This document shows, one piece after another, positions 1-45,830 of a stretch of 45,830 nucleotides of DNA; the first letter of the stretch is position 1; each line of letters starts with the position of its first letter. The notes under the pieces were generated by a model. That model saw nothing but the letters and a program-made list of their open reading frames with translations, was not told the origin of the DNA and made no database searches. Origin of the DNA: an uncultured Gammaproteobacteria bacterium (GTDB lineage Bacteria; Pseudomonadota; Gammaproteobacteria; Arenicellales; JAANXG01); contig CAMYKK010000028.1 in NCBI GenBank assembly GCA_947258975.1, positions 1 through 45,830 on the forward strand, written 5' to 3'. The position numbers and the translations under genes were made by a program.

Positions 1-42
1 ATGATCTGCCCTCTCAATTATGGCTCTGTGTCTGAGATCCCT

Positions 43-71
43 ATCTCAACATAATCCACGCATGTTGAGAT
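43..71 (-). terminator. Hairpin downstream of the MFS gene, possible terminator
   Basis: A perfect 10-bp inverted repeat (ATCTCAACAT at 43-52, ATGTTGAGAT at 62-71) with a 9-nt loop lies about 20 bases past the stop of the minus-strand MFS gene. There is no run of T after it on the minus strand, so intrinsic termination is only a possibility. It could also be an operator for a gene outside the window. Confidence 0.35.
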
Positions 72-92
72 GGGCAGGTCAAAACATTATGT

Positions 93-1457
93 CTAGTCCA
101 CCGCGGCCGCCATTTTGGCGCGGCCGACCGTTTCCGCGGTTGGGTCCGCATGGCCGGCAGCGGGGGCCTGGGGCATAAGCACCATCAACACCGCGCCCAC
201 CAGGCAAGCAGTGCCGGCGATGATGAACGGGATCATCCAAATACCCGGATCGACAGCACCCGCAGCCGCGTCCTTGAATGCTCCGGCGAGCAGCGGTCCA
301 GCAATGCCGGCGACACCGTAGGCGGTAAATAACCAGCCGTAATTAGCGCCGACGTTTTTGTTGCCGAATAAATCCGCCGTGGCCGCCGGGAACAACGCAA
401 AGTTCCCACCGAAATTGAAGCCAATCAAGGCCGCCGCAAGGATGAAACCATGCACCGCTCCCACGTGAATGAATCCATGATAAATAAGCAACATGACGAG
501 TCCCTGGCAGGCGGTCATGAGCACGATAGCGGTTTTGCGGCCGAGGTGGTCGGAAAGTCCGCCCCACAGGATGCGGCCGAGGCCGTTGAAAACTGCATAC
601 CAAGCCATGGCAGTACCGGTTATGGCGCCGACCCCAGCAACGCCGCGGTCGCGCAGGATGTCGGTGCCGAACAATTTGATGCAGTAAATCACCATGAGTC
701 CCGCCAAGGCGGAGCAGACGAACACTATCCACAGCATGTAAAACTGAGGGCTGCGCAACATCTGCCGCGGCGTGTAGTCGAGTCTGCCGCTGACGGCGGT
801 GGCGGCCCGCTGCGGTGGCGTCCATCCCGTTGGCGTATAGTCGTCGGGCGGGTTGACCATGGTCAGACTGCCCACCGATACCAACACGAAGAACGCGAGG
901 CCATACAAGACAAATACGCTTTGCACACCAGGGAGACCGAAGATACTAAGGGTGTCCAGGAGTCCACCAAACCAGGAGCCGGCGAGTTTCACCCATATGA
1001 CGGCCCCGAACCCGAATCCGGCGACCGCAAGACCGGTGATCAGCCCCTTCTTGTCGGGGAACCATCTGACGCCGACGGCAATGGGTACGATATAGGCCAG
1101 GCCGACACCGGCCCCTCCCATCACACCGATGAACATGAACTGCGCCCAGAAGCTGGCGCCGAAGACACCGCCCAGGACGTACCCAAGGCCCAGCGTTACG
1201 CCTCCCGCCAGGGCGACGATCGCAGGCCCTAGCCTTGCCTGTAACCTGCCGGCCACTATCATCATGACCGCAAACGTCGCCAAACAGGCTGAGAAGATCC
1301 ATGCCGTTTGGCTGGCGGAGAATCCGTACGCACCCTGTGGATCGGTAAGCGCCCCAGTGAACACCGACCAGGCATAGATTGCGCCCAGTGCGAGTTGAAT
1401 CAGAACCGCGCCCGCAACCACCCACCAGCGATTGAATGTGCTTCTGTTTACTGTCAT
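93..1457 (-). CDS. OFA-family MFS transporter (oxalate/formate antiporter-like)
   Basis: A 12-helix major facilitator of 454 residues. The N-terminal part has the OFA-type signature: GAIYAWSVFTG in helix 1, then SASQTAWIFSACLATFA, the loop RLQARLGP, and RWFPDKKGLITGLAVAGFG after helix 4. The second half repeats the fold, with LSDHLGRKTA in the helix 8-9 loop. Family members exchange small mono- or dicarboxylates (oxalate, formate, lactate) across the inner membrane; the substrate here cannot be read from sequence. The open frame extends 15 codons further upstream, but the ATG at 1457 has a GGGGGA ribosome binding site immediately before it, so I chose it. It is transcribed alone and its neighbours do not indicate a substrate. 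Confidence 0.9.
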   Translation of the reverse strand: MTVNRSTFNRWWVVAGAVLIQLALGAIYAWSVFTGALTDPQGAYGFSASQTAWIFSACLATFAVMMIVAGRLQARLGPAIVALAGGVTLGLGYVLGGVFGASFWAQFMFIGVMGGAGVGLAYIVPIAVGVRWFPDKKGLITGLAVAGFGFGAVIWVKLAGSWFGGLLDTLSIFGLPGVQSVFVLYGLAFFVLVSVGSLTMVNPPDDYTPTGWTPPQRAATAVSGRLDYTPRQMLRSPQFYMLWIVFVCSALAGLMVIYCIKLFGTDILRDRGVAGVGAITGTAMAWYAVFNGLGRILWGGLSDHLGRKTAIVLMTACQGLVMLLIYHGFIHVGAVHGFILAAALIGFNFGGNFALFPAATADLFGNKNVGANYGWLFTAYGVAGIAGPLLAGAFKDAAAGAVDPGIWMIPFIIAGTACLVGAVLMVLMPQAPAAGHADPTAETVGRAKMAAAVD

Positions 1458-1814
1458 CTGTCCCCCGAGTTGTGCCGGCTGATCGAACCGTCTTATCGAC
1501 AAGGTCTACGGGAACACCCGTCGCACTCATGACCCGCGCCCGATGCGTCAGACATAGGCGTTCGAAACGATATGGTGTTACCCCCAGTAGCTATCGGCGC
1601 ACGCGCATATTGCTTTACTTATAAATCAATCATAGACGACAAAAACCTGCGTCGACGACCGCCAATATCGGTACCAGCAGTCTGTCGAACTGAGGACAAA
1701 TCTACTGCGGCGGCGGGAAAGTCGGCCCACGGTAAAGATTTCTCTCGTTACATAGCTCGCAGTTCGCCTCCATAAATCGCCGCACCGGTCTCGATTTCCG
1801 ACCCGCCTCGCTAC
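1458..1814. other. Intergenic region, nothing recognised
   Basis: About 350 bases between the start of the MFS gene and the terminator palindrome of the GDSL gene. It must hold the MFS promoter on the minus strand. I see no convincing gene, RNA or repeat in it. Confidence 0.5.
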
Positions 1815-1856
1815 AAAAATTAGGGGTCGGAGTCACAGACTCCGGCCCCCATTTTT
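1815..1856 (-). terminator. Palindromic terminator of the GDSL gene (GGGGTCGGAGTC family)
   Basis: GGGGTCGGAGTC pairs with GACTCCGGCCCC across a 3-nt loop (11 of 12 positions, the exception being a G-T wobble). The stem is flanked by AAAAAT on the left and ATTTTT on the right. On the minus strand this is a GC-rich hairpin followed by a T-rich tail about 55 bases after the GDSL stop codon, a standard intrinsic terminator. The stem shares its GGGGTCGGAGT core with the palindromic repeats near 31.8, 32.8 and 37.3 kb, so a repeat copy may have been recruited as a terminator. Confidence 0.7.
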
Positions 1857-1912
1857 AAAGTTCGGCACCGCCTGGTGAGAAATGCGGGCTAGAGCCCAAA
1901 CGCCCCGTTGTT

Positions 1913-2899
1913 TTAATCGAGTTGAGCGAGGTGAAGCGGGCTTGCGGTGCCGGAAGCCAGCATAGCGGGTAATGCCTGCGCTACCGCTCTCGCGAAAGCG
2001 TGATGGATCACCCGCGTGGGATGGATACCGTCCCAATATGCGTATTGATCTGGATGGGTGCAGACAGCCCGTTTGCGTACTCCGGGCGTGATACACGAAT
2101 CCGTCGTATTTACCACTCCCTCGGGTGGTGAAGCGGCAATGCCATTGGTAAATGAAAATACATCGAAGGTCATGATCTCAATGCCCGGCGGCAGGAACCC
2201 CAATGCACCAGCCAATGCATCGTTGAACTGGGACGACAGGAACTGCGCCAGTGCCTGCGCATCGGGACCTTGGGCGCTCACCGCGGGAACTAATCCAACG
2301 TTTGGTGCATTCATGATGAGCAACTTTCTCGCACCGGCTTCGGTCAAATCCGAGATACTTTGGATAATCGCCAGCACCGCATCGTTGAGAATAGTTAAAC
2401 TGACATTCGGATCGCTGGGGTATGCGACGACGGCGTCACGGATGTCGTTACCCCCCACAAACACGATGTAAAGTGTGTCCGGATCCGCTTTCTCGAAATC
2501 CGTAAGGTACTGCGCGACGAGCCCCGGAAGGTCAAAGGGCTGACCCGGTCTCTGTCTTGCTCTGGCGCTTCCAAAAGCGTAGTTACAGAAACGGCCGGAT
2601 CCACGAAACGCCGGTTTGGCGTCTTTAGCGCGCCCCAACGATTTTGCGAAGTGCTGAATCCACGTGCGGCCGTTGCTGAATGTTGGCCCCCCTCGGGGAT
2701 ATGGGGCCGATGGAATCAACTCGTAGGGCCGCGTGGACACCTCGTGAACCACTGCAAACACGTTACCGGTATCGGACAGGCTGTCGCCGAAGATACAAAG
2801 TTTTGTAAACGAGGTCTCGGCAAACGCCCGCCCCGGCAGCAGGATAACGACGAGCAGAATTGCCGATAATAATGATTGGTTTCGTAATAATCGTTTCAT
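1913..2899 (-). CDS. Exported SGNH/GDSL hydrolase (esterase/lipase)
   Basis: A 328-residue secreted hydrolase. Residues 1-27 form a signal peptide ending GRAFA. Block I is FGDSLSDTGN with nucleophile Ser40; block III is GGNDIRD; the C-terminal catalytic pair is Asp290 and His293 in YWDGIHPT. This is the layout of the plant-type/autotransporter GDSL family that hydrolyses ester bonds of lipids or polysaccharide side groups, here without a C-terminal beta-barrel, so the product should be periplasmic or released. An AGGAG ribosome binding site precedes the ATG by 9 bases. The gene is monocistronic and ends at a clear terminator palindrome. Substrate unknown. Confidence 0.9.
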   Translation of the reverse strand: MKRLLRNQSLLSAILLVVILLPGRAFAETSFTKLCIFGDSLSDTGNVFAVVHEVSTRPYELIPSAPYPRGGPTFSNGRTWIQHFAKSLGRAKDAKPAFRGSGRFCNYAFGSARARQRPGQPFDLPGLVAQYLTDFEKADPDTLYIVFVGGNDIRDAVVAYPSDPNVSLTILNDAVLAIIQSISDLTEAGARKLLIMNAPNVGLVPAVSAQGPDAQALAQFLSSQFNDALAGALGFLPPGIEIMTFDVFSFTNGIAASPPEGVVNTTDSCITPGVRKRAVCTHPDQYAYWDGIHPTRVIHHAFARAVAQALPAMLASGTASPLHLAQLD

Positions 2900-2920
2900 A
2901 GTCGTAGGCTCCTTCTTTAA

Positions 2921-3507
2921 TTAATGAAATACTGGACTCACTGAGCTCCGCATCGGATAGACAGCAAACACTTTTTGCGCGTGCTCGTTTGCAAAGGCTT
3001 TCAAACTTCGTGCCAAGTTACCGTAAGCCACGCCGGTGTTGCCTTTCGGCGCGATCGGCGCCATTGCAACGCAAAAATGTGTGATCTCCCGATCGACGAA
3101 ATCGTGTGAAATGTGTGACAGGAGTGTGGCCAGGACAGGTGACGGATCGCCAGTCGAAGTAATGAGATGCAAACGAAAAAAAAAAGCGAACCCGATTCCG
3201 GTGGCGTTTCGGACCTCTCCGACACCGGTCGACTGCCCACAATTCGTGTCCGGTGGGGACAGGCGCGTGACTGCGCGTCGCTCGTTGCCGACGAAACCGG
3301 TACGGAACACGCAAGATGATTCTCCAATGCGTTCGTCGCGCCTGTTAAATTTGCAGTCGCAGCCTCCCGCGACAGCGCAGACAATGCATAGCGACCTCTC
3401 AGCAGACGTTCCTTTAATTTGCGCCGGTCCTCCCTGTCGGAGAGGTGCACAAACACAGCTAGTTCACGGCTCGAGAGATTCATTTGTACATCCTCCTGTA
3501 TCAACAA
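2921..3507 (-). pseudogene. Possible frameshifted gene remnant around a 10-A tract
   Basis: No intact gene is recognised between the GDSL and AAA+ genes. Two minus-strand frames contain protein-like sequence: an N-terminal piece starting at 3507 with a charged helix (SDREDRRKLKERLLRGRYAL) and a C-terminal piece ending at 2921 with LITSTGDPSPVLATL and AFANEHAQKVFAVYPM. They lie in different frames, and a run of ten A at 3176-3185 lies near where they could meet. This may be a decayed gene or chance reading frames; I do not recognise the family. Confidence 0.2.
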
Positions 3508-3691
3508 TTCGTACTGCCGCAGTGGGCATCTGCCACCGTTTATCCAGTCTATTTATCAAGTGCCCTGCCAACCAAGACGTGAAGTAATGACCCACAAAAG
3601 ACGTTGCCTTATCAATACGCTGAAACAAACCGTTGGTTAAAGGTGTGAATTTGTGTTAAGGAAGTTGGTGTGACACGTGTGAGGACACGGT

Positions 3692-6241
3692 GTGGCGCAC
3701 AGAGGGACTTTACACAGCACAAGATTTGGCAAAACGGGCCCGCTGATACTGGGATCGATCTCCGCGGTTTTCGTTTTGCTGGTTTTTATACCGGTCACCC
3801 ATAACACCTACCTCATCGGGTTCCACGGTAAGTGGCAGAACGAGAGCTTCGTCGTCACGTCGATCGAGCGCAACAGCCCGGCACAACTGGCCGGGTTTCG
3901 AGTCGGCGACGTCGTATCCAGACAGGACAACAACTCAACGGACCAATGGCGCCAGTGGTACCGGTCTGATTTGCGGGCTTATCTGAACAACCGATATCAA
4001 CTGCGCGACACCGACGTCGCCTACGAGGTCAACCGGGATGCCGGCCCGGTTTCTCTCAGACTCACACCAAGGCCATTGAGTGTTGCCGAGTGGTGGGTCT
4101 TTTACGGATTCCGGACCGTCTTAGTGCTGGTTTTGTTGGGGCTCGTCGTGTACATCATCGCCTCGAGATCGAGGGAGCGCTATGCCCCTTTGATTTGCCT
4201 TTGCTTCGGTTTTGCGGTGCTGTGGCTATCCTGCGACGACCCCTTTTGGCCGTTGTTCTATTCTCCGTTGATTCGCGGGGCCACATTCCCGCTAGTCAAT
4301 ATCGTCGACTTACTCGAAATCCTGTTTTTACAGGTCGTAATGAGTATGCTGGTGCATATCAGCCTGCTCTTTCCCGAACGCCGCCCGATTCTGCGGCGAT
4401 ACCCGAGGCTGCCGATTCCCCTGTATGTCCTGTCCATTGCCATCCCACTATTCGCGATGATGTTTCCGGACGGTGGGCTACCCAACAAAATTGCCGCAGC
4501 CTATGCAACACGATTACCGCTCGATACGGTGCTGCTCGTGTTGGCCACGTCTTTGTTGTTCGTCGGTTATCGGCATTGTCGTTCCCCCTCTCAGCGCGAA
4601 CGGGCGCGTTGGATCATCGTCTCGATGGCGCTAGTCGCCGTGTCGCACCTGGTGTTCTGGAACCTTCCCGTCATGTTGTTAGGCCATCCGCTGATACGCC
4701 GCTACGACTGGTTATTAGTACCGGTGGCGTTGTTCCCGCTCTCTATGACCCTGTCCATCACCAACCATGAGCTGTTTGGTGTGCGCGGTATTATCCGCGG
4801 CCGTATCAAGCTGCTCCAAACATTACTGGCAAGAGCAAAGAAGGCGGTGGTGCAGCGCGACCAGCGGATCCGTGATATGACCCAGGAGCTCGGTCAGTTG
4901 ACCGTGGAACTCGAGGAGTACGCGTTAGCGGAACGGGCGGGAGAAGGACCGGCGGGCACGACCCCCAGGCTGAGCAAGTTGGAGGCGCGGTTTCCGCAGC
5001 TTAGAGAGATTCGAGAGGACACGTTGATCAGTGTCAGTAAGCTCTGGGAGGACGTGTTCGAACAAGCCGCGGTGGCGGCGCGCGGCGCCGCACCGGTGAT
5101 GATCGTCGGCGAGTCGGGAACCGGCAAGACGCATATCGCGCAGGTCGTCCATCTGCTGAGCGATCGCAGCGAGCAGATCTGCAAAGAGATCAGCTGCGCC
5201 CAATTCGAGCATGCCGATCCCGCCTTCGCGCTTGGCAAACTGTTCGGCGTGGGGGCCGGGCACGGCCTGTCCAACGTGCCCAAGGAGGGGCAAAGCGGTC
5301 TGCTGGAAGAAAGCGACGGCGGTACGCTATTTCTCGATGACTTTGATCGACTGCCCCTTAACGTGCAGGACCTGCTGCTATACCCCCTCGAAGGCAAACC
5401 GTTTGAGCCCGGGATTGGCCGCGGGCAACCGCGCACTGCATCGGTCAAGTTCATCTTTGCAACCAATCGTGATCCGGCGCGGCTGGTATCAGAAGGAAAA
5501 TTTCAAGCGGATGTTCTGGCGCGCATCGGTACGCGGGTCGACGTGCCGCCGCTGCGTGAACGGCCCGACGACATTCCGCTGCTCGTGGAGCATTTCACAG
5601 ACAAAATCTGCAAAGAACTCAAGCATGATATTTCCGTGGTCTCGCCCAAGGCCATGCACTTATTGAGCCGGTATTCTTACGCAGGGGGAAACGCCCGCGA
5701 ACTCATGGCCGAAATTCACAAGGCAATCGGCAAGGCGATGCTGGAAGATGATAGTGTCTTGCGCGCCGGGTATTTGTCGGAAAAGCTGCGCGTTGCGACA
5801 ACTGCGTGCCGTAAAACGGTGGCTGCGGTGCCAACAGCGCCTCTCGCACCGAGTACCGCGAAGGGTGAGATTGGCGCATCCGCAGAGCCGAAAGAGCTCG
5901 CTACCCTGCAAAGACACCGGTTTCAAATCAAACCCGCCGAAGAAGAGCTGGGATTCAGCCATAAATCACGCACATTATCCAACCACTTGAGAGGACTGTG
6001 CATAAAGGCCTTGAGTGAAAACGACTGGGGTCTGGGCCGCGCCGCCCGGTCGCTTTCCGGAGCGGCGGATCCGAAAATCGTGGCTCGAATCGAAGGAAAG
6101 ATGCGGCGGTATCTGAAAAACATAGAAGATCACGTGGGTAATCACTCCGAGAGCAAGTTGTACAACAATCTGCCCGCGGCGTATCACGAGCCCCTAGCAA
6201 AAGCGATACGCCGGGTTCGAACCGCGCGTAAGACGCCTTAA
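3692..6241 (+). CDS. Membrane PDZ/AAA+ protein resembling a sigma-54 activator but without GAFTGA
   Basis: An 849-residue protein. A first membrane helix (about 17-37) is followed by a PDZ-like segment (ERNSPAQLAGFRVGDVV, about 65-85), then roughly seven membrane helices (135-365), a coiled coil, and a cytosolic AAA+ domain: Walker A GESGTGKT near 473-480, Walker B GGTLFLDDFD near 543-552, then LRERPDDIPLLVEHF and GGNARELMAEI. Where sigma-54 activators carry GAFTGA this protein reads FGVGAGHGLSNVPKEGQSG, so the sigma-54 contact loop is absent. The C-terminal 100 residues contain a helix-turn-helix-like stretch (SENDWGLGRAARSLSG). The start is a GTG with GAGGA 6 bases upstream. It is probably a membrane-anchored regulator or remodelling ATPase that does not open sigma-54 promoters. 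Confidence 0.85.
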   Translation: MAHRGTLHSTRFGKTGPLILGSISAVFVLLVFIPVTHNTYLIGFHGKWQNESFVVTSIERNSPAQLAGFRVGDVVSRQDNNSTDQWRQWYRSDLRAYLNNRYQLRDTDVAYEVNRDAGPVSLRLTPRPLSVAEWWVFYGFRTVLVLVLLGLVVYIIASRSRERYAPLICLCFGFAVLWLSCDDPFWPLFYSPLIRGATFPLVNIVDLLEILFLQVVMSMLVHISLLFPERRPILRRYPRLPIPLYVLSIAIPLFAMMFPDGGLPNKIAAAYATRLPLDTVLLVLATSLLFVGYRHCRSPSQRERARWIIVSMALVAVSHLVFWNLPVMLLGHPLIRRYDWLLVPVALFPLSMTLSITNHELFGVRGIIRGRIKLLQTLLARAKKAVVQRDQRIRDMTQELGQLTVELEEYALAERAGEGPAGTTPRLSKLEARFPQLREIREDTLISVSKLWEDVFEQAAVAARGAAPVMIVGESGTGKTHIAQVVHLLSDRSEQICKEISCAQFEHADPAFALGKLFGVGAGHGLSNVPKEGQSGLLEESDGGTLFLDDFDRLPLNVQDLLLYPLEGKPFEPGIGRGQPRTASVKFIFATNRDPARLVSEGKFQADVLARIGTRVDVPPLRERPDDIPLLVEHFTDKICKELKHDISVVSPKAMHLLSRYSYAGGNARELMAEIHKAIGKAMLEDDSVLRAGYLSEKLRVATTACRKTVAAVPTAPLAPSTAKGEIGASAEPKELATLQRHRFQIKPAEEELGFSHKSRTLSNHLRGLCIKALSENDWGLGRAARSLSGAADPKIVARIEGKMRRYLKNIEDHVGNHSESKLYNNLPAAYHEPLAKAIRRVRTARKTP

Positions 6242-6429
6242 TCGGGGCGCCGTCTGATGACCTGGTCCACCCATTCATACAAACGAGCGGTTAACGGCAG
6301 ATCTGAATTCAGCGGCGTCAGTTCCAAATGATTTTTTGTCACCAGCCAATAATCCAATGCACCCGGCTCCAACGGCTCAAAATGCACCCGTTCCCAATGT
6401 TTGAACGAGCGGGGACAAGGAAAACCCAT
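6238..6429 (-). CDS. Small hypothetical protein, possibly a gene fragment
   Basis: A 63-residue minus-strand frame with ordinary amino-acid composition (HWERVHFEPLEPGALDYWLV, then LYEWVDQVIRRRPD). Its stop overlaps the end of the AAA+ gene by four bases in convergent orientation. Its 5' half overlaps, antisense, the start of the depolymerase remnant, so both cannot be fully functional. I do not recognise the family; it could be the C-terminal end of a larger gene lost by deletion. Confidence 0.3.
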   Translation of the reverse strand: MGFPCPRSFKHWERVHFEPLEPGALDYWLVTKNHLELTPLNSDLPLTARLYEWVDQVIRRRPD

Positions 6430-7169
6430 CTTATCTATCCTGTGATCACGACTTTACTATCTTTGCATTTATTGATTGGCGCCCTGGCCTTCACCGCCTC
6501 CCCGGCGATCGCAGACAACCTGTCACTCAAGGAGCTGGGGACGAAGCTGAAAATCAACTCACAGCAGATCTCGGTGTCAGGCATCTCTTCGGGTGCTTAC
6601 ATGGCCATGCGATGATCACCGACGACTTTGGCGGTGCATGCGTTGTCTATGAGCCGCCGTACGTTAACAATTGCGGCTTTGATGCCGCAAAGGAGCTGTT
6701 ACAGCACATTTACGGACCCCTCAACCCAAAGGCCTCACCGGCAGACACGCAGTCGATCATAGAGTTCGACCAAACGGAATTCTTTGACGACAACGATAAA
6801 AGCATCAGCATGAACAGGCGTGGTCATATCTACGTGCCGCAAAAGTGCGCGGAAGGTGAATCATGTCGGCTACACGTGGCCTTTCACGGATGCCAACAAC
6901 ATCAAGAGCTGATAGGCGACGATTTTTATACCGGCTCGGGCTACAACGACTGGGCGGAAACGAATAACATTATTGTGCTTTATCCTCAGACGACGGCGTG
7001 GGCGGATAACCTATTTCTGGCGTTGTGGAGAAACCCAAAGGCATGTTGGGATTGGTGGGGTTATAGTGGCACTCGCTATTACCGAAAGGACGGCAAACAA
7101 ATCAAAGCGCTGGCAGAAATGATTAACACGCTCGTTGGCAAAGAACTTCTGGCACCTGGCGACGGCTAA
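6397..7169 (+). pseudogene. PHB depolymerase-like gene with central deletion and frameshift
   Basis: The first part encodes a signal peptide (GALAFTASPAIA) and the start of the mature enzyme up to SGISSGAYMAM, the nucleophile motif of secreted poly(3-hydroxybutyrate) depolymerases. It then stops at 6615. The rest, in another frame from 6612, encodes the C-terminal half: GHIYVPQKC, HVAFHGCQQ, YNDWAETNNIIVLYPQT and ACWDWWGYSG, which are hallmark blocks of the same family. The stretch of roughly 100-150 residues expected between them is missing. An internal deletion that also changed frame explains this best, and the product would be inactive. The original start is unclear; ATG at 6397 or GTG at 6442 are candidates. 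Confidence 0.75.
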
Positions 7170-7364
7170 ACGCGCCTCAAGGTATCAGCCCGCGGTGAAC
7201 GCATCTGTCCACTAACCCAACTTAGCGGATTCGCGACTTTGGTGGCGCCAAGTCATTGATCAATATAGAGCCGACCCCCAAAGGTCTGCACTACACGGGG
7301 GTAGCGGCGTGGGTCTGAGCGGCGGTGATTTTCGGCGGTGGTTGGGCGCGTAGTTCGAGGTTGG
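7170..7364. other. Short gap before a palindromic repeat
   Basis: Between the depolymerase remnant and the large palindrome nothing is recognised. Together with the palindrome the gene-free stretch is about 270 bases. Confidence 0.4.
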
Positions 7365-7435
7365 AATTTATTGGGGTCAGACCCCAATGGATTGCAATGG
7401 ATTCCAATGAATTCGGGGTCTGACCCCAATAAATT
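7365..7435. repeat. Palindromic repeat, GGGGTCAGACCCC type
   Basis: Two perfect 21-base inverted arms lie at 7365-7385 and 7415-7435, separated by 29 bases. Each arm begins or ends with AATTTATT and contains the near-self-complementary core GGGGTCAGACCCC, so the element can fold as one long cruciform or two small hairpins. The spacer carries CAATGGATTGCAATGGATTCCAATG, three copies of a CAATG step. It sits just downstream of the minus-strand secreted-protein gene and may also serve as its terminator. It has the form of REP/BIME-type elements. Confidence 0.75.
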
Positions 7436-7444
7436 CACGGCGAT

Positions 7445-8362
7445 TCACGGTATACCAGGCGAAGATATTCTCAAGATTGCACCGCGGGCGACAGACAAAT
7501 CGGAGATGGTAACTATGGGTGCGGTCAGATGGAGATCGGCCCCCTCATCTATGGTGACGCGCGGTCCAAGGTACATACTGTTGCCCCCTCGGCAGTCAGC
7601 GGCGCCGGGAAGAAAAGTAACGTTGCGCAAATCGACATCGGTTCCCACACAGGCTTTGGCGATAGGACCAAAGGTTCCACCTCGGCCAGACTGGAACAAA
7701 TCCAGATCCAGGGCACCGCTGATTGAACTTGTATTGCCACTGAGCACACCAAGACGAACGCGGGACAAGTTGCGAGTATCATTGTCCAATCCGGTGAGAA
7801 TTTCAGCTCCCGATCCGGGAATGCCGTCAATGGAAACGGTTAGTTCACCGTCGTTGGCACCATTCGATGACGCGGCACGCCACTTGAGCTCGATGGACCG
7901 CCAACCCCGTTTCAGCAATATACCGTTGTTTCCGGTCTCGATTGGGCTCCCGAAGTCATCCACCAAAACCAGGTGCGTGTATAAGAAACCGTTTGCTTCA
8001 TATATTGACATGCTGAATACCAGTTCGGATCCGCCATCATAACCTGCAAACAATTCAGCGTAGTCACCGGCTCCAAAGGTCATCTCGCCGACATACATAT
8101 AAAATCGCGCCGTGTATTCGGTCACGTCTGGGAACGCGGCTCCCGGAGTGGTATCTTCGACAAACGCGGTGTAGGCGCCAGCAAGCGTTACCCGCAAGCC
8201 GCATTGACCATCAAAGCGAGCTGATTCGTCGGCACTCATTATATTATTGAGATCCTGTACATTATCCCATTGCGCCAACGAGCAGCCGTAGGTTTTTGCG
8301 CCACAGATCAACGTCGACGCCAGCGTCAATGCAATCAACGGGTATCGATGCATAGTTTTCAT
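7445..8362 (-). CDS. Secreted lectin-like (concanavalin A-type fold) protein
   Basis: Unnamed 305-residue exported protein. The start MKTMHRYP at 8362 gives a clear signal peptide (LIALTLASTLICGAKTYG); an upstream in-frame extension is not needed. The mature part is rich in beta-strand patterns typical of a laminin G/concanavalin A-like sandwich: TEYTARFYMYVGEMTF, FAGYDGG, RGWRSIELKWRA, GELTVSIDGI, RVRLGVLSG. The last 40 residues form a short repeat of VTI-D-GADL/ARGAIL type, often seen at the end of such proteins. It begins eight bases after the DUF1501 remnant on the same strand, so it was probably the last gene of that operon. No frameshift is visible. Function unknown; carbohydrate or surface binding is a fold-based guess. 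Confidence 0.6.
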   Translation of the reverse strand: MKTMHRYPLIALTLASTLICGAKTYGCSLAQWDNVQDLNNIMSADESARFDGQCGLRVTLAGAYTAFVEDTTPGAAFPDVTEYTARFYMYVGEMTFGAGDYAELFAGYDGGSELVFSMSIYEANGFLYTHLVLVDDFGSPIETGNNGILLKRGWRSIELKWRAASSNGANDGELTVSIDGIPGSGAEILTGLDNDTRNLSRVRLGVLSGNTSSISGALDLDLFQSGRGGTFGPIAKACVGTDVDLRNVTFLPGAADCRGGNSMYLGPRVTIDEGADLHLTAPIVTISDLSVARGAILRISSPGIP

Positions 8363-8369
8363 TCGCGCG

Positions 8370-8729
8370 TTAATCTTCAAAACCATTAGAGAAGAGTGCA
8401 ACCGGTGCCGTGTTCGTGTCATACACCGGGGGTATATCCGCACCCGTCACGACACCCAATGGTTGATAATCGGCATAACCCGGGAATATGGTGCCGAGAT
8501 ACGCGTTGTGCATCCGCCGTATCAGTATCTCACTCAATATGTGGCGAAAATCCGTGGTTACTTTGATATCTTGACCTTCAAACAATTGGTCGTTCCTGAG
8601 TCCCGGCCAGTCGCCATAGATCTTACTACCGTTCACCGATCCGCCAAGGACGAGGGTGTCCGCCCCGTAGCCGTGATCGGTCCCATGGTCTGCGTTTTCG
8701 CGCAAACATCGGGAGAATTCGGTTTTCAT
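8370..8729 (-). pseudogene. C-terminal fragment of a DUF1501 protein
   Basis: The 119 codons encode only the last third of a DUF1501 (sulfatase-like fold, Tat-exported) protein: TEFSRCLRENADHGTDHGYG, LVLGGSVNGSKIYGDWPGL, KVTTDFRHILSEIL, and the ending PVALFSNGFED. Full family members are usually a little over 400 residues, so about 300 are missing at the N-terminus. DUF1501 genes normally follow a DUF1800 gene, as here, but this fragment is joined directly to the end of the broken DUF1800 gene in another frame. The product would lack the N-terminal export signal. Confidence 0.75.
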
Positions 8730-10193
8730 CAGCTTCCCTGATCAACCAATTCAATATCCGCCATGTCATCACCATGGCATTGGTCCCCTGCCACACCGCC
8801 CGGATATCCGGGTAGCCATTGGGCGGTCCCCAGGAATATGGATAGTGGCCGGTGTTGTCAAACAGCCAACGAAACGTGTTTGCGTCATCATCGCCCAACT
8901 TGAGCGTGATATCGGCTTCGCAGGCGCGCATCGCGCTGACCACAGTTTCAAATGGCCGTTTAATTTTTTCTCCCCAGGTGTTTTGGAATTCCGTCGACAG
9001 CACAATATGACGCACCACCTTTTTGAGCTGATCGGGTGCTTGCCAGTGGTCATGAAAAATCTGGGCAGCGGAAAACACGATGGATTCCGGTGGATCATCC
9101 GCAATTAACCGCCGGCATAACTTACGGCATATGAAAGTTGCTGTGCCCGGATGTTCGGCCAACTTGTCCAACACATCGTGCCCGTCTTTCAGCTCACTTT
9201 GGTCCGCTGGAAAAAACTCTCCCAGAACGTATTTCTGGAATCGATCATGCCAGTAGTCCCGATAACGAAAAATGCCGGTATCCGGGTCGCCCGGATCCGA
9301 CCAGTGACCATTCGCAACACTCCACCCGGTAAAGCAGCGCGCGATTTCCAATACATCGCCTTCTACATAGCCGAAGGGCCGTCCATCGGCACCTCCCATT
9401 GCGGCGTAACACCGAGATAATTTTCTGCTCCGATGGTATGCAGCTCGCATAGTTCCCGGGCGTAATTTTCATTCGGGCCGTCATCGCTGCTGTCTACGTT
9501 ATCCAGGTAATACAGCATCGCGGTGCTCTTTGTATTGGCGTCCAACATGTCGCGGAAATTCCCTAACACGTGCGGGCGGATGACATCGCGATCATAATGC
9601 ACCCAGACTGCAGCCATGGGCATGTCCCAGGAATAGACGTTGAAATGGTTGTGCCAAAAATCGACAAGCACCTCGACCAGTTGCCGGTTGCTATAAATCG
9701 CCTTCACAAACGCCGCATATTGGGTCTCCATGGCTGGGCGTATGCGCTCCTGCCACGGTAGATTTTCCGCTCTGTAGTGTTCCGCCCATAATTGCTGGAG
9801 CGTTTTGTTGAGGGTCATGTACGCCGGGTCGGCAAGGCGGACATTGAGTGCGGAGTCGTCAATACTGGCAGGATCAAGTTGCTGATCAACGAATGCGGTA
9901 AGACGGGAGATATCATCCGGCCCCAAGTCGTTAAATGCGTCGATGTCGCCCGGACGCGGTCCGAACGCAATGCGATTATGAGCGATCACCCCAAGAGGAG
10001 GTGTGGTGATTATAGAAGCCGCCGCGCCCCGGGTTTGAGCGGCGGACGACGTGTTGTGTCGTCGATATAGAGCAGGTGCATACACGGGCAGGATTGGATC
10101 GTTCCGCCCTTCGTTTGGAACAGCCAAAAAACCCGCGTCTTCCAACTGCTTTGTTAATTTCCGACGATTCTCCTGGTGACTGCCTAAACGCAT
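8730..10193 (-). pseudogene. DUF1800 gene, frameshifted and 3'-truncated
   Basis: The N-terminal 270 codons (frame starting ATG at 10193) read HNRIAFGPRPGDIDAFNDLG, LVDFWHNHFNVY and ARELCELHTIGAENYLGVTP, all typical of DUF1800. The expected continuation ADGRPFGYVEGDVLEIARCFTGW is in a different frame, so a single-base indel lies near 9380-9390. That frame continues through FICRKLCRRLIADDPP and the block around WGPPNGYPD to WRILNWLIREA, then runs into DUF1501 sequence at about 8725-8740. The tail of DUF1800 and the head of DUF1501 have been deleted together. DUF1800/DUF1501 pairs are exported proteins of unknown function. Confidence 0.8.
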
Positions 10194-10195
10194 GC

Positions 10196-10575
10196 CTAAC
10201 TATCGAATTTATAGGTAAGATTGGTGAGATAGTAATAGCGCGTGTTCCACCATCTATTCAACACCCAGTGGCCAAAGCGGATTATTTATGCGACCGGCTG
10301 TCCATCGACAACGCTAATCAGTTTGGCGCTAGCGACCTGCATCATCACACCCGGATACCCACAATTCTTTTTTGCATCGCCATATTTTCGTATTCGTACC
10401 TGGGGCGTTGCAAAGATCGGATTGCCCTGCCCCCATCGAGATCGTCCTGACTGAATCGACCATACATTTCCTCTTCATCTTCGAGATGATAATCTTCAGT
10501 AGCTGCAGGAATATTTGTTATTGCAATTGCAGAGAGGGCAAGTAATACAATCGGTGGTCGAGATGGATCAGTCAA
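10196..10575 (-). pseudogene. Remnant of an exported protein, frameshifted and with an internal stop
   Basis: The frame from 10575 encodes a hydrophobic signal-like segment (IVLLALSAIAITNIPAA) and an acidic stretch (EDYHLEDEEEMYGRFSQDD). Near 10350-10370 coding-like sequence continues in another frame as YPGVMMQVASAKLISVVDGQ, meets a stop at about 10281, then continues NRWWNTRYYYLTNLTYKFDS to a stop at 10196-10198. The aromatic-rich alternating ending resembles the last strand of an outer-membrane beta-barrel, but I cannot assign a family. It lies directly upstream of the DUF1800 remnant and was probably the first gene of that operon. Its start overlaps, divergently, the start of the methyltransferase gene. 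Confidence 0.4.
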
Positions 10576-11186
10576 CTAAATTTTGGGACAAGATTGCAAA
10601 ACGCTATTCGCAACGACCCATTGCTGATGAAGCGGCCTACCAGAAAAAACTGCAGGTCACTCGCGAATACTTTCACCCGGATATGGAGGTATTGGAAATT
10701 GGCTGTGGGACAGGGTCGACCGCCATCACGCATGCGCCCTATGTGAAACACATTCTCGCAATCGATATCTCCTCGAAAATGATCGAAATCGCGCAACGCA
10801 AAGCGGACGCAGAAAACCTCACAAACGTAACTTTCAAACAATCGACCATCGATAAATTCAGTGTCTCCGATCAAACGCTAGACGCGGTGTTGGCGCTCAG
10901 TATTCTGCACCTATTGGAAAACAAGAAAGAGGTCATCGCCAAGGTTCATAGAATGCTCAAACCGGGCGGCATTTTCGTAACCAGTACGGCGTGTCTCGGA
11001 GATACGATGAAGTATATTAAGTTGATCGTGCCGATTGGAAAGTTCTTGGGATTAATGCCGTTGGTCAAGGTCTTTACCACGAAAGAACTGGAAGACAATT
11101 TAACCGATGCCGGTTTTCAGATTGACTATCAATGGCAACCGGGAAAAGGCAAAGCGGTGTTTGTGGTGGCGAAGAAGGCTGCATAG
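10563..11186 (+). CDS. Class I SAM-dependent methyltransferase
   Basis: A 207-residue Rossmann-fold methyltransferase of the Methyltransf_11/25 type. Motif I is EIGCGTGSTA near residues 45-54, motif II acidic residue in AIDISSKMIE, then LDAVLALSILHLLENKKEVI and KPGGIFVTSTAC. These bind S-adenosylmethionine; the acceptor is unknown. The frame extends 16 codons further upstream, but MDQSTKFWDKIAKRYS is the usual N-terminus of this family and GGTGG lies just before the ATG. It is divergent from the degraded cluster, with long gene-free DNA downstream. Confidence 0.85.
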   Translation: MDQSTKFWDKIAKRYSQRPIADEAAYQKKLQVTREYFHPDMEVLEIGCGTGSTAITHAPYVKHILAIDISSKMIEIAQRKADAENLTNVTFKQSTIDKFSVSDQTLDAVLALSILHLLENKKEVIAKVHRMLKPGGIFVTSTACLGDTMKYIKLIVPIGKFLGLMPLVKVFTTKELEDNLTDAGFQIDYQWQPGKGKAVFVVAKKAA

Positions 11187-11737
11187 GCACCATTAGGTGC
11201 GTCAGCACTGGCCGGTCAGAGCCGAAGACAATATCAATCCGAATTTTTCCAGAACGAAAATGTAACTTTTTATCCCATTCAGGTGAATAAACATGTTGAA
11301 GCCTTGTGTTGGCCAACCCTCTGTGTTTGTGATATCGGATCCAATCATTTAAAGAGTTTTTTGAGTCACTTGGAATCAAATAGTTTCATAGCGATTGTTA
11401 TGTTGCCGGACGGGTTGCGACCGCGTGGTATTGTTACCGACTTATCCATTCTATCCGGACAGTCATGTTCAACATGCTATCGACACACCACAAAGAGTTC
11501 TTCGACTGACTCTTCGCCATACATAGTTTGCCGAGTGGTTTTTTTAGTACACACATAATTTAGCCGTACACTACCTTTGACTATTATTCCTCTAACGAAT
11601 GGTGGGAACTGATTGGTCCCCGGTCCATCCTGTCTCAAACGTCAAGGGATTATCGATTTTAGCGTGCTACCGGAGGGCCACTAATGGAAAAACTGTCTCT
11701 CAAAACATCGAAATACCGCATAATTTTTCAATAAACC
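11187..11737. other. Gene-free region of 550 bases
   Basis: No coding frame with family features, no RNA gene and no clear repeat is visible. The 3' part must contain the promoter of the metallo-hydrolase gene. Composition is more A+T-rich than in the neighbouring blocks to the right. Confidence 0.4.
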
Positions 11738-12754
11738 ATGTTGTCGACCCGAAAGAAAATGTTATTGGTGTTTTTTGCTGGCTTGTTGATTGGAGCGATT
11801 TTGCACAATAATCGGCATCATCTTGATCGTGGTTATAAAGCGCTGCAGAGCACCTTTTCAGATTGGATATTGGATTTTAGACAGTGGACCGCGCAAAGAC
11901 ATGATTTTTCGTGGGTCATGGTCGACGTAAACAAAGGAAATCAGGGGGACGCACATCTCATTCAGCTCAAGAATGGAGAGACCATGCTCATTGACACTGG
12001 ATATCGTCAACCAGCGAGCAATATCCTCATTCCTTTTCTAAAGAGAGAACGAATTTTTCATATCAACAGGGTTTTTATCAGCCACGGCCACAAAGATCAT
12101 TACGGGGGGTTGGATGAAATCCTTAAAGCGGGCATCACGATTGATGAGATATATTTCAATTTGCCAGACAAAGATGCTTGCGATGCGGAAATCCCCTGGG
12201 GTTGTGATTATGAGGATCTGACGAGAGCCAGGCGTCTGCTGAAGGATGAGGGGATTGAACTACGATCATTGAAAGGTGGAGAAATTTTTCCGCTTGGAGA
12301 TCAGGGAACTTTGAAAGTGCTTTATGCTTTCGATGGAAAAAACACACCTGTCGGCAGAACTGATATCAACGACACTTCCTTAGTGATGATGATGGAACAT
12401 TCAGGGCATCGGATTCTTTTTAGCGGAGACCTGAACCAGAAACTTGGGAAATATGTCTCTGAGCACAACATCAGTATCAAGGCTGATATCTTGAAAGTAC
12501 CCCATCACGGAACGGAAGGATTGGCACCGAATGAGTTCTTCACAAAGGTTAATGCACGATTTGCCCTGGTTCCTTCTCCGGCAGATCTGTGGTGCAGTGA
12601 AAGGAGTGCTAGGCCACGCGGTTGGTTGGAAAATCATAAAGTGCCGGTCTTTGTTAACGGTTTTTCCGGGAATGTGACGGTGGTAATTGATGAAGGAAAA
12701 ATGAAGATCTTGGAAGAGAAGGAACCCACAAAACCGTTGTGTTCCGGGTTATGA
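11738..12754 (+). CDS. Membrane-anchored metallo-beta-lactamase-fold hydrolase (ComEC/Rec2 C-terminal type)
   Basis: A 338-residue protein. Residues 7-23 form an N-terminal membrane anchor (MLLVFFAGLLIGAI), and the rest is an MBL-fold domain: VDVNKGNQGDAHLIQ, MLIDTG, metal motif SHGHKDHYGGLD (HxHxDH), SGDLNQKLGK, and VPHHGTEG. The order and spacing match the domain found at the C-terminus of DNA-uptake protein ComEC and in stand-alone homologues. The Competence membrane domain is absent, so DNA uptake cannot be claimed. The active site probably faces the periplasm. The coding sequence is relatively A+T-rich compared with the nqr region, hinting at separate acquisition. Substrate unknown. Confidence 0.8.
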   Translation: MLSTRKKMLLVFFAGLLIGAILHNNRHHLDRGYKALQSTFSDWILDFRQWTAQRHDFSWVMVDVNKGNQGDAHLIQLKNGETMLIDTGYRQPASNILIPFLKRERIFHINRVFISHGHKDHYGGLDEILKAGITIDEIYFNLPDKDACDAEIPWGCDYEDLTRARRLLKDEGIELRSLKGGEIFPLGDQGTLKVLYAFDGKNTPVGRTDINDTSLVMMMEHSGHRILFSGDLNQKLGKYVSEHNISIKADILKVPHHGTEGLAPNEFFTKVNARFALVPSPADLWCSERSARPRGWLENHKVPVFVNGFSGNVTVVIDEGKMKILEEKEPTKPLCSGL

Positions 12755-13395
12755 ATGGTCCGCTGACGCGCTTTCGCGAGACGACGGGTGAACCAGAACG
12801 TTGAATACTCTAACTACGACGCTAGTGTAAGGTTGGCGCTAAACGGACACAGAACGACCTCGAATTAAAGCTCGTAAAGATGCACCCGTGAGACCGACAA
12901 GACCAGAGCCGTAACCTTGATACAACGTTTTTTCACGTTGCGTGATTACAGATAAATCAGGAAAGCGGAAGTTCAAAACGTAAGTTTTTTCATGTGTCGA
13001 AGGTCGGGTCATAGCCGATGTACTAAACCGCTCGCGCGGTAATTGGAGATGAGTTGGGGGAGGTGCTGTAGGATCGAGGCAGGAGGTCGGAGACGAAGGG
13101 AAAATCAATCCAATTTTTCGGATGAAAATCCCACACGATCTCCACTCGACCCCAATGAATAGTTATACATAGCGATCCACACCTGCCTTCCGAATGAGTG
13201 CCGTGAAGCCGACGTTCGCCTAGCGTGCCGATGTGTTGAGCCCCAACAGGAGGTCCGTACTTGCCGGCATGATAATGCTAGATGGATTGTTACGACTATC
13301 AGATTCCACAAACAAGATCTCGAAAGTCTACGTGAATCACAATACTGATAATTCGAGCGATCACTTTCGTCCATGGCCTGTTATGCTGTCACATT
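12755..13395. other. Gene-free region of about 640 bases
   Basis: Several overlapping frames exist but none has a recognisable family pattern, signal peptide or good ribosome binding site. I see no tRNA or strong terminator. Confidence 0.4.
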
Positions 13396-13566
13396 ATGGG
13401 TCCGGAACATCGTCAGACGGGAACCGTTTTGATGCAGACAATCGCGGACGATCTTGGCATCGTCAATGCATACGCTCTGCGACTTGCAGGGAAGTATGGC
13501 TTCACGATTCACTACGGCAAACGGAATTTTGCATCGTTATCGGGGCTAGGGGTCGGGAAGGACTAA
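13396..13566 (+). CDS. Possible small protein upstream of the dehydratase gene
   Basis: A 56-codon frame (ATG at 13396) with ordinary composition, including LMQTIADDLGIVNAYALRLA and KYGFTIHYGKRNFASLSG. It ends 29 bases before the dehydratase start, so it could be cotranscribed. No family is recognised and no strong ribosome binding site is visible; it may be a gene fragment or chance. Confidence 0.25.
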   Translation: MGPEHRQTGTVLMQTIADDLGIVNAYALRLAGKYGFTIHYGKRNFASLSGLGVGKD

Positions 13567-13594
13567 AGTCCCCTTGCCCTTCGAACAAGGCAAC

Positions 13595-14563
13595 ATGATG
13601 CTTGACCGGACGCCAACCCTGAAAGATGTGCTCGCAGCCCGTCCCAACGTGTACCGTTATCTAAAACCCACACCACTTTATTCCTACAGTGGACTGAATG
13701 ACGCGGCTGGGCTGGACCTCTACGTCAAACACGAAAATCATCAACCGATTGGCGCGTTCAAAGTGCGTGGTGGGCTCAATCTGGCGGCCAACCTAAGTCA
13801 AGACCAGAAACAGGCAGGGCTCTTCACTGCGTCGACGGGGAACCACGGCCAAAGCATCGCCTATGCAGCCAATGCGTATGGCGTCAGCGCAACGATCGCG
13901 GTTCCAGAAGGGGCGAATCCGGCCAAGGTTGCGGCCATGCGTGGGTTGGGGGCAGAAGTCATCTTTCACGGCCCGGATTTTGATACGGCAAGGGAATGGA
14001 TCACGGGTGTGGCCGCGGAGTGCGGTGGTTACTTTGTGGGCCCGACGGATAGCCCGCTGATCTGCGGGGTGGCTACGTTTGCGCTCGAAATTATTGAAGA
14101 TCTGCCAGATGTGGATGTAATGATCATACCCGTCGGTGCCGGAAGCGGTGTCTGCGGCACAGCTATCGTCGCCAAGACCATCAACCCCAAGATCCAGGTA
14201 ATCGGTGTCCAGTCCGCACAGGCTCCGACCCAGCAGCTTTCATGGGCGGCAGGCAAGCCGGTGCTCGCGCCGATGGAGACCTTTATTGAGGGCGTTGCAA
14301 CACGCATACCGTTCGCGAACACGCAGGCCATCATGCGCCAATATCTGGATGAATTTGTGCTGGTGGATGATGAGGACACTAAGCAGGCCATGCGCATGCT
14401 GATAGAGCACACTCGCAATCTGCCTGAAGGCGCGGCAGGGCTGCCGTTGGCCGCGGCGTTGCAGTTGCGTGAGCAGCTGGCGGGTAAAAAAGTCGCCATC
14501 GACTTTTGTGGCGGCAATTTATCCATCGACAAACTACGCTTGCTCTTGCAGGCGCGGGGGTAA
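13595..14563 (+). CDS. Threonine/serine dehydratase (PLP fold type II)
   Basis: A 322-residue PLP enzyme that deaminates L-threonine to 2-oxobutanoate or L-serine to pyruvate. The Schiff-base Lys56 is in PIGAFKVRGG; the substrate loop is TASTGNHGQS; the phosphate-binding glycine loop is PVGAGSGVCGTA; and the C-terminal FCGGNLS matches the SGGN motif. It stops after the catalytic domain with no ACT regulatory domain, so it is closer to catabolic TdcB or a stand-alone serine/threonine dehydratase than to biosynthetic IlvA. The upstream TTG at 13574 is in frame, but ATG-ATG at 13595/13598 is the more likely start. It is monocistronic apart from the doubtful small frame upstream. Confidence 0.88.
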   Translation: MMLDRTPTLKDVLAARPNVYRYLKPTPLYSYSGLNDAAGLDLYVKHENHQPIGAFKVRGGLNLAANLSQDQKQAGLFTASTGNHGQSIAYAANAYGVSATIAVPEGANPAKVAAMRGLGAEVIFHGPDFDTAREWITGVAAECGGYFVGPTDSPLICGVATFALEIIEDLPDVDVMIIPVGAGSGVCGTAIVAKTINPKIQVIGVQSAQAPTQQLSWAAGKPVLAPMETFIEGVATRIPFANTQAIMRQYLDEFVLVDDEDTKQAMRMLIEHTRNLPEGAAGLPLAAALQLREQLAGKKVAIDFCGGNLSIDKLRLLLQARG

Positions 14564-15160
14564 CGCACCCGCAACACCCGTCGACACAGTGGCCATCGCA
14601 GACCCAGAGGAGATGTCAGCCAAGCTATTAATTAACTGCCGCAAAGTTTGCACCGAGGATCCCGGTTCAGCCTAGAGCTGCATTCTTCGTAAAAGCTCAA
14701 TTGCGCGGCGCTTCGAGCATCCAGAACAAGACATTTCTCTGCCAGATGGCTCATCTATCGGAATAGCATCACTTCCCACCTTACAGTCCTCTAAAGACAC
14801 CGCCACGAACAGCTGTCAAAGAAAGAGGCGTCCCCACACTTAACCGTCGGCGTCACAGATCCAGTACGAGCGGCTCGGTCTTCGCGCCCTCCTTAGACTT
14901 CGAGCGCGGATATCAGCCCGTATTTCTCACCAGGCGCCCCGCCTCTATTCTTTAGCGATACAACGGGGACACCGGCAGCTTCTATGCCATGATCGGGTGC
15001 CGGCGGCGTACCGTAACTGTCCTCCCTTTCTCATTCGTAAAGACGGGTCCCGAGAACTCTCTGGATGTTTGATTTGTGTCATTACACGTGCGAACAAAGT
15101 CTGATATTTAATTAACCGTCCGCCCAAGCTGGGATAACACGATCTGGGAAACATAAACAC
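14564..15160. other. Gene-free region of about 600 bases
   Basis: No gene or RNA is recognised. The last 60 bases contain an A+T-rich patch (TATTTAATTAA) and GGGAA shortly before the cytochrome c peroxidase start, presumably its promoter and ribosome binding site. Confidence 0.4.
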
Positions 15161-16159
15161 ATGACACTACACAGTAAGCTGACACAGACCTTGATGGCCA
15201 CTGCGATCATCGCCGTCACCGGTGGCCTCCACGCTGCCGAACCGATTCAACCCATCGAACCAGTCAAAGAGATCAACCTGGCCTTGGCGGAGCTGGGCAA
15301 AAAGCTGTATTTTGACCCGCGCCTGTCCAAGTCGGGTTTCATTTCCTGCAACTCTTGTCACAACCTGAGCATGGGCGGTACGGACAATCTCAAAACTTCC
15401 ATAGGCCACAATTGGCAACAAGGGCCGATCAACGCGCCCACGGTACTGAACTCCAGCATGAATGTCGCCCAATTCTGGGACGGTCGGGCACCCGACCTAA
15501 AGGCCCAGGCCGGTGGTCCCATCGCCAATCCGGGCGAGATGGCGTTTACCCATAAGCTTGCGGTGAGCGTGCTGGAGTCAATCCCGGGCTACGTCACCGA
15601 GTTCAAGCTGGCGTTCGGCGAAGACGGTATCGATATCGACAAAGTCACCGATGCCGTTGCCGAGTTCGAGAAGACATTAGTGACGCCTAATTCTTCCTTC
15701 GATCGGTGGCTGCTGGGCGCAAAGGAGGCGATTACCACCAATGAACTGGCCGGTTACGAGCTTTTCAAGAAAAGCGGCTGTGTGGCGTGCCATAACGGCC
15801 CCGCACTAGGCGGGACGTCGTTCCAGAAGATGGGCGTGGTGGAGCCCTACGAGGCCAAGAGTCCGGCCGAGGGACTCAGTGCGGTCACCGGCAAGGACGC
15901 GGACCGCTTCAAATTTAAAGTCCCCACTCTGCGCAACGTGGAGTTGACTTACCCGTACTTCCACGATGGTGAAGCGGAAACCCTGACGGAGGCGGTGGAT
16001 GTCATGGGCAGGTTGCAGTTGAACAAGACGTTCAGCAAGGATGAGAACGCGCAGATCGTTGCTTTCTTGAAGACTTTAACGGGAGAACAACCGTCGTTCC
16101 AACTGCCGGTGCTGCCGCCGTCCAGCGACAACACCCCGCTGCCCAAACCGTTCGAATGA
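15161..16159 (+). CDS. Di-haem cytochrome c peroxidase
   Basis: A 332-residue periplasmic enzyme that reduces hydrogen peroxide to water with electrons from small cytochromes. The signal peptide ends GGLHAAE. There are two c-type haem motifs, CNSCH at 63-67 (low-potential peroxidatic haem) and CVACH at 207-211 (electron-entry haem), plus family blocks LYFDPRLSKSGFISC, APTVLNSSMNVAQFWDGRA, PGEMAFTHKLAVSVL and VPTLRNVELTYPYFHDG. Length and order match the CcpA/MauG superfamily peroxidases. It stands alone, 390 bases before the six-haem cytochrome on the same strand, and together they mark a periplasmic electron-transfer block next to nqr. Confidence 0.92.
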   Translation: MTLHSKLTQTLMATAIIAVTGGLHAAEPIQPIEPVKEINLALAELGKKLYFDPRLSKSGFISCNSCHNLSMGGTDNLKTSIGHNWQQGPINAPTVLNSSMNVAQFWDGRAPDLKAQAGGPIANPGEMAFTHKLAVSVLESIPGYVTEFKLAFGEDGIDIDKVTDAVAEFEKTLVTPNSSFDRWLLGAKEAITTNELAGYELFKKSGCVACHNGPALGGTSFQKMGVVEPYEAKSPAEGLSAVTGKDADRFKFKVPTLRNVELTYPYFHDGEAETLTEAVDVMGRLQLNKTFSKDENAQIVAFLKTLTGEQPSFQLPVLPPSSDNTPLPKPFE

Positions 16160-16552
16160 CAATCGTGAGCGGGTAACCACCGGAACAGCCCGGTTTCGGC
16201 CGGACTGAACCCGATGGTTCAGCTGGTATACTGTCGCGAGCCGGCACCCGCGCTCATCGCTGCATCTGATCTTGCGGAGAATATCCCGGTTACTCCGGCG
16301 TAGAACTGTCCTCCGATCACAGTGTCGAGACGCTCATCGCACCCGTTTCGCGAATCCCCATAGCAAAACGGGACGATGGTCTTTTTCCGGTCGCCCGTTA
16401 GATACATGATAAAGGATACGAAGCCGTCCCTATCGCTTTCTATCGATTTGCGCTATTGAATTACACCGCACTTGTTGTCGAATGAAAAGGAAATGAATAT
16501 GATGCTCGCCGCCCGGATCAGTCCGACCGGGTAACATGCCGATCCTGCAGAT
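16160..16552. other. Gene-free region of about 390 bases
   Basis: Nothing coding is recognised. It presumably contains the 3' end of the peroxidase transcript and the promoter of the six-haem cytochrome and nqr genes. Confidence 0.35.
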
Positions 16553-17182
16553 ATGGACAACCATTTGATGACTACCAAACGCTTTCGACAACACATGCCG
16601 CCGATTTGCCTGATGATTGCATTAATCATCCCAATGGCGCATGCGCAGGACACCAAGCGCAAACCGGTATTTACCAAAGAAGGCGCCAAATCCTGTTTGG
16701 TCTGTCACTCCGGGGAGAAGATCAGCGCAATCCAGGCCGGCGTGCATGGCGCGAGCAACCCGATGACCGAGCACGGTTGCGAGGATTGCCATGGTCCCGG
16801 CAGTTTCCATATATCCCGGGCACATGGCGGTAAGGGTTTCCCGTCGATGGTTCGGTTTGGTAAAAGTCCCAATGCCTCACCACGGGAGGACCAGGTGCAA
16901 GCCTGTCTCGGTTGCCACGCGCGGCAAGCGGGCAGCAAGAAAGCGGTCGTGTTTCTCGGTAGCGCGCATGATAAACCGTTCGCGTCTTGCTCGACCTGTC
17001 ATTCGCTGCACACCGAGACGGATCGCATGGCAGAACAGTCACGGCAGACCGCGACGTGCTACGGCTGCCACGCCGACAAAAAGGCCGAGCATCCGCGTTT
17101 TAAGGGCACGACCATCGAGTTCGATGACCTGAAATGCTCGACCTGCCACAATGTGCACAAGCTCGTGGCAGCGGGTCAGTGA
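16553..17182 (+). CDS. Six-haem periplasmic cytochrome c, DmsE-like
   Basis: A 209-residue exported cytochrome. A signal peptide (ICLMIALIIPMAHAQ) is followed by six CXXCH motifs: CLVCH, CEDCH, CLGCH, CSTCH, CYGCH and CSTCH. The spacing and the connecting text (GCEDCHGPGSFH, VRFGKSPNASP, FASCSTCHSLHT) resemble the first part of DmsE-type decahaem cytochromes, which pass electrons across the periplasm, but four haems are missing, so this is a short version. It lies 31 bases before nqrA on the same strand and may be cotranscribed. A start at 16568 (MTTKRF) is also possible. No MtrB-type porin is present here, so an extracellular route is not shown. Confidence 0.82.
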   Translation: MDNHLMTTKRFRQHMPPICLMIALIIPMAHAQDTKRKPVFTKEGAKSCLVCHSGEKISAIQAGVHGASNPMTEHGCEDCHGPGSFHISRAHGGKGFPSMVRFGKSPNASPREDQVQACLGCHARQAGSKKAVVFLGSAHDKPFASCSTCHSLHTETDRMAEQSRQTATCYGCHADKKAEHPRFKGTTIEFDDLKCSTCHNVHKLVAAGQ

Positions 17183-17213
17183 CTTACGCCGTCTAGCTGC
17201 CGGGCGATTACAG

Positions 17214-18575
17214 ATGGTGCACACGATACGAATCCGGAAGGGGTTGGACATTCCCGTTGCCGGTGCTCCGGAGCAGTCAATTCATGACGGCCCCGAGCAC
17301 ACCCAGGTTGCGCTTGACGGCCGCGATTACCCGGGCCTGAAACCGAGAATGCTGGTCAAACCCAGCGACAAGGTGGACCTTGGCCAGCCGTTATTCATCG
17401 ACAAGCGGGATCCGGTGGTCCCGTTCACTGCCCCGGGAAAGGGGACAGTCGTGGCCGTGAACCGCGGTGCCAGGCGTGCGCTCGAATGCGTCGAAATCCA
17501 GCTCGATGAAAGCGGCGATGTGGATGTGATGTTCGATCCTTTGACCGACGATGAGATTGGGCGCCAAGATCGTGCCGCCCTCGCGTCGCGCCTCCAGGAA
17601 TCAGGACTGTGGACTGCTTTGCGTACACGGCCTTACAGCCGCGTGCCGCAATCAGACAGTGTTCCGCGCGCGATTTTCGTGACCGCCATCGACACCGCGC
17701 CGCTCAGCGCCGATCCGCACGTGGTCGTTCGACCGCATGCCGGTGCGTTCACGACCGGGCTGCGAGTGCTGACCAGATTGACGGAAGGCCCGGTGTACCT
17801 GTGCACCGGGAGCGACTGGGATGTTTCGGTGGGTGATGTGGAACGCCTGAAGCGGGTTGTATTTACGGGTCCCCATCCCGCCGGTCTGGCGGGCACCCAC
17901 ATACACTTCCTCGATCCCGCGGGTCGTGAACGCATAGTATGGTACATCGGTTATCAGGATGTCGTGGCGATCGGATATACGATGGCCTCGGGGACGATCG
18001 ATACCCGGCGGGTGATTGCCCTCGGTGGTGACCGCGTGCGCAGACCCCGGCTTTTCTCTACGCGCCTGGGTGTGTCTATCGACGGCATCGTGCAGGGCGA
18101 GATCGACGAGCCGGGCGCCTGCCGGGTGATTTCGGGATCTTTGCTCACCGGCCGCAAAGCCGCCGGCGGCAACGCCTATCTGGGCCGCTATCACAACCAG
18201 GTATGCGTCATCCGTGAAGGTGGCGAACGGCGCAGATTTGGCTGGCTGGGACTGTGGCCCCGAACGTTCACCGCCAGCGCGACAGTTCTGAAGCGGAGCG
18301 GGCACCGCAAAAGATTCGCCTTCGATACGTCCATGAATGGTCGCTTTACCAGCATGCTGCCACTGCGACTATTCGAGCAGGTGATGCCCTTCGACATCTT
18401 GCCGTCTCCATTGTTCAGGGCATTGCTGGTCAAAGATACCGACCAGGCCCAGGCACTGGGTTGTCTGGAACTGGATGAAGAAGACCTCGCGCTGTGCTCG
18501 TTCCTTTGCCCCGCGAAGCAGGACTACGGCGTGGCGCTGCGCATGAATCTCGATCAAATTGAACGCGACGGCTGA
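17214..18575 (+). CDS. nqrA: Na+-translocating NADH:quinone reductase subunit A
   Basis: A 453-residue cytosolic subunit of Na+-NQR, which couples NADH oxidation by ubiquinone to sodium export; NqrA contributes to the quinone site. It begins IRIRKGLDIPVAGAPEQ, followed by the biotinyl-lipoyl-like region with KPSDKVDLGQPLF, FTAPGKGTVVAVNRGARR and FVTAIDTAPLSADP. The frame is open for 21 codons further upstream, but MVHTIRIRKGL at 17214 is the normal family start. The sequence is fairly divergent in the middle yet full length. The stop codon overlaps the nqrB start by one base, which places it first in an nqrABCDEFM operon. Confidence 0.93.
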   Translation: MVHTIRIRKGLDIPVAGAPEQSIHDGPEHTQVALDGRDYPGLKPRMLVKPSDKVDLGQPLFIDKRDPVVPFTAPGKGTVVAVNRGARRALECVEIQLDESGDVDVMFDPLTDDEIGRQDRAALASRLQESGLWTALRTRPYSRVPQSDSVPRAIFVTAIDTAPLSADPHVVVRPHAGAFTTGLRVLTRLTEGPVYLCTGSDWDVSVGDVERLKRVVFTGPHPAGLAGTHIHFLDPAGRERIVWYIGYQDVVAIGYTMASGTIDTRRVIALGGDRVRRPRLFSTRLGVSIDGIVQGEIDEPGACRVISGSLLTGRKAAGGNAYLGRYHNQVCVIREGGERRRFGWLGLWPRTFTASATVLKRSGHRKRFAFDTSMNGRFTSMLPLRLFEQVMPFDILPSPLFRALLVKDTDQAQALGCLELDEEDLALCSFLCPAKQDYGVALRMNLDQIERDG

Positions 18576-19744
18576 TGTCAGATATCAGGAAAAATCTTTC
18601 TTTGATGAAAGACCGCTTCTTCTGGTCATCGCGGCGGTCGACGGTAACTGGTCCGCACATCAGGGACGGGAACAACGTGCAGCGCGTGTGGAATTACTTC
18701 GTCATCGCCAGCCTGCCGACGTGGGTGATCGGAACGTGGAGCCTCGGACACCAGACCAACCTGGCGATCGCCGATTTCGGCCTGGAGCGGGTGCCCGGGT
18801 GGCGGGCCGGCGTGCTGCGCCAGTTTGGCATAGGTTTCGACGCAGTCAACGCCTTCGGCTGTTTCCTGCACGGTTTGTTGTATTTTCTGCCTATATTCGG
18901 ACTGGCGTTACTCGTTGGTGCGTTTTGGCAGGCGCTGTTCGCAAAGCTGCGTCAAAGCGAGCCCGACGAGGGCCTGCTGGTGATTGCGTGGTTTTTCGCC
19001 CTGCTCATGCCCGCCACCGCTCCGATGTATCAAGTGGCTGTGGGGTTGACCTTCGGCATCGTGGTGGGTAAGTTGATTTACGGCGGTTCCGGACGATACC
19101 TGTTCAATCCCGCGCTGCTCGGGGCCGCGTTTCTTGTGTTTTCATACCCCACGCTGATGTATGGCGAGAATCCCTGGGTGCCGGTGGAGGGCTATGACGA
19201 ACCGACGGTCCTGGAGTTGGTCAAGGAGGAGGGAGGGATCAGCGTGATCCCCGCGGTAGGTTACAGCTACTGGCAGATGTTCATCGGCGATCAGCCGGGA
19301 CCGATCGGTATCGTGTCTTCGCTCGGTGCCGTGCTCGGCGCGCTGTTCTTGATGTGGACCGGGGTCGCGTCGTGCCGGGTGATGGCGGGTGCGCTGGTCG
19401 GATTGATCGTCACCGCGACCTTGTTCAACGCGATCGCTCCCGAAAACGAATTGTTCGCCATCCCCTGGCATTGGCAGATAGCGATGGGCGGCGTAATGTT
19501 CGGCGTGGTGTTTATCGCCACCGATCCGGTCGCCGGCCCCATGACCGACCCCGGCCGGTGGGCCTTCGGCCTGATCGTGGGCGTGCTGACCGTTACCATC
19601 CGCGCGACCAATCCAGCGTATTACGAAGGCGTGGTGTTCGCCATCCTGCTGGCCAGCGTGTTTTCGCCGTTGATCGATTTCGTGGCGACGGAACGAAACA
19701 TCAAAAGGCGCCTGCAGCGCCAGCAAGTTGATACCGATGGATAA
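18575..19744 (+). CDS. nqrB: Na+-NQR subunit B, with an altered flavin motif
   Basis: A 389-residue integral membrane subunit with multiple helices of the NqrB/RnfD type. The N-terminus (FFWSSRRSTVTGPHIRDG) and the segments YGGSGRYLFNPALLGAAF, TAPMYQVAVGL and ATDPVAGPMTDPGRWAFG are diagnostic. In characterised enzymes FMN is linked by phosphoester to the Thr of an SGAT motif. The matching position here reads EGYDEPTVLE, that is D208-E209-P210-T211, keeping Thr but not Ser-Gly-Ala. Translationally coupled to nqrA (one-base overlap of stop and start) and to nqrC (8-base overlap). Confidence 0.92.
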   Translation: MSDIRKNLSLMKDRFFWSSRRSTVTGPHIRDGNNVQRVWNYFVIASLPTWVIGTWSLGHQTNLAIADFGLERVPGWRAGVLRQFGIGFDAVNAFGCFLHGLLYFLPIFGLALLVGAFWQALFAKLRQSEPDEGLLVIAWFFALLMPATAPMYQVAVGLTFGIVVGKLIYGGSGRYLFNPALLGAAFLVFSYPTLMYGENPWVPVEGYDEPTVLELVKEEGGISVIPAVGYSYWQMFIGDQPGPIGIVSSLGAVLGALFLMWTGVASCRVMAGALVGLIVTATLFNAIAPENELFAIPWHWQIAMGGVMFGVVFIATDPVAGPMTDPGRWAFGLIVGVLTVTIRATNPAYYEGVVFAILLASVFSPLIDFVATERNIKRRLQRQQVDTDG

Positions 19745-20555
19745 CAACGATCCCAGAAAGGCGGTTATCGTCGTCGCCCTGGTGGCGGTGGTTTGCTCCT
19801 CTTTGGTGTCCGCCGCGGTGGTGCTGCTGCGTCCCATGCACCTGAATAACCAGCTACTCGAGCGCAGCCGGAACATCATGCAACTCACCGGGCTGATCGA
19901 GCCGGGACAGACGCGCGAGGACGCGAACATGTTGGCGCTGTTCAAGAACCTGGATGTACGTATGGTCGATATCGACAACGGCGCGTTCGATGAGTCCATC
20001 GACCCGAATACCTTCGACCAACGACGCGCCGCCGGTGACCCGCGATTCGGTGTCGCCGTTCCGGCGGACCAGGACTTGGCGAAGCTGGGCACCCGCAGCC
20101 GGTTTGCGCCGGTCTACCTGGTATGGGACGGAAGTGAACTGCGCCGCATCATCCTGCCGATCCGGGGCGCCGGGATGTGGTCGATGTTGTACGGCTATCT
20201 TGCGCTGGAGGCGGACATGAACACCGTCGCCGCCGCCAGCTTCTACGAACAGACCGAGACCCCTGGCCTCGGCGACCAGATCACGCGGTCGGACTGGCTG
20301 GCCAAGTGGCGGGGCCGCAAGGTGTTCGACGATCTCGGCGACCCGGTGTTCGCCGTCGGTCCCGGCAGAATAGCGCCCGATTCACCGGCGGCGCTGCATC
20401 GCGTCGACGCGCTGACCGGGGCGACCATCACCGGAGACGCCGTTACTTCGCTGCTCCACTACTGGCTGGGTCCACACGGCTTCCAGCCACTGCTGAATCA
20501 GCTGCGCGAACAACCACCGACACAGGCCGCAACCGTTACCACCGGGAATTCCTGA
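19737..20555 (+). CDS. nqrC: Na+-NQR subunit C (FMN-binding)
   Basis: A 272-residue subunit with one N-terminal membrane helix (VIVVALVAVVCSSLVSAAVVLL) and a periplasmic FMN-binding domain. The flavinylation motif is canonical: DALTGATITGDAV with Thr230 as the expected FMN attachment residue, the target of the flavin transferase ApbE. No apbE gene is in this window. The ATG at 19737 is preferred over the TTG three codons earlier; it overlaps nqrB by 8 bases. The stop is 2 bases from the nqrD start. Confidence 0.93.
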   Translation: MDNNDPRKAVIVVALVAVVCSSLVSAAVVLLRPMHLNNQLLERSRNIMQLTGLIEPGQTREDANMLALFKNLDVRMVDIDNGAFDESIDPNTFDQRRAAGDPRFGVAVPADQDLAKLGTRSRFAPVYLVWDGSELRRIILPIRGAGMWSMLYGYLALEADMNTVAAASFYEQTETPGLGDQITRSDWLAKWRGRKVFDDLGDPVFAVGPGRIAPDSPAALHRVDALTGATITGDAVTSLLHYWLGPHGFQPLLNQLREQPPTQAATVTTGNS

Positions 20556-20557
20556 TC

Positions 20558-21217
20558 ATGTCACTAAAACAATACGTCACAACGCCGCTGCTGAAAGAGA
20601 ACCCGCTCACGCTGCATGTGTTGGGCATCTGCGCCGCGCTCGCCATCACCAATTCCCTCACCTCATCGTTGATCATGAGCGCGGCTTTGACCACGGTACT
20701 GATCATCTCGAACGCGACCATCAGCCTGATCCGTCACCACCTCCCCAGCAGCGTGCGGATGATCGTGCAGATCACCATCATCGCCTCGGCGGTGACGGTG
20801 ATCGACCAACTGCTCACCGCATACCTGCCCACCGCCGCCAGCACGCTCAGCGTGTACATCAGCTTGATCGTGACGAACTGCATTGTGCTGGGGCGCGCGG
20901 AAGCGTGCGCCATGAACTATGGGGTGGGTCGCAGCATCCTGGACGCGCTCGGCAACGGTCTGGGCTACAGCGCCATATTAATCATCGTGGCCACGATTCG
21001 CGAGCTGTTCGGCAACGGATCGCTGATGGGGGTGCGAATCCTGGAACTGGCGCGCGACGGCGGATGGTTTCAGCCCAATGAAATGTTGATGCTGGCGCCC
21101 AGCGCGTTTTTTATTATCGGCTTCATGGTATGGGGCATACGCAGCTGGAAACCCGAGCAGAAAGAGCAGCCGGATTTCAAATCCGTCGTCTTGCCACGGG
21201 AGGTAGAAGGACGATGA
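20558..21217 (+). CDS. nqrD: Na+-NQR subunit D
   Basis: A 219-residue membrane subunit of six helices, paired in the complex with NqrE and helping to coordinate an intramembrane iron centre. It has the typical start ([25 protein letters not shown]), the conserved cysteine segments GICAALAIT and [13 protein letters not shown], and [17 protein letters not shown]. The true start is the ATG at 20558, two bases after the nqrC stop; the open frame upstream of it is antisense-like read-through of nqrC. Overlaps nqrE by ATGA. Confidence 0.94.
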
Positions 21218-21822
21218 GCGGTTTCATCGAGATCTTTTTCCGTTCGGTTTTCATTGAAAATCTCGCACTGGCATATTTTCTTGGCATGTGCACATTCCTC
21301 GCGGTTTCGAAACAGATCAAAACCACCCTGGGTCTGGGTGTCGCGGTGATCGTGGTCGAAGGTATCAGCGTTCCGCTCAATAACCTGATCTACAACCTGC
21401 TGCTCAGGCAGGGCGCACTGGACTGGATTGGACTGGGCCATCTCGATTTCAGCTTCCTCGGGCTGCTCAGCCAGATCGCGGTGATCGCCGCCATGATCCA
21501 GATTCTGGAAATCGTGCTGCACAGGTTCGTCCCTGCGTTATACAACACTCTGGGCATTTACTTGCCCTTGCTCACCGTCAACTGTGCCATTCTGGGCGCC
21601 TCGCTGTTCATGGTGCAGCGCGACTACACCTTCGTGGAAAGCGTGGCCTACGGTCTGGGGGCGGGCGTCGGGTGGGCGCTCGCCATCGTGGCGCTCGCCG
21701 GTCTACGCGAGAAAATGAAATACAGCGACATCCCGGAAGGCCTGCAGGGCCTGGGGATAACGTTCATCACCACGGGCCTGATTTCCCTGGCGTTCATCGG
21801 CCTGGCGGGTATCCAGCTTTAG
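21214..21822 (+). CDS. nqrE: Na+-NQR subunit E
   Basis: A 202-residue membrane subunit related to NqrD but inserted with opposite topology. Family blocks are [53 protein letters not shown] and [17 protein letters not shown]. The two cysteines (GMCTF and VNCAI) are the conserved iron ligands. The start overlaps the nqrD stop by four bases. RnfA is similar, but the gene order and the NqrA and NqrF partners identify it as NqrE. Confidence 0.94.
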
Positions 21823-21827
21823 GACCG

Positions 21828-23048
21828 ATGTTAGAAATCATTCTCAGCGTCGCATTGTTCACCGGCATCCTGCTGGTGCTGACCCTGCTCATATTGCAAG
21901 TCAGGGCCAGGCTGGTTCAGCAGGGCGACGTGCATATCATCGCTAATGATGAACGCGACCTTACCGTGGCGGCCGGTGACCGGCTGCTTGGCACGTTGGC
22001 GGACGCAGGGATACTCGTGCCTTCCGCTTGCGGTGGCGGCGGTACCTGCGGTCAGTGCAAGGTAAAGGTGCTGGAAGGCGGTGGATCGCTGTTGCCGACG
22101 GAAGCGTCGCTGATCTCCAAGCGGGAAGCCGCGGAAGGTGAACGACTGGCGTGCCAGGTTACCGTGACCCAGAACCTGCGGATCCAGATTCCCGATGACG
22201 TGTTCGGAGTCAAGAAATGGCAGTGCAAGGTCCGTTCGAACGACAACGTGGCCACCTTCATCAAGGAACTGGTGTTGGAACTCCCCGATGGTGAGATCCT
22301 AGATTTCAAAGCCGGCGGTTATATCCAGATCGAGTGCCTACCACACAGACTGAGTTACGCGACTTTCGATATCAAGGGGGAATACCGCGCGGAGTGGGAG
22401 AGCTATGGTCTGTTGAAACTGGAGTCCGACGTGAAAGAACCGGCTATGCGCGCCTATTCAATGGCCAACTATCCCGAAGAGAACGACATCATCATGCTCA
22501 ACGTGCGTATTGCCACGCCGCCACCTGATGCCCCCAAGGCGCCGACGGGCATCATGTCGTCTTACATATTCAACCTGAAGCCCGGGGATTTGGTGACGGT
22601 GTCGGGTCCCTACGGTGAATTCTTCGCCAAAGATACCGACGCCGAGATGGTGTTCATCGGCGGCGGTGCGGGTATGGCGCCGATGCGCTCGCACATATTC
22701 GATCAGTTGAAGCGGTTGAGGAGTGGGCGCAAAATTACTTTCTGGTACGGTGCGCGGAGTTTGCGGGAAGCCTTTTACGTGGAGGAGTTCGACGAACTTG
22801 CCGCGCGGCACCCCCATTTCAGCTGGCATCTTGCCCTGTCCGATCCGCTCCCGGAGGACAATTGGCAGGGGTTAACCGGTTTTATCCATGAAGTGTTATA
22901 CAAAGATTACCTCCAACAGCACCCTGCGCCCGAGGACTGTGAGTATTATATGTGCGGCCCACCGATGATGAACGCCGCGGTGATTAAGCTGTTGGACGAT
23001 CTCGGCGTGGACGAAGAAAACGTGTTACTCGACGACTTCGGGAACTGA
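21828..23048 (+). CDS. nqrF: Na+-NQR subunit F (NADH dehydrogenase, FAD and 2Fe-2S)
   Basis: A 406-residue electron-entry subunit, the usual family length. One N-terminal membrane helix (2-25) is followed by a 2Fe-2S ferredoxin domain with [12 protein letters not shown] and a later Cys in RLACQV, then a ferredoxin-reductase domain with FAD motif [12 protein letters not shown] motif [14 protein letters not shown] and C-terminal [11 protein letters not shown]. It oxidises NADH in the cytosol and passes electrons through FAD and the cluster into the membrane subunits. It begins five bases after nqrE stops, and the NqrM gene starts four bases after its own stop. Confidence 0.95.
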
Positions 23049-23052
23049 GCGG

Positions 23053-23247
23053 ATGGCGACATTCATTGGTACCGTGATCATCGTGACGATCTGCTGCCTG
23101 GCCATGGGCCTGGGATTGCTATGCACCGGACAGCCGCTGTCCGGGGGTTGCGGGAAAAAATTACCTTACAAGCTGCGATGTGTCGGTTGTCCCAAACGCC
23201 GTAACTCTGTTCCCACGGATAGTGCCGTTGATGGAGAATCCGGATGA
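23053..23247 (+). CDS. nqrM: Na+-NQR maturation protein NqrM
   Basis: A 64-residue protein with one N-terminal membrane helix (FIGTVIIVTICCLAMGLGLL) and a cysteine-rich tail, SGGCGKKLPYKLRCVGCPKRR. NqrM homologues share this build and are required for iron delivery to the NqrD/NqrE centre. The position straight after nqrF is the standard one. Its stop overlaps the start of the CBS gene by four bases (ATGA), which ties that gene to the nqr transcript. Confidence 0.85.
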   Translation: MATFIGTVIIVTICCLAMGLGLLCTGQPLSGGCGKKLPYKLRCVGCPKRRNSVPTDSAVDGESG

Positions 23248-23648
23248 AAAAAAGATCCCTGCAAGTCAGAGACTACATGTCTGACAACCTGATCACGCTG
23301 GATTCCGAAACGGATATCCTGCAGGCGGCCCACATCCTGATTAAAAATCAGCTCTCCGGTGCCCCCGTGGTCGACAATAGCGGCAAGCTGGTCGGCATCC
23401 TCACCGAACGCGATGTCCTGGCTCTGGCAGTCCAGGCGTATTACCACGGAACCCTGGGTGGTATCGCCAAGGACCATATGACCGCAGAGCCGCAGTCCGT
23501 CGGACCTGACGCCAGCCTTCTGGACGTCGCCCAGTTGTTCATCAAAGGGCGTTTCCACCGCTTTCCGGTGGTAGACGATGGCCGCCTGATCGGCGTGATC
23601 AGCCGCAGTGACGTAATGCGCGCGCTGGGTGAGTACTATCCGTTGTAA
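23244..23648 (+). CDS. Tandem CBS-domain protein coupled to nqr
   Basis: A 134-residue protein made of one CBS pair (Bateman module). First repeat: VRDYMSDNLITLDSETDI to GAPVVDNSGKLVGILTERDVL. Second: DHMTAEPQSVGPDASLLDVAQLF to FPVVDDGRLIGVISRSDVM. Such modules bind adenine nucleotides (AMP, ATP, sometimes NAD or SAM) and act as energy sensors. There is no attached effector domain. The four-base overlap with nqrM argues for translation from the nqr transcript and suggests a role in controlling, or reporting on, the Na+ pump; that link is inference. Confidence 0.88.
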   Translation: MKKRSLQVRDYMSDNLITLDSETDILQAAHILIKNQLSGAPVVDNSGKLVGILTERDVLALAVQAYYHGTLGGIAKDHMTAEPQSVGPDASLLDVAQLFIKGRFHRFPVVDDGRLIGVISRSDVMRALGEYYPL

Positions 23649-24104
23649 CAGGCCGTTGAGCGTGCCTTTTTGGGGAGTCCCTGTAATCAGGCATGTTCCT
23701 GGTGGCGATAACGACCGCCTCACAAGCAAGCGCTGCCACGACCTGCATCGCGTCCTCTGAAGTCTCTCAGCCGCAGACGTGTCGCAACCCGCGAATTCGA
23801 GGTAGTGATCTCAGCCACTGAGATGATCTCTACCAGGTCCACATCAATCCGCTAGGCAACTTTTGCCCCATTCGAAGACGCGGCCGTGGTCACACCGATC
23901 CTGGATCATCTCGATCACACTGCTATACTAAAAAATGGGGCTATCATGATGACAACCATATTGGTGTGGGCGGCTTTTTTGCTATTTATCGCTGCATTAG
24001 TCGGTCGTGCGATCTCGATAGTCGGCGGCGGTGTAGCCGATTACAAACACGCCACACGTTTCCTGTTTGCCCGTATCGGTTTTCAAACATTGGAGACCTT
24101 ACCG
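23649..24104. other. Intergenic region before the binding-protein gene
   Basis: Mostly gene-free. From 23886 the frame of the downstream binding protein is already open (GTG at 23886, ATG at 23946 and 23949) and encodes a hydrophobic stretch TTILVWAAFLLFIAALV. If translation starts there the protein would have two N-terminal membrane segments. No other gene is seen. Confidence 0.4.
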
Positions 24105-25007
24105 TTGACGCGGTTCAAGGTTCATCATGTCGCTATAGCGGTGCTGGTGCTGACGGTCGCAGGGCCGTGGTCGGCAACGACACGAAGCGATTCCCCGGCG
24201 ATCAAGATCGGCCTCATTCCGGAACGAAACATCTTCGACCAGGTAGCACGCTACGAGGCGCTGGCCGGATACCTGTCCCGCGAGGTCAACGCCAGTTTCC
24301 AGCTGACGATGCTAAGCCGCTACGGCAATATCGTCGAACGCATCGCCAGCAACGAGGTGTTGGCCGCTTTCCTGGGCTCTTTTACCGGTGCGCTGACGAG
24401 CGCTCAGCTCGGCATGGAGCCCATCGCCCGGCCGGTAAATCGGGACGGCACTTCCACCTACTTCGGCCGGATCTTTGTGCGTAAGGACAGCGGCATCAAA
24501 ACTGTCGCCGACATGCAGGGCAAGAGACTCGCCCTTGTCGAGAAAGCCACCACCGCCGGTTATGTGTTTCCCCGGGCTTACCTGCGAAACCACGGCGTCG
24601 AGGATCTGGAAACCTTCTTCTCCGAGGTACGCTTCTGGGGTAGTCACGATGCAACCGTGTCGGCGGTGCTCAACGGCGACGCCGATATCGGGGCCGCCAA
24701 GAACACGGTGATGGATTGGCGCATGCAAGCGGACCCGCGCGTCGAGGAAGGACTGCGGATCCTTGCCGTGTCACCGCGCGTGCCGTCGAATGGTCTGTTC
24801 ATGTCGACTGTGCTCGATCCCGGACTCAAGGAGCAAGTCCGCCAACTCCTACTCGATCTCGATAACACGGTCGAAGGCAGAGCAATCCTTAAGAAGATGG
24901 AGGCGTTGAGGTTCGAGGTGACGCGTCAGGCAGACTACGGTCCGGTCTTCGACCTCGCTACCAAGGCTGGCATCGACATTGAAAGCTATAGCTACGTCAA
25001 CAAATGA
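24105..25007 (+). CDS. PhnD-like periplasmic binding protein
   Basis: About 300 residues of the phosphate/phosphonate-binding (PhnD/SsuA) superfamily. A signal peptide (VAIAVLVLTVAGPWSATTRS) is followed by IKIGLIPERNIFDQVARYEAL, GSFTGALTSAQLGMEPIARP, TYFGRIFVRKDSGIKTVADMQGKRLALVEKATTAGY and GDADIGAAKNTVMDW. The TTG at 24105, with GGAG nine bases upstream, makes the signal peptide the true N-terminus; earlier in-frame starts at 23946 or 23886 would add an extra membrane helix. No ABC permease or ATPase is adjacent. The stop overlaps the start of the HD-GYP gene by ATGA, so it most likely acts as the ligand-sensing partner of that membrane protein. Confidence 0.82.
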   Translation: MTRFKVHHVAIAVLVLTVAGPWSATTRSDSPAIKIGLIPERNIFDQVARYEALAGYLSREVNASFQLTMLSRYGNIVERIASNEVLAAFLGSFTGALTSAQLGMEPIARPVNRDGTSTYFGRIFVRKDSGIKTVADMQGKRLALVEKATTAGYVFPRAYLRNHGVEDLETFFSEVRFWGSHDATVSAVLNGDADIGAAKNTVMDWRMQADPRVEEGLRILAVSPRVPSNGLFMSTVLDPGLKEQVRQLLLDLDNTVEGRAILKKMEALRFEVTRQADYGPVFDLATKAGIDIESYSYVNK

Positions 25008-26467
25008 AACGCCGATTCATCGTCACCCTCACACTGCTGTTCATACTCTTTGGCGCGGGCTACGGCCTCGGCCTGCACGTTCTGTGGATGAGTTCGGCGG
25101 AGCTCGATAGGATAATCGTGCTACACGGCGTCGAGGACCTGAGACAAGATCTCGACCGACAGATCGTCCTGTCGAAGCAGGCGCTAGAGGTTTCGGGAAC
25201 GGTGTTTGCGAACAATCTTGATCATGTTGTCGCAACCATCCGCGAACTCGAGTCCCAGATGGGCGTGTGTCTAGGCTGCCACCACACGGGTGCCAGCAGC
25301 GTCCTGATCCAGGACGGCGTAGAGTTGGTCGACCGATACAAATTGGGGTTCAGTCGCTTCGTGACCGCGATCGGCGACAACGCTCTGCGGCAGAAGATGC
25401 AGATCGAAGTAGGGCGAATCGGTGACCAGCTCACTAACTTGGTGGGCACAATCCGTCACGTCGCGACGCCACATCTCAAACAGCGCACCGCCGCCGCCCA
25501 GACTCGTATCCGGGAATCTACACATGTGCTCGGATCGGTCTTCGTGGTGACCTTCCTGTCCGCCCTCGCGCTGGCGTGGTGGTTCACGCGCCGGGCTACC
25601 CGGCCCATTCTCCAGCTCATCGATGCCGCCAATCAGATCGCGGAAGGCCATCTCGGAGTTCGCATCGAGCATCGCGAGCGCGGCTCAATTGGAAAACTGC
25701 TCGGCGAATTCAACGAGATGAGCACGGCGCTTGAGACCCAAGCACGGGTAGTGAAAAAGCGCACCGCCGAGATCCTCAAAACCAGAGACATGGCCCTGGT
25801 TACCCTGGCCCGACTCGCCGAGTCGCGCGACACGGACACTGGCCACCACCTGGAGCGGATCGCGGCGTACAGTCGGAGCATCGCGGTGGGGCTCCTGAAT
25901 TCGCCGTATGCCGATCGCGTCGATGAAAGATTCATCGAGCAGCTCGAAAAATCCAGCCCCCTGCACGACATTGGAAAGGTGGGAATACCGGACGACATCC
26001 TCCGCAAGCCGGGCCGTCTGACCGACGAAGAATTCGACATCATGCGCGAGCACACGACCATCGGGGGCAACACCTTGCGCTCGGTGATCGATGACTTCGA
26101 TGACCACACGTTTCTCGAGATGGGGATGGAAATCGCTTACTGTCACCACGAAAAATGGGACGGCTCCGGATATCCGCGTCAACTGGCGGGCGAGGAGATC
26201 CCGCTCAGCGCGCGCATTATAGCTGTGAGTGACGCATACGACTGTATCACCACGAAGCGCGTCTACAAACCGGCCTACGATCACAAAGACGCGGTCAGCC
26301 GCATCCTAAAGGACCGCGGCCGGCACTTCGATCCGGTTGTGGTGGACGCCTTTCTCGCCTGCCAAGACGAGTTCGACACGATTCGGGAAACCTACCGCGG
26401 GCAACTCGACGACACGTCCGAGGGCTCAGGAACTTCACCTGCCAAGATTGTCCCGTTGCGGGCCTGA
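25004..26467 (+). CDS. Membrane HD-GYP c-di-GMP phosphodiesterase with a periplasmic CXXCH haem motif
   Basis: A 487-residue sensor-effector. Membrane helix 1 (5-30) and helix 2 (about 172-195) enclose a helical periplasmic domain containing CLGCHH at 89-94, a c-type haem attachment motif. A HAMP linker (RRATRPILQLIDAANQIAEG, about 196-245) leads to a complete HD-GYP domain: ARLAESRDTDTGHHLERI, SPLHDIGKVGIPDDIL with the HD pair, HTTIGG, and CHHEKWDGSGYPRQLAGEEIP. These residues coordinate metals and hydrolyse c-di-GMP to pGpG/GMP. The gene overlaps the binding-protein gene by four bases. The likely job is to couple a periplasmic redox, gas or ligand signal to c-di-GMP breakdown. Haem attachment is predicted only from the motif and its location. 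Confidence 0.9.
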   Translation: MKRRFIVTLTLLFILFGAGYGLGLHVLWMSSAELDRIIVLHGVEDLRQDLDRQIVLSKQALEVSGTVFANNLDHVVATIRELESQMGVCLGCHHTGASSVLIQDGVELVDRYKLGFSRFVTAIGDNALRQKMQIEVGRIGDQLTNLVGTIRHVATPHLKQRTAAAQTRIRESTHVLGSVFVVTFLSALALAWWFTRRATRPILQLIDAANQIAEGHLGVRIEHRERGSIGKLLGEFNEMSTALETQARVVKKRTAEILKTRDMALVTLARLAESRDTDTGHHLERIAAYSRSIAVGLLNSPYADRVDERFIEQLEKSSPLHDIGKVGIPDDILRKPGRLTDEEFDIMREHTTIGGNTLRSVIDDFDDHTFLEMGMEIAYCHHEKWDGSGYPRQLAGEEIPLSARIIAVSDAYDCITTKRVYKPAYDHKDAVSRILKDRGRHFDPVVVDAFLACQDEFDTIRETYRGQLDDTSEGSGTSPAKIVPLRA

Positions 26468-26626
26468 TCAGGTAAACGCCGTCTGCTAGTTGGCGTCGGT
26501 GTTAGCAACGATTCTTCGATGGGCAAAACCACCCGGGCCGGAGCCGAAGCGGTATCCTCCGCGGAGCGATTCATACCGGGGCACCGGCCTGCAGAAAAGT
26601 GATAATATATTGTTTCAATTTCGTTT
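26468..26626. other. Convergent intergenic region
   Basis: Gene-free DNA between the HD-GYP stop and the 63-bp repeat; the whole gap to the stop of the giant minus-strand gene is 300 bases. No strong terminator hairpin is seen. Confidence 0.35.
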
Positions 26627-26689
26627 TTTCGGGATGCCCATTGCGAAAATTGCCCGGTTCTGCATAACAAGGCAGGACTCACTCATGCA
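26627..26689 (+). repeat. Diverged 63-bp repeat, copy A
   Basis: Matches 44251-44313 at 50 of 63 positions with no gap. It starts TTTCGGGATGCCC, keeps TTCTGCA in the middle and has GCAGGACTCACTC near the end. Both copies lie in convergent gaps shortly before the stop of a minus-strand gene. Confidence 0.6.
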
Positions 26690-26767
26690 AAAGTCCCGCA
26701 AGGAACTGAAACAAGACGCACGCATATCAGACTGACAACGGGTTCAGGGAATCCGGATACTGATTGG

Positions 26768-29700
26768 TTATGGGAATCGTGTAAGTGGTTGCGGACGACC
26801 AACCGCGTATCCCTGGGCATAATCGACTCCAATTTCTTGGAGCTTTCTTAATATGGCTTCGTTCTCTACGCACTCTGCGATCGTTTTCTTACCCATCACA
26901 TGACCAATATCATTGATAGATTTCACCATCGCCAGATCAATAGGGCCATCAAGGATATGCTTAACAAACACACCATCGATTTTCAGAAAATCCACCGCAA
27001 GGTTCTTGAGGTAAGCAAACGACGACAAGCCGCTGCCGAAATCATCCAGCGCAAACACGCAGCCGCGACCCTTGAGCATATTAATAAAACGGGTGGCCGT
27101 TACTAAATTTGCAATTGCTGCCGTCTCCGTCACCTCAAAACAAATATTTTGCGGTGAAATCTTTTTCTCTTTGAATTGGTCCATCACAAACGGTAGAAAC
27201 TCTTCATCCCCCAGAGAGCGCCCCGATAGATTGAGGGAAAGCAGGAACAAACGCCCGAGGTGTTCCGGATGGCTGGCGAGCCATGAAAACGCGGTACCGA
27301 TCACCCAGCGGTCTAGCTTGGTGGCAAGGTTATAGCGCTCGGCAGCTGCGAAAAAGACATCGGGCGGGACTACGTCGCCTTCTTTATCCTCCATCCGCAG
27401 TAGCAACTCATAGAAACCCGTTTCCGCGCCGGTGCCGGTGACCGGAGCAATGGGCTGGAAATCCAGATGAAAACGATCGTGTTCCAAGCTCTGTTCGATT
27501 CGGGTCGCGAGCTGCATTTCCCCATGACGCTTTGCCAGTTGCGTGTCGTCTTCATGGTAAACATGAATCCGATTACGCCCTGCGTCCTTGGCCGCATAGC
27601 AGGCGGAATCGGCGTCCTTTAGTACGTCTATTCCACTGTGCGAGTCTTTGTTGATGAGAACAAGACCAATACTGACACCGATGCTGAAACTCTTGTCCTC
27701 CCATCGAAACTGGAAGCCCTCGATCGCCTTGCGCAGGCTGTTGGCCACTCTTCTGGCTTGTTTGAGCGAGCAGCGCTCCATCAACACAGCAAACTCGTCG
27801 CCCCCAAGACGGGCCAAGGTGTCCCGCCTCCTGACCCGCTGATTCAAGAAACTCGCAAGCTGGTGCAGAAGCTCGTCCCCGGCAACGTGACCGCAGCTGT
27901 CGTTGACAACTTTGAACTGGTCTAGGTCGAAGTAACACAAGACGTGCTCGGTGTTCTCTGATCTGGCAGTCTCCAGCACCCGCTTCAATCGATGCTCGAA
28001 TTCCCGTCGATTGATGAGACCCGTCAACGCATCGTGGCTTGCTTGGAAGCTAAGTTGTTCCGAAAAATTGTGGGCCTCGGTGATGTCTTGAGCGGTTCCC
28101 GTCAACCGTATAGGCCGGCCATCACCAGCGCGCTGCAATTCCGCCTCCGCATGCATAAATCTTATCGCGCCATCAGGAAGCGCAATCCGGAAATCAATGC
28201 CAAAAGGACTGCCTCGAGAGGTCGTGGCTTTGAATTGTTCCTTAATGGATTCCCGATCATCTGGATGTGCCAGTTCAAGGAACGATTCGAAAGAAGACAC
28301 AATCTGGTCACGCGCCATGCCGAATACTCGGTACAGCTCATCGGACCAGTGCATCTCGTCGTTGATGAGATCCCACTCCCAGCTCCCCATATGGGCGATC
28401 CGCTGTGCGTCTACCAGCGACTTTTCGCTACTTTGTAACGCTTTGTCTGCGTGTTTGCGCTCGGTGATATCCTGCGTATGACCCATCAGCCTCGCGACGG
28501 TCCCATCGGCATTTCTAAGCGGCACGACACTGGATGCAAACTCATGCCACTGACCGTTGCAGATCGCAGTGTACTCGAACTCGGACGCGTGCCCTTCATA
28601 TGCGCGGCTTAACAACGCGGCGACCCGTTTACGATCCTCCGGAGACACAATATCTATATAGGCCACGCCAGCAATCTCCTCTTCTTCTTTGACACCCATC
28701 ATACGCAGGCCTGCACGATTCATAGTTAGCAAGCGTCCCTGCAGATCGATCTCGTGGACGCAGACCGGCGCGTTTTCGGTGAGCGCGCGGAATCGTTCTG
28801 CACTTTCCTGTAATGACTCTTCCAGTCGCTTTTGCTCGGTTCTATCAAAAAACGTCAGAATCGCTCCTACTGCGACTTTCTTATCCGAAAAGAACGGCGC
28901 AATCGTCAACCAATAAGTGTTCTGGTTTGTCGTGATTTCTTTCTGAGACATCGTTGCCCGCTCGATGACCTTCACGACCTCTTGACCAAGGTCGGGCAGG
29001 TGATTCTGCGATGTTAAGTCTGTCAGTACCGCGTCGACGCCTATCCTCGTCAGCGCAAAGAGGTTCGTTGCATCTGCGGTAAATCGCCGCACCCTCAACT
29101 GACTATCCACCACCAACAGCGCAAACCCAACATTATGTAGGATATTTTCTATGTCAGTATGTGCCACGATGAGTTCGGAGGATCGAATCTGAAGTTCTTG
29201 GTTAACCGTGGACAGTTCTTCGTTTGTGGACTGTAATTCTTCATTTGCGGTCTGTAATTCTTCATTAGATGAGTGCAACTCTTCATTGGTCGACTGCAGC
29301 TCCTCATTTGTCGCTTGGAGTTCCTCGTTGGTTGTCTCTAATTCTTCTATCGTCGTCTGTAAATACTCACGTGCCGTCGCGAGCTCTTGTTCGAGTTCCT
29401 GTACGCGTGGATCAACGACATTTGGTTCTGGCTCGAGCGCCGTTAACTCGGGAGTTTCAATGACTTTCTCTTCAAACGCTACCAGGATCAACTTTGTGTC
29501 GTCATTCGACAACACCGGAGTGGCCAACATACGGAACAGCTTGGCTGTATCACCATCGACCAACTGATGTTGTTTTCCATGTACAGGAATTTGGTCGCGA
29601 ATAGCCCTGTGCATCAATGACCGCAATTCCACTCGATATTTACTTTGCATCATATCTGCAATGCCTAGACCCGGTTCCCCGCTCGGCAGACGAAGATAGG

Positions 29701-31399
29701 GGCTCACGTCACCCCGTACAAAGACGATCTTCAAACGGTCATCGACAACCACGGCTTTAGGACCATAGACGTTCGCGATCGCCTGATTTGTCAACTCCTG
29801 GAGGTGGATTTCTTTGTTCGGAGCCACCGGCTTTTTATATGGCACGGGACGGTAGCGCCCCATCTGGCCGATGCCCACGTCTACTTGTTGCCTGTGGAAC
29901 GTCTCCCTTCTCTTGTAAATCTTCCATTTGCGATCCACCTGCGAAAATAAGCTGCTGAGCTCCCCGACGGACTCCGACCTACCAAGAAACAAGTAACCCG
30001 TGTCGTTGAGCACGTAATGAAACATAGACAGCAATCGGTTCTGCAAACGGGAGCTGAAATAGATCAACACATTACGGCACACGACGAGGTCCAGCCCTGA
30101 AAACGGCGGGTCACTTACCAGATTCTGCTTCGCGAATATGACCTTCTCTCTAATTGACTTGGTGACCTGGAAGGAATGATCGTCTGCTGTGAAGTAGCGA
30201 TCGAGGATACTCTTATCGATCTCTACGACGGTTGCTTCCGGATACGTTCCTCTACGTGCCACTTCGATGACTTTATCATCCAGATCGGTGGCGAAAATTT
30301 GAATGTTGCGCTCATCGAACTGCCCTCGTAACGTTTGTGCAAGAAGAATCGCGATCGAGTAGGCCTCCTCTCCCGTTGCGCATCCCGCTACCCAGAACCT
30401 GATACTATCTCCCGGCTTTTTCGCCTCAACGATCTTGATGAGGCATTTCGACAAAGCATCAAACGCATCCCGATCACGGAAGAAGCCGGTCACAGCAATA
30501 AGAATGTCCTTGCGTAGGCTATCCAACTCTTCAGGTGTTACGCGTAGATAGTGAATGTACTCCTTCAACGAGCCAATCTTACGTAATGCCATCCGTCGTT
30601 CAATCCGGCGATTAATCGTCGTTGATTTGTACTCCGAGAAATCACAACCCAACCGCTCCTGCAGCATGGCCACTATCGTTTGGACATTGAATCCTGCGTC
30701 GTCGGCAGGAATGGTCTTTTTGCCCAACTTCGGAAGCGCAACAATGGACGGTAGCGCCGGCCCCATTTTCTCCGCTGAGAGAATTAGGTCGACCAACCCG
30801 GTATTAATAGCCGCCTGCGGCATTCCGTTATATTTTGCGGTCTTAAGGTCTTGCACGATTGTGACTCCACCTTCAGCTTTGATGGCGCGAATTCCATGTG
30901 CTCCGTCCGAGCCTGTCCCCGAGAGAATAATGCCAACTGCTCTCTCGCCCTTTTCATTCGCCAGGGATGAAAAGAAATAATCTATAGATGGTTTGGGACC
31001 AAAAGAGGTAGTGGGTTTGCTTAGTTTGAAGCGGCCATTTGCGATGGCGATATGCCGGTCATACGGCGTGATAAAGATGGTTTTGGGTCTGATCCGATCA
31101 TTGTGTTTTACCTCCGCCACCTCCAACGCGGTGTCACGCGCCAGGAGCTCTCCCAGCACACTACGGTGTTTCGGATCGAGATGCTGCGCGACGACGCAGG
31201 CAACGTTGTCGAGCGTTGGTAAATGAAGAATCAAGGAGCGCAGCGCCTCCAAACCTCCTGCCGAAGCACCTATCCCAACAACAAAGAGGTCCTGGGCAGC
31301 AGCCGACTTCGTGGATTTTCTTCTGGCCGCCAAGGTCTTGCGTTTACCGGTAGGTTTGGCTCTCGACTGAGGGGATGCCTTCGAGGTATTTGGTGTCAC
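26768..31399 (-). CDS. CheB-CheR-coiled coil-PAS-GGDEF-EAL hybrid signalling protein
   Basis: A 1543-residue cytosolic protein. Domains in order: CheB methylesterase (about 35-230; GASAGG Ser, AQHLDP His, SGTGSDG Asp); CheR methyltransferase (about 245-510; AVTGFFRD, FWVAGCATGEEAYS, VCRNVLIYF); a region with PAS similarity; a heptad coiled coil of TNEELQ-like repeats (about 680-745); three further PAS-type segments (about 745-1110); GGDEF (LARLGGDEFAVL near 1195, signature intact); and EAL (YELLLR in place of EAL, FEVTETAA, ALDDFGSGLSS, KIDGVFV and AECVENEA, so the metal and catalytic residues look present). It may therefore methylate or demethylate a receptor and also make or break c-di-GMP. 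The start is GTG; the ribosome binding site is weak. No chemoreceptor gene is nearby. Confidence 0.92.
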   Translation of the reverse strand: MTPNTSKASPQSRAKPTGKRKTLAARRKSTKSAAAQDLFVVGIGASAGGLEALRSLILHLPTLDNVACVVAQHLDPKHRSVLGELLARDTALEVAEVKHNDRIRPKTIFITPYDRHIAIANGRFKLSKPTTSFGPKPSIDYFFSSLANEKGERAVGIILSGTGSDGAHGIRAIKAEGGVTIVQDLKTAKYNGMPQAAINTGLVDLILSAEKMGPALPSIVALPKLGKKTIPADDAGFNVQTIVAMLQERLGCDFSEYKSTTINRRIERRMALRKIGSLKEYIHYLRVTPEELDSLRKDILIAVTGFFRDRDAFDALSKCLIKIVEAKKPGDSIRFWVAGCATGEEAYSIAILLAQTLRGQFDERNIQIFATDLDDKVIEVARRGTYPEATVVEIDKSILDRYFTADDHSFQVTKSIREKVIFAKQNLVSDPPFSGLDLVVCRNVLIYFSSRLQNRLLSMFHYVLNDTGYLFLGRSESVGELSSLFSQVDRKWKIYKRRETFHRQQVDVGIGQMGRYRPVPYKKPVAPNKEIHLQELTNQAIANVYGPKAVVVDDRLKIVFVRGDVSPYLRLPSGEPGLGIADMMQSKYRVELRSLMHRAIRDQIPVHGKQHQLVDGDTAKLFRMLATPVLSNDDTKLILVAFEEKVIETPELTALEPEPNVVDPRVQELEQELATAREYLQTTIEELETTNEELQATNEELQSTNEELHSSNEELQTANEELQSTNEELSTVNQELQIRSSELIVAHTDIENILHNVGFALLVVDSQLRVRRFTADATNLFALTRIGVDAVLTDLTSQNHLPDLGQEVVKVIERATMSQKEITTNQNTYWLTIAPFFSDKKVAVGAILTFFDRTEQKRLEESLQESAERFRALTENAPVCVHEIDLQGRLLTMNRAGLRMMGVKEEEEIAGVAYIDIVSPEDRKRVAALLSRAYEGHASEFEYTAICNGQWHEFASSVVPLRNADGTVARLMGHTQDITERKHADKALQSSEKSLVDAQRIAHMGSWEWDLINDEMHWSDELYRVFGMARDQIVSSFESFLELAHPDDRESIKEQFKATTSRGSPFGIDFRIALPDGAIRFMHAEAELQRAGDGRPIRLTGTAQDITEAHNFSEQLSFQASHDALTGLINRREFEHRLKRVLETARSENTEHVLCYFDLDQFKVVNDSCGHVAGDELLHQLASFLNQRVRRRDTLARLGGDEFAVLMERCSLKQARRVANSLRKAIEGFQFRWEDKSFSIGVSIGLVLINKDSHSGIDVLKDADSACYAAKDAGRNRIHVYHEDDTQLAKRHGEMQLATRIEQSLEHDRFHLDFQPIAPVTGTGAETGFYELLLRMEDKEGDVVPPDVFFAAAERYNLATKLDRWVIGTAFSWLASHPEHLGRLFLLSLNLSGRSLGDEEFLPFVMDQFKEKKISPQNICFEVTETAAIANLVTATRFINMLKGRGCVFALDDFGSGLSSFAYLKNLAVDFLKIDGVFVKHILDGPIDLAMVKSINDIGHVMGKKTIAECVENEAILRKLQEIGVDYAQGYAVGRPQPLTRFP

Positions 31400-31756
31400 A
31401 AGTTTCGCTAATCATTTGTTAATTCGAGAATATCCCGGGGATATTCTAGGAATTGACTGATGTTACACCTAAATTTGCCCTCATGGGACAGGTCAAATCG
31501 TTACACTTATCGTTTGTACGGTATTCGCTTTGCCCACATTCCAAATCAGACCAAAGCAGGATTGCCCGGAAACCACCGCGCAGCCTTCTTGCAACTCCAG
31601 CGGTCGCGGCAAAAATGTACAAATTGAGGTCAGGGCCCTAGAGGCCCAATGGAAGCTGGAGGCGTTTGACGTCCAACAGTGGGAGGAGCAACCGTCACGG
31701 ATCTTCGAGAAACTGATCGTGGCTTATCTGAACGCGATCCGGAGTAATGAGGGAGT
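31400..31756. other. Gene-free region upstream of the hybrid gene
   Basis: It holds the minus-strand promoter region of the CheB-CheR hybrid gene. One plus-strand frame near 31640-31740 reads like protein (LEAFDVQQWEEQPSRIFEKL) but has no start, family or partner and may be a relic. It runs into the palindromic repeat at 31757. Confidence 0.35.
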
Positions 31757-31798
31757 AATGGGGTCGGAGTGCATTTTTTAATGCACTCCGACCCCATT
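31757..31798. repeat. Palindromic repeat, GGGGTCGGAGTGCATT type, perfect copy
   Basis: Two perfect 19-base arms (31757-31775 and 31780-31798) are separated by TTTT. The arm reads AATGGGGTCGGAGTGCATT. A partial duplication (GAGTAATG) precedes it. Nearly identical arms occur at 32837-32878, with half copies at about 37316 and 38760. Confidence 0.85.
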
Positions 31799-32184
31799 CA
31801 TAAGTTCGTCGTTCGTATTAACCATAATTAGCGGACCTAATGTCCTTTTTCTTTTCGAACATTGGGTCCCATAACAAACTCGCGACCAACATATTCAATG
31901 CGTTAGCATTCATTAGTAGGACACCCTCTGGGATTTCTAGCGGATCACGTTGCCGATTCGGATTCCAATAACCTCTCCGATATAGCGTTCACAATACTTC
32001 GTATCGCGCATTATAGCCTAGGTCCTGCACCCAGGAACGCGCTCGAATGTCGGCTTTCTGGCGCCTATGTAATTGACCGGGATGGGTCGTGAGCCGAGAT
32101 TTGGTGGCCGAACACAGGGACCAGTTTGCTGCGGCGCAGCTAATCGCAGTTCTCGGCCTTAACCGATCAGACGTGCTCAGCGGC
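31799..32184. other. Gene-free region of about 390 bases
   Basis: DNA downstream of the SnoaL-like gene (minus strand). No gene, RNA or further repeat is recognised. Confidence 0.35.
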
Positions 32185-32571
32185 TTAGAACATCGTGTTG
32201 TCGTTCTTTGAGGTCTCTGGAATAACTTGAAGTACATCCCAGTGCTCGACAATCTTCCCGTTGTCGTCGAGCCGAAAGATATCGATTCCCGCATAGTCGT
32301 TGTCGCCTGGCCACTCTTGATGGCAATGCAGCACGACGTGGTTGCCGTCAGCGAATGCACGCTTAAAGTGAACCCGCTTGCCAGGGTGCTCGGCAGTCAT
32401 CCGCTCGAAGTACTCGACAAACGCCTCTTTGCCGTCCGCGACCTCTGGGTTGTGCTGTATATAGGTATCGCCGGCATAATGCTCGATCGCTTCGCGCGGC
32501 TTGCATTCGTTGAACATCAGGTCATAGAACGCCTGCGCGTTCCGCTTGTTTTGCTCTAGGTCGTTGCTCAT
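32185..32571 (-). CDS. SnoaL/NTF2-like protein
   Basis: A 128-residue single-domain protein of the SnoaL-like family, cone-shaped alpha+beta barrels that include polyketide cyclases and many uncharacterised hydrolases or isomerases. Visible blocks are [43 protein letters not shown] and the C-terminal [23 protein letters not shown], the classic ending of this group. It lacks a signal peptide and is therefore cytosolic. It is flanked on both sides by palindromic repeats and stands alone. The reaction cannot be inferred. Confidence 0.88.
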
Positions 32572-32836
32572 CTCTCATTCAGCCCGAGTCTGACTTCCGC
32601 CTAATTGTACTAGCCCAGGGACACTTGGGGTCGTGAAGGGACTTTCACAACAGAAGACCTTGCAACAATTTACTCGGTAGTTGCATAAATACGTCGTTGT
32701 TTTTCAATGAAACTGTTTTATGTATTGGCGCTGCTGGGTGTGACAACCCTGTTGCTGGACTGCACCAAATGTGAGGTCCAGAAAGTATAGAAAATTGATG
32801 CGACAAAATTGCAATCTGAGTAATGGGGTCGCGAGT
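32572..32836. other. Gene-poor region between two palindromic repeats
   Basis: Contains the SnoaL-like gene's promoter side, a 27-codon peptide frame, and a tandem partial copy of the repeat arm (GTAATGGGGTCG at about 32820). Confidence 0.35.
32707..32790 (+). CDS. Very short lipoprotein-signal-like frame
   Basis: A 27-codon frame whose product starts MKLFYVLALLGVTTLLLDC, a signal-peptide-like run ending in Cys, then TKCEVQKV. The -1 residue before Cys is Asp, unlike a standard lipobox. It could be a truncated lipoprotein gene cut off near the palindromic repeat, a small entericidin-like peptide, or chance. Confidence 0.2.
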   Translation: MKLFYVLALLGVTTLLLDCTKCEVQKV

Positions 32837-32878
32837 AATGGGGTCGGAGTGCGTTTTTTAATGCACTCCGACCCCATT
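32837..32878. repeat. Palindromic repeat, GGGGTCGGAGTGCATT type
   Basis: Arms at 32837-32855 and 32860-32878 around a 4-base loop, with one mismatch (GCGTT against AATGC). Otherwise identical to the copy at 31757-31798. It lies about 90 bases downstream of the RND transporter stop and could terminate that minus-strand transcript. Confidence 0.85.
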
Positions 32879-32966
32879 CATTTCCATTCATTTTGGATAT
32901 AACGAAACGAGTTTCCAATTTATAACGGGATCTCAACAGTCCCGCTTTACCCGAGGCCGCCACTGT

Positions 32967-35900
32967 TCATCCGGTGACTGTCTTGTCTGCGACGCCTTTT
33001 GCTAGCTCGCTGCTTCCGTGGTGAAAAAGCGAATATACGACCGGGACCAATACCAGCGTAATCAGAGTCGACGTCGTAAGACCGCCGACAACGGCGCGGG
33101 CCAACGGCGCCTGTGCATCGGCGCCCTCGCCGATGCCAAGTGCCAGCGGCAGCAGCGCGAGAATCGTGGTAAACGTGGTCATGAGAACCGGCCGCAGGCG
33201 CCGCCTCCCAGCTTCAGCCACAGCGGCCAGGGTTTCCAGGCCCTCTCCGCGCAGCTGGCCTGCCTGGTCCACTAGTAGAATGGCGTTATTGACCACGATA
33301 CCTCCCAGCATGATGCAACCGATGGCGGACTGGAGATTGAGCGTCGTGTCGGTGAGAAACAATGTGAGCAGAACACCCACGGCAGCCAGCGGCACCGAGA
33401 GCATCACCACCAGTGGGTCCAGCAAGGACTCGTACTGGGATGCGAGCACCATGTACACCAGTAGCAGAGCGAGACACAACGAGATCAACAGTTCGTCGAA
33501 AGCTTTTTGCTGTTCTTCAAAGTTACCGGCGATGATCAGATCATAGCCTGTCGGCCGCGGGATCTGTGTCAGGCGCTCCCGGACATCTGCAGCAATCGAG
33601 CCCAGGTCGCGGCCGGCCACGTTGGCAGTCACGTTGATCAACCGCTGCTGATCCTTGCGGTCGATGGTGACCGGACCGGCTCCCGTCTCCACGGACACCA
33701 GGTTGCGCAGCACGACCAGACCGCCATCAGGTATTCGCACGGTTAGATCGAGGATCTCGTCCAGCGAGCGTTTCTCTGCGTCTTCCAGCTGCACCAGGAT
33801 ACGGTAGGAATTCCCCTGGACGCGATACTCTCCTGCGGTGGAACCGGCAACAGCGGTCTCGATGACGCGGGTGACGTCGCGCACGCTCAAGCCCAGATCC
33901 GCCACCTTGTCACGATCCACATGAATCACCCGCTGCGGAACACCCGCCTCACGGCTCAACTCCACGTCCGTGATGCCGTCGACGTCGACGATGCCGTCGG
34001 CAACCCGCCGCGCGAGCAGGTCCAGGGTGTCTAGATCAAAACCGCGCACTTCCACGGTGATGCCTTCGACGCTCGCCAAAATGCGCTCGAGTAGGAACTG
34101 CCCCTGGGGCGCACGCACCCGGATCTTCGCGCCGGGGATACCATTTTTGTCGAACCGCAGGCGAAGGTCCGCCGCGATCTCGCTGTTAGAACGTGCCCGC
34201 GTCTTCGCGGGACCGAGCGAGATGCGCATCTCACCTACGGCCGCTGCATTACCGCGGGCGCCGGAAGTAATCATGCTGACCACCGAGGAAACCGCCTCGG
34301 GTACCGCCGCGTTGACCACGTTTTCCATCTGCCGGGTTTGTTGATCGATCAAACCCATGCGCGTGCCGACTTCAAATTGAGCGGTGACGCGGACTTCACC
34401 TTCGTCGCTTGGCGGCAGAAACTCGGTACCGAGAAACGGCAACAGCAGCAGACTCGCAGATAAGGCGGCAATAGATAGGAGCACTACCATCCAGGGCACC
34501 CGCAACACAGCACGCAGCAAATCTCGGTAACCGTTTTCCAGCGCTTCGAATCCCGCCCCGGCGCGCGCTGAAAGCCGGGCCGTCAATCGGGGGGAACCGC
34601 TTGTCCCCGGAGCGGCGAGCAGCCGCGAGCCCAACATGGGCACCAGGCTCAATGCCACGAGGAGTGAACAGAACAGCGAGAACATAATCACGTATGCGAA
34701 TTCCGTGAACAGCACGCTGGACACGCCCCGCACGAATACCAGCGGCAGGAATATCACCAACGTGGTGACGGTACCTGCGATTACCGCCGAGCTCACTTCG
34801 CGGGTACCGTTGATCGCTGCCGCCACAGGCTCTTCCGCAAACTCCTGCCGGCGGCGGAATATGCTCTCCAGCACCACCACGGAGCTGTCCACCATCATAC
34901 CGACGCCAAGCGCCAGACCGCCCAGCGTCATGAGATTCAGCGTGAAGCCACCGAAATACAGCAGCGCGAAGGTCGCGCCCACGGAGATCGGAATTGCCAG
35001 CGAAATGACCAGCGTGCTGCGAAGGTCACGGAGGAAAAACAACAGCACCAACACCGCCAGCGAACCACCATACAGCACCGACCGCGCTACGTTGGCGATG
35101 GCGCGTTCGATGAAGTTGCCCTGGTTAATGACGGGGACGATGCGGATCTGCGGAAACTGCTCATTGACGGACTCCACTTCCGCCAAAACCCGACGCGCGA
35201 CCTCCACGGTGTTTGCGTTGGCCTGCTTGCGAATGGCCACGCGCAGCCCCTGGTCGCCGTTGACGCGGATGATGCGGGATTGTTTCTCGTAGGTATCCTT
35301 GACCCGGGCGATCTGACTCAGTGTAACAACGGCGCCCTCGCGCCGCGCGATCACGGTGTCGCGGATCTGACCCAGATCGGCGAACTCCGACGGCGCGCGC
35401 AGCGTGACTTCGTAGCGACCCACTTCGATCTTGCCGGCCGGGAGGTCCAAGTTGGCGTTGCGGATGGCGCTGAGCACGTCGTCGAGCGGCAATCCCAGGG
35501 CGTTAAGCTTGGTCGGGTCAAGCTCGACGCGGACTTCGCGGTTGAACCCACCCCAAGGATCCACCTGGGCAACGCCTGGGATTCGGGCGAAGCGGTAGCG
35601 GATCTGGTCCTCGACTATCTGAGTCAGCTCAACCGGGTCGAGCTTGCTGGAAATTCCCAGCAACACGACCGGGAAGCTGTCAACGTCAAATTTAGTGACC
35701 CGCGGCCGGTTGATTTCATCGGGGAGTTCACTGATCTCGTCCTCTATGGTGGCCTGTACGTCCAGCGCCGCCTTGTCGATATTCGTCCCCCATGCAAAAC
35801 TTACACGCACCCGACTGTTTCCTTCATAGGATTGCGAGGTGATTTCAACCACCCCCGGCACGGTGGCAACGATCTCCTCGACAATCTGCGTGACCAGGCG

Positions 35901-36080
35901 CTCCATCACGATGGGATCCGCACCCTCGTATTCGGTGCGCACGGTGACGGTGGGTAACTCGATGCTCGGCAGCAGGTCGATTTGCAGCCGGGTAAACGCA
36001 ACCGCACCGAGCACGACTACTATTAGCGTCATCATGCTGGTAAACACCGGACGGTGGACGCTCGCACGGGCGATATTCAC
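32967..36080 (-). CDS. RND efflux transporter permease (HAE1/AcrB family)
   Basis: A 1037-residue inner-membrane pump with the full RND layout: helix 1 after [20 protein letters not shown], porter domains, helices 2-6 with [25 protein letters not shown], a second porter repeat, and helices 8-12 with [21 protein letters not shown] and [17 protein letters not shown]. It uses the proton gradient to expel drugs or lipophilic compounds through an outer-membrane channel not encoded here. Where AcrB has Asp-Asp in helix 4 this protein has Asp-Ser, and where AcrB has Lys940 it has Asn (VNNAI), as in several RND subgroups. The GTG start overlaps the adaptor stop by four bases. Confidence 0.93.
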
Positions 36081-37258
36081 CGCGTATTATTTCCCATGCG
36101 TCCGCCGATCGAGACGGCAGAGTTGTCGTCCAGAAGTTGCTGGCCGAGTGTGACAACTTGCTTGGTCAGGCCATTGCCGATGACCTGCACACGACCATCC
36201 TGGTGAACCCCCACCTCGACAACACGCCAGGATACCGACTTTCCGTCATCTGCGATAACGAAGACGCCGTCGCTCCCGTCTCGGCGCACCAGTGCCTGCT
36301 CCGGCACGATGGTGGCGTCCTCTACTCGATCCAGCACCACGGTAGCGCGCACAAACATACCAGGCTTCAGTTGCAATTCGGGATTATCGATACCGACTTC
36401 CACCCGCGCCTGACGAGTGCTCTCACTAAACACCGGCGCGATGCGCGCGATGCGTCCTTCGAATACCGCACCAGGGTGGGCGTCGGTGCGCAACGTAACA
36501 GCCTGTCCGCTTCGCAGCAGCGTGTAGTCGCGCTCAGTGACGAAAAACACCGCGGTGATGGGATGCATTTCCACGATCCGCAGCAACGGCGCATTGGCGG
36601 CCACGGTTTCGCCTTCATCGACGTAGCGTTCCGCCACCACCCGTTGATCGTTGCCGCCCCGCCAACCGGCGGTGACATCGGTGTAGCCGAGACGAATTCG
36701 GGCTCCTTCGAGCGCCGCTTGCGACTGGATGACCTGAGCCCCGGTGACTGCCACGCGGGCCTGCTTGGCGAGCTGATCCGCTGTCGCCGTATCGCGCTGC
36801 GATTCCGAGGCCACGCCGCGTGCGTGCAGCTTTTCCGCGCGTTGTAATTCCCGCTCGGCGATGTTCAGCAAGCTCTCGGCTTCCGCCAGGTTGGCCTTGG
36901 CCACTGCCAACTCCGCCTTCGCCTGCGCCACGGACTGCACGTATTCGTCGTTGTCGAGCTTTGCCACGCGCTGGCCACGTGTGACCGTGTCCGCCAGGTC
37001 CACGTCCAGCCGTTCCACGCGCCCGCTGACTTTGGGGGCGACGACGAACTCGGCTTTGGGATCCAGGGTGCCGGTAAAAGTTCGTCGATGCTCAATGGGG
37101 CCGCGTTCGATCATGGCCACTTCCACCGGCACCGCTCGGTCGCCGCCGCGGGGGGCCGGCTTTTGCGCCAGATCTTGGACCCGGCCAATCGCCCCCCAGG
37201 CAAGCGCCCCAACCACCGCCAGCACCAACACCATCGAAACCCAGCGTCTCATAGGCAC
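36077..37258 (-). CDS. RND efflux periplasmic adaptor (membrane fusion protein)
   Basis: A 393-residue adaptor that links the RND pump to an outer-membrane channel. It has one N-terminal membrane anchor ([16 protein letters not shown]), then lipoyl-type halves ([30 protein letters not shown]), an alpha-hairpin rich in Ala, Glu and Leu ([20 protein letters not shown]), and beta-barrel segments with [18 protein letters not shown] and [14 protein letters not shown]. The first codon is GTG at 37258; the ATG two codons later (37252) is equally possible. It is the first gene of a two-gene operon, divergent from the cyclase gene. Confidence 0.9.
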
Positions 37259-37303
37259 AGATTCTAGCTTATAACCCTGAACAATTTCTGAACAGCGCCA
37301 TAA

Positions 37304-37335
37304 TGAGTAATGGTGAGTAATGGGGTCGGAGTGCA
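37304..37335. repeat. Half copy of the GGGGTCGGAGTGCA repeat
   Basis: Reads GAGTAATGGTGAGTAATGGGGTCGGAGTGCA, that is a duplicated GAGTAATGG step plus the left arm only; the right arm is replaced by unrelated sequence. It lies in the divergent promoter region between the efflux operon and the cyclase gene. Confidence 0.65.
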
Positions 37336-37539
37336 GTAGACGAGCCCATTTCCGGTAGCAGGCAAATTACAGATTCCTGTAATGCTTAATTGATCCCTGT
37401 TAGTCGGGGCTGGACGGTCTGTTTAATCGACGGATTCTGCGGTAGAGTCTTTAATCTGGCCGGATGTGACAGCAGTTTATTATGTAATTTCAATCTTCAA
37501 CTATCGACGTTTGTTGCCAAACTCAATCCAGACTTAGTT

Positions 37540-38676
37540 ATGACAACTGGGGAAACTACAGAATCGCTACCTACTACGTCCGTCGACAGTGACCGTGCAC
37601 TACCTTTCGGTATTCTCGCCTACCTCGGCGCCGGTGCCTCCATGCTGGTTTGTTACAGCAAGGCCATCCTGGTGGCCATTGGCATCCTCGGTCTGAATAT
37701 TCATTTTAATCCCCACGTGCAAGCGGTTTTGATGTGGGTATTAGGGACGGTAGCCGTTTACGGCCTCGTACAGGATCGCAAGGCACACCACAAAAATTAC
37801 GCTGTGATACTTGGTGCTGCGGGCGTTATTTTGATTATCGCCACGTTATATACCCATTATTCCGGGACCATCGAATTATCCGGGTACATCATGTTATTGG
37901 CGGCAGCATTTTTAAATCAGAACATCTTCCTGTCCCACCTCAACAAGCAAGTCGTATTGCAAGCCCGGGAATTGGAGGACTTAAACAGCAACCTCGAAAA
38001 GCGGGTAGAGGAGCAAGTAAACGAAATCGAAAGACTCGATCGGCTCAAGCGCTTTCTCGCCCCCGAGGTAGCCCGGCTGATTACGGAGGAGGAGGAGAAA
38101 TCTCTGCTACAGAGTCACCGCGCTTATATCGCGGCGGTTTTCTGCGATCTGCGAGGGTTCACTTCTTTTTCAGTCAACATGGAACCCGAGGAAGTGATGG
38201 GCGTACTGCAGGCCTACCACGAAAACTTCGGTCAACTGGTTGCAGACCACGGCGGTACCCTTACTCACCGCACTGGTGATGGCATGATGGTTTTCTTCAA
38301 TGATCCATTGCCGTGCGAAGAGCCAGTGTTCAAAGCAGTACAGCTGGCGTTGAGCATGCGTCAAAGTTTCTCTGACATGAATAAGGACTGGGAAAAGCAT
38401 GACTATAAACTTGGATTCGGCGTCGGCATCGCCAGTGGGTACGCCACGCTGGGCGTTATCGGCTTCGAGAAGAGGTACGACTACACCGCCAACGGCAACG
38501 TGGTAAACCTTGCCGCTAGGTTGTGTGACGAAGCCGGGGACGGTCAGATCCTGATCAGCCGCAAAGCTTATGTCGAAGTGGACGCACGGGTAGAGGTTGA
38601 ACCCATAGGTGACCTTACTTTGAAGGGATTCTCCACTCCGATTACGACTTACAACGTCCTCAGCGTAAGCTCCTGA
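37540..38676 (+). CDS. Membrane class III adenylate/guanylate cyclase
   Basis: A 378-residue protein from the ATG at 37540; the frame is open 50 codons further upstream without a good start. Four membrane helices (about 23-125) with text such as FNPHVQAVLMWVLGTVAVYGL recall MerC-type four-helix domains, though this is tentative. A coiled coil (LEKRVEEQVNEIERLDRLKR) leads to a class III cyclase domain: VFCDLRGFTSFS with the first metal Asp, GDGMMVFFNDP with the second, and YDYTANGNVVNLAARLCDEA with the transition-state Asn and Arg. The product should be cAMP or cGMP. It is divergent from the RND operon and followed by repeat-rich DNA. Confidence 0.88.
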   Translation: MTTGETTESLPTTSVDSDRALPFGILAYLGAGASMLVCYSKAILVAIGILGLNIHFNPHVQAVLMWVLGTVAVYGLVQDRKAHHKNYAVILGAAGVILIIATLYTHYSGTIELSGYIMLLAAAFLNQNIFLSHLNKQVVLQARELEDLNSNLEKRVEEQVNEIERLDRLKRFLAPEVARLITEEEEKSLLQSHRAYIAAVFCDLRGFTSFSVNMEPEEVMGVLQAYHENFGQLVADHGGTLTHRTGDGMMVFFNDPLPCEEPVFKAVQLALSMRQSFSDMNKDWEKHDYKLGFGVGIASGYATLGVIGFEKRYDYTANGNVVNLAARLCDEAGDGQILISRKAYVEVDARVEVEPIGDLTLKGFSTPITTYNVLSVSS

Positions 38677-39121
38677 TCACAACGAGTGATTGCTTTTTCG
38701 AAATGACTGCACTGCTGTGAACACCGGACCTTAAGGATACTGAATAGCATATGGCAGGATAGGGTCGGAGTGCATTTTTTTAAAATAATAGGGGACAGAC
38801 CACAGTTAATAACAATACTATTGGATTGCGACCGCGGTCCACGTGGAGTCATTACCAGAAATCGTGGTCTGTCCCTTATTAAATTATAGGTGTCTGTCAG
38901 CTCGATCGTATTCGAGACTTCAGTAATCCAGACATCCCTGGTCTTCGCCTTGTTCAAGAATGAGGAGCCTAATCGAAGCGCCCAATAAACTGAGACGAAA
39001 GAGTTCCCGTTCGGTTCGCGTTTTTCTTGAGGAAAATATGAAGGTCACAAAATGACTTTCGCCGTAGGCGCATTTGGGAATCTGACAGTCGAAAAGTTGA
39101 CTATCGAATCGCGGACGACAA
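38677..39121. other. Convergent gap of about 445 bases with chimeric repeat
   Basis: It lies between the ends of the cyclase gene and the sigma-54 activator gene and contains the chimeric palindrome at 38758-38881. The remainder shows no gene or RNA. Confidence 0.4.
38758..38881. repeat. Chimeric palindromic repeat: GGGTCGGAGTGCATT half plus GGGGACAGACCAC palindrome
   Basis: A left arm of the 31757-type element (AGGGTCGGAGTGCATTTTTT, 38761-38780) is joined to a second palindrome with arms 38786-38803 and 38864-38881 (17 of 18 paired: TAATAGGGGACAGACCAC against its complement) around a 60-base centre. The second palindrome belongs to the related GGGGACAGACC class. The composite lies in a convergent gap and may act as a bidirectional terminator. 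Confidence 0.7.
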
Positions 39122-40954
39122 TCAACTTTCCTTTGGGATGCCAAACACTTTCATGCGGTAAGTGAGTGTAGACGGCTTTAACTCCAGTAACTCTGCTGCA
39201 CCGCCGCTGCCCCAGATTTGCCAGTCCGAGTGCCGCAGAGCTGCGAGCATGTTCGCTTTCTCCAATTCACGCATCTCCGACTCGGTGACGAATTCCGTTT
39301 TTCCTGGTGCCGCGCAACCGACCGGAACCGTGGTATCGATTTTGCCTGGCGCGGCAAGATTTAGGCGGGTCTGACCTGCCTTGGTCAGGATAACGGCGCG
39401 CTCGATTACGTTTTTGAGCTCGCGGATATTGCCTGGCCAGCGATGGTGTTGCAGGTTATTTGCCTGTTGTTTTGACAGACGCAGTGGAGCGCGCCCCAAC
39501 TCCGCGCAGGTGCGTTTGAGGAAGTGCTGGGCAAGTGGAGCGACGTCTTCGGCGCGCGCCCGCAGGGACGGCACTTCAATCGGAAAGACACTCAGGCGAT
39601 AGAACAAGTCCTCCCGAAAGCGCCCGGCATCAACTTCCGCTTCCAGGTCGCGGTTCGTGGCCGCCACAATGCGCACATCGACCTTGATCGTTCGATCCTC
39701 ACCAACGCGCTCGAATTCACGTTCCTGGAGTGCCCGTAATAACTTGCCTTGCAGGGTCAAGGGGATTTCGCCGACCTCATCTAAAAACACTGTTCCCCCG
39801 TCCGCCAGTTGCAGACGGCCGACGCGGTCGCGATGGGCGCCGGTAAAAGCACCTTTTACATGACCGAAAAACTCGCTCTCGAACAGATCCTTTGGGATTG
39901 ACGCACAATTGACTTTTACCAGGGGTTTTTCAGCACGGTTACTCTGCGCATGGATAGCACGCGCAACCATCTCCTTGCCAACACCGGACTCGCCGAGTAT
40001 CAGGACACCCGCGGGTGTTGCGGCTACCGCTTCGATCTGTGCGAGGGTGCGTTTTAACGCCGGACTTGTACCGATCATCCCGCCGACGTCAGACACCACA
40101 TTAATTTCGTCGCGCAGGTAATCTCGCTCCAGCTCTAGCTGCTCCTTTAAGTGCTTGATCTCCTGATACGCCGCTTCGCGTTGATGTTCGATCTCCTTAC
40201 GTTGGGAGATGTCACGAAATACAACCACGGCACCGTTGAGCTTGTCGTCCTGCCGGATCGGTGTGCTCGTGTATTCAACAGGCACGGGGGATCCGTTGGT
40301 ATGCCAGAACACTTCGTCATCGACACGATGTACCTCACCGTCTTTGAGTGCAGCGTAGATGGGGCATTCATCGCGGGGGTAAGGTGATCCGTCTGCACGG
40401 GAATGGTGGTGTACGTCATGCGCCGGTCGACCGATAATGTCTTCAGGTTTCCAGCCTAGAATCTGTGCTGTTGCGGCGTTACCGAAGGTGGTCCGTCCCT
40501 CGCAGTCCAGCCCGTAAATCCCCTCGCCCGCCGCATCAAGGATCAACTGGTGCGAGGTTTGCAAGCGCCGCAGTTCGCCCAATGTCTGGTTGAGTTCTTC
40601 GCCACAGGTGGCATCCAGTAACACCCAAGGCTGCTCGTGTGCCTTAGGTTGTACGCACCATGCGGACAACAGCCCCTCAGTGATACCGCTCTTTCCCATC
40701 AAGCTCACGGAACTTTCGTGCAGCGATGTCCCTTTGTGCAACAAATCCTTGAGCTGCCCCGGTAAATCAGACCTTTCAATCAGTGAGAACAAATCGGCAA
40801 GCTGTATTTCCAGCCCATGGTTACCCGCCAATCCCCCCGTTAATCCGAGGTGCTCGCGCCAACCCCGGCTGACATGACGACAAACGAGCTGCGCGTCCAG
40901 CGCCGCAAGCATTGTGGGTGCCTCCTGAAACAGCCAGGGGGAAATTTCGATCAT
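39122..40954 (-). CDS. PAS-AAA+-Fis sigma-54-dependent activator
   Basis: A 610-residue bacterial enhancer-binding protein. Residues 1-130 are a weak PAS-like input domain; a clear PAS domain follows (about 150-265; LILDAAGEGIYGLDCEGRTTF, HHHSRADGSPYPRDECPI); then a coiled linker and a complete sigma-54 AAA+ domain: Walker A GESGVGKE (about 320), GAFTGA intact (about 368), Walker B GGTVFLDEVGEI, and WPGNIRELKNVIERAV. The C-terminal Fis helix-turn-helix (WQIWGSGGAAELLELKPSTL) binds DNA. The start at 40954 is supported by GAGGAAA just upstream. It is divergent from the doxX operon, whose promoter has the -24/-12 form, so it almost certainly controls that operon. The inducer is unknown. Confidence 0.93.
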   Translation of the reverse strand: MIEISPWLFQEAPTMLAALDAQLVCRHVSRGWREHLGLTGGLAGNHGLEIQLADLFSLIERSDLPGQLKDLLHKGTSLHESSVSLMGKSGITEGLLSAWCVQPKAHEQPWVLLDATCGEELNQTLGELRRLQTSHQLILDAAGEGIYGLDCEGRTTFGNAATAQILGWKPEDIIGRPAHDVHHHSRADGSPYPRDECPIYAALKDGEVHRVDDEVFWHTNGSPVPVEYTSTPIRQDDKLNGAVVVFRDISQRKEIEHQREAAYQEIKHLKEQLELERDYLRDEINVVSDVGGMIGTSPALKRTLAQIEAVAATPAGVLILGESGVGKEMVARAIHAQSNRAEKPLVKVNCASIPKDLFESEFFGHVKGAFTGAHRDRVGRLQLADGGTVFLDEVGEIPLTLQGKLLRALQEREFERVGEDRTIKVDVRIVAATNRDLEAEVDAGRFREDLFYRLSVFPIEVPSLRARAEDVAPLAQHFLKRTCAELGRAPLRLSKQQANNLQHHRWPGNIRELKNVIERAVILTKAGQTRLNLAAPGKIDTTVPVGCAAPGKTEFVTESEMRELEKANMLAALRHSDWQIWGSGGAAELLELKPSTLTYRMKVFGIPKES

Positions 40955-40962
40955 GGTCTTTT

Positions 40963-41014
40963 CCTCAAGTATTTGAGGATTGCACCACAGAATATTGAGG
41001 AACACAAATATTTG
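40963..41014. promoter_or_regulatory. Candidate enhancer sites for the sigma-54 activator
   Basis: Three related elements lie in the divergent gap: CCTCAA-N4-TTGAGG at 40963-40978, AATATTGAGG at 40991-41000, and the palindrome CAAATATTTG followed by AT at 41005-41014. They share an ATATTTGAGG-like half-site in the same orientation. They lie about 50-100 bases upstream of the -24 element, a normal place for activator binding. The first overlaps the activator's own leader, so autoregulation is possible. Confidence 0.5.
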
Positions 41015-41062
41015 ATGGGCTCATATCTCTATAACGCACTGTTTTCATTACTAATACCTAGT

Positions 41063-41078
41063 TGGCACGAAAAATGAA
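41063..41078 (+). promoter_or_regulatory. Sigma-54 promoter of the doxX operon
   Basis: TGGCACGAAAAATGAA matches the consensus TGGCACG-N4-TTGCW at all seven -24 positions and three of five -12 positions, including the key G. It lies 44 bases before the doxX start and next to a divergent sigma-54 activator. The C of the -12 GC is A, which would weaken it. Confidence 0.65.
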
Positions 41079-41122
41079 GTGGGAGAGATGAACAAATCAA
41101 TTCGACTCAAGAGGAGAAAGTC

Positions 41123-41563
41123 ATGAATGCACTGAATGTGATTACCCCCAACGCCCATTGGTTATTACGCGCCGCGCTTGCCGGTGTGTTCGTCTACCAC
41201 GGCACGCTGAAGTTCATGGACCTGGAAGGGTTCGCGCAGATGTTACCCATCTCGTACATCGAAACGGTACTCGTCGCCCTGGCGGAATGGCTAGGCGGCG
41301 TACTGGTTCTGCTGGGTGGATTCGGCAAAGACCGGTGGTCCGATCTTGCCACTCGACTCGGTGCCGCCATACAGATTCCGGTCATGGTCGGCGCTATCGC
41401 GCTGGTCCACTGGGGCCGCTGGAATTTTGTTCCCGCGGAGAACTTTCCCATGGGCGGGATGGAGTTTCAGGTGACGCTCTTGCTGGTGGCGCTCTACCTG
41501 GTCGTTACCGGCAACCACGCATTGCGTAACGCACCCTCAACAAACCCTGCGGTTGTTGCGTAA
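41123..41563 (+). CDS. DoxX-family membrane protein
   Basis: A 146-residue inner-membrane protein with four helices. The family start is WLLRAALAGVFVYHGTLKFMDLEGF, then ALAEWLGGVLVLLGG and QIPVMVGAIALVHWGRWNF. DoxX proteins include quinol-oxidase-associated and thiosulfate:quinone subunits as well as oxidative-stress membrane partners; which role applies here is not shown. It has a strong AGGAG ribosome binding site. It is the first gene of the sigma-54-controlled operon, followed by an exported hydrolase, a glutaredoxin and an alpha/beta hydrolase. Confidence 0.88.
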   Translation: MNALNVITPNAHWLLRAALAGVFVYHGTLKFMDLEGFAQMLPISYIETVLVALAEWLGGVLVLLGGFGKDRWSDLATRLGAAIQIPVMVGAIALVHWGRWNFVPAENFPMGGMEFQVTLLLVALYLVVTGNHALRNAPSTNPAVVA

Positions 41564-41605
41564 ACCGTTCTGCTCCGCGGGCCTAGTTACAAAGTAATAC
41601 CTGAA

Positions 41606-41630
41606 GGACAGTGACGTGACTCCACTGTCC
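41606..41630 (+). promoter_or_regulatory. Hairpin between doxX and the hydrolase gene
   Basis: GGACAGTG (41606-41613) and CACTGTCC (41623-41630) form a perfect 8-bp stem with a 9-base loop and no T tail. It may set relative expression by partial termination or RNA stabilisation within the operon. Confidence 0.35.
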
Positions 41631-41700
41631 CATCGAATCCAGTGAAAGACGCATTGCTGTGTAAACCAATATTCATCAACCGACAACCGAGGAGAAGACC

Positions 41701-42438
41701 ATGAATACATTGATCAAAACCCTAATTGCAGCATTCACAATGAGCGCCGCAGTTTCCACCGGTAACGCCGCCCTACCCGATCCCGGCATGCAGATTGAAA
41801 AGGGCCGCACTGCACTGGTCGTGACTGATCCACAGAACGACTTCCTAAGTCCCAAGGGGGTTACCTGGGGCGTGGTGGGCAAGAGCGTCGAGACCAACAA
41901 CGCCGTGGAGAACATCGAAACGTTATTCAAGACCGCCAAGGCCAATGACATCCCAGTGTTCGTCTCTCCGCACTACTACTATCCGCACGATCATGGCTGG
42001 AAGTTCGAAGGGGCGCTCGAAAAGTTGATGCACAACATCGGCATGTTCGATCGTAAGAGCCCGTTAGACGTCGATGGATTTTCAGGTTCCGGTGCAGACT
42101 GGTTGGAACGTTACAAGCTATACATCGACGATGGACGTACAACGGTTACCAGCCCGCACAAAGTCTACGGCCCGGAAACCAACGACCTGGTGTTGCAGCT
42201 TCGCAAGCAAGGCATCGACAAGGTCATTCTCGCTGGCATGTCTGCCAACCTCTGCACCGAGTCGCATATGCGCGAGCTACTGGAGCAGGGCTTTGAAGTC
42301 GCGGTGGTTGCTGATGCCACGGCTGCGGCGCAGGTCGAGGAAGGTGATGGCTACGCGGCTGCGTTGGTGAACTTTCGCTACATGGCCAATGCGGTCTGGA
42401 CCACCCGCGAGGCCGAACAGGCCATGCAAGCTAAGTAA
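41701..42438 (+). CDS. Exported isochorismatase-fold cysteine hydrolase
   Basis: A 245-residue cysteine hydrolase with a signal peptide (IAAFTMSAAVSTGNAA), unusual because most family members are cytosolic. The catalytic triad is visible: Asp in VVTDPQNDF, Lys in SPHKVYG, Cys in AGMSANLCTESHMRE. The family hydrolyses amides or related bonds (nicotinamide, carbamates, isochorismate). A strong GAGGAGAAG ribosome binding site lies nine bases upstream. Second gene of the sigma-54 operon. The periplasmic location suggests it acts on a compound before uptake. Substrate unknown. Confidence 0.87.
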   Translation: MNTLIKTLIAAFTMSAAVSTGNAALPDPGMQIEKGRTALVVTDPQNDFLSPKGVTWGVVGKSVETNNAVENIETLFKTAKANDIPVFVSPHYYYPHDHGWKFEGALEKLMHNIGMFDRKSPLDVDGFSGSGADWLERYKLYIDDGRTTVTSPHKVYGPETNDLVLQLRKQGIDKVILAGMSANLCTESHMRELLEQGFEVAVVADATAAAQVEEGDGYAAALVNFRYMANAVWTTREAEQAMQAK

Positions 42439-42473
42439 ACCCTAATCCTAACCATCATAAGGGAGAAAGGACC

Positions 42474-42713
42474 ATGCAACATATTAAAGTCTATTCGACC
42501 CACCACTGCCCGTGGTGCGTGCGCGCCAAGGCTCTACTCGATGCCCGTGGACTGGATTACGAGGAGATCAATATTTCTGCGGATACGGATCGCACGCGGG
42601 AGATGGTGGAAAGATCCGGCCGGCGCACGGTGCCACAGATCTTCATCGACGACCAACCCATCGGCGGATTCGTTGAACTCTCGGCGCTCGACCAGAAAGG
42701 CAAACTGAATTAA
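42474..42713 (+). CDS. Glutaredoxin with CPWC active site
   Basis: A 79-residue thioredoxin-fold protein of the GrxC class that reduces disulfides or glutathione adducts. The active site is HHCPWCVRA (CPWC instead of the common CPYC), with the cis-Pro motif RTVPQIFID. The usual glutathione-contacting GGxDDL segment reads GGFVELSAL, a deviation that may alter glutathione binding. It has no signal peptide, so it is cytosolic, unlike the exported hydrolases around it. GGGAGAAAGG precedes the ATG. Third gene of the sigma-54 operon. Confidence 0.88.
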
Positions 42714-42748
42714 CCGTTAACTACATCTTTACCACGAGGAGAACACTC

Positions 42749-43801
42749 ATGTTTAAGTCGAAACCAATGGCGAGAAGCCTGGTTTTATCGGCAACGATGC
42801 TTACGTCGAGCATGGCGGCCCCTCTAGCCGTCGGAGGCTCGTCACCACAGGCCTCTGCCGGGAACGTATCGCGGGCTGCGGTGAACGCAGTGGAGAACCA
42901 CCGTCAGACGGCTCACAACACGATAACTGTCAACGGAGTGGAAATCTTTTATCGCGAAGCCGGGCCGGTCGATGCCCCAACCATTCTGTTGCTGCATGGT
43001 TTCCCCACTTCGTCCCATATGTTCCGCAACTTGATGCCCGCGTTGGGGGATCAGTATCACTTGGTGGCGCCGGATTATCCCGGCTTTGGGAACAGCGCAC
43101 AGCCGTCGATGAAGGAATTTGTATATAGCTTCGACAACCTGGCGACCCTCATCGAGGCCTTCGTCACCAAGCTAGGTATCGGGCAGTACAGTTTGTACCT
43201 GATGGATTACGGTGCGCCAATCGGCTTCCGCCTTGCGGCCAAGCATCCAGAGCGGGTGCAGTCATTGATCATTCAGAATGGTAACGCGTACAAGGAAGGG
43301 CTGCGCGATTTCTGGGATCCGATTCGTAAATACTGGAAAGACCCAACGGCTGAGAACGCCGAGCCATTGGCGGCATTTATTTCGCCTGAGGGCGTGAAGT
43401 GGCAATACACCCATGGTGTACGCAATGAAAACACCATCAGCCCGGACAACTGGAAGATCGATCTACACCACCTGACCCGTGAAGGCAATCCAGAAATCCA
43501 ACTGGCCCTGTTCTACGACTACCAGAACAATGTCCCGCATTATCCAGCGTGGCAGGCTTACTTCCGCAAGTACCAGCCGCCAGCCCTGGTCGTCTGGGGC
43601 AAGAACGATTACATCTTCCCCGCTGACGGCGCGCATCCCTACAAGCAAGATCTCAAACACCTTGAGTTTCATTTGCTGGACACAGGGCACTTTGCACTGG
43701 AAGAAGACGGCATCGTGATTGCTCGGCATATCCGTCGATTTCTGGAACGTCACGTCGCCGGCAACCAAAGGGAAACTCATAGAGCCGTGGCGAAAAAATA
43801 G
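42749..43801 (+). CDS. Exported alpha/beta hydrolase with Asp nucleophile (epoxide hydrolase/haloalkane dehalogenase-like)
   Basis: A 350-residue exported hydrolase. The signal region ([20 protein letters not shown]) is followed by the oxyanion motif [12 protein letters not shown] and the nucleophile elbow [12 protein letters not shown], where Asp occupies the nucleophile position as in epoxide hydrolases and dehalogenases, then a cap domain, WGKNDYIFP as the acid region and [11 protein letters not shown] carrying the catalytic His. An Asp nucleophile implies an alkyl-enzyme ester, hence epoxide or C-halogen substrates. It has a GAGGAGAA ribosome binding site and is the last gene of the sigma-54 operon, before a terminator-like hairpin. 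It should act in the periplasm. Confidence 0.88.
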
Positions 43802-43884
43802 CCCCACAGCGTTGGACCTCGACACGAGGCGCAATGACCGTCAACATGATTACTAAATTCCGTTTGGGTAATTGCTGACTTATT

Positions 43885-43906
43885 GGGCGAGGCGAGTGCC
43901 TCGCCC
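43885..43906 (+). terminator. Terminator-like hairpin after the sigma-54 operon
   Basis: GGGCGAGGC and GCCTCGCCC form a perfect 9-bp stem with a GAGT loop, 84 bases past the last stop of the operon. The following sequence TGGTCTTTG is only partly T-rich. Confidence 0.55.
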
Positions 43907-44250
43907 TGGTCTTTGCGAGAAAGTGAACGTGTTCCTTGCGAGAAATGACCCCGGGTAATAAATGTGAGGCGTTCGAAGAGAGGAATTCCGGGATTCCTAA
44001 CTTAAAAACTGGACTAAACATCTTGGGCTGCCCATGGATCCGCGTCACACTTTCGTCACAGTGGACTCAAGATGGTCACAGAAGATGTCAGCTAATCTCT
44101 TGATAAACTTGGTGGCTATGGGTAAACAGGACGACGTGCAGGATGCACGAGTGCCGCGCAGCACACGACGGGCGAGAGCGGCCTCGAACCACCGGCACCG
44201 GCATTATGAGAACGACAAGAAAGTCGTTACTTTTTGTTTTAATTAACATA

Positions 44251-44313
44251 TTTCGGGACGCCCGTTGCTCAAACTGCCTTATTCTGCACAACGATGCAGG
44301 ACTCACTCCCGCA
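44251..44313 (+). repeat. Diverged 63-bp repeat, copy B
   Basis: Ungapped match to 26627-26689 at 50 of 63 positions. It lies 17 bases before the stop of the DUF5615 gene, in the same relative setting as copy A. Confidence 0.6.
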
Positions 44314-44329
44314 TGGACATCTTGCCCTA

Positions 44330-44683
44330 CTAGAGTTTTAATGAGACGTGTACCCGACCCGGCTGCACCACCGCAAACCGCCCCTCAAGTTTGTGTTCTT
44401 CGTTGCTTGCTAATTCAACTATGGATCGCGCCATCGCCTTTCGCGCATTCGCTGGATATCGAATCAAGACGACACCTGATGACTGTGCGGAACTAGCAAA
44501 CACGAGCTGTCCAAAATCTTTGTCTTCTGTCAGTAAGACCCTTGACTCTCGTACGGCCATTTCTATTACTTCGACATCCTCGGCACCGGGCATCGCGTCA
44601 CGGACCGCTGTAACATCAAAGCCCGCCGATTTTAGCGCTCGCACTACCGCGAAATCGCGGCTTTCATCCGCAAGAAACCGCAT
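44330..44683 (-). CDS. DUF5615 PIN-like toxin
   Basis: A 117-residue protein of the DUF5615 family, a compact PIN-like fold predicted to be an RNase toxin. The acidic residues expected in the active site are visible: FLADESRD at the start, GAEDVEVIEMA, and LTEDKDFGQLVF. It starts three bases after the stop of the DUF433 gene on the same strand, the standard antitoxin-toxin order. Toxin activity is inferred from the family pairing. Confidence 0.88.
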   Translation of the reverse strand: MRFLADESRDFAVVRALKSAGFDVTAVRDAMPGAEDVEVIEMAVRESRVLLTEDKDFGQLVFASSAQSSGVVLIRYPANARKAMARSIVELASNEEHKLEGRFAVVQPGRVHVSLKL

Positions 44684-44686
44684 CCA

Positions 44687-44938
44687 TTATCCCTTGGCGG
44701 CGCTTTCTGTACTCTCTAATAGAATCGTTTCCTCGTGGGCGAGCGTATCGGCCGCATAGGCAACCGCTGCCTTGATGTCGGCCTCAGTCAATCCTGGGTA
44801 GGCATCTAACAGGTCGCGTTCAGAAGCACCCTCACTGATCTTGCGCAAGATCAGCTCAACAGTAATGCGGGTACCCCGGACCACAGGCTTCCCGAGCATC
44901 AATTTGGGATTGACCTCGATGCGATCTGTAACTGTCAT
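44687..44938 (-). CDS. DUF433 antitoxin
   Basis: An 83-residue protein of the DUF433 family with a winged/Fis-like helix-turn-helix. Typical text is RIEVNPKLMLGKPVVRGTRITVELIL, SERDLLDAYPGLTEADI and AAVAYAADTL. It is paired with the DUF5615 gene three bases downstream. It probably neutralises the toxin and represses the operon, as in other toxin-antitoxin pairs. Confidence 0.88.
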   Translation of the reverse strand: MTVTDRIEVNPKLMLGKPVVRGTRITVELILRKISEGASERDLLDAYPGLTEADIKAAVAYAADTLAHEETILLESTESAAKG

Positions 44939-45495
44939 GATTTCTCTACTCTCCGAATTTGGCGGCCTTTCCGAATCCGCGTCAGTTCTAGTGTAACTCC
45001 CAGTTTGTAGGTACGCTAGCCGGCACCCACTATGCGTCGTTTAACCACTCATGGATTTTGCGAGTTAGATCACGTTACTTGTTGCACCGCACGAGACAGG
45101 AATCGGCCAGGAGCGGCTGTTGTAGTCGATCAGAAACTATTGTTTTGAGCAGCCGGAGTACACCTCATTACCGTCTTCCATAAGTTATGCAAACTGGATT
45201 ACAACAGTGTTGGAGGGTACTTGCGTAGTGTGCCCAATATAGTCCTTCTGTCCTATCTCAGTGATACTTAGAAACAACTGGCAGGTATCTGTCAGTGAGA
45301 GCGGGACATGCGCCTGCAGGCTACGAATAACGTGCCCAAACATGAGATGTTTACCGCTTTGGTTTCGAGCCCGCAGGTGCGCTTGAGTTCGTTAACGAAT
45401 ACTCAGGGCTAGCCGCAGCACCGGCTGCTATATTGGTCTCGCAGAACTCAAGCAGGCATATCCCTTTCGAGAATTTACCATTTCGGAGGTACAGG
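44939..45495. other. Gene-free region upstream of the IS110 transposase
   Basis: The right part is probably the left non-coding end of an IS110 element. It contains a GCAGC/GCTGC hairpin (45415-45428) and an imperfect GAGTTCG/CGAATACTC hairpin just before it. IS110-group elements encode their bridge RNA in this position. The left element boundary cannot be placed without a second copy. Confidence 0.45.
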
Positions 45496-45830
45496 ATGAA
45501 CACATTCTCAAGCTTTGAGTTCACTGCATTCATCGGCATTGATTGGGCCGACACCAAACACGATGTCTGTATTCAGCCCGCCGGCAGTGAAGAACGGGAG
45601 TTTGACCGCATTGCCCATCAACCCCAACACATCGAACAGTGGGCGCATGAAGTACATCAACGATTTGGCGGGCTCATCGCGGTGATGCTGGAACTGTCGA
45701 AAGGACCGATTGTGTCGGCGCTACAAAAGTACGATTTCTTTGTGTTGTTCCCGATCAATCCCTTGATGCTGGCGAAATATCGCCAAGCGTTCAAGCCTTC
45801 CCGGGCCAAGGACGATCCCACCGACGCCGA
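45496..45830 (+). mobile_element. IS110-family transposase, 5' part, cut by the window end
   Basis: The first 111 codons of a DEDD-type transposase. The N-terminal signature is FIGIDWADTKHDVCI, then VMLELSKGPIVSAL, FVLFPINPLMLAKYRQAF and SRAKDDPTDA, all typical of IS110 recombinases. A strong GGAGG ribosome binding site lies six bases before the ATG. The frame is open to the last base, so the element continues outside the window and its intactness is unknown. Confidence 0.9.

Follow-up and report, generated by a model that had tools for sequence, protein, structure and literature searches.

The window, by which we mean the whole stretch of 45,830 nucleotides analysed (contig CAMYKK010000028.1 of an uncultured gammaproteobacterium of the order Arenicellales), contains a gene for an 849-aa protein that joins a membrane part to a AAA+ domain of the sigma-54-activator type (Table 1). 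On the other strand lie the remnant of a small-protein gene and a GDSL lipase gene, each with a sigma-54-type promoter and an array of YCACAC repeats upstream.

Table 1. Positions in the window of the AAA+ gene, its parts and the neighbouring features
Feature	Position	Strand	Remarks
GDSL lipase gene	1913..2899	-	Signal-like N-terminus; PlaA-like (under that model's curated cut-off); candidate target
Sigma-54-type promoter of lipase gene	3000..3015	-	TGGCACGAAGTTTGAA
Second array	3079..3129	-	4 YCACAC repeats
Remnant of divergent small-protein gene	3347..3462	-	Last about 39 codons, in two frames; intact in relatives
Degenerate sigma-54-type promoter	3555..3570	-	TGGCAGGGCACTTGAT; faces the remnant gene
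Array upstream of divergent promoter	3643..3695	-	4 YCACAC (GTGTGR on + strand); overlaps AAA+ gene start
AAA+ gene	3692..6241	+	849 aa; membrane PDZ, 8 TM, coiled coil, AAA+ (sigma-54-activator type), C-terminal domain
PDZ-like periplasmic segment	3812..3952	+	Residues about 41-87, in the TM1/TM2 interval
TM2-TM8	4106..4762	+	Residues about 139-357 (TM1, residues about 15-33); hydropathy
Walker A, GESGTGKT	5108..5131	+	Residues 473-480; GKE/GKD in canonical relatives
L1 loop	5246..5290	+	GVGAGHGLSNVPKEG, residues 519-533; replaces GAFTGA, two residues longer
Walker B, GTLFLDDFD	5321..5347	+	DD where relatives have DE
Conserved C-terminal domain	5894..6136	+	SHKSRTLSNHLRG...NDWxxxRAARSL; candidate DNA-binding domain; family alignment

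Architecture, neighbours and distribution of the AAA+ family

The Pfam model Sigma54_activat (PF00158) matches residues 446-613 of the protein (4.8e-31, 108 bits against a cut-off of 20.2), and AAA_lid_14 matches residues 622-704 (7.9e-14, 51.7 bits against a cut-off of 27). The same genome has 18 higher-scoring PF00158 matches, at 188-251 bits. The NCBIfam models for PspF, NifA and RtcR score the protein at 137-148 bits, far under their cut-offs; hence, it belongs to the superfamily and is none of these three. An earlier note on this DNA, made from the sequence alone, had described a reading frame with a AAA+ domain shaped like that of a sigma-54 activator, complete with Walker A, Walker B and the C-terminal AAA+ blocks. 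The two Pfam matches and the presence of GESGTGKT, GTLFLDDFD and GNAREL bear this out. The start codon is uncertain, with a GTG at 3692 and ATG candidates in relatives some 8-10 codons further in.

With a threshold of 1.3, hydropathy averaged over the family gave eight membrane peaks, at residues 24, 148, 173, 219, 249, 284, 316 and 348. The more basic of the short loops between them fall on alternate sides, which puts the PDZ-like stretch, about 105 residues long, on the periplasmic side; all that follows residue about 357, the AAA+ domain included, would be cytoplasmic. PDZ_6 (3.8e-4) and PDZ_2 match this protein below the Pfam cut-offs, and a profile of the family matches the DegP PDZ at 3e-5, a weak and partial match. 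The earlier description of a PDZ-like periplasmic segment with about eight helices thus agrees with these results. In its sequence the segment resembles the periplasmic PDZ modules of the DegP/RseP type, and we found no protease domain beside it. Embedding in the membrane together with a periplasmic PDZ-like segment makes envelope sensing a natural guess. A full-length AlphaFold model, built with three sequences in the alignment, had a mean pLDDT of 36 and was unusable.

The conserved C-terminal domain occupies the position at which activators carry their DNA-binding domain. By eye, NDWxxxRAARSL is a Fis-like pattern; comparison of the domain with Fis-type domains by hhalign gave a probability of 2.1%, with 0.8% for the reversed control, and was not significant. 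The structure model of this domain was weak (mean pLDDT 65), and its best scores in Foldseek (E 0.79) and VIA-align (Z 5.4) were unconvincing.

In five relatives (G001, G002, G005, G006 and G017) the divergent upstream gene is intact and encodes a protein 135-173 aa long, whose N-terminus looks signal-like by our reading of the sequence. These small proteins match no Pfam or NCBIfam family above cut-off. Among 60 genomes searched, the small protein is present in seven, namely six of the eight family-bearing genomes and G004 (a weak match, with no array), and is absent from the family-bearing G003 and G011; the weak small-protein relatives at loci L131, L134 and L135 have no array. The GDSL lipase also lies near the family gene in G001, G003 and G005; in G002 it is unlinked and frameshifted.

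Full-length homologues of the AAA+ protein were found in seven others of the 60 genomes, with identities of 81, 78, 76, 65, 57, 51 and 48%. When 109 genomes of the order were searched with a profile, ten matched, nine of them with a full-length member, and G083 was added. The class sample gave two of 369 genomes, the window's own included, the new one being G432; the phylum sample gave only the window's own among 398, and G432 was the sole match among 56 genomes around it. The class, phylum and G432 searches used an E-value limit of 1e-58, and the first two scored the best two candidates per genome, so distant members could be missed. Within the limits of these searches, the family looks rare and patchy. 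The ten family-bearing genomes are G000, G001, G002, G003, G005, G006, G011, G017, G083 and G432. A Granulicella locus (L011), opposite a 1090-aa reading frame, looks like a chance hit and was rejected as a homologue. When plasmid records were searched with the loop region, the best 15 of 537 were all from Enterococcus, at 40% identity, and say nothing about such loops elsewhere.

Each of the ten family-bearing genomes has one rpoN match, and we found no second sigma-54 dedicated to the AAA+ protein in any of them. Thus, ordinary and variant activators in these genomes would serve the same sigma factor.

The L1 loop and the nucleotide switch

Enhancer-binding proteins of the NtrC/PspF/NifA type share with this family the AAA+ core, Walker A, sensor I, GNxREL, the lid and a conserved C-terminal domain, and sigma-54-type promoters with upstream repeats are found near the family gene as well. 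Where they carry a soluble sensor domain, the family has eight helices in the membrane and a PDZ-like portion in the periplasm, and it has DVLAR or DLPAR where they have DLYYR. In all ten distinct members (that of the window and nine relatives) the L1 loop fits the consensus [LF]FG[VIL]GxGHGLxN[VA]. A profile alignment to NtrC1 sets GAFTGA opposite GHGLPN, with F replaced by G and T by L, and puts the two added residues further on. We compared the family with 36 control AAA+ domains of the sigma-54 type from the same genomes, a set that is not independent, since seven of its members are orthologues of one regulator. G[AS][FY]TGA is present in 35 of these 36, and GAFTDA in the remaining one. 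The earlier note had reported the absence of GAFTGA from the window's protein, and had named a functional variant at this site as what would overturn its reading; GxGHGLxN occurs in ten of ten members, and the family alignment against enhancer-binding-type AAA+ domains revealed neither GAFTGA nor an accepted variant in L1 of any of them. We set aside chance or a sequencing slip as the source of the odd loop, because the loop pattern recurs in all ten.

The loop is not the only difference. Walker B ends in DD (LDD) in ten of ten members, in contrast to DE in all 36 controls; the switch position is Ser (SC) in every member, whereas the controls have Asn (27), Asp (7) or Glu (2); and Walker A reads GESGTGK[TS] throughout the family, where the controls end in GKE or GKD. 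All ten members retain Walker A, the sensor ATN, GN[AV]REL and one arginine-finger position. The Walker-B Glu (E108 in PspF) and an Asn are described as a switch that raises L1; both residues, like the F and T of the GAFTGA motif, are given as important in model activators (PMC7175178). In the present family the loop, Walker B and the switch differ together, which looks like a rebuilding of the coupling and not its loss.

Sigma-54-type promoters and YCACAC arrays

The intergenic region is organised alike in G001, G002, G005, G006 and G017: TGGCACG-N4-TTG[AC][AT] points toward the divergent gene, and GTGTGR repeats lie between this promoter and the AAA+ gene. A published consensus reads TGGCAC-N5-7-TTGCT (PMC12316311). 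At -12, TTGA[AT] is found in the genus and in G006, and TTGC in G017 and G432, so this element does not follow the loop. Promoter and array adjoin the gene in seven of the ten family-bearing genomes (G000, G001, G002, G005, G006, G017 and G432). In G003 they are found at the lipase gene, two genes on from the family gene, and the unlinked, frameshifted lipase gene of G002 retains its promoter and four repeats. G432 was found after the pattern had been defined; its sole match in the genome adjoins the homologue and has two exact repeats. The G011 contig stops 197 bp short of the gene, and what is left still contains GTGTGA repeats. At the G083 homologue we detected neither array nor promoter, and there was no match elsewhere in that 83%-complete draft. 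The neighbours, whose conservation in relatives the earlier note had suggested checking, carry sigma-54-type promoters with upstream arrays that recur beside the gene.

A search of the window's own genome (5.49 Mb) for TCACAC followed by TGGCA-N6-TTGMW gave four matches, and the reversed control none. Of these, two flank the AAA+ gene, a third lies upstream of a small-protein paralogue that is intact and unlinked (contig C19), and the fourth comes with a single repeat. At the remaining eight TGGCACG sites of the genome, no more than one TCACAC lies within 260 bp. They include sites at flagellar and response-regulator genes, by our reading of the translations.

We analysed array geometry at 13 promoters in eight genomes, places that were picked because the arrangement had already been seen there. 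At 12 of the 13, the promoter strand carries three or four YCACAC within 160 bp; the exception, G432, has two. When each region was shuffled 2000 times, the observed number of repeats was reached in at most 0.6% of shuffles for these 12 promoters and in 7.6% for G432. Arrays lie mostly 50-130 bp upstream of the promoters. Repeat starts near -126, -113, -103 and either -79 or -69, counted from the first base of TGGCACG, are common to unrelated target genes, and gaps of 13, 9-11 and 25 recur among them. Sites of the CRP type (TGTGA core) were considered and dropped: the repeats run in one direction, and opposite-strand copies within 160 bp occur at only two of the 13 promoters.

For an unbiased count we took all 99 TGGCACG-N4-TTGMW sites in 21 genomes (eight family-bearing and 13 others) and counted YCACAC in the 160 bp upstream. 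At least three repeats were present at 12 of 67 sites in family-bearing genomes versus one of 32 in the others (Fisher p 0.056), and outside the genus at four of 22 versus none of 27 (p 0.035). Because some of the sites are orthologous to one another, these p-values, like that of the narrower test below, err on the generous side. By repeat number, the 67 sites divide into 46 with none, eight with one, one with two, four with three and eight with four, and the 32 sites into 29 with none, two with one and one with three. A narrower test, for TCACAC at 30-90 bp, gave 15 of 67 versus none of 32 (p 0.002). This test misses G004, whose repeats are CCACAC, and three of its 15 sites may be accidents (G001:C21 and G011:C198, with one repeat each, and G005:C133, with two). 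We read 17 of the 25 matches that the search of 60 genomes gave in family-free genomes, and each had a single repeat.

The unbiased count added two arrays that lie apart from any family gene. In G017 (contig C605), repeats at -110, -101, -92 and -67, the usual geometry, precede a gene for a glycine-rich, lipoprotein-like protein that is unlinked to the AAA+ gene. In G004, three repeats (-109, -96 and -61) precede a gene like those for CDP-alcohol phosphatidyltransferases. Both gene calls are our own readings of the sequence. We found no full-length family member in G004, an 86%-complete draft of the same genus; the gene may have been lost or may be absent from the draft alone, or another protein may read the arrays. 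The unbiased count found no site with at least three repeats in G011. Co-occurrence of arrays and protein is imperfect, the exceptions being G004 (array without member) and G083 (member without array).

A candidate activator without GAFTGA

We propose that the protein is a membrane-embedded, one-component sigma-54 activator that binds the arrays and works with a loop other than GAFTGA; arguing from the DNA, we give this reading a probability of roughly 0.55. The periplasmic PDZ-like segment and the membrane bundle would sense something in the envelope, and the signal would pass through the coiled coil to the cytoplasmic AAA+ ring. The C-terminal domain would bind the direct-repeat array, as linkage and recurrence suggest, and the ring would remodel sigma-54 RNA polymerase through GHGLxN with a rebuilt nucleotide switch. 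The apparent targets (the small proteins with signal-like N-termini, the GDSL lipase and the glycine-rich lipoprotein-like protein of G017) appear envelope-directed. The overlap of the array with the start of the AAA+ gene suggests autoregulation. Several observations count against the proposal: the lost F and T, Walker-B Glu and switch Asn; the assignment of GAFTGA-less relatives to sigma-70 in the sources cited below; the array of G004 without a full-length member, and G083 and G011 without arrays of at least three repeats; a -12 element of TTGA[AT] and not TTGC in the genus and G006; and the lack of a significant Fis match.

The AAA+ protein might bind the arrays without itself activating sigma-54, or might not read them at all. 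A GAFTGA-bearing activator would then open the promoters, and the AAA+ protein would repress or gate that activator, or merely adjoin the arrays. We judge this unlikely, if deserving of weight, given the joint loss of GAFTGA, Walker-B Glu and switch Asn and the 18 stronger PF00158 matches of the genome. In G001, G002 and G005 an ordinary regulator with GSFTGA shares the contig of the family gene, at a distance of 7-20 kb; it occurs also in G004, where the array lacks a full-length member. However, that regulator sits on a different contig in the G003 and G017 drafts, and the elements listed above, from Walker A to the arginine-finger position, are retained in all ten members. The loop, moreover, is conserved as a new, longer sequence without decay, and the array overlaps the start of the AAA+ gene, lying between gene and promoter in five genomes.

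GAFTGA-less members of the same AAA+ family are already known: TyrR, DhaR, HupR, VpsR and the NtrC proteins of Rhodobacter capsulatus and Caulobacter lack a usable GAFTGA and are assigned to sigma-70, the NtrC cases having deletions in L1 (PMC3162934, PMC10274813). A regulator of this kind, recruiting sigma-70 polymerase at the arrays, seems improbable to us. In the present family L1 is lengthened by an insertion with invariant residues of its own, set against the deletions described for NtrC, sigma-54-type promoters adjoin, and the arrays stand at a similar distance upstream of -24/-12 elements before several gene families. Slimmer still is the chance that the ring remodels a target other than RNA polymerase and that the nearby promoters are coincidental, even though it would fit the altered loop and switch, the PDZ-like segment with its membrane helices, G083 without an array and the G004 array without the protein. 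Against it, promoter and array recur beside the gene, and a conserved domain stands where activators carry their DNA-binding domain. The earlier note had argued that the protein remodels a different target or regulates another form of polymerase. We do not favour either, with sigma-54-type promoters and a conserved array at the neighbouring genes and a single rpoN per genome.

The family may represent a natural second way to open sigma-54 promoters, by a membrane-embedded AAA+ activator in which a GHGLxN loop, an Asp-Asp Walker B and a Ser switch replace GAFTGA and the Glu-Asn pair at the same single sigma-54 that ordinary activators use; we rate this a shade under even odds. Among the papers listed by our literature searches, none showed a membrane-bound or PDZ-bearing sigma-54 activator or a GHGL loop, which is no proof of absence. 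GAFTGA has been used as a filter for counting proteins as sigma-54 activators (PMC3162934); if the family works on sigma-54, this filter throws out real activators. The GAFTGA and Glu-Asn machinery has so far been thought indispensable for opening sigma-54 promoters. If the proposal is true, the coupling of ATP hydrolysis to movement of the loop can be built with different residues, and the 'glutamate switch' would become testable with a natural variant. The protein would then be a membrane-anchored sigma-54 activator with a periplasmic PDZ-like sensor, a single polypeptide joining the state of the envelope to transcription.

Signalling proteins and broken-looking genes in the window

The PAS-domain protein with a GAFTGA motif, an ordinary sigma-54 activator, is the second protein on the contig with a Sigma54_activat domain (PF00158). 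The contig also encodes a CheB-CheR-PAS-GGDEF-EAL fusion protein of 1543 aa.

Two other genes are each represented by a pair of overlapping ORFs. For the type 2 extracellular PHA depolymerase, a Pfam search matched no family to the first ORF, and the match of the second to an NCBIfam profile was limited to positions 140-305 of that profile; the gene looks decayed. The two DUF1800 ORFs match consecutive parts of the Pfam profile, a pattern as from a frameshift.

Coordinates of the genes discussed
Gene	Window	Strand
MFS gene	93-1502	
PHA depolymerase, two ORFs	6328-7169	
DUF1800, two ORFs	8626-10193	-
CheB-CheR-PAS-GGDEF-EAL fusion	26768-31399	-
PAS/GAFTGA activator	39122-41005	-

The contig probably next to the window start

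At the end of contig C39 of the same genome is a response regulator preceded by TGGCACGATGGTTGCA. Since the counterpart of this regulator in G002 and G005 lies directly past the equivalent of the MFS gene, C39 and the window's contig are probably neighbours.

Divergent genes and arrays in other genomes

At L120 (contig C105 of G432), the gene divergent behind the sigma-54-type promoter looks, on reading the DNA by eye, like a winged-helix (CadC-like) regulator and not like the small protein. The small proteins of L131, L134 and L135 form a second branch (FCERSPNGCLAFG), and their genes have no YCACAC array upstream. Arrays of the usual geometry also precede a CDP-alcohol phosphatidyltransferase-like gene (L223, contig C5 of G004) and a glycine-rich lipoprotein-like gene (L224, contig C605 of G017), both of which are possible additional targets.
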